From Thiohalocapsa sp. (GTDB lineage Bacteria; Pseudomonadota; Gammaproteobacteria; Chromatiales; Chromatiaceae), in NCBI GenBank assembly GCA_021736785.1, contig JAIPFF010000004.1, forward strand, positions 62,001 to 126,000: a DNA stretch of 64,000 bases, in the 5' to 3' direction. How positions within the stretch are numbered: the stretch's first letter is position 1; each line of letters begins with the position of its first letter. The notes under the pieces were generated by a model. That model searched no databases and was not told where the DNA came from. It was given only the letters and a program-made list of their open reading frames with translations. Positions 1 to 64,000 of this stretch are shown here, piece by piece. The position numbers and the translations under genes are program-made.

Positions 1-981
1 CTTGACCTCCCACAACTCGCCGAAGAAGCGCATCTGATCGATCCATGCGCCGGTTACTGCGTGGCGAAGTTGCACCACGCCTTGCCCTGTAGGAGTTCTA
101 AACAGCACCACGACGGCAGGGTTGCCCGCTCCCAACTCGACGCCAGCCAAGCCGATCGGCATGTTGTCCGGGGACTTGAAGGTGATCTCGTTAACGAACT
201 GCTTGGTCACGCTGTCCTTGATGATGACGGAGGCCGTATCGTCTGAGTGCACCTGCATCGCCGCGAGTTCGGGCCCGCCTGCGCTATTGATGTCGGGGAG
301 GCTTGCGACGCCCCTGTAAGCGTCGGATCCGATTTCGTCGGTAACCTGCACATAGTCGAACCGCGCCTCTGATTCCCATACTGCACCCAGCCCGATCCCC
401 CCGGTCAACAAGGGTTCCGGGTCGATGATATCTACGATCTCAACTCCATCGACCCACAGTTGGATCCTGGGCCCATGGACACCAATCTTGACTTCCCAGG
501 TGCTACTCGTTGCGGGAATGCCGTCGCGCGAGTAGAGAATTTCGCCTGCCGAGCCACGGTGGCGCCATAGATAGATCGACGCTCCCACATCTCTCTGCGG
601 TCCAAAGATGCTTACCCGATAGTGGTCCCCCCAGGAGCCGGCGGAGGGAGCCGGGTAGACGCCGCTGCAGCGGAAGGCTATATGGACATTCTCGACCTGT
701 CCGCCCATGCTCAATAGACCATCAGCCCTAACTCTGAGCGTGTAGTCGGTCCAGGTAGCATCGCCATCATGGGCGATAGCGAGGGAATTCCGCGGCGATC
801 CGGAACTTCGAGAGTGCATCCATCCATTGTCGATCCACTGCGACGGCAGTAGCGAAGTCCACTCGCTCGACAAAACCGGACCGTCGAACTGATCCTCAAA
901 GAGAACGGTTTCGGCATTTGCATTGCTGATCGCAAATGCCAGTATCAACAGAGTTGCATGTCCAATCCATCTTGTGTTCAT
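1..981 (-). CDS. Secreted lectin-like (LamG/concanavalin-type) protein, C-terminus cut by window edge
   Basis: The frame is open from an ATG at 981 to the left edge (327 codons), so the C-terminus is missing. GAGGAG lies just before the ATG. Residues 1-22 form a short Sec signal peptide ending near ANA. The next roughly 180 residues are rich in Trp, Gly and beta-strand-like stretches, with FEDQFDGPVLSSEW early and WEVKIGVHGPRIQLWVDG later. This is typical of LamG/concanavalin A-like domains that bind carbohydrate, and it makes a carbohydrate-related role outside the cytoplasm likely. After about residue 210 come two copies of a roughly 45-residue module (PELAAMQVHSDDTASVIIKD, then a weaker copy starting GNPAVVVLFRTPTGQG) that may be propeller-like or Ig-like. 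A broken paralogue lies directly upstream. The substrate is unknown; the fold assignment is from pattern only. Confidence 0.7.
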   Translation of the reverse strand, partial: MNTRWIGHATLLILAFAISNANAETVLFEDQFDGPVLSSEWTSLLPSQWIDNGWMHSRSSGSPRNSLAIAHDGDATWTDYTLRVRADGLLSMGGQVENVHIAFRCSGVYPAPSAGSWGDHYRVSIFGPQRDVGASIYLWRHRGSAGEILYSRDGIPATSSTWEVKIGVHGPRIQLWVDGVEIVDIIDPEPLLTGGIGLGAVWESEARFDYVQVTDEIGSDAYRGVASLPDINSAGGPELAAMQVHSDDTASVIIKDSVTKQFVNEITFKSPDNMPIGLAGVELGAGNPAVVVLFRTPTGQGVVQLRHAVTGAWIDQMRFFGELWEVK

Positions 982-1063
982 CGTTGACTCCTCGGGCGCA
1001 CTGCCCGGTTCAACCGCCCGGAGCCAATGCGACTCTTTACTTGCGGACGGCGAAGGTAGGACC

Positions 1064-1377
1064 TCACTCCACCGGCAACTCGATCCAGTTGAGCGGCTGC
1101 TCTGTGTCCGCGTCTTTGATCTGTAGCGCCGCCCGCGTACCGTCATCAAGTTCCGCAAGCACCGCGATCTCGGACACGCCGTCCATCACCCGTCTTCTAC
1201 AAACTGACTTGGTTGCTCGGTTGTCCACTCCGAACGTAAAACCGGTTTCTCGAAATCGTCTTCGAACAAGGTATGAGCAAAAAGATCGCTCGAAACCGTG
1301 GAAGCTACCAGCAGCCAAAACGGGAGGAGCAATAAAGAAAATCGCCCGGACATAGAGAGCAATTCGTTAGTTGTCAT
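1064..1377 (-). pseudogene. Internally deleted, frameshifted paralogue of the lectin-like protein
   Basis: Two short frames on the minus strand together look like the two ends of the neighbouring secreted protein. The 5' frame (1377 down to about 1189) encodes a signal peptide and then LFEDDFEKPVLRSEW, closely matching FEDQFDGPVLSSEW next door, and stops after QFVEDG. The second frame (about 1200 down to 1064) encodes SEIAVLAELDDGTRAALQIK and a few more residues, matching the C-terminal module PELAAMQVHSDDTASVIIKD of the neighbour. About 200 residues that should lie between are missing and the frame changes at the join. It is best read as a tandem duplicate that suffered an internal deletion. 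A functional 63-residue secreted peptide is possible but less likely. Confidence 0.65.
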
Positions 1378-1678
1378 TGGAGCCTCTTGCGGATCTTACG
1401 ACCCAGTGATCGTGGGGATGCCGCCGCTTCAAAGGGCACCGAGAACACCTCCGCGCCCTAGCCAAGACTAGATCCTACTGAAAGTATCGGACACGCCCGA
1501 CGATGCGACGGTAGCGAGATCAGCAGTGCGGGAAGTTTCCGTGACCTGCATCAGCTCTTCGAGAGTTCGGCGCGATGGGGGAAAGTAAGCGCGCGCCGCG
1601 GCGTCGGGCGGCTCCGGTATGCGACGGCTAGGCGTGGGTGCGTAGGGAGTGCGAGGGATGGCGGTGAAAGCCCCGGGC

Positions 1679-1703
1679 AAAAAAGCCCGCGGTGAAGCGG
1701 GCT
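1679..1703 (-). terminator. Rho-independent terminator on the minus strand
   Basis: On the minus strand the sequence reads AGCCCGC-TTCACC-GCGGGCT followed by TTTTT, a 7-bp stem with a 6-nt loop and a T tract. The only intact upstream minus-strand gene is the alkaline phosphatase ending 640 nt away, so the terminator may belong to that long transcript or to the decayed gene at 1830-1961. The stretches 1378-1678 and 1704-1829 contain no gene I can support. Confidence 0.7.
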
Positions 1704-1829
1704 AGGAGAGCACGGACATGCACAGGTGCCGGCGACGCCGGGACCGGCCGGCGCGGCTACGAGGGTCCCCGGCGAGTGCAGCACGCCCGATACCGCCAGG
1801 ACACAAACGCGCTGCGGGACTCTTTCAAT

Positions 1830-1961
1830 TCACCATGTACTTCGGCGACGGCGAATCGTGCTCGGCGAGCAACCGACTTTGCGCGCGGCTTGGGTGACGG
1901 AGGCGCCCTTGGCCAGCTCGTTGCGTAAAGGCTATTCGGCTGCGAGTCGCAGTTGTGCCAT
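1830..1961 (-). pseudogene. Remnant of a small helix-turn-helix gene with an in-frame amber codon
   Basis: From an ATG at 1961 the minus strand reads 43 codons to a TGA at 1830, interrupted once by TAG at codon 10. The part after the TAG contains LAKGASVTQAARKVGCSPST followed by IRRRR, a clear helix-turn-helix signature of the type found in transposase, terminase small-subunit and regulator N-termini (an xxQAAxxxGxSxxTIxRR pattern). The frame ends soon after the helix-turn-helix, so the rest of the protein is gone. It is probably debris of a mobile element or phage gene. The surrounding 1962-2347 holds no other gene I can see. Confidence 0.5.
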
Positions 1962-2347
1962 TGACACGTCGGGATCGCCTATACAGTATGAAATCAAAGG
2001 GATTTTTTCGATCGTCTGCGAACGGCTCAGAACGAGCGCGAACAGGTGAGAGAGGGTTACAATATGTTGCGTAATCAGTAGTTCAGCGGTCCGAATCCGC
2101 TCATCGGCTCCATCATTTCAACGCCTTACGCGTTTTCTCCGGTGCACCGTCACCTCGCTCTGCTCTTTAAGTCACGCTGAAGGTAACGCGTCGAGCTAGC
2201 CAGCCGGCAAATGCCAAGTGAGATTTGCCTCGGAGTTCCGAAACCGGGCGGCGCGGGTGAGGCAGCACGCGATGGGCGTCACCACGTTTGCGCCCGCTCG
2301 AGGCCCGGCGGGCCGTCGGGCGGGCGTCTGTCACGGTCGATACGGGA

Positions 2348-4042
2348 TCAGTGCCGCGTGATGTCGCAATGGCGCTTCATGGCGGGCCAGTTCTTCATGT
2401 ACTGGACTGCCTGTTGGGGAATGTACATCTTCCTGACGGCCGCGGATTCGGGGGCATAGACCACCACGCCCTCCAAGGGGCACGAGAAGTCCACGGACGG
2501 CCCTTTGCGAATCAGCAGGTTCTTATTGGCCGGCAGTTCGTAGTGATCCCTGATCCGCAGCAGGGGGTTCTCCGCATCGGTCGTATCCAGCTCGACCTTT
2601 TTCCAACGGAACTTGGTCGCGGCGTCGACGAACAGCTCTCGAGTCACGTCTTTCAACTCGAAGCCGAAGGCGTCGGCGACAATATGCGCAATGTCCGTAT
2701 TGTCGAGCAGGCCGGTCGGCAGCATGTCCTCGGGTCCGTGCGCCCACAACGGGACGTCTTCGCCGGAATGCCCATGGGTGGTCCAGCCAAGCAGGGTATG
2801 TCCGGCACCGATCACCCCGGCGATGGCGTAGCTGACGGATTGCCCGTCCAGGATCTGCCGCTGAATCTCTTCAACTTCCTCCGGCGTCGGTGTGATGCCC
2901 CACCAGGTTTGAATCGCCTCGGCGATCTGACCGGCGTTCGGGTTGCTGCCGAGAATGTAGCTGAGTCCGGTGGAGGTCACTTGCATCCCCTTCAGCGGCT
3001 CGATCAGATCTTCCACCGAAGTCGCTGTATAGGGAATCGGCGAGCTATTGTTGCCGATGGCGAGCGCGCCCGTATTGTGATCGGGCGCAATCAAGACAAG
3101 GGTTTCGCCGTTCGCATCGGCAAAGTCCAGGGCGATCTCGACCGCGGCGTCGAAGGCCAGAAAATCGGTCAGCATATAGATCGGGTCGTTGGCGTGACCG
3201 GCCCAGTCGACCTGGCTGCCTTCGACCATCAGGAAGAAGCCGTCTTCGTCTTGCGCCAGCAGTTCGATCGCCTTGGCGGTCATCTCGGCGATAGAAGGCT
3301 GTTCCGGGGCGAACTGCGACCGGTCGATGTCGGCTTCCATATGACTATCGGCAAACAGGCCCCACGCCCTGCCCTTATCCAGGGTTTGCATCTCGGCCTT
3401 GGTTTCGACGAATCGATAGCCGCGCTCCAGCAGCACGCCTAGCAAGTTTTCCCCGTCGGTGCGTTTTCCTACCGGCTCCGGAATCAGGTGCCGCTTGCCG
3501 CCGCCGAACACCACGTCGACGTCCGCATAGACCATCTGCTCCATGATGTCGTTTTCCATGCCGCGGCTCTGTACATGGGAAGCGAATGAGGCGGGAGTTG
3601 CATGGGTGATGCGGCTGGTAGAGACGAGCCCGGTTGCTTTGCCGGTCAGCCTGGCACCTTCCAGCACACTGGCCATCGGTGCATAGGGCTGCCAATCCGG
3701 CGGCGGCGAGAAGGTGCTCAGCAAATTCTCCGGTCGCGGCTCCACACCCACGAAGCCGTTGCTTGTCTTATGCCCGCAAGCAAAAGCAGTACCGGCCGCG
3801 GCCGAGTCGGTAATCACCGAGTCCGCCATGGACGTGCTCACCAGTCCGCGCAGAACGCCATCCAGCGCCAACGGCTCTCCCTTGTACCAGCGAGAGAGCG
3901 TTTGGATGCTCTGCGAGCATCCGTCGGGGACCATCACGATCACATTTTTGACCGCCGCCCAGCCCGCCGACGGTGCCAGCAAAGCGACCAATAACGTCGC
4001 GTGAGCGGCACCGAGCAGACGGGGGAGCTTGTGCTTCTTCAT
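2348..4042 (-). CDS. phoA: Secreted alkaline phosphatase (PhoA family)
   Basis: This enzyme hydrolyses phosphate monoesters outside the cytoplasm. I chose the ATG at 4042 because GGAGGG precedes it and it starts a normal signal peptide (MKKHKLPRLL, a hydrophobic stretch to about residue 24, and SAGWAA as a cleavage region). The frame stays open further upstream but without signal-peptide character. Family hallmarks are visible: the metal-site Asp in IVMVPDG (D40), the phosphorylated serine in TDSAAAGTA (S80), EGSQVDWAGHAND and APDHNTGA in the middle, and THGHSGEDVPLWAHGP near residue 480. At 564 residues it is longer than the E. coli enzyme (about 470), closer to other bacterial and eukaryotic-like forms. 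It is divergent from the hydrolase gene at 4478 across a 435-nt gap holding an FNR-type box. I see no convincing Pho box. Confidence 0.93.
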   Translation of the reverse strand: MKKHKLPRLLGAAHATLLVALLAPSAGWAAVKNVIVMVPDGCSQSIQTLSRWYKGEPLALDGVLRGLVSTSMADSVITDSAAAGTAFACGHKTSNGFVGVEPRPENLLSTFSPPPDWQPYAPMASVLEGARLTGKATGLVSTSRITHATPASFASHVQSRGMENDIMEQMVYADVDVVFGGGKRHLIPEPVGKRTDGENLLGVLLERGYRFVETKAEMQTLDKGRAWGLFADSHMEADIDRSQFAPEQPSIAEMTAKAIELLAQDEDGFFLMVEGSQVDWAGHANDPIYMLTDFLAFDAAVEIALDFADANGETLVLIAPDHNTGALAIGNNSSPIPYTATSVEDLIEPLKGMQVTSTGLSYILGSNPNAGQIAEAIQTWWGITPTPEEVEEIQRQILDGQSVSYAIAGVIGAGHTLLGWTTHGHSGEDVPLWAHGPEDMLPTGLLDNTDIAHIVADAFGFELKDVTRELFVDAATKFRWKKVELDTTDAENPLLRIRDHYELPANKNLLIRKGPSVDFSCPLEGVVVYAPESAAVRKMYIPQQAVQYMKNWPAMKRHCDITRH

Positions 4043-4218
4043 CTTGAACCCTCCGGTTTCTTTACTACGTGAAGACAACAGGACGCGCAGGCTGCCCGAA
4101 TGAACGGCAAGGGCCTCGAGCAGCCGCGGCCAAGGAAACACCCTGAGAGTTACTGCTTCGTGTCCGGCGGATGAATGCCGCGCCGGTGATGACCTGTGTC
4201 AGTAAGGCGAGCCGGGGG

Positions 4219-4232
4219 TTGATGATTATCAA
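4219..4232. promoter_or_regulatory. Perfect FNR/Anr-type box
   Basis: The sequence TTGAT-GATT-ATCAA matches the full consensus TTGAT-N4-ATCAA of FNR/Anr/FixK regulators. It lies 177 nt upstream of the alkaline phosphatase start (minus) and 246 nt upstream of the hydrolase start (plus), in the 435-nt divergent gap 4043-4477, which holds nothing else I can name. Consensus and position are seen; oxygen control of either gene is inference. Confidence 0.6.
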
Positions 4233-4477
4233 TGCGCGGTGAAGGGCGATCGAAGGAGCGTTGTGTGTCGCGCGCACCGGGGAGGCAAACCCCGCGGTCT
4301 TTGCGTTGTCGGTGGCTGAACGTGCCGATGGCGGGCGGTACCCTTCTTGCTTCCTATACGAACAGCATGAAACCGGCCGTCGCGCGAGCTGCGCCGACAG
4401 TGACAACGGCGCAACACGACCGCGAGCGGTCCCCGACCATCAGGCGGCCTCATCGAGCCGCCGCCGCGGATATTCAC

Positions 4478-5194
4478 ATGATCGACATTCCTTCACGCGA
4501 GCCCCGGCCGACCGAAATACCCGTCGATGGCCTTATCGACGGCTTCCTGTTACAGCCGCAAGGCGCGCTGGGACTGGTGCTCTTCGCACACGGCCGGCGC
4601 AGCGGCAAGTACAGCCGGCGCAATCGGGCGCTGGCGGGACTGCTGAACCGCGGGCGCCTGGCAACACTGCTGCTGGATCTGCTGACGAGCGAGGAACAGG
4701 AGGCGGCTCGGGCGGCAGAGAGCTCGCACGGCGGTGCCACCGGAGACGACCCCTCGCAGAACATCGCGCTGCTGACGGAGCGACTGATCCGCACCGTGGA
4801 CTGGGCCTGCGCCGACGCGCGCACCGCCGAGCTCCCGATCGGCCTGTTCGGCGCCGGCACCGGCGCGGCGGCGGCGCTCGGAGCCGCCGCAGAGCGTGGC
4901 TCCGAGGTGCGCGCGCTGGTCTGCCGGAGCGCGCGCACGGAATTGGCCTCGGGCGCCCTGCCCCAGGTTCTGACGCCGACTTTGCTGATCGCAGCCAGCC
5001 TCGACCCGGAAGCGATCAGCATCAATCGGGAGGCGCTCGGTGCAATACCCGGCGAGGCCCGGCTCGAGATCGTCTCCGGCGCAACGCGGCTGTTCGAGGA
5101 AGCGGGCAAGCTCGACAGCGTGGGCCTCCTCGCGCGCGACTGGTTCCTGACCCATTTCGCCGGCGCGGATACGAAGAACGAGCCGCGGCACTGA
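4478..5194 (+). CDS. Alpha/beta hydrolase, dienelactone-hydrolase-like
   Basis: This 238-residue cytoplasmic protein has the start of an alpha/beta hydrolase fold: PQGALGLVLFAHGRRSGKYS matches the strand-turn (oxyanion loop) region of dienelactone-hydrolase-like proteins. LPIGLFGAGTGAAAALGAAA sits where the nucleophile elbow is expected, but the usual GxSxG serine is replaced (GAGTG). LTPTLLIAASLDPEAI matches the region carrying the acidic residue. The late His is not obvious. It may therefore be an inactive or altered hydrolase of the type often attached to phosphoribosyltransferases. The ATG at 4478 starts where family similarity begins; in-frame starts exist back to 4232 but encode low-complexity arginine-rich sequence. 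The ribosome site is weak. Confidence 0.72.
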   Translation: MIDIPSREPRPTEIPVDGLIDGFLLQPQGALGLVLFAHGRRSGKYSRRNRALAGLLNRGRLATLLLDLLTSEEQEAARAAESSHGGATGDDPSQNIALLTERLIRTVDWACADARTAELPIGLFGAGTGAAAALGAAAERGSEVRALVCRSARTELASGALPQVLTPTLLIAASLDPEAISINREALGAIPGEARLEIVSGATRLFEEAGKLDSVGLLARDWFLTHFAGADTKNEPRH

Positions 5195-5310
5195 CCCTTC
5201 GCTCGTCCCCGTGATCGGCCAGCTCGGGCGCCGGGCCACACGCACCGCCCGATCGGTAGCGATGGCAGCAACGGCGGCGACTGGCGACGCGCCGCCGGGC
5301 GATTGCGCGC

Positions 5311-5342
5311 AATGCACCGCCAATGGGTGCAAATGCACCGCC
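5311..5342. promoter_or_regulatory. Candidate operator with three TGCACC half-sites
   Basis: AATGCACCGCC occurs at 5311-5321 and again at 5332-5342, exactly 21 bp (two helical turns) apart. Between them is the inverse half-site GGTGCA (5326-5331), so TGCACC-N7-GGTGCA and GGTGCA-AA-TGCACC overlap. It lies about 200 nt upstream of the hydrogenase operon and 117 nt after the hydrolase stop, within the gap 5195-5544. The regulator is unknown. Confidence 0.4.
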
Positions 5343-5456
5343 CTCGGATTCGGGGCGAGTCTCCTCGGCCGGTCGATACCGAACCCTGACGCTGGTCTAC
5401 GCTATTAGTTAAGAGCTTTATGATCCGCCGTTGTTCGGAGGGCATTTCGAGCTGCC

Positions 5457-5479
5457 GCGGCGCCCCTGCGGGGCGCCGC
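5457..5479. other. Strong GC hairpin before the hydrogenase operon
   Basis: GCGGCGCCCC-TGC-GGGGCGCCGC is a perfect 10-bp stem with a 3-nt loop. It ends 65 nt before the first hydrogenase gene and has no T tract, so it is unlikely to be a simple terminator. It may be a leader structure in the hydrogenase mRNA or a weak terminator of the upstream hydrolase. Confidence 0.5.
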
Positions 5480-5544
5480 ATCCACGGCGCGAGCCACTTC
5501 GTCGCCGCCGCACCCGGCACGGCAAGCAGCAGGGGAGGCCCTAG

Positions 5545-6681
5545 GTGACGTCAGCCTCTTTTTTGCCTCGCGACAGGCTTCAGGCGCTGTTCGATCGGCT
5601 ACGCGAACAGGGTTACCGCTGCGTCGGCCCGCGCGTGCGCGACGGCACCGTCATTTACGACGATCTCACGGATGCCGCGAACCTACCGGTCGGCATCGGT
5701 GCCCGCCAAGCGCCGGGCAGCTATCGGCTGACCCACGAAGGCCACAGTCGCTGCTTTGCATGGGCCAACGGACCGCAGGCGCTCAAGCCGCTGCTGTTCG
5801 CCCCCCGCGAAAGCCTTTGGCGTGCGGTCCGCCACGACGACGGCCGCATGCGCTTCGAGCCGACGGCGCAGCAATCCCGGCAGCTCGCCGTTGTCGGCGT
5901 GCGCGCTTGTGACCTCGCCGCCCTCACGCTCCAGGATGCGCATTTCGCCGCCGATATCGCCGACGCGGGTTACGCGAGCCGCCGCGGCGGCCTGCTGCTG
6001 ATCGGCGTCGATTGCACGCACCCGGCGGACACTTGCTTCTGCGCGTCCACCGGCGACGGGCCGGGCATCGGCAGTGGAGCGGACATCGCACTCTCGGAGC
6101 TGGAGTCCGGCTTCTTGGTTCGCCCCAACAGCGCGGCCGGCGCCCTGCTGTGCGACGCCCTGCCCCTGCGCGACGCCTCGGACGACGAGCTGTACACCGC
6201 CGCCGCCGAGCTTGAAAGCGCCCGCAGCAAACAGCATCGGCGCCTGCCCGGGCGCAACCTGCGCGACGCGCTATTCGCGAATCTGGATCACCCCCGCTGG
6301 AACGACGTCGCCGGGCGCTGCCTTTCCTGCGGCAACTGCGTGGCCGTCTGCCCCACCTGCTTCTGCTCCACCGAGCGCGAGGAAGCCGCTTTCGACGGTA
6401 GCGAGAGCACCCGTGTGCGGCTCTGGGATAGCTGCTTTTCGGCCGAGCACAGCTATCTGCACGGACGCCTGCTGCGCCCGGATACCCGCACCCGCTATCG
6501 CCAGTGGCTCACGCACAAGCTCGGCGGCTGGCACGATCAATACGGGCGCTCCGGCTGCGTCGGCTGCGGGCGCTGCATCACCTGGTGTCCGGTCGGCATC
6601 GACATCAGCGCCGAAGCGGCGGCGATCTGCGGCGAGACGGTGGAGCCCGGCGAAGCACGCGGTACGCGGGAGGGGTCATGA
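5545..6681 (+). CDS. hydB: Group 3b [NiFe] hydrogenase iron-sulfur subunit (HydB / sulfhydrogenase beta type)
   Basis: This is the electron-transfer subunit between the NiFe module and the flavin subunit of soluble NAD(P)-linked hydrogenases, related to anaerobic sulfite reductase subunit A. The 378-residue protein has an N-terminal family domain and two ferredoxin-like [4Fe-4S] sites near the C-terminus: CLSCGNCVAVCPTCFC (about residues 259-274) and CVGCGRCITWCPVGID (about 336-351). Several extra cysteines (ACD, CTHPADTCFC) fall in the N-terminal half. The start is GTG at 5545, 7 nt after GGGGAGG. It is the first of five genes with almost no gaps; its TGA overlaps the next ATG (ATGA). Cytoplasmic, no signal peptide. 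The gene name follows the Pyrococcus system. Confidence 0.85.
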   Translation: MTSASFLPRDRLQALFDRLREQGYRCVGPRVRDGTVIYDDLTDAANLPVGIGARQAPGSYRLTHEGHSRCFAWANGPQALKPLLFAPRESLWRAVRHDDGRMRFEPTAQQSRQLAVVGVRACDLAALTLQDAHFAADIADAGYASRRGGLLLIGVDCTHPADTCFCASTGDGPGIGSGADIALSELESGFLVRPNSAAGALLCDALPLRDASDDELYTAAAELESARSKQHRRLPGRNLRDALFANLDHPRWNDVAGRCLSCGNCVAVCPTCFCSTEREEAAFDGSESTRVRLWDSCFSAEHSYLHGRLLRPDTRTRYRQWLTHKLGGWHDQYGRSGCVGCGRCITWCPVGIDISAEAAAICGETVEPGEARGTREGS

Positions 6682-7514
6682 AAGCCGCCGCCGGAGCGCC
6701 CCGTGAGGCGCAAGTGCTCTCGCGCACCGACGAGACCGCCGACATGTTCACCCTGCACCTTCGGCTCACGGATGCGCGGGCGCGGGCCGCTTATCGCTTT
6801 ACTCCCGGGCAGTTCAATATGCTCTATCTGCCCGGCATCGGCGGCGTGCCCATCTCCATCGCGTCCGACCCTGACCGGCGCGAAACCCTTGATCACACGA
6901 TCCGCGCCGTGGGCCGCGTCACCCGCGTACTGGCGCAGCTGCGGGCCGGCGACAGCGTTGGCCTGCGCGGCCCCTACGGCCGGGGCTGGCCGATGCACGA
7001 TGCCGAGGGGCAAGACCTGGTGGTGGTGACCGGCGGTCTCGGCTGCGCCCCGGTCGTGGCCGCCATCGGCTATGTCGTCGCGCGCCGCGAGCGCTTCGGC
7101 CGGCTGGCGATCCTCCAGGGCGTGAAGCACTCGGCGGATCTGATCTGGCGCGAGCGCTACGACGCCTGGGCACGGCTGCCCGATACCCGGGTGCGGCTGG
7201 CCGCCGACAAGCCGGACCACCATTGGGGCGACCACATCGGCCTGGTGACCGATCTGCTGGACGAGGTCCAGTTGCGGCCCGATCGGACCGTCGCGCTGGT
7301 CTGCGGTCCGGAGCCGATGATGCTCGCCGCCGCTGGCCGGCTGGCGCGGCTGAACGTGCCCGAGACCCGCATCTGGGTCAGCCTCGAGCGCGGCTTCCAG
7401 TGCGGTGTCGGCCACTGCGGGCACTGCCAGCTCGGCCCATACTTCGTCTGCAGGGACGGGCCGGTCTTTCGCTGGGCCGACGTCGGCTGGCTGTTGGGCA
7501 CACGCGGATTTTGA
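6678..7514 (+). CDS. hydG: Hydrogenase FAD/NAD(P)-binding subunit (HydG type)
   Basis: This 278-residue diaphorase subunit should pass electrons between FAD and NAD(P)H. It has the FNR-like layout: the FAD-binding YRFTPGQFNMLYLPG with PISIAS (about residues 35-60), then the NAD-binding VVVTGGLGCAPVVAAI (about 114-129) and VALVCGPEPMM (about 208-218), and a [2Fe-2S]-type cysteine set at the C-terminus, ERGFQCGVGHCGHCQLG followed by FVCRDGPVF. This C-terminal arrangement is typical of the HydG/AsrB family. The start at 6678 overlaps the stop of the previous gene in ATGA, indicating coupled translation. The frame is open further upstream only inside the previous gene. Equal in length to family members. 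Confidence 0.85.
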   Translation: MKAAAGAPREAQVLSRTDETADMFTLHLRLTDARARAAYRFTPGQFNMLYLPGIGGVPISIASDPDRRETLDHTIRAVGRVTRVLAQLRAGDSVGLRGPYGRGWPMHDAEGQDLVVVTGGLGCAPVVAAIGYVVARRERFGRLAILQGVKHSADLIWRERYDAWARLPDTRVRLAADKPDHHWGDHIGLVTDLLDEVQLRPDRTVALVCGPEPMMLAAAGRLARLNVPETRIWVSLERGFQCGVGHCGHCQLGPYFVCRDGPVFRWADVGWLLGTRGF

Positions 7515-7544
7515 GAAGCGCCGCCACCGGAGTGCAAACCGATC

Positions 7545-8438
7545 ATGACCATGCCCCCGAAGCCCCCGGCAATCGGCGCGCGCAGGCCGCGGCTCGCCGT
7601 CCATAAGTTCTCTTCTTGCGACGGCTGCCAGCTCTCGCTGCTCAATGCCGGAGAGTCGCTGCTGGCGCTTGCCGAGCGCGTCGACATCGTTCATTTCGCA
7701 GAGGCGGGGATCGTCGACGAGCATGCCGAGGCCGACATCGCCTTGGTGGAAGGCAGTATTTCGACACCGGAGGAGCAAACCCGCATTCAAGCCGTTCGCA
7801 GCCGCAGCCGGTGGATCCTGTCCATCGGCGCTTGCGCAACCGCCGGCGGTCCGCAGGCATTGCGCAACCTCGGCGACAGCGCCGACTGGATCGCCTCGGT
7901 GTATCGGCGGCCGGATTGGATCTCGGCGCTGCCCGCGTCGAGCGCGATCGGCGCGCATGTGCCGGTGGAACTGGAGCTGCCCGGCTGCCCGGTGAGCACC
8001 GAGCAGGTGCTCGCGGCGCTGACCAGCCTGTTGGCGGGGGCCGCCCCGCTGACGGAGCAGGACAAGGTGTGCCTGGAATGCAAGCGGCGCGGACAGGTCT
8101 GCGTGCTGGTGACCAAGGGCGAGCCTTGCCTCGGCCCGGTCACCGTCACCGGCTGCGGTGCGCTGTGCCCGGGTCTCGGGCGGGACTGCTACGGCTGCTA
8201 CGGGCCGGCCGAGAACCCGGAGGTGGCGACGTTGGCGGAGCGCTTCGGAGACCTCGGGCTCGATGCGCACGCGGTCGCGCGGCGCTTCATGTATCAGCAG
8301 AGCGGCGCGCAGCCGTTTCACCGGGCCGCGCGGGACTGGCGGCAGCGGGCGCGGCCCGCCGCGCCGCCGGCGCCGGGCGCCGAGTCCGGCGCCGCCCCCG
8401 GCCCGCAACCCGACGGGAGCACAGACAGCCATGACTGA
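7545..8438 (+). CDS. hydD: [NiFe] hydrogenase small subunit (HydD type)
   Basis: This 297-residue subunit carries the iron-sulfur relay next to the NiFe site. The proximal-cluster motif KFSSCDGCQLSLLN lies near residue 25, followed by VEGSISTPEEQ and SIGACATAGG, as in NADH-quinone oxidoreductase 20-kDa and group 3/4 small subunits. C-terminal cysteines (CLECKRRGQVC, GEPCLGPVTVTGCGALCPG, CYGCYGP) can hold two more [4Fe-4S] clusters. The absence of a Tat signal fits a cytoplasmic group 3 enzyme. The last about 40 residues are a low-complexity Ala/Pro/Gly tail. ATG at 7545 follows GGAG; the gap from the flavin subunit is 30 nt and the stop overlaps the large-subunit start by 8 nt. Confidence 0.88.
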   Translation: MTMPPKPPAIGARRPRLAVHKFSSCDGCQLSLLNAGESLLALAERVDIVHFAEAGIVDEHAEADIALVEGSISTPEEQTRIQAVRSRSRWILSIGACATAGGPQALRNLGDSADWIASVYRRPDWISALPASSAIGAHVPVELELPGCPVSTEQVLAALTSLLAGAAPLTEQDKVCLECKRRGQVCVLVTKGEPCLGPVTVTGCGALCPGLGRDCYGCYGPAENPEVATLAERFGDLGLDAHAVARRFMYQQSGAQPFHRAARDWRQRARPAAPPAPGAESGAAPGPQPDGSTDSHD

Positions 8439-9738
8439 GCAGCGGACCCGACGCATCGACGTGCCGGTGCTCGCCCGTGTCGAGGGCGAGGGTGCGCTGG
8501 AGGTCACGATCCGCGACGGGCGCATCGCACATCTGGCGCTTCGCATCTTCGAGCCGCCGAGGCTGTTCGAGCGATTCCTGGTCGGTCATCACTACAGTGA
8601 GCTGCCGGACTTGGTGGCGCGCATTTGCGGGATTTGCCCGGTGGCCTACCAAATGAGCGCACTCGACGCCATCGAGCGACTATTCGCCCCGGACCGGCAA
8701 AGCCCGCCCGCTCGCTGGGTGCAGCGCATGCGGCGGCTGTTCTACTGCGGCGAGTGGATGCAGAGCCACGCGCTGCATATTCACCTCTTGGCGGCGCCCG
8801 ACTTCCTCGGCTTCGACAGTGCACCGGCGATGGCCGCACGCTACGGCGCCGAGCTGCGCCGCGGCCTTGCGCTGCAGGCACTGGGCAACCGCATCATCTC
8901 GCTGTTCGGCGCCCGCTCCGTGCATCCTGTCGGCGCGCGGGCCGGAGGCTTCCGGCGGGCGCCGTCCCTGCAACAGGCGGGCGCGTTGGCGGCGCAGGCC
9001 GAGCAGGCCGTGCCGGCGGCCGAAGACTTGGTGCGCTGGACAGCCGCCCTGCCGCTGCCCGCGCACCCGCAGCAGTTCAACTGCGTGTCGCTGCGCCACC
9101 CTGCAGAGTACCCGATGATTGGCGAGCGCATCGTCGCCGAATCGGGGTTGGACATCTCGGTGGACGATTTCGAAGATCACATCACCGAATTTCAGGTGCC
9201 CCATTCCACCGCGCTGCACGCTCTGCTGGAAGGCAAGCCTTACCTGGTCGGACCACTCGCGCGTCTGAACCTGAACCTCGACCGTCTGCATCCGGGCGTG
9301 AAGGCGCTGTTGGCCGAGCTCGACATCGAATTTCCGAGCCACGACATGTACCACAGCATCGTCGCCCGCGCCGTGGAGATCCTGCAGGCCCTGCTGGAGG
9401 CGCGGGAGATACTCGCCGACTATGCGCCGCAAGAGCCGGCCCACATCGACCTGCAGCCGCGAGCCGGCATCGCGCGCGGCGCCAGCGAGGCGCCCCGCGG
9501 ACTCCTCTGGCATCGCTACGATCTGGACTCGGCGGGCATCATCGCGCACGCGCGCATCGTTCCGCCGACGAGTCAGAATCAGCCGCGCATCGAAGCCGAT
9601 CTCGCCGACGCGCTCGTCGGCGTCGGCCTCGACGAGGACGAGGCGACGCTGCGCCATGCCGGCGAGATGGTGATCCGCAACTACGACCCCTGCATCTCAT
9701 GCGCCACGCACTTCCTTCGCCTGACCCTGGATCGATGA
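8431..9738 (+). CDS. hydA: [NiFe] hydrogenase large subunit (HydA type, group 3b)
   Basis: This 435-residue subunit holds the NiFe(CN)2CO centre. The N-terminal ligand motif is RICGICPVAYQ (Cys66 and Cys69) and the C-terminal motif is DPCISCATH (Cys421 and Cys424), so all four nickel-binding cysteines are present. After His427 there are eight residues (FLRLTLDR), the size of peptide that a maturation protease could remove. EPPRLFERFLVG upstream of the first motif and IISLFGARSVHPVGARAGGF match group 3 enzymes. The start at 8431 overlaps the small-subunit stop, and the stop overlaps the protease start in ATGA. No hyp maturation genes are in this window, so they must lie elsewhere. The reaction is reversible H2 oxidation with NAD(P). 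Confidence 0.9.
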   Translation: MTEQRTRRIDVPVLARVEGEGALEVTIRDGRIAHLALRIFEPPRLFERFLVGHHYSELPDLVARICGICPVAYQMSALDAIERLFAPDRQSPPARWVQRMRRLFYCGEWMQSHALHIHLLAAPDFLGFDSAPAMAARYGAELRRGLALQALGNRIISLFGARSVHPVGARAGGFRRAPSLQQAGALAAQAEQAVPAAEDLVRWTAALPLPAHPQQFNCVSLRHPAEYPMIGERIVAESGLDISVDDFEDHITEFQVPHSTALHALLEGKPYLVGPLARLNLNLDRLHPGVKALLAELDIEFPSHDMYHSIVARAVEILQALLEAREILADYAPQEPAHIDLQPRAGIARGASEAPRGLLWHRYDLDSAGIIAHARIVPPTSQNQPRIEADLADALVGVGLDEDEATLRHAGEMVIRNYDPCISCATHFLRLTLDR

Positions 9739-10190
9739 GTGTCATCGGCATCGGCTCACCGCGCGGAGACGACCGGGTCGGCTGGTGTGTCGCCGACACC
9801 CTGGCGCGGCAACCGCGTGCGGCCGATGCACGCATACTGAAGCTCGACCGTCCGGGAGCCGCCTTGCTGGACGCGCTCGCCGGCCGGCGCCGTGTCGTCA
9901 TCGTGGACGCCGCGGCAACCGGCGCCGCGCCCGGGACGCTGTATCGCGTGTCGCTCCCGGACTTGGCCGAGATTCCGGCCGCCGCATCGAGCCACGGCTT
10001 CGGTCTCGCCCAAGCGCTGGAGCTCGGCCGCGGCCTCGGCGTACTGCCGCCCGAGCTCTATCTCTATCTCGTCGGCATCGACCCGCGTCGAACAGTGGGT
10101 ATCGGCCAGGCGTTGTCGCCCGCGGTCGCTGCCGCCGTCGGGCGCCTGACTGCCGCGATCTGCCGCAGGCTCGCGGCCGGCGGGCGCTGA
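9735..10190 (+). CDS. Hydrogenase maturation protease (HupD/HycI family)
   Basis: This 151-residue endopeptidase removes the C-terminal tail of the large subunit after nickel insertion. It begins GIGSPRGDDRVGW, matching the family pattern GxGNxxxxDDGxG with Ser in place of Asn. VVIVDAAATG gives the second nickel-binding acidic residue and SSHGFGL the histidine. The length is normal. The ATG at 9735 overlaps the large-subunit stop (ATGA), so it is the fifth coupled gene of the operon, and its target is almost certainly the neighbouring large subunit. Confidence 0.87.
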   Translation: MSVIGIGSPRGDDRVGWCVADTLARQPRAADARILKLDRPGAALLDALAGRRRVVIVDAAATGAAPGTLYRVSLPDLAEIPAAASSHGFGLAQALELGRGLGVLPPELYLYLVGIDPRRTVGIGQALSPAVAAAVGRLTAAICRRLAAGGR

Positions 10191-10250
10191 GCAGGGACGG
10201 CCGCGCCCGGGCGCACAATGCCGCGGCGGATTAGGATCGGCCGGCATCGA

Positions 10251-10280
10251 CCCGGCCCGGCCCGGCCCGGATCGGCCCGG
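10251..10280. repeat. Short CCCGG tandem repeat
   Basis: Four perfect CCCGG units (10251-10270) are followed by ATCGG and CCCGG. They lie between the convergent ends of the protease gene (stop 10190) and the SRPBCC gene (stop 10291). Confidence 0.7.
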
Positions 10281-10290
10281 ATCAGCTCGG

Positions 10291-11289
10291 CTACCGGATC
10301 GGCACGTAGATGCGCGTGAGTATGTCGTTGTCGTCTTTTGCCGTGCTCGGATCCCGGACATAGACCTCCAGCGACGGACGCTTTCTGTCCCAGGTGTACT
10401 TCGCCATGCGCAAATGCGCCATGACGCTGTACCAGACGGGCTCCAGAAAGTCGTAGCTGCCCTGCACTTCCGTTAGGTAGTAGCGTCCGCCGCCAAGACG
10501 TCGGATCTCGAAATCGCCGGCGTCGGTACCTTCCGGAACCGGCAGCGCCAGATCGCAGGCGAAGCGCCCGCTCTTGGGATCCGCCATATGGTATGCAGTG
10601 AAGGCAGTGCCGGCGGGCGTCAGGCCCTGCCGTGAAGCCGCCGCCGCCAGACGTGCAAAGCCCTCCTCCATGGCCTTTACCATCTCGTCCATACCGCCCG
10701 CGAAGGGGATCGTCCAAGCAGTGTGCTCGGGATGCTCCCGCTCGCCGACAAAGCGAATTTGCAGTTGCGGTGCGTCGGGGTCGAGGTGCGCGCGCAGCAG
10801 CGCAAGACCGAGTTGGTAGTCCTTGCCGACCGCCTCGGACATGATCGGCGCGAGAAAGCGCAGCATGAACGGCATCCGTCCGCGCAGCGTCCAGAATACC
10901 TCGGTGCCCGACGGCTGCTCGACGAATTCCCAGGAAACCGCCGCAGTGGACTTAAACGGCCGCGTAAACGAGATGCGCTGCTCGATGCGCTCCGGCCGCT
11001 CCAAGCGCAGGTGCTTGAGCTTACCGGCGCCGATGATCCTGCCGTCCCAGGCATACCAACCGCCCTGTCGATCTGGGCTATCGCTGTAGTCGAGCCGGGC
11101 GTCCGGTTCGTGCAGCAGCCAAGGGCTCCAAACGCGCCAGGTCCGCAAATCGGTAACGGTATCGAAGATCTCCGCACGCTCACGGGCGATGACCAGCGAC
11201 TTCCGAGCGCGGATCTCGCCGGGCTGCAGCGCGAGATAGATCAGCACCACGGCGACGATACCGAGCGGCAGCAGCAACAGATAGAGCAC
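10291..11289 (-). CDS. Membrane-anchored SRPBCC / GyrI-like two-domain protein
   Basis: This 332-residue protein starts with one hydrophobic helix (LYLLLLPLGIVAVVLIYLAL, residues 2-21). A SRPBCC (polyketide cyclase/START-like) domain at about residues 30-180 follows, with VIARERAEIFDTVTDLRTWR and WSPWLLHEPDARLDY. The C-terminal half (about 200-332) resembles the GyrI-like/bacterial effector-binding fold (PAGTAFTAYH, LPVPEGTDAGDFEIRRLGGG). Such proteins bind small hydrophobic ligands; no enzymatic activity can be assigned. The start is GTG at 11289, with GGAGG 8 nt upstream. It stands alone, convergent with the hydrogenase operon and divergent from the glycan locus. Confidence 0.75.
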   Translation of the reverse strand: MLYLLLLPLGIVAVVLIYLALQPGEIRARKSLVIARERAEIFDTVTDLRTWRVWSPWLLHEPDARLDYSDSPDRQGGWYAWDGRIIGAGKLKHLRLERPERIEQRISFTRPFKSTAAVSWEFVEQPSGTEVFWTLRGRMPFMLRFLAPIMSEAVGKDYQLGLALLRAHLDPDAPQLQIRFVGEREHPEHTAWTIPFAGGMDEMVKAMEEGFARLAAAASRQGLTPAGTAFTAYHMADPKSGRFACDLALPVPEGTDAGDFEIRRLGGGRYYLTEVQGSYDFLEPVWYSVMAHLRMAKYTWDRKRPSLEVYVRDPSTAKDDNDILTRIYVPIR

Positions 11290-11382
11290 CGCGATGACCT
11301 CCGCAACGATTGTGTTCAGCCGCGAAGCTTAAAGCGCGCACGGCACGAACGCGAGAACCCGAGGGCACCCATTTCTCCAAAC

Positions 11383-11417
11383 GCCCAGATGCCCAGATGC
11401 CCAGATGCCCAGATGCC
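11383..11417. repeat. 8-bp tandem repeat (GCCCAGAT)
   Basis: GCCCAGAT is repeated four times without error, plus a partial fifth unit (GCC). It lies 94 nt upstream of the SRPBCC gene start, in the 535-nt gap 11290-11824. An 8-bp unit can vary in copy number by slippage. Confidence 0.8.
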
Positions 11418-11474
11418 GCAAACGGGCCCGCTCGCCGATCGCCTCGCAACCCGACACATTATGAGGGTTTTACA

Positions 11475-11522
11475 CTTACATCCGCTCACCATGTAAGCTA
11501 ATCTTGTACGTTGGAATACAAG
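11475..11522. promoter_or_regulatory. Two adjacent inverted repeats, candidate operator pair
   Basis: CTTACAT-N9-ATGTAAG (11475-11497) is followed 5 nt later by CTTGTA-N8-TACAAG (11503-11522). The half-sites resemble each other (CTTxxA) and have almost the same spacing, which looks like two binding sites for one dimeric regulator or a pair of RNA hairpins. They sit 303 nt before the glycosyltransferase and 186 nt before the divergent SRPBCC gene. The rest of 11523-11824 shows no gene I can support. Confidence 0.45.
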
Positions 11523-11824
11523 GAATGACGACAGTGCCCGTCTGAGCAAACGCGGCCCACAACATAACAATGACGACGCACCGCCTCTCTCGACCCCGCT
11601 TTGCCCTTCCGTCGCGCCACTACCGAAGCCGGTGTCTTCCCGTGCCCCGGCGACTGAGTCGCGCGCAGCCCCCGTGCGAAAGTCAGACGCCGATTGCCGA
11701 TCCTTGCCGGCGGCATCTCGACAGACGCAGGACCGCACGGCCCGGCGTGCCCGACGAGCGCCAAGTCACAGCGTCGAAACCGACATGGCGCGATTGGTTT
11801 CGCGAATCTCAATGACTACCGGGG

Positions 11825-12838
11825 GTGTGTCTCTTGCTGGTCAGTATTATTATCACCAATTACAATTACGGCCGCTTCCTGACACAAGCCATCGATAGCG
11901 CTTTGGGACAGGACTATCCCGATGTGGAAGTGATCGTCGTCGACGATGGCTCCAGCGACGATTCGCGGGAGGTAATTGCACGCTATGGCGATCGCATCAT
12001 CCCTATACTCAAGACCAATAGCGGACAAGTCTCGAGCAGCAACGTCGGCTACAGTCACTGCCGCGGCGACATCGTCATCTTCCTCGATGCCGATGATGTG
12101 CTTTATGCCGACGCGGTGTCGAAGCACGCTCGAAAACTGCGCGATCCCGCGGTTGTGACCAGCCACGGTTACCTCGAAGTCACCAATGAAGACCTAGAGC
12201 CCACGGGGCGCTGCGTTCCGTTCCAACTGATGCCGGCAGGTGACTATCTGAAGCGCTTTATTCACTACGGCCCGATGGCCTATATCTGCGCTTTCACATC
12301 CGGTAACGCTTGGTCAAGACGCTTCCTCGACCAAGTCATGCCAATGCCGGAAGAAAACCGGAAAATCATTGGCCCGGACGGCTATCTTTCAGCACTCGCA
12401 CCGCTGTTCGGTCGCATCGATACCATTGAAGGCGCTCTTGGGCAGTACCGTATTCACGGGAGTAATCGCGGTCCTTTCGGCTACCGTTTCGACGACGACT
12501 TTCTACGGGCACGTTTGGAGGCGTATCGGGCACGGCTTGAGTATGCCGCGGACTGGGCGCGAAAGCTCGGCCATCGCGTGGATACCGAGCGCTGGCTCGA
12601 CCGCGCCGGCTGGAAGTTGTTGCTGTCGGCGCAGGCGCTGCATCTGCTCGACGAGACAGAGCCCTGCGTGCCCGCGCAACGGCTCGTGTGGGCGCCGCTG
12701 CGCGCCCGCTACTCGTCTCTGCACAAGAGCCTCTTTTATTCCTCGATGCTTTTTTTCGTCAAGACGTCGCCGCGCTCCTTGGGGCTGAAAACCGCGAAAC
12801 GGATGCTCGACCGAACTTGGGGGCAGACGATTCAATAG
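11825..12838 (+). CDS. Family 2 glycosyltransferase
   Basis: This 337-residue enzyme transfers a sugar from a nucleotide sugar to an unknown acceptor. The GT-A fold is clear: VSIIITNYNYGRFLTQAIDS at the N-terminus, VEVIVVDDGSSDDS, NSGQVSSSNVGY, and the metal-binding DxD in IVIFLDADDVLYAD (about residues 86-99). IIGPDGYLSALAPLFG in the middle carries the likely acceptor-side acidic region. The C-terminal about 90 residues are not conserved in an obvious way and contain no clear membrane span. The start is GTG at 11825 directly behind GGGG; TTG at 11834 is an alternative. It is the first gene of the plus-strand half of the glycan locus. Confidence 0.85.
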   Translation: MCLLLVSIIITNYNYGRFLTQAIDSALGQDYPDVEVIVVDDGSSDDSREVIARYGDRIIPILKTNSGQVSSSNVGYSHCRGDIVIFLDADDVLYADAVSKHARKLRDPAVVTSHGYLEVTNEDLEPTGRCVPFQLMPAGDYLKRFIHYGPMAYICAFTSGNAWSRRFLDQVMPMPEENRKIIGPDGYLSALAPLFGRIDTIEGALGQYRIHGSNRGPFGYRFDDDFLRARLEAYRARLEYAADWARKLGHRVDTERWLDRAGWKLLLSAQALHLLDETEPCVPAQRLVWAPLRARYSSLHKSLFYSSMLFFVKTSPRSLGLKTAKRMLDRTWGQTIQ

Positions 12839-12889
12839 GCCGTCCGCCGACACCGGGCACAGGAGCAACATGCACATCGGACGCGAGTT

Positions 12890-14545
12890 ATGAAACGCAG
12901 CGTTATTGCCGTCGGTCTGGATTCGGCAGACCCCCACGATATCGAGGCTTGGGCGGATGCCGGATGGCTGCCCAACATCGATGAATTGCGCCGCTCGGGC
13001 ATGTACGGCCGAATCTGCAATACCGTGCCCTATGCCGGTCGCGATACATCCCTGGCCGAAACGGAAATCCTTTGGGTGATGGCGCAAACCGGGTGTTTCC
13101 CGACGAAAAGCGGCTACTGGGGCTCTGTCGATTACGATCCGCGCACTTACGCCATCGCCCATTCCCAACGCGATAGCGGCTACGGCTATCACGATTTCGC
13201 ACCCTTCTACGCGCTTGGGCAAGACTATAGAGTTTGCGTCTTCGACGTGCCGGTTTCGAATCTGCATCCCGACGTCCACGGGATCCAGATCACTGGCTGG
13301 GGCGGACATTTTCCGTTTTCGCTATCGCGCTCCGAGCCGCCGGAGGTCTATTCGGATATCGTCGCGCGCTACGGTGAGAACCCCATCTTTCTCAACGATA
13401 GCGGCCACTTCTGGGATTCCCGATACATCCGGTGGGAGAGACAGGCGCTCGCCGAGAGCATCGAAACGCGCACGGCGATCGCGAGCGAGTTGCTGCGCAA
13501 GGAGGATTGGGACCTTTTTCTCCTCGGATTCGGAGAAACGCACACTGCCGGCCATGACCTGTTCCATCTGTCGCACCCGGAGAGTCCGATTCATCCGAGG
13601 CCGCCGTTGCCGCCCGAGCGCTCGCCGATGGTCGAGACATTTCGGCATATCGACGCCGCAATCGGACGGCTGTTCGCCGAAGCCCCCCAAGACAGCATCA
13701 AGCTTGTGTTTTCGGTGCACGGCATCACGGCCAACCACGTGGACCTCGCATCGTTTCTGTTCTTGCCGGAGCTGATGTACCGGTACAATTTCGGCAAGCC
13801 CGCGCTCTGCGGCCGCGGTCGACCCGGCACCCCGCCCGGCCCGGTTGTCGATCGGCCCGTACGCAACAGTTGGGCAACCAGCCTCTGGCTGCAGCGCGCC
13901 GCGCTGCGTGCGCCGGCGCGGCTCGCGGGCCGCTGGATGCCGAGACGCTTTCTGCGCGAGGGCCGAGGCGAAGACTTGGTCGCCCCGCAAACCCTGGGCC
14001 CGGGTAATCTGGCCTGGATGCCTGCACGCTGGTTTTCCCGTTCCTGGCCTCGGATGAAGGCCTTCGCGCTGCCGTGCTTCGCGGAAGGCCATGTCCGCGT
14101 CAATCTGATCGGGCGCGAATCCCGCGGGATCGTGTCGCCGCACGAGTACGGCGCACTGCTGGACGACATCGCCGATAAGCTTCAACGGGTGCGGTGCGCA
14201 CGCACCGGCGAGCCGCTGGTCAAAGAGGTGGCCCGCACGCGAGATGATCCGCTCGACCGGACCCCCAACCAGCCGGGCCCGGACTTGGTCGTCGTCTGGA
14301 ACGAGCACCCTACCGACGTCGTGGAGAGTCCGGAGCTCGGACGCATCGGGCCGGTGCCCTACTTTCGACCCGGGGGACATTCCCCGCGCGGGTTCCTGGC
14401 CGCGGCCGGCGGCGGCATTCCGCCCGGTTCCACCTTTCCGGCCGCCCGGGCCGTGGATATCGCACCGACCGTACGCTCACTGCTCGGGGCGCCGATACCT
14501 GCCCATTACGACGGACGCCTCATTGTCCCCGACGGCAGCTGCTAG
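12890..14545 (+). CDS. Alkaline-phosphatase-superfamily protein (phosphodiesterase-like), altered SDHG motif
   Basis: This 551-residue protein belongs to the type I phosphodiesterase/nucleotide pyrophosphatase branch. IAVGLDSADPHD (D11 as first metal ligand), a Thr/Ser-containing nucleophile region YAGRDTSLAETEILW (about residues 48-62), GFGETHTAGHD (about 210-220) and RPGGHSPRGFL near the C-terminus follow the family order. At the usual SDHG metal motif it reads FSVHGI, so the aspartate is replaced by valine. A mid region, VRVNLIGRESRGIVSP, is shared with the second paralogue at 17716-19173. Such proteins in sugar loci are thought to act on phosphodiester-linked glycans or phospholipid donors. 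No signal peptide or membrane span is seen, so cytoplasmic action is likely. It lies 51 nt after the glycosyltransferase. Confidence 0.78.
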   Translation: MKRSVIAVGLDSADPHDIEAWADAGWLPNIDELRRSGMYGRICNTVPYAGRDTSLAETEILWVMAQTGCFPTKSGYWGSVDYDPRTYAIAHSQRDSGYGYHDFAPFYALGQDYRVCVFDVPVSNLHPDVHGIQITGWGGHFPFSLSRSEPPEVYSDIVARYGENPIFLNDSGHFWDSRYIRWERQALAESIETRTAIASELLRKEDWDLFLLGFGETHTAGHDLFHLSHPESPIHPRPPLPPERSPMVETFRHIDAAIGRLFAEAPQDSIKLVFSVHGITANHVDLASFLFLPELMYRYNFGKPALCGRGRPGTPPGPVVDRPVRNSWATSLWLQRAALRAPARLAGRWMPRRFLREGRGEDLVAPQTLGPGNLAWMPARWFSRSWPRMKAFALPCFAEGHVRVNLIGRESRGIVSPHEYGALLDDIADKLQRVRCARTGEPLVKEVARTRDDPLDRTPNQPGPDLVVVWNEHPTDVVESPELGRIGPVPYFRPGGHSPRGFLAAAGGGIPPGSTFPAARAVDIAPTVRSLLGAPIPAHYDGRLIVPDGSC

Positions 14546-14826
14546 CGCGTATGGCACTTGCGGAGTCTGCATGCGCCGGGGCGCTGCTCGGATGCTTGCA
14601 GCAGTTGCCGTCTCGCGCAGCGCAGTTTATAGGAGCCGGGAAGCGGGGCGGTTGGGCTGCGCCCGAGTCGTAAGGCGATGCGGTCATACGCAGACCGCCG
14701 AGCGATCGGCGTTGGCCGAGATTCCATGCGGCTGTTCAGTGGAAAGCACCGACCGGCCCGTATTGTTGAGGGTCGGTCGCAGCGGGCGGACCGGGTTCTC
14801 AGGTTGCTATAGGAATTGAAAAGGCA

Positions 14827-15783
14827 TTGAAAGCGTCATCGCCGATCGTCATTCAGACTCCCCCCGACATTGCGTTCGTGGTGGCCGCCGGCCGCTCCGG
14901 GTCCACGCTCATCTACAAGACACTGTGCCTGCACCCGGAGATCTGCTACATCAACAATGTCGTCACCGCGATGCCGGGATGGCCCGTGCTTTCGCTATTG
15001 AATCGCTTGGCGCGCAAGCACGTTGCACTGAAGACGCGGGCCTGGTTCGAGGATAGCGGTCAGGCACATGGCGTGCAGCGAGACTATTTGCGCAAGCTGG
15101 TGCCGATGCCCCGCGAGGGCGAGAGCTTCTACAACAAGGCGGGCATCCCCTGCTTTCCGCCGGACGGCTTCGCTCTCTCCGAGCCCGATCTGCGCAAGGT
15201 CCGTCGCCACTTCGCCAAACTGCTGCACTATGGCGGCGGCAAGCTGGTGTTGAGCAAGCGCATCGCCAACAACCGCCGCTTGCCGTTGCTCAAGGCCGCG
15301 TTCCCCGACGCGCGCTTCATTCACTTGGTGCGCGACGGCCGCGCGGTGCTTTACTCGCTCTTGAATAGCCCGCGGGTCCAGTGGCGGGACGAATGGGCCG
15401 CGCAGATGAACCTGCCGTCCGCGGATTTCGACGATCCACGGACACTGACCGCCGCCGCCCACGGCTGGCTCAACAGTGTCCAACGGGTGGAAGCGGCACT
15501 CGCCGACGTCGACGAGTCACGGATTCACAGACTGCGCTACGAGGCGTTTCTAACCGACCCGGTGGCGGCGACCCAGGCAATGACCGACTTCCTGTCCCTC
15601 GGGCCGAGCCAGGCACACTTGGACGCCGTGAGATCGGTCATCGTCTCGGCCGGCGGCGGGGGATGGCGCAAGGGTTGGACGGCGGAGCAGCTCGCCGTCA
15701 TCGAGGGCGTGCAGGGCGACGCACTGACGCGTTACGGCTACGAGCTGCAATCGCGGCCACCGACACGACACGCGTCGCAATGA
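14827..15783 (+). CDS. Sulfotransferase family protein
   Basis: This 318-residue enzyme should transfer a sulfuryl group from PAPS. The 5'-phosphosulfate loop is [17 protein letters not shown] (about residues 19-35) and the 3'-phosphate-binding part is [20 protein letters not shown] (about 161-180), in the right order and spacing for the sulfotransferase 1/3 families. The start is TTG at 14827 with AAAAGG 4 nt before it; no ATG or GTG lies close to the start of similarity. The 281-nt gap in front of it (14546-14826) shows no gene. The position between glycosyltransferase, phosphodiesterase-like and sugar-nucleotide genes suggests that the product glycan or lipid is sulfated. Confidence 0.82.
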
Positions 15784-15840
15784 CGCGCCGGCTCCGTCGG
15801 CCGCGATCCGGCCGAACAACACATCTCCGGGGAGAGAATC

Positions 15841-16809
15841 ATGCCGAAGCACCATCGAAAACGCATCCTCGTCACCGGAGGTGCCGGATTCCTCGGCTCG
15901 CATCTTTGTACGCGGCTGCTCGCGGACGGACACGACGTCATTTGCCTCGATAACTTCTTCACCGGCACAAAGGACAACATCATCGCGCTGATGTCCGACC
16001 CGCACTTCGAGCTCATGCGCCACGACGTGACGTTTCCGCTCTATGTCGAGGTCGACGAGATCTACAACTTGGCCTGCCCCGCCTCCCCCGTCCATTATCA
16101 ATACGACCCGGTACAGACGACGAAAACCAGCGTTCACGGCGCAATCAATATGCTGGGCCTGGCCAAGCGCACCCGGGCGAAGATCTTTCAGGCATCCACC
16201 AGCGAGGTCTACGGCGACCCGGAAGTGCACCCGCAGCGCGAGGACTATTGGGGCCGGGTCAACCCCATCGGCCTGCGTTCCTGCTACGACGAGGGCAAGC
16301 GATGCGCCGAGACCCTGTTCTTCGACTACCGCCGTCAGCACAACCTGCGGGTCAAGGTCGCGCGCATCTTCAATACCTATGGCCCGAACATGCATCCCAA
16401 CGATGGACGCGTCGTGTCCAATTTTATCGTCCAGGCGCTGCGTAACGAGCCGATTACGTTGTTCGGCGACGGGCTGCAGACGCGCTCCTTCTGCTATGTG
16501 GACGACATGATCGAGGGTTTCGTACGCCTGATGGACAGCGACGACGAGCTCGCGGGGCCCGTCAATCTCGGCAACAGCGGGGAGTTCACCATCCGCGAGC
16601 TTGCGGAGCAGGTGATCGCGTTGACCGGCTCGCACTCCCGGCTGGTGCAGAAGCCGTTGCCGAGCGATGATCCGCGCCAGCGCCGACCGGATACGACGCT
16701 GGCCAAGGAGAAGCTGGGCTGGCAGCCGCAAACGCATCTGGCCGAGGGGCTGCGGCAGACCATCGCCTACTTCGAGCGCTGTTTGGAAACCCCGCGAGCC
16801 GCGCCGTAG
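15841..16809 (+). CDS. uxs: UDP-glucuronate decarboxylase (UDP-xylose synthase)
   Basis: This 322-residue short-chain dehydrogenase/reductase converts UDP-glucuronate to UDP-xylose. The NAD-binding loop is [11 protein letters not shown] (residues 11-21). [20 protein letters not shown] is the hallmark of the UXS subfamily, separating it from 4-epimerases and 4,6-dehydratases. The catalytic Tyr/Lys pair is in [14 protein letters not shown], and [20 protein letters not shown] follows as usual. Length is that of bacterial soluble UXS. GGGGAGAG lies before the ATG. It follows the sulfotransferase by 57 nt, so both are probably one transcript. A xylose donor in this locus suggests that xylose or a derivative is part of the glycan. 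Confidence 0.92.
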
Positions 16810-16836
16810 GCGAGACCGACCGGGCCGCGTCACGCG

Positions 16837-17631
16837 CTAGCCGTTCCCTCGGCGGCCGCGCCGGGCAATCCATCGCTCAAGGCCTCGTCGCAATCGGGTG
16901 GACAGCGCCGAGGCCGCGGGCCGGCCACCGTCGCGCGGGGCATATCCCAGCAGATCGCAGGTCGCCTCGATGCTCCAAGGCGAGTCCTCGATGCGGGAGG
17001 TCAGGTGCAGCAGGGCGAAGCCGACCGGCTCCGCCTCGATGGCCCGCTCCATGCCATGGCAAAAGTCCCGGGCGCTGAGCCATTTTTGCTGCCGGATCAG
17101 CGGGCCGCAGGCATTCACCGAGATGTCTTCGCGATGGCAGGTGCCGATGCGCAGGCAGACCACCGACAGGCCGTGGCGCGCGGCGTAGTGACGCCCGATC
17201 GACTCGCCCATCGCCTTCGTGGCGGCATAGAACGACGACGGCTCGGGCGGGAGCTCCGGTGTCAGCGGCGCATGGCCGCGCCGCATGTAGCCGTCGAGCA
17301 CCCGGCTGCTGCTGGCAAAGATCACCCGCCGCACGCCGTTGCGGACAGCGGCTTCGAAGACATTCAATGTGCCTTCGACGTTCGTGTGCTGCAGATCCGC
17401 CCACGGCGCGTCGCCGCCCCGGCTGGCTGCCAGGTGGATGACGGCATGGGCGCCGGCCAGCGCATCGGTCCAAGCCGGATCGTAAACGCCGATGTCGGCG
17501 CACAGCATCGACCTGTCGTCCCGGGGAGTGCGCCCGATCAGCGTTACGTCGTAGCCATCGCACGCGTGCAGATGATCGAGCAGCAGACCCGCAAGATAGC
17601 CGCCGCCGCCGGTGATCACGATATTTTTCAA
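16837..17631 (-). CDS. NAD-dependent sugar epimerase/dehydratase
   Basis: This 264-residue extended SDR protein probably modifies a nucleotide sugar. KNIVITGGGGYLAGLLL is the NAD loop, VIHLAASRGG and VIFASSSRVLDGYM follow the family, and the catalytic Tyr/Lys is in FYAATKAMGESIGRHYAARH. The C-terminus is shorter than in classical epimerases (about 264 against 310-340), so the substrate is uncertain. I chose TTG at 17631 because GGGGG lies 7 nt before it and the NAD loop follows directly; an upstream TTG at 17661 would add 10 residues. It is convergent with the UXS gene and follows the second phosphatase-like paralogue by 84 nt on the same strand. Confidence 0.8.
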   Translation of the reverse strand: MKNIVITGGGGYLAGLLLDHLHACDGYDVTLIGRTPRDDRSMLCADIGVYDPAWTDALAGAHAVIHLAASRGGDAPWADLQHTNVEGTLNVFEAAVRNGVRRVIFASSSRVLDGYMRRGHAPLTPELPPEPSSFYAATKAMGESIGRHYAARHGLSVVCLRIGTCHREDISVNACGPLIRQQKWLSARDFCHGMERAIEAEPVGFALLHLTSRIEDSPWSIEATCDLLGYAPRDGGRPAASALSTRLRRGLERWIARRGRRGNG

Positions 17632-17715
17632 TCGCTTACCCCCGTAACCGCCAAAGTGCAACAGGGCGCGTGGCGCCCGCCCGCGCGACAGCGGTGATCG
17701 AACACCGCCACCTGC

Positions 17716-19173
17716 TCATGCACAGGCTCGCCGATTGGCCTCCGCGGCGTCCACCAGCAGACTGCCGGCCTGCATCGGATCGAGCGGCGGCGAGAATGGG
17801 ACGCCGGGGGGGAAATTCGCGATCAACAGCCCGCGCGTGGAATGGTCCCCGGTGCGTATACCCGGGTACTTGTTGTTGATCGTGCCGATGTCGGGAGACG
17901 ATACGGCGCGGACGTCCGCGGCCCTGTTCCAAGTCAGCAGTAGATCAGGCAGGCGGTCGAGCTCCGGCCCGCTGTAGTCGCTGCGCACCTTGACGATCTC
18001 GGTGATCAGGGGCTCGTTACCGCTCGCATCGCGGATCTCCAAAAGCTGCCCGCAGAGCCGCTCGACCAGCTCGTCGTATTCAGCGGGAGAGACGATGCCG
18101 GTGGGCTCGCGTCCTTCCAGGTTGATTCGGACCGCGCCCGCGTTGTCGTTGTGAGGCACCGAGAAATAACGCAGCCCCGAGCGCGCGCGCATCGCCAGCC
18201 CCGCACGCGACTTGCCGGCTCGAATGCGCTCGCGCAGGGACCACGGCAAGAAGCGCGCGCCGACGAGCGCGCGCCCGACGCGCGTCACCAGATTCCGACT
18301 CTGCTTGCGCTTCTTGCCCTGCAGGGCGTCCAAAATATCCGGCAGCAAGGGATTGCCCGTGATATCCGGCTCCATGCCGGGCCCCATCACCACGGCCAGC
18401 GGGGCCGCCGGATCCGCCTCGGCCGTCATACGTCCCAGGGCCCTGTCGAGTGCCATGTAGCATTGCTTGAGCGGGTCGTCATGACCGGCTTCGGGCTCGC
18501 GCTCGGCGAGCTCGTGCAAGTGCCAGCCCAGGTGTCCGATGTCGTGGGCGTCGGCGAAATTGACGATGAAGCAGTCCCAGTCGCGCTCTGCCATCAGGTC
18601 GAGCACGGCATCGGTCTTGCGCTCGAGGCGCCGTATCGACTCGCTCATCAGCGTCTGCACCGACATACCCTCGCGCACGCAGCGGTCCGGGTTGCCGTCG
18701 AAAGGATCGGCGCCGTAGCGCGCGAGGATGTCGTCGATGCGCTCGGGCGGGTAGCTGATGGGCGTGCCGTCACCCTGGTGGATCATCCAATCAATGATCT
18801 CGAGGCCGCGCGCGAGCTTGGCGACGGGCGCTTCGATGGGATCGATGACGCAGACCTGCATGCCCGATTCCTCGAGCTTGGCCCAAAACGGGGCCATCAC
18901 ATAGTCGGCCTTCAGGAAAGGCTCCAGCGAAAAACGAGGCGGCTTGGGTTGGCGGATGTAATAGCCGCCGTGATGAGAAGGGTCGGCACAGGTATACAAC
19001 GACGGCCAGAAGACGCTATTGCCGAATCCCGGCAGGTTTTCGATCTCGAGCGCGGCGCCGGTCTCGAGCAGGCGTTTGAGGTGCGGCAGCTCGCCGGAGG
19101 CAGTCCATTGCCGCACCAGCAAGGGTTCTACCGAATCGAGCGTAATCAGCAGGAATCGAGCGGACATCGGCAC
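17716..19173 (-). CDS. Second alkaline-phosphatase-superfamily paralogue, SDHG motif lost
   Basis: This 485-residue protein is a distant paralogue of the gene at 12890-14545. They share LITLDSVEP against AVGLDSADP, RINLEGREPTGIVSPAEY against RVNLIGRESRGIVSPHEY, and GDHSTRGLLIANFPPG against GGHSPRGFLAAAGGG. The middle metal motif is FADAHDIGHLGWHLH. Where the family has SDHG this protein has VVMGPGMEPD, so both the Asp and His are missing. The nucleophile region is PGFGNSVFWPSLYTC. Loss of metal ligands suggests a binding role or a changed chemistry rather than simple phosphodiester hydrolysis. No signal peptide. ATG at 19173; a second ATG follows two codons later. Probably transcribed with the epimerase after it. 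Confidence 0.76.
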   Translation of the reverse strand: MPMSARFLLITLDSVEPLLVRQWTASGELPHLKRLLETGAALEIENLPGFGNSVFWPSLYTCADPSHHGGYYIRQPKPPRFSLEPFLKADYVMAPFWAKLEESGMQVCVIDPIEAPVAKLARGLEIIDWMIHQGDGTPISYPPERIDDILARYGADPFDGNPDRCVREGMSVQTLMSESIRRLERKTDAVLDLMAERDWDCFIVNFADAHDIGHLGWHLHELAEREPEAGHDDPLKQCYMALDRALGRMTAEADPAAPLAVVMGPGMEPDITGNPLLPDILDALQGKKRKQSRNLVTRVGRALVGARFLPWSLRERIRAGKSRAGLAMRARSGLRYFSVPHNDNAGAVRINLEGREPTGIVSPAEYDELVERLCGQLLEIRDASGNEPLITEIVKVRSDYSGPELDRLPDLLLTWNRAADVRAVSSPDIGTINNKYPGIRTGDHSTRGLLIANFPPGVPFSPPLDPMQAGSLLVDAAEANRRACA

Positions 19174-19375
19174 GGGATCTTATCGTAATGGCATGGCCGA
19201 TAGTCTATCCCTTGGGGTCGGAGTACGCGACGAATTCCGCGGCTGCGGTGGATGCCGGCGAGCGCGCGTTCCCGCCTGCGCCATGCCGATCCGGCGTGCG
19301 GCGGCATCGACTCCTGGACCCGTCCGCCACGTCGGCGCCTCGGACGTCGTCGCCGATTTCGAAATCCCCGCCCGG

Positions 19376-20077
19376 TCAGCCGCCGAAATTGCTCCCGCGG
19401 CTGAGCCGCAGCTGCGAGATGCTGTAGCCCGTCGGCAGTTTGCAGAAAAACGACGCGGCCCAGAGCTGCGCGTTGCCGACCTGCCCCGGGATCAGCGTCT
19501 TGTTGATTTGCCGGCTGCTGGTCCAGACCTCGGTGTCGGGGCGAAACCGGAAATCCAGCGTCCACGTCAGCGCGCGCGAGTTACCGGTCCGATACGGCGG
19601 CTGGCCCGTATTCTCCGCGCTATTGATCGTAAAGAAGCAGCTCGGCGACTCGGTCGAGGCGCCGCCCATCACACTGCCTGCAACCGCCGCGACGAATAAG
19701 TCGGGCAACGCGCCATGATCGAAAGTCACCGGGCAGATTACCCAGGTGTCCACATTCCACGACGGATTCATCAGGAAGTTCTCGTTCCAGCGCAGTCCTT
19801 GCGATTGGAAGCCGAAGGGCACTTGGCAGACGGCCGGGGCCACGTTGACGTCGGCGGAGACGGCCGGCTGCAGGCAGAGCAACAAGCCGCCGGCCAGCGC
19901 GCGCAAGAGCCGCGTTGCCATGCCCGTGAGCCCGCACTCCGCGCGCAGTGGAGCACACTGTTTGGAGGATCGCGACGGGGCGGGCAAACGGGCACCCGCG
20001 GGAACCGACGGCGGAGCCTCCAAAGGCGTAAGCATGGCATTCCGGTCGTCGCGTCCGGATCCGATCATGTCGATCAT
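19376..20077 (-). CDS. Secreted protein of unknown function
   Basis: I do not recognise a family. The likely start at 20077 overlaps the stop of the upstream gene (ATGA) and has GAGAGGGAC before it, giving 233 residues. That start places 52 residues in front of a clear signal peptide (MATRLLRALAGGLLLCLQPA ending VSA), so an internal ATG at 19921 giving 181 residues is a real alternative. The mature part is rich in Trp, Asn and Cys (NPSWNVDTWVICPVTFDHGA, SPSCFFTINSAENTG, ASFFCKLPTGYS), suggesting a beta-rich exported domain with disulfides. Partner of the gene at 20074-20826 by overlap. Confidence 0.6.
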   Translation of the reverse strand: MIDMIGSGRDDRNAMLTPLEAPPSVPAGARLPAPSRSSKQCAPLRAECGLTGMATRLLRALAGGLLLCLQPAVSADVNVAPAVCQVPFGFQSQGLRWNENFLMNPSWNVDTWVICPVTFDHGALPDLFVAAVAGSVMGGASTESPSCFFTINSAENTGQPPYRTGNSRALTWTLDFRFRPDTEVWTSSRQINKTLIPGQVGNAQLWAASFFCKLPTGYSISQLRLSRGSNFGG

Positions 20078-20826
20078 TGCTGTCCCTCTCGGTGCTCGAA
20101 GTAGACCTCGATGCGCGGCCGGCTTCCGTTCATTGTAGCGCCGCTGTGGATCGGCCCGCTGTCGGGCGCGCCGGCGGCAACGATCGCTAGCAGTTCGTAC
20201 TTTGCCATCACCGCAATCCTCGACGCCTCGTCGGGTGTCAGACCGCGGGCATCGGGCGTCTGCCAGCCCAGGCGGCAGATCGTCCGCCGGCAATCCACCG
20301 CCAGTTCCCCGCCATGACGGTTGAAGAAGGCCGCGTCCGCATAGTGCCAGTGCAGTCGGCCCGTGGTTTGTGCACCCCAGTCACTGCGCCCCTGCTCTCG
20401 TGCGTGTCGGGTGTCCAGCGCCGCCGTGGGCGGCTCGGCCCGTCCGGCATCACCTGCCCGGTCGGTATCGCGGGCATCGTAGCCCCCGTCCGGCGTCATG
20501 CCCTCCCCCTGCTGCCGGGCTTCGAGCGCGGCCAGCCGGGCGTGCAAGTGATCCACCGACTCGGTCAACCGAGCAAGCGACGCCGCGGTCCGCTCGGAGG
20601 CCGGCGCGGGCTCACCGGCGCCTCGACTATCTTGCGCCGCCTGCAGTGCCGCCTGCAGCGCACCGACCCTTGACGCCAACTCCGTCGTCGCGGCATGCAT
20701 GCGCAACAAGCTCCAGGTCAGCGCTACCAGCAGGACGGCCGCCGAGGCGATCGACAGCGCGGTCTTGGCCATCGTCGAGCTGGTCGTCATCATCATGAGA
20801 TCGCGGCAGGCAACGAAGTCCGACAT
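20074..20826 (-). CDS. Single-span membrane protein with coiled coil, unknown function
   Basis: The protein (about 250 residues) has one membrane helix near the N-terminus (ALSIASAAVLLVALTWSLL), then a likely coiled coil (ELASRVGALQAALQAAQDSR and SLARLTESVDHLHARLAALE), a polar linker and a C-terminal domain of about 100 residues (WHYADAAFFNRHGGELAVDC, CRRTICRLGWQTPDARGLTP, PRIEVYFEHREGQQ). The C-terminal domain, with paired cysteines, would be periplasmic. The start is uncertain: 20862 (GTG), 20826 and 20796 (ATG) are all possible and none has a good ribosome site. It overlaps the secreted protein downstream, suggesting that the two work together. Confidence 0.62.
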   Translation of the reverse strand: MSDFVACRDLMMMTTSSTMAKTALSIASAAVLLVALTWSLLRMHAATTELASRVGALQAALQAAQDSRGAGEPAPASERTAASLARLTESVDHLHARLAALEARQQGEGMTPDGGYDARDTDRAGDAGRAEPPTAALDTRHAREQGRSDWGAQTTGRLHWHYADAAFFNRHGGELAVDCRRTICRLGWQTPDARGLTPDEASRIAVMAKYELLAIVAAGAPDSGPIHSGATMNGSRPRIEVYFEHREGQQ

Positions 20827-21218
20827 CGACCGGGGCGGCAAGCCGAACGGCAAGTAAAACACCCTGTCCGGTCGGCTCGTCGGCGCGGTCCGGACCGAAT
20901 CCGCCCGACGGCATCAGAATAGACGTTCTTCAGCGCGGCGGCGCTATTCACCGGCCAGAGACGACGCGCGCCTGCGCCCGTACCCGGGAATCTCCGAGCC
21001 CAAATCCGACCGGCCCGTGCGTAATTCGATGCAGCTCAGTTCCTCACAAGCAGCGCCCGGACGCCGGCGGGCGGGCGTAGTCCCTCGCCGCCCCGCCTGC
21101 CGAATAAAATAAAACGTCGTATCCCTTTGACTTTTCAGTCTAAATGCAGAACCGGTCAGATTTGCGCCAACGACATCTTTGCCAAGCAGTACCGAAACGT
21201 ACGCGCTTCCCGCGGGCT

Positions 21219-21253
21219 TGATCCACAGAGTTATCCACAGGGCCTGTGCAAAA
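21219..21253. promoter_or_regulatory. Cluster of three DnaA-box-like sites beside an AT-rich stretch
   Basis: TTATCCACA (21231-21239) is a perfect DnaA box. TGATCCACA (21219-21227) in the same direction and TGTGCAAAA (21245-21253) in the opposite direction each differ by one base. An AT-rich segment follows (about 21284-21345: CGTATAAACGAATCGAACAA, ACTCTGTTTTAATTGC), unusual in this GC-rich window. The 774-nt gap 20827-21600 has no gene I can support. No replication genes are nearby, so it is a DnaA-binding regulatory or titration site at least as likely as an origin. Confidence 0.45.
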
Positions 21254-21600
21254 ACAAGATTTCCCTATCGCGAACGGCCATCTGAACGTCACAACGTATA
21301 AACGAATCGAACAACGCCACACAAAACTCTGTTTTAATTGCAGTAGATGGCCGAAAATTCGCGCATGATTCACTAAGGCGGCGCTGATGCGGGCGTCCAT
21401 CCCCCCGCCGGCTGCTCCGCGTGCACGGTAACCGCTACTCGGGAGACCGCGGCAGCGCCGCGACGCGGCGGGCCGGGGAGTCACGTACGTCGGGGAGGCG
21501 CCGCCACTGTATCAAGCACATTCGATATCGTCGGCGCCGACAACACGGCATAATTCGCCCGCGAGAGAAGAATCGAGACCACAGCCGGAGGAGACCCTTC

Positions 21601-23646
21601 ATGTCAGACCCCATGTCAGACCCCATGCCCGACTCCAATGCAACGATCTGGAAGCCATTTTTCTGGCTGACACTGGCGGCGCTGATCGGTGTCTATCTGC
21701 TGTACAACCACTATGCCGGATCGCTGCGGGATGAGTTGGACGCCGCTCAAGCCGAATTGTCCGAGGCCCGTGAGCGTCTGACAGCGGCGTCTTCCGAGCT
21801 GGGCCAGACATCGCAGCAGGCAGACGCGGCGCGGGACCAGATCGAATCGCTGCGCGCGGAGCACGAAGAGGCGAAGCAAGCGCTGTCGGCGGAGCATGAG
21901 GCCGCCCTTGCGGCGAGCGAGGAGGGACACCGCCAGACAGTCGCCGAGTTGGAATCCGAGCTGAGCGCGGCAACGGAGAAAGCAAGCGCCCTCGAGCAGC
22001 AACTCGCGGATTTAGGCGCCGAGAATACGGATTTGAAGGCACAGTTAGCCGATGCACAGGAGTCGGCGTCGCAACTGCGTGAGCAGCTCGTGGAAACCAC
22101 GGAGATGCAGCACGAGCTCGAAGCCAAGCTCGATGCCGATAATCAGACCATCGCCGGTCTCAATTACGAGCTGAACGCCGCGAATCAGCTCGAGGCCGCG
22201 CTGCGCGACAAGTTGTCCCGAGGAGCCGAGCGTCAAGAGCGCCTCCAGACGCTGGTCGAAAAGGAAGAAGCCGCCATCATCGAGCTCAAGAACAAGCTCG
22301 TGCAGACCGCTCAAGAGCGCTCCGCGCTGAGTATGCAGACCGATGAAGGCGAGAACGGCGAGGGCTGGCGCGCGCAATTGGCAGAAAGCCAGACCATCAT
22401 CGAAGAACTGCGCGACGAGCTGCAAGCCGCCGTTGTCGAGCGCGAGAACATGGCGGCCAAGCTCGGCGCCGAGGGCGCCGCGGGAACCGATACCGCCGAC
22501 GCCGGCTCGGCCGATGCCGAACAACAGGCGGCCCAGGCGCAAGCCCTGGAGCGCGAGGCCCGTGAAGCCCAAGCGCGGGTCGAGGCGCTGGAAGCCCAGG
22601 TCGCGCAGTTGCAGGCGGATCTGGAGCAACGCACTGCCGAGTTGGAAGCCGCCGGACAGCCGGAGCAAGCCGACTCGGAGGCATCGGCCGAGCTGGCGGC
22701 AATGCAGACCGAGCTCGAGCGCATCGAAGCCGAGCACGCGCAGGAGCTTGCCGCCGCCCGAGAAGAGGCACAGGCCGCGGCACGACAGGAAGCCGAGTCG
22801 CAGACCTCGGCCGAGCTGACCACGCTGCAGAGCGAGCTTGAGCGCATCGAAGCCGAGCACGCGGAGCAACTGGCCGCCGCCCGCGCGGAGACGCAGGCCG
22901 CGGCCGAGGCCTTGGAAGCCGAGCGTGCCGCGCTGCAGACGAGCCTGGAGCAAACCAAAGACGACCATGGCGAGGCCCTGCAGGCGGCACAAGCGCGCAT
23001 CGCCGAGGTTTCCGAAAAGCTCGAGGAAGAGCGCGCCGCGCTGCAGGCACAACTGGCGCAGGCGCAAGCCCAGCGCAGCGAGGCCGAAGAGGCGGTCGAG
23101 GCACGCATCGCAAGCCTCGAGCAACAACTCGCCGACGAGCGCGCCGCGCGGGCCGAGCTCGAGCAATCCGCGCGCGAGGAGCAAGCCGCACTGGAGCGGC
23201 AGGTCGCCGAGGCCCGGGAGTCGGCACAGGCCTCCGTGTCGCGTGTGCGCGGCCTCTACGATGACGTGGCCGAGCTCGGCGGACGCTTGACCCCGGAGGG
23301 CATCCTACTCAATCTCGCCGGCGACGAGCTGCGCTTCCCGAGCGGGACCGCCACGCTGCCCGATGCAGATCTCCCCACGCTGGAGCGCATTGCGGCACTA
23401 CTGGAGCAGCGTCCCGAGCTCAGCGCGCGCGTCGAGGGCCACACCGACAGCCTCGGGGGGGCGGAGATCAACCAGAGCCTGTCGCAGCAACGGGCCGAAG
23501 CCGTCATGCAAGCGTTGGTCGAGCGCGGCATCGACGCCGACCGCCTGAGCGCCGTCGGCCTCGGCGCGGAGCGCCCGATCGCCGATAATGCGACCGAGGC
23601 AGGGCGCCGCGCCAACCGCCGCGTCGAAATCTACGTGCTGCAGTAG
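21601..23646 (+). CDS. Inner-membrane-anchored coiled-coil protein with C-terminal OmpA-like domain
   Basis: This 681-residue protein has one N-terminal membrane helix (FFWLTLAALIGVYLLYNHYA, residues 19-38), about 500 residues of Ala/Glu/Gln-rich coiled coil, and an OmpA/MotB-type peptidoglycan-binding domain (about 565-681: GILLNLAGDELRFPSGTATL, ARVEGHTDSLGG, LSQQRAEAVMQALVERGI, RRANRRVEIYVLQ). The coiled coil contains an imperfect 40-residue duplication (two copies of ELERIEAEHA). Such proteins tether the inner membrane to peptidoglycan. ATG at 21601 follows GGAGGAGA; a 12-bp duplication at the start gives MSDPMSDPMPDS, so 21613 is a second possible start. Upstream in-frame sequence is not protein-like. 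Confidence 0.85.
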   Translation: MSDPMSDPMPDSNATIWKPFFWLTLAALIGVYLLYNHYAGSLRDELDAAQAELSEARERLTAASSELGQTSQQADAARDQIESLRAEHEEAKQALSAEHEAALAASEEGHRQTVAELESELSAATEKASALEQQLADLGAENTDLKAQLADAQESASQLREQLVETTEMQHELEAKLDADNQTIAGLNYELNAANQLEAALRDKLSRGAERQERLQTLVEKEEAAIIELKNKLVQTAQERSALSMQTDEGENGEGWRAQLAESQTIIEELRDELQAAVVERENMAAKLGAEGAAGTDTADAGSADAEQQAAQAQALEREAREAQARVEALEAQVAQLQADLEQRTAELEAAGQPEQADSEASAELAAMQTELERIEAEHAQELAAAREEAQAAARQEAESQTSAELTTLQSELERIEAEHAEQLAAARAETQAAAEALEAERAALQTSLEQTKDDHGEALQAAQARIAEVSEKLEEERAALQAQLAQAQAQRSEAEEAVEARIASLEQQLADERAARAELEQSAREEQAALERQVAEARESAQASVSRVRGLYDDVAELGGRLTPEGILLNLAGDELRFPSGTATLPDADLPTLERIAALLEQRPELSARVEGHTDSLGGAEINQSLSQQRAEAVMQALVERGIDADRLSAVGLGAERPIADNATEAGRRANRRVEIYVLQ

Positions 23647-23670
23647 CGGCGAGCAGCGCGGCACGCATGC

Positions 23671-24234
23671 ATGGCCTGCGAAGCCGACATGCAAGCGCAG
23701 GTGCAGCGCTGGATGGAAGAGGTCGTCATCGGCCTCGGCCTGTGCCCGTTCGCCGTCGCCACCTGGCGGGCGGGCTCGGTGCGCATCGTCATCAGCGATG
23801 CACGGACGCGCCGCAGCTTGCTGTCGGACCTCCACGGAGAGCTGATGCGTCTCGACGCCGAGTCCCCGCAGACGCTCGAAACCACGCTGGTCGCGGCACC
23901 GCATCTATTGCGGGATTTCGGGGCGTTCAATGAATTCCTGGACCTGGCGGAAGGGTTGATCGAGCAATTCGGCTGGCGCGGGCATTATCAAATCGCAAGC
24001 TTCCATCCGGACTACCGGTTCGTCGGCGCCGCCGCCGACGATCCAGGCAACCTCACGAACCGCTCGCCCTGCCCGATTTTCCACCTGCTGCGTGAGGAAA
24101 GCATCGAGCGGGCACTTAGCGAGCACCCGAATACGGAAGAGATCCCCGCACGCAACATCGCCTGCATGCAAGCGCTGACGGAAAGCGAGCGGTTGCGGTT
24201 ATTTCCGTTTTTGCCGGCCCGCGTCGGCGCCTGA
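23671..24234 (+). CDS. DUF1415 family protein
   Basis: This 187-residue protein matches the DUF1415 family, which is common in Gammaproteobacteria and has no assigned function. Hallmarks are VVIGLGLCPFA near residue 20, LVAAPHLLRDFGAFNEFLDL, YQIASFHPDYRFVG, LTNRSPCPIFHLLRE and NTEEIPARNIACMQAL. It is a soluble cytoplasmic protein with conserved Cys, His and Arg residues that look like an active or metal site. ATG at 23671; an ATG at 23689 would also keep all conserved parts. It follows the OmpA-domain gene by 24 nt and ends 12 nt from the convergent cyclase gene. Confidence 0.85.
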   Translation: MACEADMQAQVQRWMEEVVIGLGLCPFAVATWRAGSVRIVISDARTRRSLLSDLHGELMRLDAESPQTLETTLVAAPHLLRDFGAFNEFLDLAEGLIEQFGWRGHYQIASFHPDYRFVGAAADDPGNLTNRSPCPIFHLLREESIERALSEHPNTEEIPARNIACMQALTESERLRLFPFLPARVGA

Positions 24235-24246
24235 CCGGCACCGGGG

Positions 24247-25329
24247 TCAGTGCCCCCACAGCATGCTGTCGACATACTCCTTGATCTGCCGATGCCCGGG
24301 GGTGCCGATCGCCGTGAATTCCATGCTGGTGCGAAAGCCGCGGCCGCTGCTTCGCGACCGTAATACACGCGCATAGATGTCGGGAGCGGGCTCGACGCCC
24401 GGCTCGGCGCTGAGATTGATCACCACCTCCGTATATGCGGGCAGGCTGACCGGCAGGTGCGCGCTCATGCCGTAGTAGCCGACGTCGCTGACGCGGCCGG
24501 TCATCTGCTCGGAACCGATGCGCTCGGCCTCCACTTGCCGGAAGACAGCGCGCAGATCCACCGCGATCCGCGGCGAGCGCCGCATCTCGACCTTGGGCAC
24601 TTGCATCGGCCGCGGGTATTTCACTGCACGCAATTCGTAGAACGAGACCGGCGCCGACAGTCCCTTGACCAACACCCGGTTCTCCTCGCCCACGTCGATC
24701 AACTCGCGCGCGCCTTCGAGACTAGCCTCGCTCAGCAGCACCTGCCCGCGCAGACTGAACGACTCCATGCGGGCCGCCAGGTTGACTGTTTCGCCGATCA
24801 CGGTGTATTCGTTGTGATCGGCCGAGCCGAAACTTCCGGCCATGACATCGCCGGTGCTCACGGAGATGCCGGCATAGAATGTCGGCCGGCCCGCGGCTTG
24901 GTTGCGCGCTGCCTGCTCCGCGATCGAGCGCTGCATCTCGACCGCGCAGGCCAGCGCTCTCGCCAGATCGTCCTCGTGCCGGTCGGGCGCCCCGAATAGC
25001 GCCATCACCGAGTCGCCCATCAGCTTGTCGATCGACCCGCCATAGCGTTTGATGACCGGACATGTGACCGAAAAGAACTCGTTCAGCAGTTCGATCATCG
25101 TAGCGACCGGCAGCGACTGCGTAAGCGCGGTAAAGCCGCGGATATCCGCCAGCAGCACAGTCGCGCGCGTTGCAACGATCGGTTGCGACTCGAGCAGGAA
25201 GTCATCGAGCAGCGCATCGATGCGTGTGCGTGCCCGGTGCAAGGAATCCTGCTCCGCAAGCGGCCCGCTCACCTCCCGGATCAAACCGAGAATTCCCGAG
25301 ATCAGCTGTTCCCTATCTTGATGTTGCAT
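24247..25329 (-). CDS. Class III adenylate/guanylate cyclase with C-terminal PilZ domain
   Basis: This 360-residue protein makes a cyclic nucleotide. The cyclase domain (about residues 50-215) has the first metal aspartate in TVLLADIRGFTALTQ, the second in IDKLMGDSVMALFG, and the catalytic region EYTVIGETVNLAARME. A PilZ domain follows (about 250-355), starting MRRSPRIAVDLRAVFR with the RxxxR part. The second PilZ motif (D/NxSxxG) reads SDVGYYG, so the serine is replaced by glycine. A PilZ domain could let c-di-GMP control cyclase activity. The N-terminal 50 residues look helical and no membrane span is present. Monocistronic, convergent with DUF1415. Confidence 0.87.
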   Translation of the reverse strand: MQHQDREQLISGILGLIREVSGPLAEQDSLHRARTRIDALLDDFLLESQPIVATRATVLLADIRGFTALTQSLPVATMIELLNEFFSVTCPVIKRYGGSIDKLMGDSVMALFGAPDRHEDDLARALACAVEMQRSIAEQAARNQAAGRPTFYAGISVSTGDVMAGSFGSADHNEYTVIGETVNLAARMESFSLRGQVLLSEASLEGARELIDVGEENRVLVKGLSAPVSFYELRAVKYPRPMQVPKVEMRRSPRIAVDLRAVFRQVEAERIGSEQMTGRVSDVGYYGMSAHLPVSLPAYTEVVINLSAEPGVEPAPDIYARVLRSRSSGRGFRTSMEFTAIGTPGHRQIKEYVDSMLWGH

Positions 25330-25529
25330 AGTTCCGTGGTGCGTCGCTTTTCAATGTAATTATGTGATCAAGCATGGCACAGAGCGGCGATTACGGTACA
25401 GCCGTTCCATCGGTGGTTGTCGCACACCGCGCCACTCGGAATTGCCGCTTGCACGTACCGCCCTGCGCATTGTGTGCCATCTTTCATCTGATCACCCACA
25501 AAACGCCGAAAACAGAAACGGAAAAAGCG

Positions 25530-25991
25530 ATGTTCAAACCCTCCGGCGAGGAAGCCGTTTCCGTCTCCATGACCGACGCTAGCGATCCGCTAGCGTCCTT
25601 CTCCGAGCATGCCGTGACCCTCGAGGATGGGGAATGGCCCTCGGTGGAGCACTACTTCAGCGCGATGATGTTCACCGACGCGGAGCTGCGCGAGCGTATT
25701 CGCGCGGCACCTGATCCCGCGCAAGCGCGCAAAATCGCGAAGCAGCACAAGCACTCGACCCGAAAAGATTGGGGGCGCATCGCGGAAACCGTGATGACCC
25801 GTGCGCTGTACGTCAAATGCCGAGCCCATCCCGATGTCCTGAAGGCACTGCTCGCCACCGGCAGCCAACCGATTATCGAGCGCAGCCTGTACGATTATCA
25901 CTGGGGCTGCGGGCGCGACGGGCGCGGACATAATGCCTACGGCAAGATCCTGATGGCGGTACGCGAGCGGCTGCAAACGGCGAACAATTAG
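25530..25991 (+). CDS. NADAR-family N-glycosidase (YbiA-like)
   Basis: This 153-residue protein belongs to the NADAR/YbiA family, which hydrolyses the N-glycosidic bond of early riboflavin intermediates or related ADP-ribose compounds. Visible motifs are PLASFSEHAVTLEDGEWPSV with HYFSAMMF (family: EHxYQxxKF), RKIAKQHKHSTRKDW, and RSLYDYHWGCGRDGRGHNAY with GKILMAVRERL at the C-terminus. The N-terminal part is slightly shorter than in E. coli YbiA. ATG at 25530 follows GAAAAAG; the frame is open upstream without similarity. Ends 10 nt from the convergent kinase gene. Confidence 0.85.
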   Translation: MFKPSGEEAVSVSMTDASDPLASFSEHAVTLEDGEWPSVEHYFSAMMFTDAELRERIRAAPDPAQARKIAKQHKHSTRKDWGRIAETVMTRALYVKCRAHPDVLKALLATGSQPIIERSLYDYHWGCGRDGRGHNAYGKILMAVRERLQTANN

Positions 25992-26001
25992 GCACCGCAT
26001 C

Positions 26002-27588
26002 TCATTTGCCGGCGACGCAGCGAAGGACATCACCGAGCGCAATAGGCTTGGTCGAATCCAGGAAGCAAGCACGCTGGCGCTCGGCGTCGCGGAGGCGCTC
26101 GCGAGCGGCGATCTGCTGCTCGAGGATCGCCGGTGGCGCCTCGGAGGCATCCTGTCCCGATGCCAGCCGCGTGGCGACGCGCCGACGCAGCACCGGCGTC
26201 GGCGCATCCAGCACCAGAATCCGGAACGGACACCCGAGCCGCGCGGCCAACTGCCCGAACATCGCCCGCTGCGCGTACTTCAGGAAGGTCGCGTCCACCA
26301 GCACGCTGTATCCCGCGTGCAGGATCTCTTCAGCCAGCTCCAGCAGCCGGGCATAGGTCCGCTGACTGGCCTCCGGCGCATAAATGCCGTCGCCGGCGGC
26401 GGAGTCGGTACGGGCGTCGGCGGGCAGGCCGAACAGCCTTTTTCGCTCGATGTCCGAGCGCACATGGATCAGCTCCATATGCTCCCGCAAGCGTGCGCCG
26501 AACGATGTCTTACCGGAGCCGGACAGTCCGCAGGTAATCAGCAACCGGGGCTTCGGAGCACGCGCGCTTGCGCCGGCAAGGCGAATGTACTTGCGCAGTT
26601 CGCTCAGCGCCGCGCTGCGCTGCTCGGCTTGCAGGTCATGCTGTCGCAGCCGAATCGCCATGACTTTCGCTCGAACCAGGGAGCGATACACGGTATAGAA
26701 GCGCAATAGGCCCGGCCCCCGGTAATCTCCGGTCAGTTCCGAATAGCGGTTGACGGCGCGTCGAGCCAGGCCTTTTTCGCCGGCCTCGGTCAGGTCCATC
26801 ACCAGGAATGCGAGCTCGCTGAAGGTGTCGATCCAGCGCAGACCGGCATTGAACTCGATGCAATCGAAGATCACCGGCTCGGCATTGATCAGCGCGATAT
26901 TGCCGCGATGCAGATCGCCGTGGCATTCGCGAATGAAGCCATCGGTCCGGCGCCGCTGCAGGCGCCCGCGCAATTGCTCGAAGCGCTCGCGGGTCCAGCG
27001 ATCGAGCCGATCGATTCGTGTGCGCAGTTCCGTGCTTCGCGCGGCGCCGGCACCCAGGCTTGCGCGGATAGCGGCGCAATTGTCCAGCATCGCAGCCAGC
27101 ACCGCATCGGGCGCGCCATAGGGCGATTCGGGCGGCGCCGGCGGCTGCGATGCGTGGAACGCCGCAACGCGCTCCACCACGGCATCGATGACGGCAGCAT
27201 CGAGATCGCGTCGTGTCAGCAGCGCGTGCTGCGGAAAGCGACGCATCTTGACCGCGAACTCGCGCGCCGGACCGTCGCCGCCGAACCGCGGCTCTGTTTC
27301 ATCACCGGTCACCCGGACCACGTCGAGGTAGTAGTCGGGTGCCAGGCGCCGATTCAGGCGCAGCTCTTCGGCGCAGTAGAAACGCCGCTTCTCGAGTGTC
27401 GAAAAATCCAGAAAGCCGAGCGCCACCGGCTTTTTGATCTTGTAAGCGTAGTCGCCGGCCAACAGCACCCAAGAAATATGCGTCTCCACCAGTTCCACGC
27501 GCCCGACCGGGTGGTCGTAGGCGCAGGGCGCGCGCAGCCGATCGATCAAACGGGGCGCGGCCGGTCGTCCGCGTTCGGCATCTGTCAT
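26002..27588 (-). CDS. Aminoglycoside phosphotransferase-like domain fused to P-loop kinase domain
   Basis: This 528-residue protein joins two kinase-like domains. The N-terminal half (about residues 1-320) resembles APH/choline kinases: ISWVLLAGDYAYKIKKPV, FIRECHGDLHRGNIALIN (catalytic HGDLHxGN) and VIFDCIEFNAGLRWID. The C-terminal half has a Walker A loop in LLITCGLSGSGKTSFGARLR, an R-rich lid region and YSVLVDATFLKYAQR, like zeta-toxin or small-molecule kinases. This bacterial fusion family is common but lacks a known substrate. ATG at 27588 gives the start of family similarity; the ribosome site is weak and upstream frame (to 27648) is not conserved in appearance. Confidence 0.82.
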   Translation of the reverse strand: MTDAERGRPAAPRLIDRLRAPCAYDHPVGRVELVETHISWVLLAGDYAYKIKKPVALGFLDFSTLEKRRFYCAEELRLNRRLAPDYYLDVVRVTGDETEPRFGGDGPAREFAVKMRRFPQHALLTRRDLDAAVIDAVVERVAAFHASQPPAPPESPYGAPDAVLAAMLDNCAAIRASLGAGAARSTELRTRIDRLDRWTRERFEQLRGRLQRRRTDGFIRECHGDLHRGNIALINAEPVIFDCIEFNAGLRWIDTFSELAFLVMDLTEAGEKGLARRAVNRYSELTGDYRGPGLLRFYTVYRSLVRAKVMAIRLRQHDLQAEQRSAALSELRKYIRLAGASARAPKPRLLITCGLSGSGKTSFGARLREHMELIHVRSDIERKRLFGLPADARTDSAAGDGIYAPEASQRTYARLLELAEEILHAGYSVLVDATFLKYAQRAMFGQLAARLGCPFRILVLDAPTPVLRRRVATRLASGQDASEAPPAILEQQIAARERLRDAERQRACFLDSTKPIALGDVLRCVAGK

Positions 27589-27666
27589 AGCCGATCGCGT
27601 ACCCGCGCAACGGCGCAGACCGGGGCAGGCCGACCCGGCGCGCTGCATCGCACGCGCATCCGGAAC

Positions 27667-27695
27667 TTGAAAAACAGGCCGTTTTTCATTAAAAT
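27667..27695 (+). promoter_or_regulatory. Sigma70-type promoter
   Basis: TTGAAA, a 17-nt spacer and TAAAAT give a near-consensus promoter 40 nt upstream of the small membrane protein gene at 27735. The region is AT-rich compared with its surroundings. Confidence 0.65.
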
Positions 27696-27734
27696 TTCCC
27701 GGTTATTCAATAACTCAAAGTAATCGAGGTAATC

Positions 27735-27935
27735 ATGTCCATCGAGCGCATCGTCCTTGCCGTTGCCGGTAGCTTCGTCCTCATATCGGCCATTCTGGCG
27801 GCGACCGTCAGTCCGCTGTGGCTGTGGTTCACCGGCTTCGTCGGGCTCAACCTGCTGCAGTCCGCGTTTACCGGCTTCTGTCCGCTGGCCACCATCCTGA
27901 AGAAGTTCGGCAAAGAGCCCGGCCCGGCGTTCTAA
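27735..27935 (+). CDS. DUF2892 inner-membrane protein
   Basis: This 66-residue protein has two membrane helices ([20 protein letters not shown] and [20 protein letters not shown]) and ends [19 protein letters not shown]. It matches the DUF2892/YgaP-like family. The [11 protein letters not shown] motif is typical; in YgaP a similar region follows a rhodanese domain, which is absent here. The role is unknown, possibly sulfur-compound or thiol related. ATG at 27735 follows GAGGTAATC, with a good promoter upstream. A 13-bp tandem repeat starts over its last codons. Confidence 0.85.
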
Positions 27936-28010
27936 ACAGGCGTTCTAAACCGGCGTTCCAAACCCGCATTCCAAACCCGGCGTTCCGGGCCGACGCTCCA
28001 AATCCGACGG
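27925..28010. repeat. Degenerate 13-14 bp tandem repeat over the stop codon
   Basis: About six imperfect copies of GCGTTCTAAACCG run from the last codons of the small membrane protein gene into the 3' region (GCGTTCTAAACAG, GCGTTCTAAACCG, GCGTTCCAAACCC, GCATTCCAAACCCG, GCGTTCCGGGCCG, ACGCTCCAAATCCG). Copies decay with distance from the gene. The first copy contains the TAA stop. Confidence 0.7.
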
Positions 28011-28031
28011 TCCCGGCGCTACCTATCCGGG

Positions 28032-28087
28032 CGCCCGGCCAGCACGAAGCGCCGCACTCCGCGGCGCTTCTTCGCAGTGGCCGGGCG
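28032..28087. terminator. Long hairpin between convergent genes, probable bidirectional terminator
   Basis: The inner stem GAAGCGCCGC-ACTCC-GCGGCGCTTC (10 bp, loop 5) is followed by TTC. An outer pair of arms, CGCCCGGCCA and TGGCCGGGCG, extends it to a 56-nt imperfect hairpin. It lies between the DUF2892 gene (plus) and the CopD-like gene (minus), where both transcripts should end. The T tract is poor. Confidence 0.55.
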
Positions 28088-28104
28088 ACTCCCGAAGAAC
28101 CCCG

Positions 28105-28569
28105 CTACTGCAGATAACGCCCGGCGGACCCGATTGCAGCGGTCACTAAGCCGAGCGAAAGATTGACGCCGATGATGCGCCGGATCGTGGACATGCGCCC
28201 GGCCGCGCCGCGCCAGTCGCCGGCCGCCACGCTCTTGCCCATGGCGCGGTAGGGCACGAAGTAGATGTAGGCGAACAACGCCGACATGATCAGCGCGATC
28301 AGCATCATCGCGTGGACGTGCCAGCCCACCTGCGTCGCGTAGATCCCGCCGAAGATCCAGAAACCGCTTCCCCATAGAGCGAGGATCGCGATCCATACCC
28401 AAACGAAGAAGCGATCGAACACCGCCAGCAGCAGCGGCAGACGCTGCGGCGGCTCGAGCTTGAGCTGCGCGGCTTCGCGCAGCGCGAAATGGGCGAAGAA
28501 CATGCCCCCGATCCAAACGAGCGTGGCGATTTGGTGGGTCGCCATAGCCAATGCGAGTTGTGTTTTCAC
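28105..28569 (-). CDS. CopD-like four-helix membrane protein
   Basis: This 154-residue integral membrane protein has about four helices (IATLVWIGGMFFAHFAL, FFVWVWIAILALWGSGFWIF, MMLIALIMSALFAYIYFVPY, IGVNLSLGLVTAAIGSAG). The early HQIATLVWIGGMFFAHFALR is typical of the CopD/copper-resistance D family and related uncharacterised membrane proteins; the early His and mid-protein HVHAMM could bind metal or heme. The start is a GTG at 28569 without a good ribosome site; ATG at 28545 (before ATHQIATL) is an alternative. It follows the lactonase gene by 51 nt. Confidence 0.7.
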   Translation of the reverse strand: MKTQLALAMATHQIATLVWIGGMFFAHFALREAAQLKLEPPQRLPLLLAVFDRFFVWVWIAILALWGSGFWIFGGIYATQVGWHVHAMMLIALIMSALFAYIYFVPYRAMGKSVAAGDWRGAAGRMSTIRRIIGVNLSLGLVTAAIGSAGRYLQ

Positions 28570-28620
28570 GGAACAGCCGATGCGATTGTTGGTTAACTGA
28601 CTCCCCGAGACGCGCCGGGC

Positions 28621-29310
28621 TCAGCGCCCGGCGGCCGCACGATCGAGCATCGCCAGCGTATTGCCGGCCGCGGCTACCCGCGCCACCGGCAACGGCTCGC
28701 CGGCACGCCAGCGCTCGAGCGCGTCGTGCTTCCCGGCACCTGTGATCAGAAGCAAAATTTGCGCCGACTGGCATAGGGCCTTCGGCGTCAGCGATACGCG
28801 GTCAGACGGCGGCTTGGGAGCATCGTGCACCGGCACGACCAAGGGATCGGACGCAATCGCGTGCCCCGGGAACAGGCTGGCGGTATGCCCGTCCTCCCCC
28901 ATACCGAGCAAGACCAGATCGAACGGGAGCGCATCCCGCACCCGGGTTTCGTATGCGGCGGCGGCTGCGGCCGCGCCCTGCTCCGCCGGTATCGGATGGA
29001 CCTGCGCGGGCGGAATCGCCACCCGTGCGAGCAGGGCCCCTGCTGCCATGACGCTATTGCGCTCCGCATCGTCGAGGCTCAAGCAGCGCTCGTCGCCGAA
29101 ATAGATATGCCATGCGTCCCAGCGCGCATCGCGCGTTGCAAGCAGCCGGTAAGCGGCCGTCGGCGTCGATCCGCCGGCGAGCACCAAGCGAAAGGCGCCG
29201 CGGGCGGCGATCGCCGCATCGGCTTGGGCGAGGATCAGATCGGCAGCGGCGGCGGCCACCTCGTCGGCCGTCTCGAAAAGACGGGTCTTCGCGCCGCGAA
29301 GGGTCATCAT
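28621..29310 (-). CDS. pgl: 6-phosphogluconolactonase
   Basis: This 229-residue cytoplasmic enzyme hydrolyses 6-phosphogluconolactone in the oxidative pentose-phosphate or Entner-Doudoroff pathway. The DevB/SOL signature is clear: FRLVLAGGSTPTAAYRLLA, WHIYFGDERCLSLDDAERNS, FDLVLLGMGEDGHTASLFPG and LLLITGAGKHDALERW. Length is normal. ATG at 29310 follows GGAG by 7 nt; the open frame upstream (to 29523) is not conserved in character. zwf and edd, its usual partners, are not in this window, so it is separated from its pathway genes. Confidence 0.92.
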   Translation of the reverse strand: MMTLRGAKTRLFETADEVAAAAADLILAQADAAIAARGAFRLVLAGGSTPTAAYRLLATRDARWDAWHIYFGDERCLSLDDAERNSVMAAGALLARVAIPPAQVHPIPAEQGAAAAAAAYETRVRDALPFDLVLLGMGEDGHTASLFPGHAIASDPLVVPVHDAPKPPSDRVSLTPKALCQSAQILLLITGAGKHDALERWRAGEPLPVARVAAAGNTLAMLDRAAAGR

Positions 29311-29643
29311 AAAGTGCTCCGGGAATGGATTGGCCAGGGGAATGGATTGAAAGTCAGCGCCGGCGGCAGGCCGGCAGCGGCAAGCCCGGGCACACCGTCG
29401 GCGGGCCGCGAAAGCCCCGTGACGATCGAAGACCAGGCCATGGCGCCGGCTCGCCGGCGCGAGCGGCGTCCGCCGAGATCGGGACGCCGCCGGCGTCGGT
29501 TCCGGAAAATGCGCCGACAACACGCCATGGCGGATGCGCTCGGGCGCCGAAATCGCCTAAACTCCCGGCGCACCGGACAATGGTAAGCCCTGCCGGGGTC
29601 GCTGCACAGCCGGCCCGGGGGTATCCGACACACCAGCGCGCGC

Positions 29644-30351
29644 ATGAATCAGCCAACCCCCAATCCCGTTTTCCTCGTCGTCGACGCCTTCACGCCGACC
29701 CGATATGCGCTCAAGCTGCAGTTGAAACAGTTTGGTGCGCGGGTCAGCACGGCCAGCTCGGCCGAGCAGGCGCTGGCGTGCATCGCCGACGATCCGCCGG
29801 ACGCGATCTTCGCGGACCGTGTCCTGCCGGGCATCAACGGCCTGGAACTGATGCAGTTGCTGCAGCGCGACGCGGCGACTGCGCGGATACCGTTCATTAT
29901 CTGTTGCCCGGACTCGCACTGGCCGCTGCGTGCCCTGGCGCAGGAGCTCGGCGTGCTGGCGGTCGTGGAGCGTGACAACGCGGCGCAGACACTGCCGGAC
30001 ATCGTGCGTCGGCTGCGCAGCGCCGAGCCCGGCGGCGAACGCCGGGAGCCGCCCCCAGCGCCGGCGGCATCGATACGCGCAGGCGAAGCGGGAGCGCCGG
30101 CGCTAGCGCGATCGGCGCCGCGCCCGCAACACCCGCCAAGCCGCGGACAGCCGGCGGCCTCGCGCCCCGAAGCGCCGCCCGCGCGCGACCTTGCGCCGGA
30201 CGCAGCGCGCACGCCGCTCCAGTCCAGCCTCCCGCAAGCACTCGGAACCCTTGCGCAGCGCAGCCCTTCCGGGGTTCGCCGCGATGCCAAATACATGGCC
30301 ATCGGGGCTGCCTTTGCCTGCGTCGGCTTCGTGTTGCTGAGCCTGTTTTGA
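29644..30351 (+). CDS. Degenerate receiver domain with C-terminal membrane anchor
   Basis: This 235-residue protein begins with a CheY-like receiver domain (residues 8-125). The phosphorylation aspartate is present (D58 in AIFADRVLPGINGLEL), but the usual acidic pair is reduced to one residue (VVDAF, D14) and the conserved lysine is replaced (VLAVVERDN). A disordered Pro/Ala/Arg-rich linker of about 90 residues follows, then one hydrophobic helix at the very C-terminus (AIGAAFACVGFVLLSLF), a tail-anchor arrangement. No output domain is present. The ATG at 29644 has no clear ribosome site. It is divergent from pgl across 333 nt (29311-29643) in which I see no other feature. Confidence 0.72.
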   Translation: MNQPTPNPVFLVVDAFTPTRYALKLQLKQFGARVSTASSAEQALACIADDPPDAIFADRVLPGINGLELMQLLQRDAATARIPFIICCPDSHWPLRALAQELGVLAVVERDNAAQTLPDIVRRLRSAEPGGERREPPPAPAASIRAGEAGAPALARSAPRPQHPPSRGQPAASRPEAPPARDLAPDAARTPLQSSLPQALGTLAQRSPSGVRRDAKYMAIGAAFACVGFVLLSLF

Positions 30352-30583
30352 CCGCGGCGCCCTCGGTCGCGCGGACAAGCCGGGCCCGGCCTTGCCCGGT
30401 CTGAGCAGGGCTTGTGGGCGGCCGCCGGCCCAGTCGGCACGCACACGTGTGCGGGGAACTACGGGCACGCACGGGAGCGCAAAACAAAAATCCCCGATTT
30501 ATCGCGACTTGACGCAGCCGTTACACTCCAGTACCACTGACGGCCGCGGCAATGATTACCGCTGGAAGATACAGGAGCAGAAG

Positions 30584-30943
30584 ATGCCAGAATCGATGCA
30601 AGAGATCATGAATCCCGGCACCGCGCATCACGACCCCGAGTTCCCGGATGCCCCCGCGGAATGGAGTCGAGAAACCGCGCATGGCGCGGCGAGGGCGGAC
30701 CAGGTCGAACTGACCGACGATCATTGGACGGTGATACGCGCGCTGCAGCACTTCTTCGCGGATCGCGACAGCCCGAATGTCCGAGAGCTGCACGACGCCC
30801 TCGACGAGCGCTTCCACGCGAAAGGCGGGCTGAAGTATCTCTACGGCATCTTCCCCGGCGGGCCTGTGGCGCAAGGCTGCCGCTTCGCCGGCCTGCAGGC
30901 ACCTGCGAGCGCCGTCGACAAATCCTTCGGCAGCGTACAGTAA
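30584..30943 (+). CDS. DsrC/TusE-like protein lacking the C-terminal cysteine
   Basis: This 119-residue protein matches the DsrC/TusE/RspA family: VELTDDHWTVIRALQHFFAD, SPNVRELHDALDERF, LKYLYGIFPGGPVAQGCRFA. DsrC has two cysteines 11 residues apart at its C-terminus and TusE keeps only the last one. Here the upstream one is present (C99 in QGCRFAGL), the last is alanine (A110), and nine residues (VDKSFGSVQ) extend beyond the normal end. It therefore cannot form the DsrC trisulfide or act as a TusE thiol relay in the usual way, and may be regulatory like RspA. ATG at 30584 follows AGGAG. A weak TTGACG promoter element lies at 30509. It stands alone. Confidence 0.82.
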   Translation: MPESMQEIMNPGTAHHDPEFPDAPAEWSRETAHGAARADQVELTDDHWTVIRALQHFFADRDSPNVRELHDALDERFHAKGGLKYLYGIFPGGPVAQGCRFAGLQAPASAVDKSFGSVQ

Positions 30944-30961
30944 CGCCGACTCGCCGCAACA

Positions 30962-30979
30962 GGCCGCCGTCCGGCGGCC
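30962..30979. terminator. GC hairpin after the DsrC-like gene
   Basis: GGCCGCCG-TC-CGGCGGCC forms a perfect 8-bp inverted repeat 18 nt after the stop codon, in the convergent gap before ccoS. There is no T tract, so termination would be weak or factor-assisted. Confidence 0.4.
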
Positions 30980-31067
30980 CGTATCCCCTGCACCAAGTAG
31001 CGCCCTCCGACCGGGGCGCGAAGCCGTTCGCTTCAGGTTGCCGCGAAGTCAGTGCCGTCGCCGGCCA

Positions 31068-31310
31068 CTAGCCCTTATCGGCGCGACCCTCTTGTGCAGC
31101 GGTCGGAGGTGCCGAGTGTGCGGTCTCGCCTTCTTCGGCATCCGGAAAGCGGCGGGCATCGCGCACCTCCACATCGTCGTCCATCAGGATGCGCTGACCA
31201 TCGCCGTCGAGGTCGTCGAATTGGCCGCTGCGCGCCGCCCAGAACAGGACGCCAACGGCGACCAAGCCGAGAATGATCATGCCCGGGATCAGGCCGTAGA
31301 TGACTTCCAT
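31068..31310 (-). CDS. ccoS: cbb3-type oxidase maturation protein CcoS
   Basis: This 80-residue protein is needed to insert cofactors into cbb3 oxidase. It has one membrane helix (IPGMIILGLVAVGVLFWAAR, about residues 8-27) followed by the family motif SGQFDDLDGDGQRILMDD. The polar tail is a little longer than average. It is the last gene of ccoG-ccoH-ccoI-ccoS and follows ccoI by 101 nt. Confidence 0.93.
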   Translation of the reverse strand: MEVIYGLIPGMIILGLVAVGVLFWAARSGQFDDLDGDGQRILMDDDVEVRDARRFPDAEEGETAHSAPPTAAQEGRADKG

Positions 31311-31411
31311 AGCAACCGTTGCAAACTGCGTTGGGGCCGGGTTGTGCGTTGCGATCGGCGCTCGGGCCGCGCGCCGGGCCTAAGCCGACTGCATCGCAGC
31401 GAGGCGCGGGC

Positions 31412-34003
31412 TCAGCCGGTACCGGCGGATGACCGGCGCGACGGGCGTTTGCGAAACAGCGTCCGGATGCGCGCCGAGTTGCCGATCACCGCGAGCGAGC
31501 TGAGCGGCATGGAGACCGCCGCGACCAGCGGCGTAATCATCGCCGCCATCGCCAGCGGCACCATGATCGTATTGTAGGCAAAGGACAGCCCGATGTTCTG
31601 CCGGATGGCGCGCAGCGTCCGGCGCGAGAGCAGTGCCGCGTCGTGCACGCGTCCGAGCTCGTTGCTCATCAGAACAATGTCCGCGCTGGCGATGGACACG
31701 TCCGTGCCGCTGCCGACGGCGATGCCCACATCCGCGCGCACCAGCGCCGGCGCGTCATTGATGCCGTCTCCGACCATCGCCACCCGATGCCCGCCGCGCT
31801 GCAGTTCGCCGATGACACGGTCCTTATCCTCGGGCAGCACCTCGGCGATGACCTCGATTCCGCCGAGCTCGGCGGCGATGCGCTCGGCCGCCGCGCGACG
31901 GTCGCCGGTCAGCAGCGTCACCCGCAGCCCGTCGTCACGCAACCGCTGCACGGACTCTGCGGCATCCGCGCGCAGCCGGTCGTCGATGACCAGGCGCAGC
32001 ACTTGCAAGCCGTCTATGGCGCAATGCACGACGCTCGCTTGGCTTGCGCGGCCCGGCTCGGCACCTCGGTCGGGATACCGCCCGGGCGCCCCATCGGCAT
32101 CCGGCCAGTCCGCCAAGGCAACGCCGTTGCGCCGCAGCCACTCGGCGGTGCCGATCACCACCGCGCGCCCGTCGACATGGCCGGCAATGCCGGCCCCCGC
32201 GACGACCCGAACGTCTTTCACCGCAAGACGCCGATAGCCGAGCGCCGCCTCGTCGGCAAGCGCGGTTACCGCGCGCGCGAGCGGGTGCTCGGACAAACGC
32301 TCGAGCGCGGCGATTGCCGTCAAATCGCGTCTGCGGGTCTCGTCCATCGCCGTGGCGCTGTCGGCGTGCCATTGTCCGAAGGCATCGCTCACCGCGGTGA
32401 CCGCCGGACGTCCCTCGGTGACCGTACCGGTCTTGTCCAGCACATAGTGATCGATGTCCGACAGCGTCTCGAAGACCGCACCGTTCTTGATCAGAATACC
32501 CTCGCGCGCGCCCAGCCCGGAGGCAACCGCGATGGCCATCGGCGTCGCCAGTCCGAATGCGCAGGGACAAGTGATGATCAGCACCGCGGTGGCGGCCATC
32601 AGCGCCTTCTCGAAGTCTTGCTGCACCCAAAATGCGAAGGTCAGCGCCGCCAGCGTCAGTGTCACGGCAACAAACCACGGGACGATGCGATCGGCCATGC
32701 ACTGGATCGGGGCCTTGCTCGCCTGGGCGTCCTCGACCAGCTTGATGATTCGCCCGAGCGCGCTGTCGCGCAGGACGGCCGATACCCGCACCTGCAGCAC
32801 GCCGGCACCGTTCAGCGTGCCCGCGGAGACCCGATCACCCGTCCCCCGGGGAACCGGCCGGGACTCGCCTGTCAGCATGGATTCATCGATGCTGCTCTCG
32901 CCCTCGGCGACAACGCCGTCGGCGGGCACCGTCTCGCCCGGACGGACCAACATCAGGTCGCCTTCTCGCAGCGCACGAATCGGCAGCACGGCCTCCGACC
33001 CGTCGCGGATCACGGTCGCCACCTTCGGCTGCAGATCGAGCAGGCGCTGCGTAGACGACACCGCTTGGCGTTTGGAGATCGCCTCCAGGTAGCGCCCGAC
33101 CAGAATCACGAACAGGAAATTGACGACCGTGTCCCAGTAGACGTGCCCGCTGCCCGTGATCGTGACATACAGCGAATAGAGATAGGTGATGCTGGCGCCG
33201 ATGGCGATCGGCAAATCCATGGACAGGCTCAGCCTGCGCAATCCGAGCCAGGCGCCGCGATAGAACGGATAGCCGGAGTAGAGCAAGGTCGGCGTCGCAA
33301 TCGCGAAACCGATCCAGTGGAACATATCGCGGAACTCGCCCTGATCGGCGCCGCTGTAGAGCGCGATCGAGATCCACATGAGGTTCATCATACCGAAGGC
33401 GGCGAAGGCCATGCGGTACAGCAGCGCCCGGTTTTGGCGCTGCAGCGAGCCTTCGGCGACCTGCGGATCGAACGGCAGCGCCGCGTAGCCGAGCTCGCCG
33501 AGCCGGCGCAGAATGGCCGACAGGGGCAGTTTGCCGTTATCCCACTTCACGCGCAGCCGGCGCCCGGTGAGATTGACGCGGGCCTCCGCGATGCCGGGCA
33601 TCGCCTTCAGGCCGTTCTCGATCAGCCAGACGCAGGCGGCGCAGTGGATGCCTTCGACCAGCAAGTTGATCTCGCGGCTGTCGGCCAGACTGTCGACGAA
33701 TTCCTGTTGGACCTCGTCGAGGTCGTAGAGGGCAAGTTGCTTCGGCAGCGCGGGCGGCGGGCCGAGGATCTCGCCGTCCGGCGTGCGGCGATAAAAGCCC
33801 TCCAGGCCCGCGGCATGGATGGCCTGACACACCGCCTTGCAGCCGGTGCAGCAAAACACCCGCTCGGCACCGGCCACGCTGGCGGTCTCGCGCACGGCCG
33901 CGGGCGCCTCGAGGCCGCAGTGGAAACAGCGGGCGTCGCCGTCATCCGCGGCGCTCGCGATGCCGCCGGCGTTCAGCTCGGCCTCTTCCAGCGTGGCGCT
34001 CAA
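31412..34003 (-). CDS. ccoI: Copper-exporting P-type ATPase for cbb3 assembly (CcoI/FixI)
   Basis: This 863-residue pump moves copper across the inner membrane for oxidase assembly. The N-terminal cysteine-rich region (CFHCGL, FCCTGCKAVC) is typical of CcoI, then a heavy-metal domain with GIHCAACVWLIENGL. P-type signatures follow: LTGESRPVPRGTGD (actuator), the CPC membrane motif in TCPCAFGLATP, the phosphorylated Asp in VLDKTGTVTEGRP, and MVGDGINDAPALVRADVGIA. About eight membrane helices are visible. The start is TTG at 34003 behind GGAGCGAG. The family FixI/CcoI has slow turnover and serves assembly, not resistance; the gene order ccoH-ccoI-ccoS supports that role. Confidence 0.95.
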   Translation of the reverse strand: MSATLEEAELNAGGIASAADDGDARCFHCGLEAPAAVRETASVAGAERVFCCTGCKAVCQAIHAAGLEGFYRRTPDGEILGPPPALPKQLALYDLDEVQQEFVDSLADSREINLLVEGIHCAACVWLIENGLKAMPGIAEARVNLTGRRLRVKWDNGKLPLSAILRRLGELGYAALPFDPQVAEGSLQRQNRALLYRMAFAAFGMMNLMWISIALYSGADQGEFRDMFHWIGFAIATPTLLYSGYPFYRGAWLGLRRLSLSMDLPIAIGASITYLYSLYVTITGSGHVYWDTVVNFLFVILVGRYLEAISKRQAVSSTQRLLDLQPKVATVIRDGSEAVLPIRALREGDLMLVRPGETVPADGVVAEGESSIDESMLTGESRPVPRGTGDRVSAGTLNGAGVLQVRVSAVLRDSALGRIIKLVEDAQASKAPIQCMADRIVPWFVAVTLTLAALTFAFWVQQDFEKALMAATAVLIITCPCAFGLATPMAIAVASGLGAREGILIKNGAVFETLSDIDHYVLDKTGTVTEGRPAVTAVSDAFGQWHADSATAMDETRRRDLTAIAALERLSEHPLARAVTALADEAALGYRRLAVKDVRVVAGAGIAGHVDGRAVVIGTAEWLRRNGVALADWPDADGAPGRYPDRGAEPGRASQASVVHCAIDGLQVLRLVIDDRLRADAAESVQRLRDDGLRVTLLTGDRRAAAERIAAELGGIEVIAEVLPEDKDRVIGELQRGGHRVAMVGDGINDAPALVRADVGIAVGSGTDVSIASADIVLMSNELGRVHDAALLSRRTLRAIRQNIGLSFAYNTIMVPLAMAAMITPLVAAVSMPLSSLAVIGNSARIRTLFRKRPSRRSSAGTG

Positions 34004-34032
34004 TCACTCGCTCCCGCGTGCGGGGACTTCGG

Positions 34033-34557
34033 TCAGGGACGTGCCACGCTGACGCGCAGACTCACGGAGTACTCGGCGTCACCGTCGCGCACGGCTACAG
34101 CGGTATCCCAGACCCCCGCCAGCGGGAACACCACCTCGGCGGTATAGCGCCCGCGCCCTTCTTCGATCATCGGCCGCGAAAAATCCCGCGTCGCGTCCGA
34201 GGGGCGATAAGCCAAGTAGGTCACTTGATCCGGCGAGACGGGTTGCCCCGCCTTGTCGACGACGACGTAGTAGACCTTCGTCGGCGTTTGCGCGGCAACC
34301 TCGGCCGGCACGTCGATGCGCATCGTCCAGCCGGGCCCTTCGGCCATGCGCGAAACGATCATTTGCTCGACATCCTGCCCTTCCTCGTAGTAGTCCTTGG
34401 AAACCAACCCGGGGTTCGTGGCGATGGCCAGCACCACCATCGTGATGTTGACGCCCAAGACCACCACCACGAGCCCGATCCAGCCGATGACCCACGGGCT
34501 GCGCCATGCGGAAGTCGGTTGCGCCGGCGCGGCGCCGACATTGCTCATCTCGTTCAT
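34033..34557 (-). CDS. ccoH: FixH/CcoH family cbb3 assembly protein
   Basis: This 174-residue protein stabilises early cbb3 subunit assemblies. It has one N-terminal membrane helix (WVIGWIGLVVVVLGVNITMV), then DYYEEGQDVEQMIVSRMAEG typical of FixH, and a periplasmic beta-rich domain with YLAYRPSDATRDF and FPLAGVWDTAVAVRDGD. Length is close to family average. It starts 8 nt after ccoG ends. Confidence 0.92.
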   Translation of the reverse strand: MNEMSNVGAAPAQPTSAWRSPWVIGWIGLVVVVLGVNITMVVLAIATNPGLVSKDYYEEGQDVEQMIVSRMAEGPGWTMRIDVPAEVAAQTPTKVYYVVVDKAGQPVSPDQVTYLAYRPSDATRDFSRPMIEEGRGRYTAEVVFPLAGVWDTAVAVRDGDAEYSVSLRVSVARP

Positions 34558-34564
34558 ACTTTAT

Positions 34565-35995
34565 CTACCGCCGCGGTCCGAAGAACGCGCTTTCCCGTTC
34601 AGTGGAGATATCACGCCCGTCCGGCAGCACCGCCTTTGCGTGGAAGATCACCGGAACCGTCTCGGACGGCAGATCTTTCCGCGCGATCTTCACGAACACG
34701 ATGGCCGGCGAAACTTCGCCGTGCTTGACCTGGAACGGCTCATCCGCGCCGACCAGGGTGATCGGCGCGGGACTCTCTGCCGAGATCGTGACCTGCAAGT
34801 CGTCGTTGGACTTGTTCAGCATCTTGAGCGTGTACTTGTTCTGTATCGAGCCGTCGCTCAACAGCACGAACAGCGGCGCTCGCTCGTGCAGCACTTTCAG
34901 CTCGATAGCCGACAGCGTGGTGAAGCCGTACAGGATACCAGCCAGCGCCACCGTCAGTATGGCGGTGTAGACCCAGACCCTGGCGCGCAGCAACAACGGC
35001 TTGACCGGCTTGCCTTCCAGTTCATCCAGCGAGGCGTAGCGAACCAGACCGCGCGGACGCCCGACCTTGTCCATGACGGCATCACAGGCATCGATGCAGA
35101 GACCGCAAGTGATGCAGCCTTCCTGCTGTCCTTGACGGATATCGACACCGGTCGGACACACCGCCACGCATTGATTGCAATCGACGCAATCGCCGGTGCT
35201 GCGGTTGTCCTCGGTCTCGCCCTTCTTCATGCGCCCGCGCGGCTCGCCGCGCGCCACGTCGTAGGTGGGCACGACCGTGGTCTTGTCCAGCATCACACCC
35301 TGGATGCGCGCATAGGGGCAGAGCCAAAAACAAGTCTGCTCGCGCAGCCAGCCGGCGAGCACGTAGGTGCCCACCATAAACAAGGCAACCGCCCCGTAGG
35401 CGGCGCCGTTTGCATTGCCGACGAAGAAGTCACGCCATAGCGGGCCGGCGCCGTAGAACCAGGCGACGAAGCTGAAGCCGGTCAGAAACCCGATCAGCAG
35501 CCAAATGCCGTGCTTGACACTGCGCACACCGATCCTGCGCCCGAGCGGCGCCTGATCCAGCTTCCGCCGCTGCTGGGGGCTGCCCTCCAGCTTCTCCTCG
35601 ATCCAGGTGAACACGTCCGTCCAAACCGTCTGGAAGCAGAAATAGCCGCAGTACACCCGCCCCACCAGGGCCGTCGCCACGGCAAGCAAAATCGCGAAGA
35701 ACAGCAGCAGCAGGGACAGCATCCAGAAATCCTGCGGCAGCACCGTGGCGCCGAACAGGTGATACTGGCGGTTGGGGATATCGAACAACACCGCTTGGCG
35801 GCCGTTCCAGCTAAGGTACGGCCCCAGAAAGAAGATCAGCCAGACCGAGGATGCGATCCACTTGATGCGTCGCCACTTTCCGGGAATGCGCTTGGCGTGG
35901 ATGGTTTCGCCGCCGGTGTTGACGTGCCAGTGCTCCGCCTCGGCATAGATATCGTCCATCGCGGCACGCTGGTCCGCGTTTTGGTTTGCTGTCAT
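34565..35995 (-). CDS. ccoG: cbb3 oxidase accessory protein CcoG (RdxA/FixG)
   Basis: This 476-residue membrane protein has two [4Fe-4S] motifs and reduces copper for cbb3 assembly. About five helices are present. The ferredoxin part reads CVDCNQCVAVCPTGVDI and CITCGLCIDACDAVMD (about residues 260-300), and VYCGYFCFQTVWTDVF is the conserved CxxxCP-type region, here CGYFC. The C-terminal Ig-like domain (LNKSNDDLQVTISAESP) is periplasmic. ATG at 35995 begins the conserved sequence; upstream open frame is not conserved in type. It is the first gene after a terminator that closes the ccoNOQP transcript, so it probably has its own promoter in 36003-36184. Confidence 0.94.
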   Translation of the reverse strand: MTANQNADQRAAMDDIYAEAEHWHVNTGGETIHAKRIPGKWRRIKWIASSVWLIFFLGPYLSWNGRQAVLFDIPNRQYHLFGATVLPQDFWMLSLLLLFFAILLAVATALVGRVYCGYFCFQTVWTDVFTWIEEKLEGSPQQRRKLDQAPLGRRIGVRSVKHGIWLLIGFLTGFSFVAWFYGAGPLWRDFFVGNANGAAYGAVALFMVGTYVLAGWLREQTCFWLCPYARIQGVMLDKTTVVPTYDVARGEPRGRMKKGETEDNRSTGDCVDCNQCVAVCPTGVDIRQGQQEGCITCGLCIDACDAVMDKVGRPRGLVRYASLDELEGKPVKPLLLRARVWVYTAILTVALAGILYGFTTLSAIELKVLHERAPLFVLLSDGSIQNKYTLKMLNKSNDDLQVTISAESPAPITLVGADEPFQVKHGEVSPAIVFVKIARKDLPSETVPVIFHAKAVLPDGRDISTERESAFFGPRR

Positions 35996-36184
35996 CTCGA
36001 ATGTCCTAACTGCGCGACAACTTGGGAGCAGGGGCGCGGCCCGATGGCGCACCGACTCCCGCCTTCGAATCGGAAATTGCAGCGCTGACTTGTCGTCCAA
36101 CACCTGCCACTTCGACAGCGCGGCGCCGTCGAAGCTCCTTGCGTGCTGCCGGCGAGCAGCCTATCCCCCGACCCGCCCGTGCAG

Positions 36185-36215
36185 AAAAAAAAAGGGAGAT
36201 GCAAGATCCCCCTTT
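36185..36215 (-). terminator. Strong rho-independent terminator after the oxidase structural operon
   Basis: On the minus strand AAAGGGGGAT-CTTGC-ATCTCCCTTT forms a 10-bp stem (one G-U pair) with a 5-nt loop, followed by a run of T. It lies 28 nt after the 44-codon ORF and separates ccoNOQP from ccoGHIS. Confidence 0.9.
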
Positions 36216-36242
36216 TCAGTCACTCCTCGTCTCCGCCGATCT

Positions 36243-36377
36243 TTATTGGTGCTCGCCTTTGTGCCGCTCCGCGTCCTCGTTCATCAGCTTCACGACTTTG
36301 AAGCCGAGATAGATGAAGATGACGACGGCGATCACGACGCTGATTATCGATCCCCAAAACACCGCATCTAGGTGCAT
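36243..36377 (-). CDS. Small single-span membrane protein in the cco operon (44 residues)
   Basis: An ATG at 36377 with AGGAGG 5 nt before it opens a 44-codon frame to TAA at 36243. The product starts MHLDAVFWG, has one membrane helix (SIISVVIAVVIFIYLGFKVV) and a charged tail (KLMNEDAERHKGEHQ). It lies 153 nt after ccoP and just before the operon terminator. Position and shape resemble small accessory subunits of cbb3 oxidases such as CcoM, but I cannot show sequence similarity by eye. The strong ribosome site and terminator position make it a real gene. Confidence 0.75.
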   Translation of the reverse strand: MHLDAVFWGSIISVVIAVVIFIYLGFKVVKLMNEDAERHKGEHQ

Positions 36378-36530
36378 GGCATCCTCCTGGTCTGAGTCTT
36401 TTTCATCGCGGGCCGGTTCCCCGCGAGCCGGGGAGCGGCCGCGACGGACGGCAGCACGGCCACCGCAGGATCGGCGTTGCCGGCCCCGAAGCGCCCGATG
36501 CCTCGCGGGCGCTCGTTGCCGGCCACCGTA

Positions 36531-37451
36531 TTATTTTCCGCCGCCGAGTTGGTGGACGTAGACGGTCAGCATTTTGATTTGGTCCGGCGAAAGCTTGCCC
36601 TCCAGCTGCCCGACCTGCGCAAACGCCGGCATAACCGCATCGCGGGTCTGCTCGACACCTGGCTGGTTAACGCCGTACGTGATCGTGTGCTTGGCGCTCT
36701 CGTAGCCGCCCGGCTCGAACCGCCAGATGCTGTCTGTCAGGTTCGCGGCGCCAACGCTCACGATGGTGCCGTCGGGCAACTCCGCGAGAACGCCGTTGCC
36801 GGTTGTCCCGTGACAGGCGTTGCAGCCCTTGGCGTTGTACAGGGCCCAGGCCTCGTCGCTGCCCTTGCCTCCTTCGGCCAGTTCGACGGTGAGCGTCGCC
36901 AGGGTGTCGATCTCTTCCGGCGTCAGAATCGACTGGTGAGCCGTCATCGCCCCTTTGCGCCCGTTGGTGACCGACTCCTGGATCTTCGCCAGCGAGCCGC
37001 CGTAGAGCCAGTCGTCATCGGCCAGCACCGGATAACCGGGGTTACCTTGGCCGCCGCTGCCATGACAGCCTGCACAGTAGTCGCCGAACAACACCTTGGA
37101 CGACGCAAGGGTGTACTGGGTCAGACCGGGATCCTCCAGAATCTGCGCCGGCGTCAGCTGAGCGATCTGCTCGTCGTATTGGGCACGGACCGCCCGCACC
37201 TGCTCCATGCCCTTCTCGTACTCCTTGATGGACGTCCATCCGAGGATGCCCTTGGTGTACCCGTCGCCCTGTTCCGGCTGATAAGGCAGCGGCCACGTCG
37301 GATACAAGATGCTGTACAGCACAACCCAGCCAATGGAGACCCAAAAAGCGATCATCCACCAGCGCGGAGGCGGGTTCTTCAGTTCGCGCAGGTTGTCGTC
37401 CCAAAAATGCCCGGTGTTGTTCTCACCCGGGAACGGGTTATTTTCCGCCAT
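36531..37451 (-). CDS. ccoP: cbb3 oxidase subunit III, diheme cytochrome c
   Basis: This 306-residue subunit passes electrons from soluble cytochrome c towards CcoO/CcoN. An N-terminal segment DDNLRELKNPPPRWW precedes the membrane helix (MIAFWVSIGWVVLYSILYP). The two heme-c sites are CAGCH (about residue 127) and CNACH (about 213), with distal methionines expected later (AVMPAFAQVG). ATG at 37451 lies inside the end of ccoQ (14-nt overlap). Confidence 0.95.
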   Translation of the reverse strand: MAENNPFPGENNTGHFWDDNLRELKNPPPRWWMIAFWVSIGWVVLYSILYPTWPLPYQPEQGDGYTKGILGWTSIKEYEKGMEQVRAVRAQYDEQIAQLTPAQILEDPGLTQYTLASSKVLFGDYCAGCHGSGGQGNPGYPVLADDDWLYGGSLAKIQESVTNGRKGAMTAHQSILTPEEIDTLATLTVELAEGGKGSDEAWALYNAKGCNACHGTTGNGVLAELPDGTIVSVGAANLTDSIWRFEPGGYESAKHTITYGVNQPGVEQTRDAVMPAFAQVGQLEGKLSPDQIKMLTVYVHQLGGGK

Positions 37452-37644
37452 CGTTTTCTCCGATGTCCGCTTCGTCTTCTTCGAACGGGATATGCTTGCG
37501 GGATTCAAGCTTGTCCCGATTCTTGGGCCGAAATACCTGGAAATACGCCACGACCATCAGGACGAAAATGACGACCGTAAGGATCGTGCCGACCCAGTCG
37601 GTGGCCGTCATCGCCGCCCAATCGGTTTGGAAGTAGTCCAGCAT
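37438..37644 (-). CDS. ccoQ: cbb3 oxidase subunit CcoQ
   Basis: This 68-residue protein has one membrane helix (WVGTILTVVIFVLMVVAYFQ) followed by VFRPKNRDKLESRKHIPFEE, the typical CcoQ/FixQ ending. It stabilises the complex. It begins 1 nt after the ccoO stop (TAA-C-ATG) and overlaps ccoP by 14 nt, so translation of the three is coupled. Confidence 0.93.
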   Translation of the reverse strand: MLDYFQTDWAAMTATDWVGTILTVVIFVLMVVAYFQVFRPKNRDKLESRKHIPFEEDEADIGENDGGK

Positions 37645-37645
37645 G

Positions 37646-38398
37646 TTACTGGCGATACTCCACGCCTGGCTCCAGTTTGGCCATCGTGCCGAGAACCTGC
37701 AGATAGGCGACCATTGCGTCCATCTCGGTCTTGCCCTCGACCAGTGCGGGGGCGTTCTCGATATCGGCGTCGTGATAAGGGACGCCGATCGCACGCAAGC
37801 CCTTCATGTGGCGCTGCATCCTCTTGCCCTTGACCATGCGATCGTCGAGCCACGGGTAATTGGGCATCACCGATTCCGGCACCACGGAGCGCGGCGCCCT
37901 AAGGTGCTGGCGGTGCCATTCGTCGGAGTACTTTCCGCCCAGGCGAGCCATATCCGGCCCCGTGCGCTTCGAGCCCCACTGGAACGGGTGGTCGAACATC
38001 GATTCCGACGCCAGCGAATAGTGCCCGTAGCGCTCGCGCTCGTCGCGGAACGGGCGGACCATCTGGGAATGACACAGATAGCAGCCCTCGCGTTGGTAAA
38101 CGTCGCGGCCCGCCAGCTCAAGAGCCGTGTACGGGCGAACGCCGTCACCCGGCTTCCAGTTCCACTGCTCTTTGCCGTCCCCGCTCACCGTGACGATCGG
38201 CTGCGAGGCGGGCTCCTTCGCATTCCATACGATTTCGGGGAAGCGGTTCGCCTCCTCGGTGCTCTTCAAATAGAAGAGCGGAACGATTTCCACGATACCG
38301 CCGACTGAAAGCGCCAGTGCCAGCACGATCAGCAAGCCCCAGATGTTGCGCTCCATGCGCTCCTGCAGTCCCTTCGGCGGCGTATTGTTATCTGCCAT
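37646..38398 (-). CDS. ccoO: cbb3 oxidase subunit II, monoheme cytochrome c
   Basis: This 250-residue subunit has an N-terminal membrane anchor ([20 protein letters not shown]) and one heme-c site, [20 protein letters not shown], with the flanking [17 protein letters not shown] typical of CcoO/FixO. MPNYPWL provides the likely axial methionine. Length is normal. It starts 22 nt after ccoN. Confidence 0.96.
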
Positions 38399-38420
38399 TG
38401 GTCTCTACCTCTTTGACTGC

Positions 38421-39872
38421 TCAGGCCGCTGCGGGAGCAACGCCGGCGCGCGCTTCGCGCAGGGTGCCTTGGTTTGCGGCCTTACGCACGGTCATCAGGA
38501 TGTTGAAGAGCATGATGATGGCGCCGAGCAGGAAGATGCCGCCGCCGACCGCGCGCATCGCATAGTACGGATGCATCGCCGCGACGGACTCGACGAACGT
38601 GTAGGCCAGCGTGCCGTACTCGTCGTAGGCCCGCCACATCAGGCCCTGCATGATGCCGGAAACCCACATCGCGACGACGTAGATGACCGTACCGATGGTC
38701 GCGGTCCAGAAGTGGACGTTGACCAGAGATTCCGACCACATCGACGTATGCCAAAGGCGGGTCATCAGGTGGTAGATCGCGCCGATCGAGATGCCGGCGA
38801 CCCAGCCCAGCGCTCCCGAATGCACGTGACCGATGGTCCAGTCGGTGTAGTGAGACAGCGCGTTGACCGTCTTCAGGGACATGACCGGCCCTTCGAAGGT
38901 GGACATGGCGTAGAAGGCCAGCGCAATGATCAAGAAGCGCAGCACATAGTCGGTGCGCAGTTTGTCCCAGGCGCCGGATAGCGTCATCATACCGTTTACG
39001 GCGCCACCCCAGGACGGGATGATCATGGCCAGCGAAACGGCGGCACCCAGCGAGCCGGTCCAATCCGGCAGCGCCGTGTAGTGCAGATGGTGGGCGCCGA
39101 GCCAGACATACCCGAACATCAGTGCCCAGAAGTGGATCACGGACAGGCGATAGGAGTAGACCGGACGGTTGGCCTGCTTCGGCACGAAATAGTACATGAT
39201 GCCGAGGAAGCCGGCGGTCAGGTAGAAGCCCACCGCGTTGTGGCCCCACCACCATTGAATCATCGCGTCCTGCACGCCGGAGAACAGGCTATAGGACTTG
39301 AACAGGCCGACGGGAATCGACAGGCTGTTGACGACGTGGAGGTAGACAATCATCACCATCATGCCCAGGAAGAACCAGTTCGACACATAGATGTGCGAGG
39401 TCTTGCGGTTGGCGATGGTCATGATGAAGTTGATCGTGAAGGCCAGCCAGACGACGGCGATCAGGATGTCGATCGGCCACTCGAGCTCGGCGTACTCCTT
39501 CGACTGGGTCAGGCCCAGCGGCAGAGTGATCACGGCCAGCACGATGATGGCGTTCCAGCCCCAGAACGTGAACCAGGCGAGCTTATCGCTCCAAAGCCTG
39601 ACGCCACAGGTCCGCTGAACGGTGTAGAAGGCGGTCGCCATCAGCGTACAGCCACCGAACGCGAAGATCACCGCATTGGTGTGCACGGGACGCAGGCGGC
39701 CGAAGGAAAGATAGGGACTGTCGAAATTGAGGAACGGCCAAGCCAGTTCCGATGCGATGTAGACGCCCACGGCAGCGCCCACGACCAAGTAGACGACCGC
39801 CATGACCGTGAACCAGCGAACGACGTCGAAGCTATACTTCTGTTCGGCTATCCGATCAGCTGTGGCTTCCAT
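38421..39872 (-). CDS. ccoN: cbb3 oxidase catalytic subunit I
   Basis: This 483-residue subunit reduces O2 at the heme b3-CuB site. Twelve membrane helices are visible. Conserved parts include [20 protein letters not shown] (CuB-region histidine), [32 protein letters not shown] and [15 protein letters not shown]. It is the first gene of ccoNOQP. The 321-nt gap upstream (39873-40193) has a possible TTGACT-17-TGTGAT promoter on the minus strand; I found no FNR box there, which is unusual for this operon. ATG at 39872. Confidence 0.97.
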
Positions 39873-40193
39873 AGAACCCCCACAAAAACTGGGAAAAGAG
39901 AGGAGTGGCGTCAGGGCATCCGGCCCTGGATCTTATGCGTGATATCCACAACGCAGGACGCCGGCAATCACACTGGATCGGGGGTCGAAAGTCAAGGTTA
40001 TCGAGCCACACGAAACGCCCGTGTGCGGCATATGACACAGTTTGTCATGACGCTCGTCAGTTTGCACCGACTGTCCAAAGGCGCCTTCAAGGCACTCTTT
40101 CAGGGGGAGTTTCAGGTAAACGAGTAGCGTGCGCATCCGCGCGCGGCCGGCGCGGGAGCGCACGTGAGGGGGGATCGGCCGGCGGGCGCCGGC

Positions 40194-41249
40194 CTACTTG
40201 AAGAAAGAATCGACCGAGAAGCCTTCCTTCTCGAGGATGTCCCGCAGCCGGCGCAGCGCGTCCATCTGGATCTGGCGGACGCGCTCGCGCGTGACACCGA
40301 GCTCCTGCGCCACCCGCTCGAGCGTGGAATGCTCGTAACCGTGCAGGCCGAAGCGGCGCTCGACGACTTCGCGCTGTTTGTCGTTCAGTTTCTCCAGCCA
40401 CTGATCGAGGTTGGAGTGGATGTCGTTGTCCTGGATGTCGTCGCTCGGGTCATGCGCGGCGTCGTCCTGGAGCATCTCCACCAGCGGCTTATCGGCGTCC
40501 TTGCCGTAAGGCGTATCCACGGACGCGATGCGCTCGTTCAGGCCGAGCATCCGCTTGACCTCGCCGATGGGCTTGTCGAGCAGGTCCGCGACTTCTTCGG
40601 TGGTTGGCTCGTGGTCGAGTTGCTGCGAGAGCATCCGCGTCGCCTTCAGATACACGTTGATCTCTTTGACGACGTGGATCGGCAGCCGCACCGTGCGTGT
40701 CTGATTCATGATGGCCCGCTCGATGGTTTGACGGATCCACCAAGTGGCATAGGTCGAGAAGCGAAAGCCGCGCTCGGGATCGAACTTCTCCACAGCCCGG
40801 ATCAACCCCAAGTTGCCTTCCTCGATCAGGTCGAGCAGCGGTAGCCCGCGGTTGAGGTAACGCCGCGCGATCTTCACGACCAGGCGCAGATTGCTGACGA
40901 TCATGCGCCCGCGCGCCGCTTCGTCGCCCTGCTGCGCCAGACGCGCGTAGTGCACCTCCTCCTCGGCGGTCAGCAGCTTCGATTCGCCGATCTCGTTCAG
41001 ATACAGCCGCGTGGCGTCGAAGTCCGCGTCGCCGGCCGCGAATCGGCGCGGCTCCCGGCTCTGTACCTCGGTGTCGTCCGCGACGGCCGCATCGACCTCA
41101 TCGACAGCATCGACAGCATCGACTTCGTCGATGTCGTCGTCGGAAACGTCGTCATCGTCGGCGTCCATGTCGACGTTCGCGTCGAGCAGGATGTCGTCGT
41201 TTGGAATCGACTCGGTGTCCGGTTCCGCATCCGGCTTCTGAGTTGGCAT
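40194..41249 (-). CDS. rpoS: RNA polymerase sigma factor RpoS
   Basis: This 351-residue sigma factor directs general stress and stationary-phase transcription. Region 1.2 begins [20 protein letters not shown], region 2 is [20 protein letters not shown] with [20 protein letters not shown] and [20 protein letters not shown], and region 4 ends [20 protein letters not shown]. The missing region 1.1 and the nlpD neighbour separate it from RpoD. The N-terminal about 70 residues are highly acidic and repetitive ([20 protein letters not shown]), longer than in E. coli. ATG at 41249 with GAGGAG upstream. A GC palindrome (40178-40195) overlaps the stop codon. Confidence 0.95.
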
Positions 41250-41693
41250 TGGACACTCCTCGCAATCTGCTGCAAACGCCGACCCGGCATGCTGCGCGGA
41301 AAGACCTGCGCGCGGCGCGCCCGGTATCCGCCCCCCGGAGAGCGCGCCCCGAAGATGCCGTTCAGGCGAGCATCGCGCGGACCGCCCGCGCAAAGCGTCG
41401 CGCCGGCGCGTGTACTCGTGCGTGATCGGCGACGAATGGCGGCATGGCATCCTGCTCCAAAGACGGCAGTGGTTGAATCCGTAGAATCCCTGAGAGACCT
41501 GCGCCTCGGCTCCGGGCGATCGACCCTTCTTGCCGCCGGAGTCTGCAGTGGCGGCGCGCCGTGGCGATCACGCGATGTTCTAGTTGTTATCGGCCGTGGC
41601 GAGCGGCATCGCTCGGTCGTTGATCTCGATCAAACCCGGAACCCGGTTTTCGCTGACCGAACGCGGCACCCGGCGACGCGCCCGACGCGTTTT
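41250..41693 (-). other. Long leader between nlpD and rpoS
   Basis: These 444 nt hold no supported gene. In E. coli rpoS is mainly transcribed from inside nlpD with a leader of over 500 nt that small RNAs regulate; this gap is placed to be a similar leader. I cannot identify its promoter or a fold with confidence. Confidence 0.4.
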
Positions 41694-42479
41694 TCAGGGT
41701 GACGCCGGCAAAAAACGCAGCGGATCGACGGCAATGCCGTCTTTTCGAATCTCGAAGTGCAGCAGGCTCTCTCCGTTTGCCGCCTGCCCGACCTCGGCCA
41801 GTTGCTGACCCCGCTTGACCTTCTCCCCTTCGCGGGCGAGCAATCGGCGGTTGAAGCCATAAGCACTCAGATACCTTGTATTGTGTTTTACGATGATAAG
41901 GTTGCCGTAACCCTTGAGTCCACTACCGCTGTAGACGACCGTACCATCGGCCGCGGAGGCAACCGGTTTACCCGCGCCCGCGGCAATGCGGATGCCTTGG
42001 CGCGATGGATCCCCTGCATTGAAGCTCTGTTTCATGCGCCCCGACACCGGCCAGGACCAGCGAATGCCGGAGCTCGCCGCGTCCGCGCCGGCAGTGGCCG
42101 GACGCGGCGACGCTCGCACCGCACCGGCCGCCGGCGCCGACCTCGCCGCGGTGCGCGCCGCGCTCGCGCCGCCGGTCGGCGGCTTCACCCGCAGCAGACC
42201 GCCCGCATAGATTGCGTAGGGAGGCGCCAGACCGTTCCAGCCAGCGAGCGTGCGGGTGGAGACGCGCTCACGCTCGGCGATCTCGCTCAGGGTATCGCCT
42301 CGGCGCACACGGTAATAGCCCGGCGGTGCCGGGCCATAGCCGCGGCTGTCCACCGGCGCCAGCCCGCCGCCGCAGCCGGCCGTCAGCAGCACCAGCGCAC
42401 ACAGCAGCCAAGCCCCGGCGGCGGGGCGCACGTAGGACGCAATCGTGAATCCGGGGAGTGTCTGCGGCATCACGCACAT
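41694..42479 (-). CDS. nlpD: Lipoprotein NlpD (LysM and degenerate M23 domain)
   Basis: NlpD activates cell-wall amidases at division. This 261-residue protein has a lipoprotein signal ending LVLLTAGC (Cys36 lipid site), a LysM domain (YYRVRRGDTLSEIAERERVS), an Ala/Pro linker and a C-terminal LytM domain (SWPVSGRMKQSFNAGDPSRQ, ADGTVVYSGSGLKGYGNLII, LLHFEIRKDG). In active M23 enzymes the metal ligands lie in GxDI and YxHL; here they are GIRIA and SAYGF, so it should not cleave peptidoglycan itself, as expected for an activator. ATG at 42479; two other starts lie within 9 nt and the ribosome site is weak. Confidence 0.92.
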   Translation of the reverse strand: MCVMPQTLPGFTIASYVRPAAGAWLLCALVLLTAGCGGGLAPVDSRGYGPAPPGYYRVRRGDTLSEIAERERVSTRTLAGWNGLAPPYAIYAGGLLRVKPPTGGASAARTAARSAPAAGAVRASPRPATAGADAASSGIRWSWPVSGRMKQSFNAGDPSRQGIRIAAGAGKPVASAADGTVVYSGSGLKGYGNLIIVKHNTRYLSAYGFNRRLLAREGEKVKRGQQLAEVGQAANGESLLHFEIRKDGIAVDPLRFLPASP

Positions 42480-42494
42480 GCGATCCAGGCCGGA

Positions 42495-42578
42495 TCAGCC
42501 CAGCAGGATGACCAGGGCCACCAGCGCTATCATGATCCAACCCATGCTGTCGACATATCGGCGCAGCCGGCACTCCAT
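42495..42578 (-). CDS. 27-residue membrane peptide between pcm and nlpD
   Basis: A frame starts at ATG 42578, one nucleotide after the pcm stop (TGA-T-ATG), with GGAGGA 10 nt before it inside the pcm 3' end, and ends at TGA 42495, 15 nt before nlpD. The product MECRLRRYVDSMG is followed by one short hydrophobic helix (WIMIALVALVILLG). Positive residues in front of the helix suggest a cytoplasmic N-terminus. Coupling, spacing and composition support a real gene; the function is unknown. In some relatives a membrane protein gene occupies this place. Confidence 0.55.
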   Translation of the reverse strand: MECRLRRYVDSMGWIMIALVALVILLG

Positions 42579-42579
42579 A

Positions 42580-43257
42580 TCAAGCGATTCCTCCGAGAAG
42601 CGGAACGAAGGTCACGGGCTCCAATAGCTCGTGCCTATAGCCGAAATTCGTGCGCGTCAAGCGCACCAGCACTTGGCCCTTGCCGCGATCCAGCGGCAAC
42701 ACCATGCGACCGCCCGGAGCGAGTTGTTCGGCCAGCAGCCGGGGCACGCCGTCCGCCGCGGCGGTAATCAGGATGCCGTCGAACGGCGCATATTCGGGCC
42801 AGCCCAGCGCACCGTCGCCATAGCGCAGCCTGACGTTGCGGTAGCGCAGTTCGCGCAGCCGCTGCTCGGCGCGCTGCCAGAGTGCGGAGACGCGCTCGAC
42901 GCTGTAGACGCGACGCACCAGCGAGGCAAGCACCGCGGTCTGAAAGCCGGAGCCGGTGCCGATCTCCAGCACCGTCGCGCAGCACCCCGATTGCAGCAGG
43001 GCCTGCGTCATACGCGCGACCATGTACGGCTGCGAGATGGTCTGACCATGACCGATAGGCAGCGCCGCATCCTCGTAGGCGTGGCTCGCGAGCGCCTCGT
43101 CGACGAACAGATGCCGCGGCACCCGCGCCATCACTTCGAGGACGCGGGCATCGCCGATGCCCGCGTCGATCAGCCGCTCGACGAGCCGCTCGCGCACTCG
43201 CGGCGAGGAGGCCGCACCCGCCGTCGTCTGCGCAATGCCGGTATTCGCCGTTGTCAC
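42580..43257 (-). CDS. pcm: Protein-L-isoaspartate O-methyltransferase
   Basis: This 225-residue enzyme methylates isoaspartyl residues in aged proteins using S-adenosylmethionine. [40 protein letters not shown] and the SAM loop [15 protein letters not shown] are diagnostic, as is [20 protein letters not shown]. The start is GTG at 43257, overlapping the surE stop (GTGA); the open frame upstream is only the surE shadow. Order surE-pcm-nlpD-rpoS is conserved. Confidence 0.94.
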
Positions 43258-44015
43258 CCCAGCGTATCCAGCCAGCGCCCGAGCGGCTCGACGGCGGCAT
43301 GCCGGGTCAAGTCGACCTCGATCGGCGTCACCGATACGAAGCCGTTCCTGAGCGCATGGAAGTCCGTGCCGTCCCCGGCATCTTGCTCCGGGCCCGCGGG
43401 ACCGACCCAATACATCGGACGCCCGCGCGGATCGCGCACTTCGGTGACGGGCTCGGCCTTGTGCCGGTGCCCGAGCCGGGTCGAGCGCATGCCGCGCACG
43501 TCGGCCAGAGGCAGGTCGGGGACATTCACGTTCAGGATGATGCTCGGGTGCATGTCCACGCCGCCGAGGCCGGTGGCAAGTCCGCCCACCAAGCGCCCGG
43601 CGAAGTAAGCCGCCGTCACCAGATGGCGCGGCCGGTGCGCGTCGATGGACACGGCGATCGCCGGCAATCCGAGAAAACGACCTTCGGTCGCCGCCGCGAC
43701 CGTGCCGGAATAGATGACGTCGTCGCCGAGATTGGGCCCGTGGTTGATACCCGCCACGACCAGATCCGGCTCCTCGTCGAGCAGGCCGGTGATGGCAAGG
43801 TGAACGCAGTCAGTGGGCGTGCCGTTGACGCGGATGTAGCCGTTGTCCAGACGCTCGGCGCGGATCGGCACATCGAGCGTCAGTGAGTTGCTGGCGCCGC
43901 TGCGATCGCGATCCGGCGCCACGACGGTCACCTCACCGAAGCGCTTGAGCTCGGCCTCGAGCACATGCAGCCCGGGCGAGCGGTAGCCGTCGTCGTTACT
44001 GAGGAGAATCTTCAT
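43254..44015 (-). CDS. surE: 5'/3'-nucleotidase SurE
   Basis: This 253-residue metal-dependent nucleotidase/exopolyphosphatase starts [20 protein letters not shown], with the metal-binding Asp pair in [23 protein letters not shown] and [13 protein letters not shown] with [20 protein letters not shown] complete the active site. Length is normal. It is the first gene of the surE-pcm-ORF-nlpD-rpoS set, divergent from the Smr gene across 152 nt. Confidence 0.96.
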
Positions 44016-44167
44016 CGCACTCGCGCGGGGAGGTCCCTATGAACGATCGGTTGCTGCAAGCGGTCCCATGATACTGGAAAGCCGCGCGCCCCGACACGAC
44101 CGCGCAGCAGGTGTGCCGCCGCTGATATACTGACGTCGGGCGTCGAGATCCAGAGAACATAACGCGC

Positions 44168-44725
44168 ATGAAAAAACCACTTCAGGCTGCTGATTATGCA
44201 CTCTTTCGGGCAGAGGTCGAGGACGCCGAGCCACTACGGCACGATCTCGCCGAGCCTTATCGCGAAGCACCGCCGCCCCTGCCGCGCCCGAGGCCCCCGG
44301 AATCCGACGAAGACGACATCGCACTGTTGTCGGAGAGCGAGGTCGAGACCCACGACTATTTGCTGTTTTCCCGTCCCGGCGTACAGAACCGCGTGCTGTG
44401 GCAGTTGCAACGCGGACAGCTCGAGCCCGGCCTCGAGCTGGATCTGCACGGTCTCACCGTCGTGCATGCCCGAGCAGCGCTGCGCGAGTTCCTCGACGCC
44501 TGCCACGAGCGCCGTATCCGCTGCGCCCGCATCATTCACGGCAAAGGCTATCGCTCGGGCGGCGGCCAGCCCGTGCTGAAGTGCAAGATCAATTACTGGC
44601 TGCGGCTGCGCGACGACGTGCTCGCCTTCTGTTCGGCGACCCGCCGCGATGGCGGCACCGGCGCCGTCTACGTCATGCTGCGAAATCCGAATAAGGGCAA
44701 GAAGGGCCGCGCCGAGATTCGCTGA
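44168..44725 (+). CDS. Smr-domain protein
   Basis: This 185-residue protein has a C-terminal Smr domain: LELDLHGLTVVHARAALREF and RIIHGKGYRSGGGQPVLKCK, with the LDLHG and HGKG motifs. Small Smr proteins (YdaL/SmrA type) bind and nick DNA or RNA. The N-terminal half is acidic and proline-rich. ATG at 44168; a TATACT -10-like element lies at about 44126. Alone, divergent from surE. Confidence 0.88.
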   Translation: MKKPLQAADYALFRAEVEDAEPLRHDLAEPYREAPPPLPRPRPPESDEDDIALLSESEVETHDYLLFSRPGVQNRVLWQLQRGQLEPGLELDLHGLTVVHARAALREFLDACHERRIRCARIIHGKGYRSGGGQPVLKCKINYWLRLRDDVLAFCSATRRDGGTGAVYVMLRNPNKGKKGRAEIR

Positions 44726-44826
44726 CAATCTACACCGCCGACGCTCCGCTCCGCCCGCGCCTCGGCTGCGCGGACATTCCCGTCGTTCCGATCATCATTA
44801 CCTGCGTCCGCCGACCACCTCATCTC

Positions 44827-47800
44827 ATGGCGAAGATTGCTTTCGTGCTGACAGTCCTGTTCCTCGCCGCCACCTCGGCAATGGCGCAGAGCGGGACCGA
44901 CACCGCCGCGACCACCCCGGCGGCGGCCGCAAGCGCCGGCGCACCGGCACAAGACGCCGATGCGCCGGACGAAACCGTTTCCGGGCAGGGGCCGGCCGAG
45001 CCGGTCATCGAGCCGAGCGTCGGCAGCGCCCTGATCGAGCGCCTGATCGAAGAGACCGAGGCCGACAGCAGCCTGTCGGATTCCGTCAAGCAAGCGCGGT
45101 TGGAGCAGTATCGGCGCGTACTCGCGAATCTGGAGCAGCTTGAATCGCTCAAGCAGACCGCGGCGACCTACAAATCCGCCCTCGAGACCGGGCCGGACGA
45201 GATACGGGCGCTGCGCCAGGCCGTGCAGGAAGCCAAGGCGCTTGCCGACGCGCCGCTCGAGCCGCTGCCCGAGGCGACGGACGTCGCGCAAATCGAAAGC
45301 CAGCTCGCGCGCGAGCAGGCACAGGCAGCCTCCGTCGAGGCAATGATCGCCGAGCTCGACAACGCCCTCGACGCCGAAACATCGGAGTCCGCCGATGTGC
45401 GCCGCCGCGCCGGCGAGGCAACCGCCGAGCTCGCGGAGATCGATGCAGCCTTGAACGCCCTGCCCGCCAGCAGCGATGACCCGCGGGATCGGGAGGCGCG
45501 ACGATGGCTGCTGGAAAGCCGACGAGACGCGCTGCGCGCGGAGCTGTTGATGCTCGACCAGCAGCTTCTGAGCGCCGACATCCGCCGTGAACGGGCGGAG
45601 GTGCGCCGGGCGCTGAAGCAGGCGGAGCTCAAAGCGCTCAAGGCGCGACGCGCCTACCTCGAGAATGAAGCGGACCGCCTGCGCCGCCTGGACGCGGAGC
45701 GCGCTAGCGCCGAGACGGCGGCGGCCGAGCGCGAGACCGCCGCGGCCCATCCCGTGGTCAAAAACCTGGTCGAGGCGAACCGGGCGCTCAGCGACCAGAT
45801 CGGCGACATCACCGCGAAGCTGGACCAACTCGACGAACAGCAGGCAGCCCTCGAGCAGACCACGGAGCGCTTCGAAGAAGATTTCCGGACTGCCCAGCAG
45901 CGCCTGGAAGCCGCCGGACTCAACCGCGCCCTCGGGCAGGTGCTGATTGACCAGCGCGAGCAGCTGCCCGCGCTGCCCGACCTGCGCAAAGCAGCGGCGG
46001 AGCGCGCCGATACCATTGCCGAGCACACGCTCAGCCAGATCATGCTGCGCGAGGAGCTGCGCGAGCTCGAGGACATCGACGCCTACCTCGACAGGCTGCT
46101 CGCGGACTTGCCGCCGGCCGAGCAGGCCGCGCTGCGGCCGGACCTCGAAAAGCAGGCCGAGCTTCGCCGGGATCTGTTGACGCGGGCGCTAGCGGTCGAG
46201 GATTCCTATCGCCGCGGACTCGGCGAGATCGATTTTGCCGCGACGCAGTTGCGCGAGGTGGTCGAGCGCTACGACACCTTCTTGGACGAGCGGCTGCTGT
46301 GGGTGCGCAGCGTCGAGCCCATCACCCAACAGAGCTTTGCCGCGCTTCCGGGCGCGCTGCGCTGGGCAGCGGCACCGGCCAATTGGAGGGGGGTGCTCTC
46401 GGTGCTGTCCTTCGAAGCACCGCGCTCGCCGCTGCTCTGGCTCGGGCTCGCGCTCGTCGGCATGCTGCTGTGGCGCGGCGCGGCACTGCGCCGCCGCGTG
46501 CGCGCCACCGCGGAGCATCTGCGGCGCGTGAGCACCGACCGCTACGGCTATACCCTGCAGGCGCTCACGCTGACGCTGGTCGCGGCCCTGCCCTGGCCCT
46601 TGCTGCTGGCCCTGCTCGGCTGGCAGATCCAGGGCTCGCTGCAGGCCGATAGCTTCGCGAAAGCAGTGGGCGGTGCCATGCTCGCCGTGTCCCCGGGTCT
46701 CTATTACCTGCGCGCCTTCCGGCTGATCTGCATGTCCGGCGGGGTGGCCGACCGGCACTTTCGCTGGAGCAGCGAGGTCCTGCGCCAGCTAAGAACGAGC
46801 TTCGACTCGGTGACCTGGCTGCTGCTGCCCGTCGGCTTCCTCGCCGCGCTGATGTTCGGCTCCGGCAATGCCACGTTCACCGCTACGCTCGGGCGCATCG
46901 CGCTGGCCTTGCTTAATGTGGGCCTGGCCGTGCTTACCGCGGCACTACTGCACCCCACACGCGGCGCGGTGAAGAACTTGCTGGCGGCGCGCCCCGGCGG
47001 CTGGCCGAGCAGACTGCGCGGTCTTTGGTACCCACTGCTGGTGGCGGTGCCGCTGGCGCTCGCGGCGCTGGCGCTGTTCGGCTATCTCTACACCTCCGGC
47101 GTTCTGCTGCGCTCGCTGATCAGCGAGCTGTGGCTGGTGCTGGGATTGGTGGTGCTGCACCAGTTGATCGTGCGCTGGCTTGTTCTCACCCGCCGCAGCC
47201 TGGCGCTGGAGGCAGCGCTCGAGCGACGGCGCGTCGCTCGCCAGGCCCAGCACGAACCGGAGGACAAGGGGCCGGCACTGCTGTCCGTCGAGGACGAGCC
47301 GGTCGATCTGGCCTCGCTGGACGTGCAGACGCGGCGGCTCCTGAACACGCTCATCTTCGCGGCCGCGGCCGTGGGCCTTTGGCTGATCTGGTCCGACGTG
47401 CTGCCGGCACTGAACCTGCTCGAGCGCTTCACGCTCTGGAACTACGAAAGCACCGTCGACGGTGTCCCGAGCACGGTACCCGTCACGCTGGCGGACCTCG
47501 GTCTGATCGTCGTCATCGCCGCGCTGTCCGTAGCCGCGGCAAAGAACCTCCCCGCGCTGCTGGAAATCCTGCTGCTGAAAAATACGTCGATGACGGCGGG
47601 AGGACGCTACACGCTGACGACGCTGACCGGCTATACCATTACCGCGGTCGGCGCGCTGCTGGTGGTCGGCACGCTGGGGCTGTCCTGGGGCGAGGTCCAG
47701 TGGCTGGTGGCGGCGCTGGGTGTCGGCATCGGCTTCGGCCTGCAGGAGATCGTCGCCAACTTCATCAGCGGCCTGATCATCCTGTTCGAGCGCCCCGTGC

Positions 47801-48363
47801 GCGTCGGGGACATCGTCAGCATCGGCGACACTACCGGCGTCGTCACCAAGATTCAGATTCGGGCCACCACGATCCGCAACTGGGACAAGCAGGAGTTGCT
47901 GGTGCCGAACAAGGAGTTCATCACCGGCCGACTGTTGAACTGGACCCTGTCGGACCAAGTGAACCGCGTCGTCATTACGGTCGGTGTCGAGTACGGAGCC
48001 GACACGCGCAAGGCAATGTCCCTGCTGCAACAGGCTGCCGCCGAGCATCCGCGTGTAATGACCGACCCGGAGCCGATCATCACATTCGAGGGGTTCGGCG
48101 ACAATTCCCTGACGCTGGTGCTGCGCTTCTACCTCGACAGCCTGGACTTCCGTCTATCGGTCATCACCGACATGCATCAGGCCATCGACGACAAGTTCCG
48201 CGCCGCGGGCATCGGTATCGCCTTCCCCCAGCGCGACATCCATCTTCGTTCCGCCGAACCGCTGGAGATCCACCTCAGCCGTGCCGCGGCTGCCTCCGGC
48301 GCAGGACGCTCCGCAGAAGAGACAAGCTCCGGCGGCGGCGCACACGGCGGCAACGGAGACTGA
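44827..48363 (+). CDS. mscK: Large mechanosensitive channel, MscK (KefA) type
   Basis: This 1178-residue protein has a signal peptide (IAFVLTVLFLAATSAMA), a periplasmic Glu/Ala-rich coiled coil of about 470 residues, many membrane helices from about residue 530, and a C-terminal MscS core. The pore helix and beta domain read VQWLVAALGVGIGFGLQEIV, FISGLIILFERPVRVGDIVS and WDKQELLVPNKEFITGRLLN, typical of MscS/MscK. It should open under membrane tension to release solutes after osmotic downshock. A Ser/Gly-rich tail ends the protein. ATG at 44827. Start of the exopolyphosphatase lies 59 nt after it on the same strand. Confidence 0.92.
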   Translation: MAKIAFVLTVLFLAATSAMAQSGTDTAATTPAAAASAGAPAQDADAPDETVSGQGPAEPVIEPSVGSALIERLIEETEADSSLSDSVKQARLEQYRRVLANLEQLESLKQTAATYKSALETGPDEIRALRQAVQEAKALADAPLEPLPEATDVAQIESQLAREQAQAASVEAMIAELDNALDAETSESADVRRRAGEATAELAEIDAALNALPASSDDPRDREARRWLLESRRDALRAELLMLDQQLLSADIRRERAEVRRALKQAELKALKARRAYLENEADRLRRLDAERASAETAAAERETAAAHPVVKNLVEANRALSDQIGDITAKLDQLDEQQAALEQTTERFEEDFRTAQQRLEAAGLNRALGQVLIDQREQLPALPDLRKAAAERADTIAEHTLSQIMLREELRELEDIDAYLDRLLADLPPAEQAALRPDLEKQAELRRDLLTRALAVEDSYRRGLGEIDFAATQLREVVERYDTFLDERLLWVRSVEPITQQSFAALPGALRWAAAPANWRGVLSVLSFEAPRSPLLWLGLALVGMLLWRGAALRRRVRATAEHLRRVSTDRYGYTLQALTLTLVAALPWPLLLALLGWQIQGSLQADSFAKAVGGAMLAVSPGLYYLRAFRLICMSGGVADRHFRWSSEVLRQLRTSFDSVTWLLLPVGFLAALMFGSGNATFTATLGRIALALLNVGLAVLTAALLHPTRGAVKNLLAARPGGWPSRLRGLWYPLLVAVPLALAALALFGYLYTSGVLLRSLISELWLVLGLVVLHQLIVRWLVLTRRSLALEAALERRRVARQAQHEPEDKGPALLSVEDEPVDLASLDVQTRRLLNTLIFAAAAVGLWLIWSDVLPALNLLERFTLWNYESTVDGVPSTVPVTLADLGLIVVIAALSVAAAKNLPALLEILLLKNTSMTAGGRYTLTTLTGYTITAVGALLVVGTLGLSWGEVQWLVAALGVGIGFGLQEIVANFISGLIILFERPVRVGDIVSIGDTTGVVTKIQIRATTIRNWDKQELLVPNKEFITGRLLNWTLSDQVNRVVITVGVEYGADTRKAMSLLQQAAAEHPRVMTDPEPIITFEGFGDNSLTLVLRFYLDSLDFRLSVITDMHQAIDDKFRAAGIGIAFPQRDIHLRSAEPLEIHLSRAAAASGAGRSAEETSSGGGAHGGNGD

Positions 48364-48421
48364 GCCCCGAGCGCGCTCGCCGCGTATACTGGCGCCCGCC
48401 CAGCTTAGCGAAGAGACTGCC

Positions 48422-49966
48422 ATGGCCGACGCAAACGACCCATCCGACGCCCGCCTCCCGAATACGGCGCCGGCCGAGGCCGCATCCGACAGTTTTGCCG
48501 CGGTCGATCTGGGCTCGAACTCCTTCCATCTGCTGGTTGCCCGCATGGACGGCGGCACGCTGCAGGTCATCGACCGCTATAAGGAAATGGTCCGTCTCGG
48601 CGAGGGGCTGATGCCGGACAAGCGACTGCGCGAGGACGTCGCCGAGCGCGCACTGGCCTGCCTCGAGCGCATGGGCCAGCGCTTGCGCGACATGTCGGCG
48701 CACAATGTCCGCGCCGTCGGCACCAACACACTCCGGCAAGTGCGCCCGGAGACCCGCTTTTTGGAACGCGCGGAGGCCGCGCTCGGCCACCCGATCGAGG
48801 TCATCGCCGGGCGCGAAGAAGCACGCCTCATTTATCTCGGCGTCGCCCACGGACTTGCAATCGGCGACGAAAAGCGTCTTGTCGTCGACATCGGCGGCGG
48901 CAGTACCGAGCTGATCGTGGGCCAAGGCTTCCGGCCGCACTTGCGCGAGAGCCTGCATATGGGCTGCGTCAGTATGTCCGCGCGCTTTTTCGCCGACGAC
49001 AAGATCACCGCCAAAGCGATGGAGCGCGCGGAGTTGCTCGGCGCCCTCGAAGTGCGTCCGGTGCGCGAGCTGTTTCGGCACTCGGGCTGGAGCACGGCCA
49101 CCGGCAGCTCCGGCACCGTCAAGTCCATCGCGGCCGTTATCTCCGCCCAAGGCTGGAGCGAAGACGGCATCAGCGCCGAGGCGCTGCAGAGGCTGCGCGA
49201 TGCGCTGATCGATTTCGGCAAGCTCTCGGCGATCGACCTGAAGGGCCTCTCGGAAGAGCGCAGGCCGGTGTTTGCCGGCGGTGTCGCCGTGCTGCGCGCC
49301 GTGTTCCTGAATCTGGGCATCGGCCACATGCGGGTGTCCGATCAGGCCCTGCGCGAGGGCCTGATCTACGAAATGGTCGGCCGGGTGCAGCACGAGGACG
49401 TGCGCGAGCGCACTGTCGCGACGCTTTGCCGGCGCTTCGACATCGACGCCGAGCATGCCGCGCGGGTGCGCGCCACGGCACTGAACCTGCTCGAGCAGCT
49501 ACGCGACAGCTGGCAGCTCGGGCATCCCAACTATCCCGACATTCTCCGCTGGGCGGCCGAGCTGCACGAAATCGGACTCGCGGTGGCCCACACCCAGTAT
49601 CAGAAGCACGGCGCCTATCTGCTGCGCAATGCAGACCTGCCCGGCTTTACCCGCCAAGAGCAAGACGTGCTCGCCGCGCTGGTGCTCGGCCACCGACGCA
49701 AGTTTCCCACCGATGTCTTCACCGACCTGCCCAGCGGGGCGCGGCGCTGCGCCAGGCGCCTGTGCGTATTGCTGCGCCTGGCGGTATTGATGCACCGCGG
49801 ACGCTCGTCGCAAGTCAAGCCGAGCCCGGTGCTGAAGGCCGCCGACGATACGCTGGTGCTGCGCTTTCCGGAGGGCTGGCTGGACAGGCATCCGCTGAGC
49901 CGGCTCGAGCTGGAGGAAGAGGCATCGCGTCTGGCCGGCGGCGACATCGTGCTGGACTACGCTTGA
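48422..49966 (+). CDS. ppx: Exopolyphosphatase (Ppx/GppA family)
   Basis: This 514-residue enzyme removes phosphate from polyphosphate or hydrolyses pppGpp. The actin-fold ATPase-like loops are visible: FAAVDLGSNSFHLLVARMDG, VRAVGTNTLRQVRPETRFLE, GREEARLIYLGVAHG and VVDIGGGSTELIVGQGF. The C-terminal HD-like half (AAELHEIGLAVAHTQYQKHG, VLAALVLGHRRKFP) fits Ppx rather than the short GppA forms. ATG at 48422 after GAAGAGA. The first about 25 residues are not conserved in type. Confidence 0.92.
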   Translation: MADANDPSDARLPNTAPAEAASDSFAAVDLGSNSFHLLVARMDGGTLQVIDRYKEMVRLGEGLMPDKRLREDVAERALACLERMGQRLRDMSAHNVRAVGTNTLRQVRPETRFLERAEAALGHPIEVIAGREEARLIYLGVAHGLAIGDEKRLVVDIGGGSTELIVGQGFRPHLRESLHMGCVSMSARFFADDKITAKAMERAELLGALEVRPVRELFRHSGWSTATGSSGTVKSIAAVISAQGWSEDGISAEALQRLRDALIDFGKLSAIDLKGLSEERRPVFAGGVAVLRAVFLNLGIGHMRVSDQALREGLIYEMVGRVQHEDVRERTVATLCRRFDIDAEHAARVRATALNLLEQLRDSWQLGHPNYPDILRWAAELHEIGLAVAHTQYQKHGAYLLRNADLPGFTRQEQDVLAALVLGHRRKFPTDVFTDLPSGARRCARRLCVLLRLAVLMHRGRSSQVKPSPVLKAADDTLVLRFPEGWLDRHPLSRLELEEEASRLAGGDIVLDYA

Positions 49967-50203
49967 TCGGCGCCGCCTCCGTCAGCGGCCGAGCAAGGCG
50001 CACTGCAAACAACACGCCGCTGCCGGTGCGCCTCAGCGGCCCGTCTTATCGCCGAGACATCGGAGAAACTGTCGCGGATCAGCGTAAACACCAGTCAAAA
50101 CCGCGCACGATCCTGCTAGAATCTTGCCGCCTCAGTACAACATCGGCAGGCCCTCGGCGCATGCCCGGTCTGCCTTTTTCCGACGATGGAGGGTATCGAC
50201 AAC

Positions 50204-50617
50204 ATGGCCAAACTGTTTTCCGCCGAATGGATGAACGAGCTGAAAGACGCCTGGAACAACGATCCGGAGGTCAGCGGCAAGCTGGCGGATATCCACTTCA
50301 ATTCCATCATCACCTGCGGCTTCAAGGACGAGGATGATCCCCGCGGTGTGTTCGTGGTCGAGAACGGTACCTGCGTGCGCGCCGGTGACTGGAACGGCGA
50401 GTCGCCCGATTGGGATATGCGCGCCGATATGAAGGATTGGCTGAAGTGGGTCGAGAAGGGCATCGGCATGATGGGCATGGGTACCGCCTACGCCACCGGT
50501 AAGCTCAAGTTCAAAACCGGCGACTACGCGGCCATGGTCAAGGATCCGCGCATGGCCGGTCCGTTCGTCAAGAGCTTCAACCTCATGAAGCAGATCGGCG
50601 CCGACGAGCTCGCCTGA
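50204..50617 (+). CDS. SCP2 sterol-binding-like protein
   Basis: This 137-residue soluble protein resembles the SCP2 lipid-binding fold: SAEWMNELKDAWNNDPEVSG, GVFVVENGTCVRAGDWNGES and a late TAYATGKLKFKTGDYAAMVK typical of the family core. It probably binds a lipid or acyl-CoA. I chose ATG 50204 because GGAGGG lies 10 nt before it; ATG 50186 adds six residues without a ribosome site. TAGAAT at about 50113 could be the -10 element. It stands alone. Confidence 0.82.
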   Translation: MAKLFSAEWMNELKDAWNNDPEVSGKLADIHFNSIITCGFKDEDDPRGVFVVENGTCVRAGDWNGESPDWDMRADMKDWLKWVEKGIGMMGMGTAYATGKLKFKTGDYAAMVKDPRMAGPFVKSFNLMKQIGADELA

Positions 50618-50878
50618 GCAAGCGCCCACGCGGTAAACCCGCGACCACGCCCGGCATCGGCCCCTGATTCCGACAATCAACCCGAGCCCTCGCCCCGGAC
50701 AAAGGGATCCGGACAAGCGGTCTCCCCGCCGATGGTGCCCCCGGCAACGGACGCCGGCGGCGCCTCGGATCGAAACAGCGCCTACCGACGGCTGCCGACC
50801 GAGAGACAGACCTCGCCCGCAGAGCGCGCCCGAACCGGCGCCGCGAGCACACAGACCGACGATGTCGGCGTTTTCTCG

Positions 50879-50904
50879 AAGCCCGCCTACGGCGGGCTTT
50901 TTAT
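50879..50904 (+). terminator. Rho-independent terminator
   Basis: AAGCCCGCC-TAC-GGCGGGCTT is a 9-bp stem with a 3-nt loop, followed by TTTATT. It lies 262 nt after the SCP2 gene on the plus strand and insulates the octaheme operon. The rest of the 523-nt gap 50618-51140 holds no gene I can support. Confidence 0.85.
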
Positions 50905-51033
50905 TGGCGACCACCGCTCCCTGCCCTGCGCACCGCGCTTGCGCCGCCGGCGCGGTCGGTCTCCGGCCGGACCGAGCACCCTGGCTTTCGGCTCTCCGTT
51001 TACCGATGCACGCCCGCCGAGTTGTTGATACCG

Positions 51034-51045
51034 CGTTGCGCAACG
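51034..51045. promoter_or_regulatory. Palindrome upstream of the octaheme gene
   Basis: CGTTGCGCAACG is a perfect 12-bp palindrome 95 nt before the octaheme cytochrome start. An imperfect larger inverted repeat follows (CGGAC-AT-GTTG at about 51061 and CAAC-GTCC at about 51085). These could be regulator sites; the regulator is unknown. Confidence 0.35.
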
Positions 51046-51140
51046 TCACTGAAATTGTAACGGACATGTTGCAGCATGTGTGTTCAACGTCCGCGTATCG
51101 CAGCTTGTCCCGAGCCGCCGCTGACCATCGGAGCGCTACT

Positions 51141-52784
51141 ATGCGAGCCTCGATCGCCATCCTGATCTCCCTTCTGGCGCTATGCTTCGCGGCCCCGGTC
51201 TCGGCCGCGCGCGACAACTGGCCGACACCGCCGGCCGCGCCCGTATCGCCGCCGCAAGTCTCCGGGCCGCTGCAGGGCGGCACCGCCGATCATGCCAAGT
51301 TCGAAGAGTTGCAAGGGCCCTTTGCGTCCGGCTCCGAGGTCACCGAAGCCTGCCTCGGCTGCCATACGGAAGCCGGCCAGCACTTCATGAAGAATATCCA
51401 CTGGACGTGGTCGTACGTCCACCCGGAGACCGGCCAGCAACTCGGCAAGCGCTACCTCATCAACAATTTCTGCACCAACTCCCGCGGCAACGAGGGCATG
51501 TGCGCGCAGTGTCACGCGGGCTACGGCTGGAAGGACGAGTCGTTCGACTTCACCGACGAGACGAAGATCGACTGCATCGTCTGCCACGAGACCACGGGTA
51601 CCTATTACAAGACACCCAACAGCGAAGGCCACGAGGCCTGCTCGGTGATGTTCGCGGGCAAGCCGCCCATCGATCTCGCCGCCGTGGCGCGCAGCGTCGC
51701 ACTGCCCGAGCGGGCAAACTGCGGCACCTGCCACTTCAAAGGCGGCGGCGGCGACAACGTCAAGCACGGCGATCTCTCCACTGCGCTGACCGAGCCGCCC
51801 CGCACCCTCGACGTGCACATGGGCGTGGACGGGCTCAATTTCGCCTGCACGGCCTGCCACGTCACCAACCGCCACGTTTGGGCGGGCAGCCGTTACCGCA
51901 TCATCTCCAAGGACACCGAGGGCACCGGCCTCCCCGGCCAGCGCACGGACGTGGCCACCTGTGAGTCCTGCCACGGGCTGTCGCCGCACCCGGTCGATTC
52001 ACTGGCGAGCTTCAAGCTCAACGACCATGTGCAGAGCATCGCCTGCCAGACCTGCCATATCCCGGAATTCGCCCGCGGCGGCGTCGCGACCGTCGTCGAT
52101 TGGGACTGGCGCACCGCCGGCAAGACGCGCGACGGCGAGGGATACCACGAGGAAGGTTACATCCAGGGCAACGGCGAGCACCGTTACACCTACAAGTCCA
52201 TCAAGGGCAACTTCACGTACGACGAGAACGTGGTGCCCGATTACGCCTGGTTCGACGGCCAGATGATCTATACCACCATCGACACGAAGTTCGACCCGAG
52301 CGCCGAGGTCATCGAGATCAACGGCTTCACCGGTTCGCGCGAAGATGCCGATTCCCGCATCTGGCCGTTCAAACGTATGCACACCTGGCAGCCCTACGAC
52401 AAGGGCAACGGAACTTTGGTCTACACGCACCTCTGGGGCGAGGACGACGCCGCCTACTGGGGCAACTACGACATGGGCGAATCCATCGCCAAGGGCATGG
52501 CCGACTTCGGGCTCGACTACTCCGGCGAGTTCGGCTTCATCGAGACGCTGTCGTGGTGGCCGATCACCCACATGGTGGCGCCCAAAGAAGAGGCACTGGC
52601 GTGCGGCGACTGCCACGCGCCCGAGGGCAGCCGTCTGGCATCGGTGGAGGGCGTCTACATGCCGGGCCGAGACCATAACCCTTGGCTCGACATCATCGGC
52701 ACGCTGCTGGTTGGCGGCACACTGGCGGGAATCATTATCCACGGCCTGGTCCGATTCTTCTCGCCCAAGGGAGAGCACCACTGA
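51141..52784 (+). CDS. Octaheme cytochrome c, tetrathionate-reductase (OTR) family, membrane-anchored
   Basis: This 547-residue exported protein has a signal peptide (residues 1-22, ending VSA) and exactly eight CxxCH heme sites at residues 71, 121, 145, 194, 236, 274, 302 and 488. Spacing, including the long gap before the last heme, fits the octaheme tetrathionate reductase family, whose members also reduce nitrite or hydroxylamine in vitro. A C-terminal helix (IIGTLLVGGTLAGIIIHGLV, about 518-537) would anchor it in the membrane, with the hemes in the periplasm. ATG at 51141 follows GGAG. The stop overlaps the cytochrome b start (TGATG), so the pair likely forms a quinol-linked reductase or oxidase. 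The true substrate is not deducible from sequence. Confidence 0.87.
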   Translation: MRASIAILISLLALCFAAPVSAARDNWPTPPAAPVSPPQVSGPLQGGTADHAKFEELQGPFASGSEVTEACLGCHTEAGQHFMKNIHWTWSYVHPETGQQLGKRYLINNFCTNSRGNEGMCAQCHAGYGWKDESFDFTDETKIDCIVCHETTGTYYKTPNSEGHEACSVMFAGKPPIDLAAVARSVALPERANCGTCHFKGGGGDNVKHGDLSTALTEPPRTLDVHMGVDGLNFACTACHVTNRHVWAGSRYRIISKDTEGTGLPGQRTDVATCESCHGLSPHPVDSLASFKLNDHVQSIACQTCHIPEFARGGVATVVDWDWRTAGKTRDGEGYHEEGYIQGNGEHRYTYKSIKGNFTYDENVVPDYAWFDGQMIYTTIDTKFDPSAEVIEINGFTGSREDADSRIWPFKRMHTWQPYDKGNGTLVYTHLWGEDDAAYWGNYDMGESIAKGMADFGLDYSGEFGFIETLSWWPITHMVAPKEEALACGDCHAPEGSRLASVEGVYMPGRDHNPWLDIIGTLLVGGTLAGIIIHGLVRFFSPKGEHH

Positions 52785-53437
52785 TGGCCCTATACCGCGT
52801 CAAGATCTTCAGCCTGTTCGAGCGTTTTTGGCACTGGTCGCAGATGCTGCTGATCGTGGTGCTGCTGATCACCGGCTTCGGCCTGCACGGCTTCCACGGC
52901 ATCTTCAGCTTCGAGCAGGCCGTCACGCTGCATACATCCGCCGCGCTCGCCCTGCTCGTGCTGTGGATCTTCAGCGTGTTCTGGCTATTCACCACGCGCA
53001 CTTGGCGGCACTTCATCCCCACCGTGTCCGGCATGTGGGGCGTGCTGCGCTACTACAGCTTCGGCATCTTCAAAGGCGAGCGGCACCCTTACCGCAAGGC
53101 GTACTGGCGCAAGCACAACCCTTTGCAGGCGCTGGCCTACCTCATGCTGAAAATCGTCCTGTTCCCGGCCATCTGGATCAGCGGCCTCGCCTATCTCTTC
53201 TATTTCGCGTGGCGCGATCTGCCGCGTGCGACCGAGTGGCTGACCGGCATCGCGATGGTGCATACGGCAGCGGCGTTCCTGATCCTCGCGTTCGTTTTCA
53301 TCCACGTCTACATGCTGACCACCGGGCACTCGTTCCGAGACCACCTCATGCCCATGATCAGCGGCTTCGACGAGGTCGATCTGTCGCCCGAGGAAGAGGC
53401 TTACCTGCGCAAGGATCAGCCCGGCGACATCCGCTGA
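52784..53437 (+). CDS. Membrane cytochrome b (formate dehydrogenase gamma / cytochrome b561 type)
   Basis: This 217-residue integral membrane protein has four helices with histidines in heme-b positions: FERFWHWSQMLLIVVLLITG, LHGFHGIFSFEQAVTLHTSA, ALAYLMLKIVLFPAIWISGL and TGIAMVHTAAAFLILAFVFI with HVYMLTTGHSF. That pattern fits the gamma-type quinol-binding diheme cytochromes. It should exchange electrons between the quinone pool and the octaheme protein encoded just before it, with which it overlaps by one base. Normal length. Confidence 0.87.
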   Translation: MALYRVKIFSLFERFWHWSQMLLIVVLLITGFGLHGFHGIFSFEQAVTLHTSAALALLVLWIFSVFWLFTTRTWRHFIPTVSGMWGVLRYYSFGIFKGERHPYRKAYWRKHNPLQALAYLMLKIVLFPAIWISGLAYLFYFAWRDLPRATEWLTGIAMVHTAAAFLILAFVFIHVYMLTTGHSFRDHLMPMISGFDEVDLSPEEEAYLRKDQPGDIR

Positions 53438-53916
53438 GGCGGGCCCCGGCCAGGGCGTTTGCCTGCTTGCGGGAAGGCGATCCGCGAGCAAGCGCGAACG
53501 GTGCTGACGCCTGGGCCTTCGCAGAATCTTCTTCGGCGGCGCCGAGAGTAACGGGGTCTTTTCCGCGGCGAGCCGCAGACTGCCCGCAGGCACGGCTTCA
53601 GGAGGCGCGTGTTGCCGGTAAGCCGGCGCGGGGAGCGCCGGCTGTGCGGCCGAAGATTCGTGCCCCGGATCGGGGATCCAAGAGGCGATAGCTCTCGGTG
53701 ATGATCGGTGGTGGGTAGGTCGTGGATGCGATGGTTACCCGACGCGGGCCCGCAAGGGTATGGAAAACACCTTGCGTTGCCTGCCTGGACGACCAAGCTG
53801 CCGTCCTCCCTTCACGGCGTGACGCCGTAACCAAACACGAAATAGTCGTGGCGTCGATTCGCGTTCCCCGCGGACGTCCTCCCGCCGGTGAACGAGAACC
53901 GATCGTCAACTCGAAA
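53438..53916. other. 479-nt convergent gap without a recognised gene
   Basis: The frames here look like shadows (Arg/Pro/Gly-rich, no ribosome sites). The only structure seen is a short perfect inverted repeat, ACGGCGT-G-ACGCCGT, at 53814-53828. In many relatives lapA and lapB follow ihfB; neither is present here. Confidence 0.5.
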
Positions 53917-54258
53917 TCAGCCGACGCCGCCCGCGGCTTTTGCCCTCGGTGCGTCGAGATTCTCCAACTCGGCCTGGTAGGCTTCGTTGACCCGGTCACG
54001 CAACTCCTTTCCGGGCTTGAAGTGGGGTACGTACTTGCCGGCCAGCGCCACCGCATCCCCGGTTTTCGGGTTGCGGCCGATGCGCGGCGGACGGTAGTGC
54101 AGCGAAAAGCTTCCGAAACCGCGGATTTCGATGCGCTCTCCGGCTGCCAGAGCGCCGCTCATCTGCTCCAGGATGCACCGCACCGCCAGTTCCACGTCTT
54201 TGTAGGCGAGGTGGCTTTGTCCCGCGGCCAGCGTTTCGATGAGCTCGGATTTCATCAT
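53917..54258 (-). CDS. ihfB: Integration host factor beta subunit
   Basis: IHF bends DNA at specific sites. This 113-residue protein starts [20 protein letters not shown] and has the HU/IHF DNA-binding arm [20 protein letters not shown] with [20 protein letters not shown]. The RNPKTG and FKPGKELR motifs mark IHF-beta. The last about 20 residues ([16 protein letters not shown]) extend beyond the usual 94. Its place after rpsA is conserved in Gammaproteobacteria. ATG at 54258 or 54255. Confidence 0.95.
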
Positions 54259-54289
54259 ATCGGCATGCCTGCAATAGGGAGACTGTCCG

Positions 54290-54309
54290 GGCCCGGCTCG
54301 CGCCGGGCC
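54290..54309 (-). other. Hairpin between rpsA and ihfB
   Basis: GGCCCGGC-GCGA-GCCGGGCC (minus strand) is a perfect 8-bp stem with a 4-nt loop in the 77-nt gap, without a T tract. It could dampen read-through or stabilise the rpsA mRNA end. Confidence 0.45.
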
Positions 54310-54335
54310 TTCGGAATTGCAAGATCGGAGATGAC

Positions 54336-56015
54336 TCAGTCCTTTGCAGCTTCTTCCATTTGCTGCTTCAGGATATCGCCGAGGGTCGCGGTGCCGGCCT
54401 GCGCCTCGCGCGCATAGCCCTTGATGGCGGCCTGTTCATCGGCGAAGTCTTTCGCCTTGATGGATAGCGAGATGGTGCGGTTCTTACGGTCGACACCGAC
54501 GAACTTGGCTTCGACTTCCTCGCCTGCCTTGAGCACGGCGCGCGCGTCTTCGACACGGTCGCGCGAGATCTCGGAAGCACGCAGGTAACCTTCGACGCCA
54601 TCGCCCAAATCAATGGTCGCGCCCTTGGGATCGACCTCGGTGATCGTTCCGGTGACGACGCTGCCCTTCTCGTGCACGGCGACAAAGCTCGAGAACGGAT
54701 CCTTGTCCAACTGCTTCACGCCGAGCGAGATACGCTCGCGCTCCGGATCGACCGACAGCACCACGGTCTCGACCTCGTCACCCTTCTTGAATCGGCGCAG
54801 CGCATCCTCGCCGGCCTCGTCCCACGAGATATCGGACAGATGCACAAGCCCGTCGATACCGCCGTCCAGGCCGATGAAGATACCGAAGTCCGTGATCGAC
54901 TTGATCTGACCGCTGACGTGGTCGCCCTTCTTGTAAGTGGCCGAGAACTCGTCCCAGGGATTGCTCTGGCACTGCTTGATGCCGAGCGAAATCCGGCGGC
55001 GCTCCTCGTCGATATCGAGCACCATGACCTCGACCTCGTCGCCCAGCGCAACGACCTTGCTCGGATGGATGTTTTTGTTGGTCCAATCCATCTCGGAGAC
55101 GTGCACCAGACCCTCGACACCCTCTTCGATCTCGACGAAGCAGCCGTAGTCGGCGATGTTCGTGACCTTACCGAAGACGCGCGTGCTCTCGGGGTAGCGA
55201 CGGGAGATGTTGACCCACGGGTCTTCGCCCATCTGCTTCAGGCCGAGCGAGACACGCTGACGCTCGCGGTCGAACTTGAGCACCTTGACGTTGACTTCCT
55301 GGCCGATCTCGACCACTTCCGACGGATGCTTGACCCGACGCCAGGCCATGTCGGTGATGTGCAGCAGACCGTCGATGCCGCCGAGGTCCAGGAACGCGCC
55401 GTAGTCGGTCAGGTTCTTGACCACACCCGGCAGCTCCAGGCCTTCCTCGAGCTTCTCGAGCAGCGCATCGCGCTCGGCGCTGTACTCTTCCTCGACAACC
55501 GCGCGCCGCGAGACGACGACGTTGTTGCGCCGGCGGTCCAGCTTGATGACCTTGAACTCCAGCTCCTTGCCTTCCAGGTACGTCGTGTCGCGCACCGGGC
55601 GCACGTCGACCAGCGAGCCGGGCAGGAAGGCGCGGACACTGCCGAGCTCCACCGTAAAGCCGCCCTTGACCTTGCCGTTGATCATGCCCTTGACGGTCTC
55701 GCCGTCTTCGAAGGCCTTCTCGAGCGTATCCCACGCAGCGAAGCGCTTGGCTTTTTCGCGCGACAGGCGGGTGGTTCCGAACCCGTCTTCGACGGCATCC
55801 AGGGCAACTTCGACGTCATCGCCGACCGTGACCTCCAGATCGCCCTCCGGCGTCAGGAATTGATTGCGAGGAATGATGCCCTCGGTCTTCAGACCCGCGT
55901 TGACGATGACGGAGTCCGGCGTGATGGCGACGACTTGCCCGGTGACAATCGTTCCGGGCTGCAGCTGAGTGGTTGAGAGGCTCTCTTCGAAGAGCTCGGC
56001 GAAACTTTCGGTCAT
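54336..56015 (-). CDS. rpsA: 30S ribosomal protein S1
   Basis: S1 binds mRNA and helps initiation on leaders lacking strong Shine-Dalgarno sites. The 559-residue protein has six S1 repeats, for example [20 protein letters not shown] with [20 protein letters not shown] in repeat 3, [20 protein letters not shown] in repeat 4 and [20 protein letters not shown] in repeat 5. Length matches E. coli (557). The ATG at 56015 has no Shine-Dalgarno-like sequence, as is known for rpsA, whose leader S1 itself recognises. The 301-nt gap 56016-56316 before it holds no other gene. Confidence 0.98.
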
Positions 56016-56316
56016 GAGTATGGAATATCCCGGCTCGAGGCCTGGCCTGCATCGTCTCTACGGCGTCGACGTGACGCTGTTTCCGGTCGACACAGGAAGT
56101 TGGGTTGAACAATAGCCGGCGGACATGCCGCCGATCGCCTTCAATGCCAAAGGAAGCACCGACCTGCTCGGCGCTTCCCGTGCGGAGCCCGAAGCCCCGC
56201 CATCTTCAAGCGCCTGAGCGATTGAAAATGCGTGAACGCGGAAACCGCGTTGTCGTATCCGGCGCCGATCCTCGGACGCCTTGGTCGGTCAATCGGGGCC
56301 TGCCCCGCGCGCCGCA

Positions 56317-57033
56317 CTAATGCGGCGAGACATCCCGCGTGCCGACGTCGATCGCGGGCAACGCTCGGCGCACGGCGTCGATAACGCACTCGAGCACCTG
56401 ATCGATGGGCAAAGCGGTCGAGTCGATGACGAAGGCGCCTTCGGCGACGGTCAGCGGGCTGTGCCTGCGGCCCCGGTCGAGCGCATCGCGTTCGCGAAGC
56501 GTCTTTACAAGGTCGTGCAGGTTAGCATCGATCCCCTTGTCTATCAACTGCTTATAGCGGCGCTTCGCTCGCTCTTCGGGACTCGCGTCGAGATAGATTT
56601 TGAGCGCTGCATCGGGAAACACCGTCGAGCCCATATCGCGGCCGTCGGCGATCAGGCCAGGCGGGCGCGCCGCGGCGCGCTGCCAAGACAGCAACGCGTC
56701 GCGCACCTGCGGATGCACGGCCACGCGCGACGCCCTCGGACCGGCTTCGGCGGTGCGAATCTCGTCGCCGACGTCCTCCCCGTCGAGCAGCACCCGCTCG
56801 CCGTCGAAGCGCACCGTCGTGCGGGCCGCCAACGCGCCCAACGCATCGCCGTCATCGAGATCGATGCCGCTGCGCTCGGCGGCGAGTCCCAGGCATCGGT
56901 AGAGGGCGCCGCTGTCGAGCAGGTGCCAGCCGAGCCGCCGGGCCAGCGCACCGGCGATGGTTCCTTTACCCGTGCCGGAGGGGCCGTCGATCGCGATCAC
57001 CGGCACATCGGCGGGCTGCTGCGGAGCGCTCAC
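56317..57033 (-). CDS. cmk: Cytidylate kinase
   Basis: This 238-residue enzyme phosphorylates CMP and dCMP. The P-loop is VIAIDGPSGTGKGTIAGALA, followed by LGWHLLDSGALYRCLGLAA, LIADGRDMGSTVFPDAALKI and the lid YLDASPEERAKRRYKQL. Length is normal. The start is GTG at 57033, overlapping the aroA stop in GTGA. Order aroA-cmk-rpsA-ihfB is common in Gammaproteobacteria. Confidence 0.96.
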   Translation of the reverse strand: MSAPQQPADVPVIAIDGPSGTGKGTIAGALARRLGWHLLDSGALYRCLGLAAERSGIDLDDGDALGALAARTTVRFDGERVLLDGEDVGDEIRTAEAGPRASRVAVHPQVRDALLSWQRAAARPPGLIADGRDMGSTVFPDAALKIYLDASPEERAKRRYKQLIDKGIDANLHDLVKTLRERDALDRGRRHSPLTVAEGAFVIDSTALPIDQVLECVIDAVRRALPAIDVGTRDVSPH

Positions 57034-58430
57034 GCCGAGTGCTCCGCAATGCCGAGCCCGGCGCCGGCCGCCAGCGCGGCGAAGCCGGGGAAAGAGGTGG
57101 CGACATTGGCGCAGTCGTCGATCTCGATGGGTGCGCCGGCGCGCAGCGCCGCCATTGCGAAGGCCATGGCGATGCGGTGATCGCCGTGGCTGTCCACACG
57201 CCCGCCGCCGAGCAATGCGCCGGCGCCTGCGGCGGCGCCCGGCCTTGCCTCGGCATCGGCGCGGCCCCGGATCAGGATGCCGTCCGCGCGCACGTCCGCC
57301 TCGACGCCCAGGGTCTGAAGACCCGCCGCCATGACGGCAATGCGGTCGCTCTCCTTGACGCGGAGCTCCTCGGCGCCCGTGAGCAGCGTCGCGCCCTCGG
57401 CGCAGGCGGCGGCGATAAACAGCGCCGGGAACTCGTCGATGGCCAGCGGCACCTGATCGGCCGGGATCTCGATGCCGCGCAGTGCCGCGCCGCGCACGCG
57501 GATATCGGCCACCGGCTCGCCGCCGAGATCGCGCTCGCGCAGCACTTCGAGGGACGCGCCCATGGCCCGCAGAATGTTGATGACGCCGGTCCGCGTAGGG
57601 TTGATGCCGACGTCCTCAAGCGTCAGATCCGAGCCGGGCGCGATGCTGGCGCCGACCAGGAAAAACGCCGCCGAGGAAATATCCGCGGGCACCGCGATCG
57701 GCGCCGCCGTCAGTTGCCCGCCGCCCTCGATGCAGACCCGCGCGCCATGGCGGTCTACTGGATCGCGGGTTACTGGCCAACCAAAGGCGCCCAGCATGCG
57801 CTCGGTATGATCACGCGTCGGTGCCGGCTCGCTCACGCAGGTCCGCCCTTCGGCGTACAGCCCCGCCAACAAGAGGCTCGACTTCACCTGCGCGCTGGCC
57901 ACGGGCATGGCATAGTCGATGCCGCGCAGGGTCTCGGCGGGGCCGATGCGCAGCGGCGCCGTGCCGGCCTCGGTGGTCGCGATGCGCGCACCCATTCGGG
58001 CCAACGGCTCGGTGACGCGGCGCATGGGGCGGGATGACAACGAGGCATCGCCGATCAGCGTGGTCTCGAAGCGCTGCCCGGCGAGCAGCCCGCTCAGCAG
58101 CCGCATGGAGGTTCCGGAATTGCCCAAATCCAGCGGTTCGGCCGGTGCCCGCAGCCCATGCAATCCGACGCCCTTGACCAGCACCCGGCCCCCGTGCGGC
58201 CCCTCCACCGTCACACCCATGGCGCGAAACGCGGCGAGCGTGGCGAGGCTGTCGGCGCCCTCGAGAAAGCCCGTGATCTCGGTTTCGCCGTCGGCGATCG
58301 CGGCCAGCATGATCGCCCGGTGCGAAACCGATTTGTCGCCGGGTACGCGCACGCGCCCGCGCAGGCTGCCGCCGGGGGTCACGACGAAGCGCGGACCGCG
58401 CGGCGCACCGTCGCCTGCGGATCGGCTCAA
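57030..58430 (-). CDS. aroA: 3-phosphoshikimate 1-carboxyvinyltransferase (EPSP synthase)
   Basis: This shikimate-pathway enzyme joins shikimate 3-phosphate and PEP. Active-site motifs are RVPGDKSVSHRAIMLAAIAD, LDLGNSGTSMRLLSGLLAGQ, ATEAGTAPLRIG and EELRVKESDRIAVMAAGLQT. GNSGTSMR with Gly-Asn-Ser-Gly-Thr is close to class II-type EPSP synthases (class I usually has NAGTAMR). I chose TTG at 58430 because CGGAG lies 9 nt before it and similarity begins soon after (466 residues); the frame stays open up to 58610 and ATG 58505 is an alternative. Confidence 0.92.
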   Translation of the reverse strand: MSRSAGDGAPRGPRFVVTPGGSLRGRVRVPGDKSVSHRAIMLAAIADGETEITGFLEGADSLATLAAFRAMGVTVEGPHGGRVLVKGVGLHGLRAPAEPLDLGNSGTSMRLLSGLLAGQRFETTLIGDASLSSRPMRRVTEPLARMGARIATTEAGTAPLRIGPAETLRGIDYAMPVASAQVKSSLLLAGLYAEGRTCVSEPAPTRDHTERMLGAFGWPVTRDPVDRHGARVCIEGGGQLTAAPIAVPADISSAAFFLVGASIAPGSDLTLEDVGINPTRTGVINILRAMGASLEVLRERDLGGEPVADIRVRGAALRGIEIPADQVPLAIDEFPALFIAAACAEGATLLTGAEELRVKESDRIAVMAAGLQTLGVEADVRADGILIRGRADAEARPGAAAGAGALLGGGRVDSHGDHRIAMAFAMAALRAGAPIEIDDCANVATSFPGFAALAAGAGLGIAEHSA

Positions 58431-58636
58431 GATGGAAACTCCGGTTGAAAGGCCGCTCGGCGGCCCGAAACGGATGCCACCCGGTCCGGGGGGTGATCCG
58501 CGCATGGAAAACCCGTCAAAATAGCCGAACGGCCCTCGGCTGTAAATACGCTCGGGGAGATCCGGGCGCCCTACCCCGCGGTCACCGCGCCGCCGGGGCG
58601 CAGCCCACATCAGACACCGTCCAACAGGAGAGCAAC

Positions 58637-60049
58637 GTGCAAGAACGAGCAGTCGACGTCGCCATCATCGGCTCCGGCACCTCGGGCCTCAATGCCATGG
58701 CCCAAGCGCGCAAGGCCGGCAAGACCTTCGTGCTGATCAACGGCGGCGAGCCGGGCACCACCTGCGCGCGCGTCGGCTGCATGCCGTCGAAGGCCATGAT
58801 CCAGGTGGCCGAGGACTACCACCGGCGTACCCATCTCGGTAAATACGGCGTCGACGGTCACGAGGCACTCACGCTCGATGCGCCGGAGGCCATGGAACAC
58901 GTGCAGGACCTGCGCGATACCTTCGTCGATCGGGTGCTCGGCAGCAGTACCGACGACATGCCCGAGGACCAATTCATTCAGGACTACGCGCGCTTCGTCG
59001 AACCGACACTGATCGAGGTCGGCGGCCAGCGCATCCGCGCCGGCGCCGTGGTCATCGCCACCGGCTCGCGTCCCCTGGTGCCGGCACCCTGGCGGGATTT
59101 CGGCGAGCGGCTGCTGACCACCGACAACCTGTTCGAGTTGGAAGACCTGCCCGAGTCCGTCGCGGTCATCGGCATGGGCACTATCGGCCTCGAGCTCGGG
59201 CAAAGCCTGCATCGCCTGGGGGTCGCCGTGACCGGCTTCGATCAGGTCGCGCACATCGCCGGCGCCCGCGATCCGGAGGTGAACCGCGCCGCGATCGAGA
59301 TTATCGGCAAGGAGTTCCCGCTGTATCTGGGACATGCCGCCGAGGTAGCGGCCGAAGGCGACAAGCTGCGCGTCGTCGCCGGCGAGCAAAGTGTCTTGGT
59401 CGAGCGAGTCCTGTGCAGCATCGGCCGCGTGCCGAATGTGGAGGGTTTGGGACTCGAGAACCTCGGCGTGCCGCTGGACGCCCGCGGCATTCCGACCTTC
59501 GACCCGAATACCATGCAGATCGCGGATCTGCCTGTGTTCATCGCCGGCGACGTGACCGGCGACCGCCCGATCCTCCACGAGGCCGGCGACGAGGGCAAGA
59601 TCGCCGGCTACAACGCCGCCCGCGGCGAGGTGCAGGCCTTCGCCCGCAAGACGCCCTTGTTCATCAATTTCTGCGATCCGAACATCTGCGCCGTCGGTGC
59701 CCGCTTCGACGAGCTCGATCCGGAGACGACCGCCGTCGGCGAAATCCGTTTCGCACCCGTCGGCCGCGCGCTGATCATGGGCAAGAACAAGGGCGTGCTG
59801 CGGGTCTACGCGGACAAAGCAAGCGGGCGCCTGCTGGGCTCGGAGATGATCGGACCGAAGGGCGAGCACCTGGCGCATCTGATCTGCTGGAGCATCATGC
59901 AGGGCATGCGCGTCGGCGACCTGCTGCGCATGCCGTTCTACCACCCGGTCATCGAAGAGGCGCTGCAGGCGGCGCTGTATGATCTCTACAAAAAAGTCGA
60001 CGCCGAGAACGACGGCGGCATCACCGAGCTTGCGCCGCTTGCTCGCTGA
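58637..60049 (+). CDS. lpdA: Dihydrolipoamide dehydrogenase family flavoprotein
   Basis: This 470-residue enzyme uses FAD, NAD and a redox disulfide. FAD loop: VAIIGSGTSGLNAMAQARKA. Redox disulfide: CARVGC (about residues 42-47) in TTCARVGCMPSKAMIQVAED. NAD loop: VAVIGMGTIGLELGQSLHRL. FAD ribityl site: VFIAGDVTGDRPILHEAGDE. The C-terminal His/Glu pair is in HPVIEEALQ. The late region differs from E3 of pyruvate dehydrogenase, and no lipoate-enzyme genes are nearby, so the partner is unknown; soluble transhydrogenase-like or other disulfide reductases are alternatives. GTG at 58637 follows AGGAG. Confidence 0.85.
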   Translation: MQERAVDVAIIGSGTSGLNAMAQARKAGKTFVLINGGEPGTTCARVGCMPSKAMIQVAEDYHRRTHLGKYGVDGHEALTLDAPEAMEHVQDLRDTFVDRVLGSSTDDMPEDQFIQDYARFVEPTLIEVGGQRIRAGAVVIATGSRPLVPAPWRDFGERLLTTDNLFELEDLPESVAVIGMGTIGLELGQSLHRLGVAVTGFDQVAHIAGARDPEVNRAAIEIIGKEFPLYLGHAAEVAAEGDKLRVVAGEQSVLVERVLCSIGRVPNVEGLGLENLGVPLDARGIPTFDPNTMQIADLPVFIAGDVTGDRPILHEAGDEGKIAGYNAARGEVQAFARKTPLFINFCDPNICAVGARFDELDPETTAVGEIRFAPVGRALIMGKNKGVLRVYADKASGRLLGSEMIGPKGEHLAHLICWSIMQGMRVGDLLRMPFYHPVIEEALQAALYDLYKKVDAENDGGITELAPLAR

Positions 60050-60090
60050 CCCGGCGCGCTGACCCGCTGCGCTGACCGGCACGCGCTGCT

Positions 60091-62400
<2,310 letters not shown>

Positions 62401-62769
62401 GGCTGTCCCGAGGTGGCCCCGTGCCTCCAGTTATGCCTGACCGGCGACGGCAGGCAGTCTTCGAACCGTGGTGCCGTCGCAACTCGGACCGAGCGGCGAT
62501 GCGCGGAAACGGCATGCCACGACCGACATCCTAGACTTTCCAGTACCGATTGTCCGCGAACCCGTTAACGCTTGCACGCATACGGGGATCTCGCGGCCCG
62601 GACGCATGAGTACCTCCGGCCGACATCCGAAATCCTACACACCGGCTTCACGCAACGTTCACGAAGCCGTCACACGCCACGGCTACCCTGCCCACGGCCG
62701 ATGCACGAGCCTCGAGCTCGGACGCAGCAGGCGAGACGACAACCCGCCTTCAAAGCCGGAGAAGAACCG

Positions 62770-64000
62770 ATGACGCAACAGAAAGAGGACCGTTCAGCGA
62801 TACGCCGCTCGACGTTGTACGCAGCCCTATCCGTGGCGATGGCCGCGTCGATACCCTTCACCGCTCACGCCGACGCAACCGCATACAGCGACGCCCCAGC
62901 GAGGGCCTTCGAGCGCGTGGCCACGATCGCCAACTATCGCAATAACGCCGATGCGCAAGACGAGACGGTTTCCGAGATCGTCTCCGCCACCAAGGACGGC
63001 AACACCCTCGTCTACACCGACGGCGCGCTCGAGCAGATCGGCTTCGTCGATATCACCGACCCGGCCAACCCCCTGCCTGCGGGCACGATGCCGGTGGGCG
63101 GCGAGCCGACGTCGGTCAGCATGCTGGATCATCGCCTCGCGTTGGTCGGCATCAATACCAGCGACAGCTTCACGAACCCGAGCGGCAACTTGCTGGTCGT
63201 GGACATCGTCGCCCGCGGCGTCGTCGCCAGCTTCGACCTCCACGGGCAGCCGGATTCCGTCGCCGTGAGCCCGCTCGGCAATTATGCCGCGATCGCGATG
63301 GAGAACGAGCGCGACGAAGATATCACTGTCGACGGCGTCGAGGGCGGCCTGCCGCAGCTCCCCGCCGGCGAGCTCTTCGTCATCGAGATCAATGATCCCG
63401 ACCCGCTCAACTGGGGCACCGGCCGCGTCGCGCTGACCGGCCTGTCTGACTATGCGCCGGATGATCCGGAGCCCGAGTTCGTCGACATCAACAATTGGAA
63501 TCAGGCCGTCGTCACGCTGCAGGAAAACAACCACATCGTTGTCGTTAACCTGAAAAAAGGCGCCGTGGTCGCGGACTTCCCCGCCGGCAGCGTGGACCTG
63601 GTCGGCGTCGACGACGAGGACGATGGCGACATCTCGCTGACCGCAACCCTCACCGACGTGCCCCGCGAGCCCGACGCCGTGGCCTGGGTGCGCAAGTTCC
63701 CCGGCTTCGGCTACGCCATCGCCACTGCCAACGAGGGCGATCTGTTCGGCGGCAGCCGCGGCTTCTCGCTGTTCGACTATGCCGGCAACGTGCTCTACGA
63801 CAGCGGCACCGACTTCGAGCAGCTCGCCGTCCGCCACGGTCATTATCCCGAAGGCCGCTCCGACAACAAGGGCAGCGAGCCCGAGTCCATCGAGTTCGGC
63901 CGCTTCTGGCCCGATAGCTTCCTGTTCGTGGGCTCCGAGCGCGGCAGTTTCGTGGCCGTTTATCAATTGAACGGCACAACGCCGGCATTCCATCAGCTGC
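62770..64000 (+). CDS. Secreted choice-of-anchor/esterase-like beta-propeller protein, cut by window edge
   Basis: The frame is open from ATG 62770 (GGAGAAG before it) to the right edge, 410 codons. It starts with a signal peptide (RRSTLYAALSVAMAASIPFT ending AHA; the twin Arg makes Tat possible). The mature part has propeller-like repeats such as GNTLVYTDGALEQIGFVDIT, DSVAVSPLGNYAAIAMENER and NHIVVVNLKKGAVVADFPAG. FGYAIATANEGDLFG and RSDNKGSEPESIEFGRF near residues 320-380 resemble the choice-of-anchor I/phytase-esterase-like family of extracellular proteins. It is acidic (many Asp, Glu), fitting a saline habitat or calcium binding. Activity is unknown. Confidence 0.75.
   Translation, partial: MTQQKEDRSAIRRSTLYAALSVAMAASIPFTAHADATAYSDAPARAFERVATIANYRNNADAQDETVSEIVSATKDGNTLVYTDGALEQIGFVDITDPANPLPAGTMPVGGEPTSVSMLDHRLALVGINTSDSFTNPSGNLLVVDIVARGVVASFDLHGQPDSVAVSPLGNYAAIAMENERDEDITVDGVEGGLPQLPAGELFVIEINDPDPLNWGTGRVALTGLSDYAPDDPEPEFVDINNWNQAVVTLQENNHIVVVNLKKGAVVADFPAGSVDLVGVDDEDDGDISLTATLTDVPREPDAVAWVRKFPGFGYAIATANEGDLFGGSRGFSLFDYAGNVLYDSGTDFEQLAVRHGHYPEGRSDNKGSEPESIEFGRFWPDSFLFVGSERGSFVAVYQLNGTTPAFHQL

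What the first reader, a model, noticed from the sequence alone, without database searches (positions are those of the whole stretch)
30584..30943. DsrC-like protein with only the upstream cysteine and a tail extension
C99 corresponds to the internal DsrC cysteine; the terminal one is A110 and nine residues follow. DsrC (two Cys), TusE (last Cys only) and RspA (none) are the described classes, so this is an uncommon pattern. It could regulate or carry one sulfur species without trisulfide chemistry.
Basis: partly seen in the sequence, partly recalled or inferred. Interest (0 to 1): 0.55.

Follow-up and report, generated by a model that had tools for sequence, protein, structure and literature searches.

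The report
DsrC-like protein with conserved FGSV tail
This is a real, widely conserved relative of the sulfur-carrier protein DsrC that lacks the cysteine that carries sulfur and has a fixed short tail instead; it is found mostly in bacteria with the DsrAB sulfur-oxidation enzyme, so it is probably a partner-binding helper of that pathway rather than a sulfur carrier.

Summary
Window 30584-30943 (+) encodes a 119-aa DsrC-family protein. Its only cysteine, C99, sits at the inner DsrC position (CysB); A110 replaces the sulfur-carrying cysteine (CysA), and nine residues follow. It is not a local mutation: in the 80 closest named loci CysB is Cys in 78, CysA is A, S or T in all 80, and the end is FG[SA][VI]x in 79. 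A tree built without the arm still unites the tailed proteins (27 of 61 rows, 99/95). Distant members keep the tail but have Cys at CysB in only 3 of 10, so the tail is the more constant feature. Orthologues go with dsrA (23 of 27 holders; 87 of 274 genomes overall; p = 2e-9). No shared operon partner was found. Best reading: an accessory of the reverse-Dsr pathway in which the DsrC arm has become a docking peptide and C99 is at most a thiol switch. Fold, distribution and loss of CysA are shown; docking and function are inferred.

The parts
30584..30943 (+). dsrC-like gene of the FGSV-tail clade, 119 aa plus stop
   Evidence: orthologues.
30641..30664 (+). codons for FPDAPAEW (residues 20-27), conserved clade motif in place of the usual DsrC N-terminal stretch
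   Evidence: A2: F20, P24, W27 invariant, P21 and A23 at least 90%. Pfam match starts at profile position 16.
30878..30880 (+). codon TGC of C99, the CysB position and the only cysteine
   Evidence: alignment to 1yx3; Cys in 78 of 80.
30911..30913 (+). codon GCC of A110, the CysA position, never Cys in the 80 loci
   Evidence: A 64, S 13, T 3 of 80.
30914..30940 (+). codons of the C-terminal tail VDKSFGSVQ (residues 111-119)
   Evidence: FG[SA][VI]x in 79 of 80; synonymous codon changes; low AlphaFold confidence, compatible with a flexible arm.
29644..30351 (+). response-regulator receiver-domain gene, upstream neighbour; recurrent in some Chromatiaceae loci, not claimed as a functional partner
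   Evidence: PF00072; same-strand upstream neighbour in 15 of 81 loci.

Best explanation
Shown: a stand-alone DsrC-fold paralogue that forms one clade, lacks CysA, carries a conserved xFGSVx C-terminal tail and occurs mainly in genomes with dsrA. Inferred: it is an accessory of the reverse Dsr pathway that does not carry sulfur on its arm. The flexible arm, lengthened by the tail, works as a docking peptide for a Dsr-pathway protein, most likely one that DsrC itself visits (DsrAB, DsrEFH or DsrMK), so it would modulate or compete with DsrC traffic. C99, at the base of the arm, serves at most as a single redox- or persulfide-sensing thiol that can link it to a partner.
For: DsrC fold: the seven best PDB matches are all DsrC, TusE or Dsr gamma chains. 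Clade without the arm columns: 99/95 support. Tail constant across gamma-, beta- and alphaproteobacterial records while C99 varies in the wider clade. CysA never Cys in 80. dsrA link: 23 of 27 holders over the cut-off against 64 of 247 non-holders, p = 2.1e-9; 33 of 41 named holders given to over the cut-off and 2 more with fragments. Tail of low confidence in the model (last block mean pLDDT 46). Sulfur binding by A. vinosum DsrC is restricted to CysA.
Against: No partner gene is conserved next to it, and the shifting context gives no direct link to dsr genes. Holders without dsrA exist: G219 and G127, and G310, G317, G327, G332, G340, G342. L109 lost the FGSV letters. The near-invariance of C99 in the window's own subclade suggests that the thiol matters there more than this reading needs. 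The Fisher test counts related genomes as independent.
Confidence: 0.4

Rival explanations
1. One-cysteine sulfur carrier: C99 takes a persulfide from a TusA-type donor and hands it on, and the tail picks the acceptor.
For: C99 is Cys in 78 of 80. In six loci (L088, L097, L101, L102, L106, L113) a two-domain TusA-type gene lies directly upstream on the same strand (by motif; Pfam TusA for L113).
Against: The inner cysteine of A. vinosum DsrC is irrelevant for sulfur binding (PMC3397948 passages). The wider clade has Cys in only 3 of 10 members. The TusA neighbour is in 6 of 80 loci only.
Confidence: 0.22
2. Transcription regulator, as has been proposed for DsrC-family proteins (a putative function in transcription regulation is cited in PMC7787665, passage read); C99 would sense redox or sulfane sulfur.
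For: In the tree without the arm it falls with the Cys-less KGGY and KGEH paralogues at 92/80 support. A response-regulator gene is upstream in 15 of 81 loci.
Against: Median pI 5.18 over the last 105 residues of 80 sequences, though true DsrC is as acidic. No DNA target was looked for.
Confidence: 0.15
3. Partner of a heterodisulfide-reductase-like electron-transfer subunit outside Dsr, such as Isp2 of the sulfur-linked Hyd/Hyn hydrogenase.
For: A hydrogenase large-subunit gene lies upstream in 7 of 81 loci (Pfam for L050), with a CCG-domain protein beside it in L050.
Against: Separated by unrelated genes and not seen in the other 74 loci, the window included; synteny among related species explains it.
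Confidence: 0.08
4. Degenerate DsrC copy or sequencing error.
For: Loss of the key cysteine.
Against: The same state in 80 of 80 loci, fixed tail with synonymous codon changes, open frames.
Confidence: 0.01

Closest known systems
DsrC (TIGR03342 / PF04358, e.g. A. vinosum DsrC, PDB 1yx3)
   Same: Fold, inner cysteine, C-terminal arm, co-occurrence with dsrA
   Different: No CysA, nine-residue tail ending in FGSVQ, different N-terminal stretch (FPDAP), gene not beside dsr genes
TusE
   Same: Family and size
   Different: TusE has the terminal and lacks the inner cysteine; this has the reverse
RspA / Cys-less DsrC paralogues
   Same: No CysA; the Cys-less KGGY and KGEH paralogues fall nearest in the arm-less tree
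   Different: A cysteine at CysB and a different C-terminal motif
Phage dsrC_1 (SUP05 viruses, PMC4164917)
   Same: Lacks the second C-terminal cysteine
   Different: dsrC_1 also lacks a 7-8 residue insertion; no viral contig matched this clade, and the two phage-record hits end at query residue 111, before the tail

Membership tests
DsrC/TusE superfamily (PF04358) | Profile match over cut-off | tested here: met
   73.0 bits against 24.9; TIGR03342 68.8 against 53.5.
DsrC/TusE superfamily (PF04358) | DsrC fold | tested here: met
   Foldseek on the AlphaFold2 model: top seven are DsrC-family chains, TM 0.54-0.61 by query length; only the first is under E 0.001.
DsrC proper | Both CysA and CysB | tested here: not met
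   CysB only in the window; CysA absent in 80 of 80.
DsrC proper | Accepts sulfur from DsrEFH, substrate of DsrAB | not testable with these tools
   Needs biochemistry.
TusE | Terminal cysteine; TusE equivalog profile | tested here: not met
   No terminal Cys; PRK11508 TusE model 51.4 bits against a cut-off of 191.
RspA (recalled definition: no arm cysteine) | No arm cysteine | tested here: not met
   C99 is Cys in 78 of 80, although 7 of 10 more distant tail-clade members have Ser or Met.
Phage dsrC_1 | Lacks CysA and a 7-8 residue insertion | tested here: not met
   CysA absent, but the alignment to 1yx3 shows only one-residue gaps.
FGSV-tail clade (defined here) | One clade when the arm columns are left out | tested here: met
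   27 of 61 rows, 99/95 support, L109 included. Holding the 26 tailed rows together without L109 was rejected (p-AU 0.003): L109, which lacks the motif, lies inside.

The most novel reading that the evidence does not exclude
DsrC-fold paralogues have evolved paralogue-specific C-terminal arm motifs (PTGCV, KGGY, KGEH, CHSC, PRAWSTG, FGSV), each addressing a different partner; the FGSV type is a sulfur-free competitor or gatekeeper that occupies the DsrC site of a reverse-Dsr enzyme and so controls sulfur flux.
Probability: 0.2. Interest if true: 0.7.

Novelty: new variant of a known kind. Interest (0 to 1): 0.45.

Why it matters
Sulfur oxidizers carry many unexplained DsrC paralogues (nine PF04358 matches in this genome). 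If arm motifs address partners, these paralogues become readable from sequence, and the FGSV type would be a DsrC relative that acts in the reverse Dsr pathway without carrying sulfur on its arm. It is also a caution for annotation: the window protein passes the TIGR03342 'sulfur relay' cut-off although it lacks the sulfur-carrying cysteine.

Tried and rejected
Sequencing error or local mutation: rejected by 80 of 80 loci. Viral origin: no viral contig and only two distant phage-record hits. Plasmids: 15 records matched; the ten listed are all under 37% identity and end at query residue 111. Operon partner: none constant in 81 loci or in 20 further neighbourhoods; a CoA-binding-like gene (recognised by motif only) next to L109 and L152 is two loci and was not pursued. 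Promoter and terminator scan: nothing found. The PHROG match (phrog_17249, unknown function) added nothing. Rfam was not searched; the second structure job and the VIA-align look were not used. Papers: searches listed nothing that I recognised as a description of a CysB-only DsrC with this tail (titles and abstract starts, plus passages of the papers cited); the key review (Venceslau 2014) and Stockdreher 2014 are not held, so absence from print is not shown.

Full report
What is there. The reading frame 30584-30943 (+) gives 119 aa with one cysteine, C99. It passes the DsrC family cut-offs. Aligned to A. vinosum DsrC, C99 pairs with the inner cysteine (CysB) and A110 with the terminal, sulfur-carrying one (CysA); nine residues follow. 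An AlphaFold2 model from 60 aligned clade sequences (mean pLDDT 80.9) has five helices; the N-terminus and the tail are of low confidence. Its seven best PDB matches are all DsrC, TusE or Dsr gamma chains.

Is it more than chance? Yes. A genome-contig scan found 283 encoding stretches and kept the best 80. In these, CysB is Cys in 78, Ser in 1 and Thr in 1; the CysA position is Ala 64, Ser 13 and Thr 3; 71 have exactly one Cys in the last 105 residues, 7 have two and 2 have none. 79 of 80 end in FG[SA][VI]x and one (L109) does not. Codons of the tail vary synonymously, for example all four Val codons are used. Among 56 related genomes, 20 loci score above 100 bits, with Cys at CysB in 19 of 20.

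The tail outlasts the cysteine. Ten more distant members (L007, L029-L035, L038, L137) keep a [SG]FG[STI] tail, but CysB is Cys in 3, Ser in 6 and Met in 1. A tree of 61 family members with the arm cut off still places 26 tailed rows plus L109 in one clade (99/95; the window's own subclade 17 rows, 100/99). With the arm included it is 100/98. Few columns were available and many other forks are unresolved. Holding the 26 tailed rows together without L109 was rejected (p-AU 0.003), which fits L109 having changed its tail inside the clade. The 61 rows are my selection, not a census.

Paralogues. The window's genome has nine PF04358 matches. C-terminal classes among the proteins read include PTGCV, KGGY, KGEH, CHSC, PGEEA and FGSV. 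Two further groups (L130/L134, ending PR[AV]WSTG; L113b, ending PMPQPDT) have CysB without CysA. So the CysB-only state occurs in several groups.

Distribution. Of 274 genomes of the class, 27 have an orthologue above 110 bits, and 23 of these 27 have dsrA over the cut-off, against 87 of 274 overall (Fisher p 2.1e-9). Of the other four, G241 and G297 have dsrA fragments under the cut-off, G219 and G127 none. Of 41 genomes behind named loci given to (of 80 loci), 33 have dsrA over the cut-off, 2 have fragments and 6 have none. Most dsrA genomes (64 of 87) lack the orthologue, so it is optional. In 16 genomes behind named Chromatiaceae loci there is exactly one match above 150 bits each.

Neighbourhood. 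No gene is constant. In 15 of 81 loci a response-regulator gene lies upstream, in 7 a hydrogenase large-subunit gene (Pfam), and in 6 a two-domain TusA-type gene (Pfam for L113). In the window, convergent cbb3-oxidase assembly and structural genes follow. Twenty other neighbourhoods, some of the wider clade, showed no common partner on inspection.

Function. In A. vinosum, DsrC binds sulfur at the penultimate cysteine only; Cys100 is irrelevant for that (PMC3397948, passages read). Without CysA this protein cannot make the DsrC disulfide or trisulfide within one chain. What is conserved is the fold plus an arm ending in FGSV, in genomes that mostly hold dsrA. I infer a docking accessory of the reverse Dsr pathway with C99 as an optional thiol switch. 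This last step is inference; the partner is unknown.

What is known. A phage DsrC group without the second C-terminal cysteine is described (PMC4164917, passages), and one phage DsrC protein in PMC8190135 (passages) has only the first motif. The Thiocapsa bogorovii genome paper lists several DsrC-family genes without assigning functions in the passages I read (PMC10892978).

Noticed in passing
L088, L097, L101, L102, L106, L113 upstream of the match: A tandem two-domain TusA-type gene directly upstream of the FGSV-tail gene in six loci, with a single-domain TusA-type gene on the other side in at least three of them (L101, L102, L113).
   Followed up: partly
L130, L134 (matches at 1501 onward) and L117 at -2384..-2054 from the match: Another DsrC paralogue group with only the inner cysteine and a conserved end PR[AV]WSTG.
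   Followed up: no
L002 (G000:C73:30462-30767); dsrA at G000:C73:26669-27880: A Cys-less DsrC paralogue ending RKGGY lies about 2.6 kb from dsrA in the window's genome.
   Followed up: no
G000:C19:11017-11301 and 14951-15298: A two-cysteine short DsrC paralogue and a tailed paralogue (end GFGTAR, Met at CysB) lie about 4 kb apart.
   Followed up: no
L109 and L152: A CoA-binding-like gene (recognised by motif only) sits next to a tailed DsrC gene in two unrelated loci.
   Followed up: no
window 31068-38398 (-): Genes for cbb3 oxidase assembly and subunits (FixS, metal ATPase, FixH, FixG, FixP, FixO by Pfam), convergent with the DsrC-like gene.
   Followed up: partly

Follow-up and report, generated by a model that had tools for sequence, protein, structure and literature searches.

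The window, by which the whole analysed stretch of 64,000 nucleotides of Thiohalocapsa sp. DNA is meant, contains a gene for an OTR-family c-type cytochrome with eight hemes and, overlapping its stop codon, a gene for a diheme cytochrome b. We consider it probable (roughly 0.6) that the two products form a quinone-linked membrane complex on the plan of formate dehydrogenase-N and the group-1 NiFe hydrogenases, and that this complex most likely reduces tetrathionate or another polythionate. A quinone-linked complex is the best reading because the OTR protein possesses a C-terminal anchor, because its partner is a diheme cytochrome b of the FdnI/HyaC type, because both features strictly co-occur in relatives, and because some genomes present them as natural fusions.

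The open reading frame for the OTR-family cytochrome (547 amino acids) is located on the forward strand at 51141..52784, from the ATG at 51141 to the TGA stop codon at 52782-52784. The predicted protein matches the TIGR04315 model over its full length with 606.5 bits, above the curated cut-off of 375, contains the PF11783 cytochrome domain in a Pfam search and displays eight CXXCH motifs at residues 71, 121, 145, 194, 236, 274, 302, and 488. Residues 1-22 (51141..51206; MRASIAILISLLALCFAAPVSA) resemble a signal peptide in sequence and hydrophobicity, with a probable cleavage site before ARDN. Among named sequences the closest come from Thiohalocapsa halophila and Thiocapsa roseopersicina, with 88% in the core region, which places the host in the Chromatiaceae. 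With the solved OTR from Shewanella oneidensis (1SP3) most of the length can be aligned (348 bits), and the two proteins share the same catalytic core, the eight c-hemes and the position of a lysine ligand, whereas the Shewanella protein is soluble and has neither the C-terminal tail nor a cytochrome b. The lysine in question, Lys208, lies at the end of a GGGGD-NV-K motif (Asp205 to Lys208, 51753..51764), is invariant in 28 diverse OTRs and is aligned with Lys153 of 1SP3, known as the unusual ligand of the active-site heme. The predicted structure of the OTR protein is of moderate confidence outside the anchor (mean pLDDT 67.5).

That the OTR protein ends in a membrane helix had been proposed in the initial annotation and agrees with both the structure prediction and the hydrophobicity. 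Residues 514-540 (52680..52760) form a single helix in the predicted model, with block pLDDT values of 92-95 for residues 521-540, and the Kyte-Doolittle 19-mer maximum of this C-terminal hydrophobic stretch is 1.95. Near the predicted cytoplasmic end of the helix, His534 and Arg538 (52740..52754) are invariant in the 28-row alignment of diverse OTRs, and in a first survey of 79 loci the histidine and the arginine were each present in 77. In OTR tails the residues following the anchor histidine include on average 4.0 Lys/Arg versus 0.57 Asp/Glu, a positive-inside pattern suggesting that the C-terminus is most likely cytoplasmic and that the histidine is located near the cytoplasmic side. In E. 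coli, the anchor helices of FdnH (with FAGLIFHYIGIGPNK) and HyaA (with AAVGVHAVASAVDQRRRHN) also carry a histidine near the helix end, a similarity of position with the OTR tail that falls short of proving homology.

The cytochrome b gene (52784..53437, forward strand) encodes 217 amino acids and shares one base with the OTR gene in a TGATG junction, in which its ATG occupies 52784-52786; the overlap between the OTR stop and the start of a cytochrome b gene was thus correctly described beforehand. The protein matches PF01292 (Prokaryotic cytochrome b561 / Ni_hydr_CYTB) with 83.6 bits (gathering cut-off 30.1). Four histidines, His17 in TM1 (52832..52834), His50 in TM2 (52931..52933) and His160 and His174 in TM4 (53261..53263 and 53303..53305), are predicted heme-b ligands and are invariant in 77 of 77 cytochromes b that accompany an OTR; a lack of such histidines, which had been named as an observation that would count against the complex, was not seen. 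Together with Asn112 (53117..53119) they are conserved throughout an alignment that includes E. coli FdnI and HyaC, and Asn112 is aligned with Asn110 of FdnI, a residue of the quinone site. In a fold comparison the predicted model (pLDDT 88.6) matched FdnI, the cytochrome b of formate dehydrogenase-N (1KQF chain C), with Z 14.8 over 192 residues and the cytochrome b of hydrogenase-1 with Z 11.8. A single-sequence search of the PDB with the cytochrome b gave no match, and in a profile search of the PDB HyaC (4GD3) was the only solved sequence relative. Assignment to more narrowly defined families failed: the best NCBIfam match, to PhsC (NF011582), the thiosulfate reductase cytochrome b whose partner is a molybdenum enzyme, reached 95.8 bits and lies below the cut-off of 204, the match to the formate dehydrogenase gamma subunit (TIGR01583) remained at 20.7 bits (cut-off 115.85) despite the fold match with FdnI, and that to the Ni/Fe-hydrogenase cytochrome b (TIGR02125) at 45.9 bits (cut-off 121.5). 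In a cytochrome b tree with long-branch outgroups the OTR partners did not form a single clean clade. With formate dehydrogenase-N from E. coli (FdnH and FdnI) the pair has in common the four heme-b histidines, the quinone-site asparagine and the cytochrome b fold, and with E. coli hydrogenase 1 (HyaA and HyaC) the single C-terminal anchor helix with a histidine and a PF01292 cytochrome b. The catalytic subunits are different, being Mo/FeS proteins in formate dehydrogenase-N, where the anchor belongs to a ferredoxin-like subunit, and Ni-Fe/FeS proteins in hydrogenase 1.

To what extent tail and cytochrome b occur together was analysed in relatives. Members scoring above the TIGR04315 cut-off turned up in 143 of the 195 genomes searched from the order, in 29 of 369 at class level and in 45 of 398 at phylum level. 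Together with named genomes and extra regions these searches supplied the 204 loci that were read, a sample weighted towards high-scoring loci. Tail and adjacent cytochrome b were both present in 193 of the 204 loci, with genes that mostly overlapped or abutted, both were missing in nine, and two were mixed. The nine comprise Shewanella-like forms (among them L171, with 876 bits to 1SP3), a Hyphomicrobiales/Xanthobacteraceae pair (L135 and L158) and a few divergent ones. L135 and L158 are placed inside the anchored group in the tree, whose root is unsure, suggesting a joint loss of tail and cytochrome b. In one mixed locus (L062) the cytochrome b is present and the tail is apparently frameshifted; in the other (L228, G605:C156) a tailed OTR has no adjacent cytochrome b within the next 1.4 kb. 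The genome of L228 holds another OTR with a cytochrome b (L180), and a genome of the same genus as the one studied here (G007) has three full OTR paralogues above the cut-off (C28, C12, and C66), at least one of which (L018) is nearer to the Rhodobacterales type. Fisher's test gives p 7e-14 for the co-occurrence, a value that is descriptive only, as near relatives are not independent and relatedness was left uncorrected; a test of independent pairs on the tree had only 2-3 usable pairs and was not significant. A sampled OTR normally has both tail and cytochrome b, and it is the soluble form from Shewanella that is exceptional. The pair is kept across the phylum, and a loss of the pairing in relatives, which might have spoken against the complex, was not what we found.

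Natural fusions point in the same direction. Two genomes, each from a different family, encode OTR, anchor, cytochrome b and a response-regulator receiver domain in one open frame, of 920 amino acids in L218:343-3102 (reverse strand) and of 955 amino acids in L220:1271-4135 (forward strand), which is good evidence that OTR and cytochrome b work together. The earlier proposal of a two-subunit quinone-linked complex is thus strongly supported by the conserved histidines and asparagine, the FdnI fold, the co-occurrence and the fusions, and only the implied rarity of an anchored OTR has to be given up, given the 193 anchored and paired loci and a precedent published in 2019 (PMC6449678).

Three further, related loci have a separate OTR gene and a receiver domain C-terminal on the cytochrome b (L188:2989-4053 and L191:2998-4023, forward strand; L193:316-1371, reverse strand), the domain being confirmed by Pfam in L188 and L193 and recognised by eye only in L191. 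One would not expect such a receiver domain to be attached to a respiratory cytochrome b. The genome studied here also has a second module (L205:1450-3119 and L002:814-3063, contig C64), in which a heptaheme cytochrome of 343 amino acids, whose tail contains the similar anchor motif GVIAHGFGR, is followed by an overlapping PF01292 cytochrome b and then by an octaheme protein of 750 amino acids that is weakly related to OTR (86 bits). Anchor and cytochrome b look like a cassette common to several multiheme cytochromes.

We infer that the complex is formed in this organism and would work as follows. The eight-heme catalytic domain would be placed on the periplasmic side, the diheme cytochrome b, a four-helix protein, would receive the C-terminal helix of OTR, and between the quinone pool and the c-hemes electrons would cross via the two b-hemes. 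In the anchor, His534 and Arg538 would most likely be neighbours of the quinone site and of the b-heme nearer the cytoplasm. The most likely route would lead from quinol to the b-hemes, the c-hemes and finally the substrate, so that tetrathionate or another polythionate would be reduced by quinol and nitrite and hydroxylamine would be side or alternative substrates. If the quinone site faces the cytoplasm, as it does in FdnI, running the reaction backwards would generate membrane potential, whereas reducing a periplasmic substrate would consume it, a cost that would make ubiquinol-driven reduction unattractive. By our own reasoning menaquinol-driven tetrathionate reduction looks affordable and ubiquinol-driven reduction does not. 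The menA gene of the same genome (170 bits, cut-off 102) and the lack of a good NrfA match there are in keeping with the reductive reading.

The candidate substrates tetrathionate, nitrite, and hydroxylamine are taken over from the literature, and the window decides for none of them. A similar anchored OTR-cytochrome b pair has been known since 2019 from the orange Guaymas Beggiatoaceae, where BOGUAY_2386 is an OTR of 582 amino acids with predicted N- and C-terminal helices, a gene for a thiosulfate-reductase-type cytochrome b is listed downstream, and the expressed protein reduced tetrathionate at rates reaching 93 umol/min/mg, compared with 1.3 umol/min/mg for nitrite (PMC6449678). It resembles the Thiohalocapsa protein in family, terminal helices and adjacent cytochrome b gene and differs in that genes for a Phs/Psr-type molybdenum reductase are also found downstream, whereas the Thiohalocapsa pair stands alone. 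No neighbours conserved across families beyond the OTR-cytochrome b pair were found, sulfur and nitrogen genes included; as a clue to the substrate the neighbourhood offered only clade-level synteny, mainly in Rhodobacterales. FNR-type boxes (TTGA-N6-TCAA) precede the OTR gene in 21 of 174 relatives, where the rest of the loci would lead one to expect 1.1, and most of these boxes are 72-101 bases ahead of the start. No such box with up to one mismatch was found 5' of the OTR gene in the window, and a perfect 12-base palindrome that is not of the FNR type (CGTTGCGCAACG, 51034-51045) lies about 100 bases upstream of its start.

Purple sulfur bacteria normally oxidise sulfur compounds, and for that reason an oxidative role keeps some, if minor, probability. 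Here the same complex would run in reverse, its octaheme domain taking electrons from a donor in the periplasm, such as thiosulfate, which would become tetrathionate, or a different reduced compound of sulfur or nitrogen, and passing them via the b-hemes to quinone, building membrane potential like formate dehydrogenase-N and hydrogenase. The partner is indeed of the electron-input type of cytochrome b (FdnI fold, HyaC as sequence relative, the quinone-site asparagine of FdnI) and the host belongs to a family of sulfur-oxidising phototrophs, whereas the FNR-type boxes in relatives suggest anaerobic respiration and the published OTR assays known to us are all reductive (PMC6449678, PMC4484225). 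The genome paper on C. okenii describes an adjacent cytochrome b561/octaheme pair that is conserved among the purple sulfur bacteria and that A. vinosum induces on sulfide (PMC6374484), which would favour the oxidative direction if it were the OTR pair. However, the OTR pair and the second module of cytochrome b and octaheme protein both occur in C. okenii, and the locus tags cannot be assigned to one or the other, so that this induction was set aside for the OTR pair; the sulfide-induced pair may instead be the second module, which is also present in the genome studied here.

Less likely again is that the complex is a quinol-linked nitrite or hydroxylamine reductase serving ammonification or detoxification, with tetrathionate as an incidental substrate. 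The soluble OTR from Shewanella, which is fed by CymA via a small tetraheme cytochrome, reduces both nitrite and hydroxylamine (PMC4484225), but the Beggiatoaceae OTR favours tetrathionate about 70-fold over nitrite (PMC6449678). In favour of this reading, a search of the Thiohalocapsa genome for NrfA gave no convincing match (best 24.7 bits over a fragment); against it, the conserved neighbourhood is without nitrogen genes. Multiheme cytochromes often act as conduits. That OTR is a mere wire, by which electrons from the cytochrome b reach a soluble carrier or an extracellular path, is nevertheless very improbable even though the larger multiheme cytochromes of A. vinosum increase on pyrite (PMC11267869), as the position of the active-site lysine is invariant and a relative with an anchor has catalytic activity (PMC6449678).

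Beyond polythionate reduction by the quinone-linked pair, the distribution allows a broader proposal, which we make tentatively and with the odds somewhat against it. OTR may natively be a transmembrane redox-loop enzyme on the plan of formate dehydrogenase-N and hydrogenase, whose anchor would contribute an essential histidine and arginine to a cytoplasmic quinone site, so that catalysis would be coupled to the membrane potential; the soluble OTR that served to define the family would be without this half, and anchor and cytochrome b would be a cassette of several multiheme cytochromes, extended by a receiver domain in some lineages. OTR is usually pictured as a soluble protein of Shewanella that receives its electrons from shuttles. 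Should the rule seen in the sampled loci hold, most OTRs would be self-contained quinone-linked complexes, and measurements of the energetics and physiological direction of OTR catalysis would have to include the cytochrome b.
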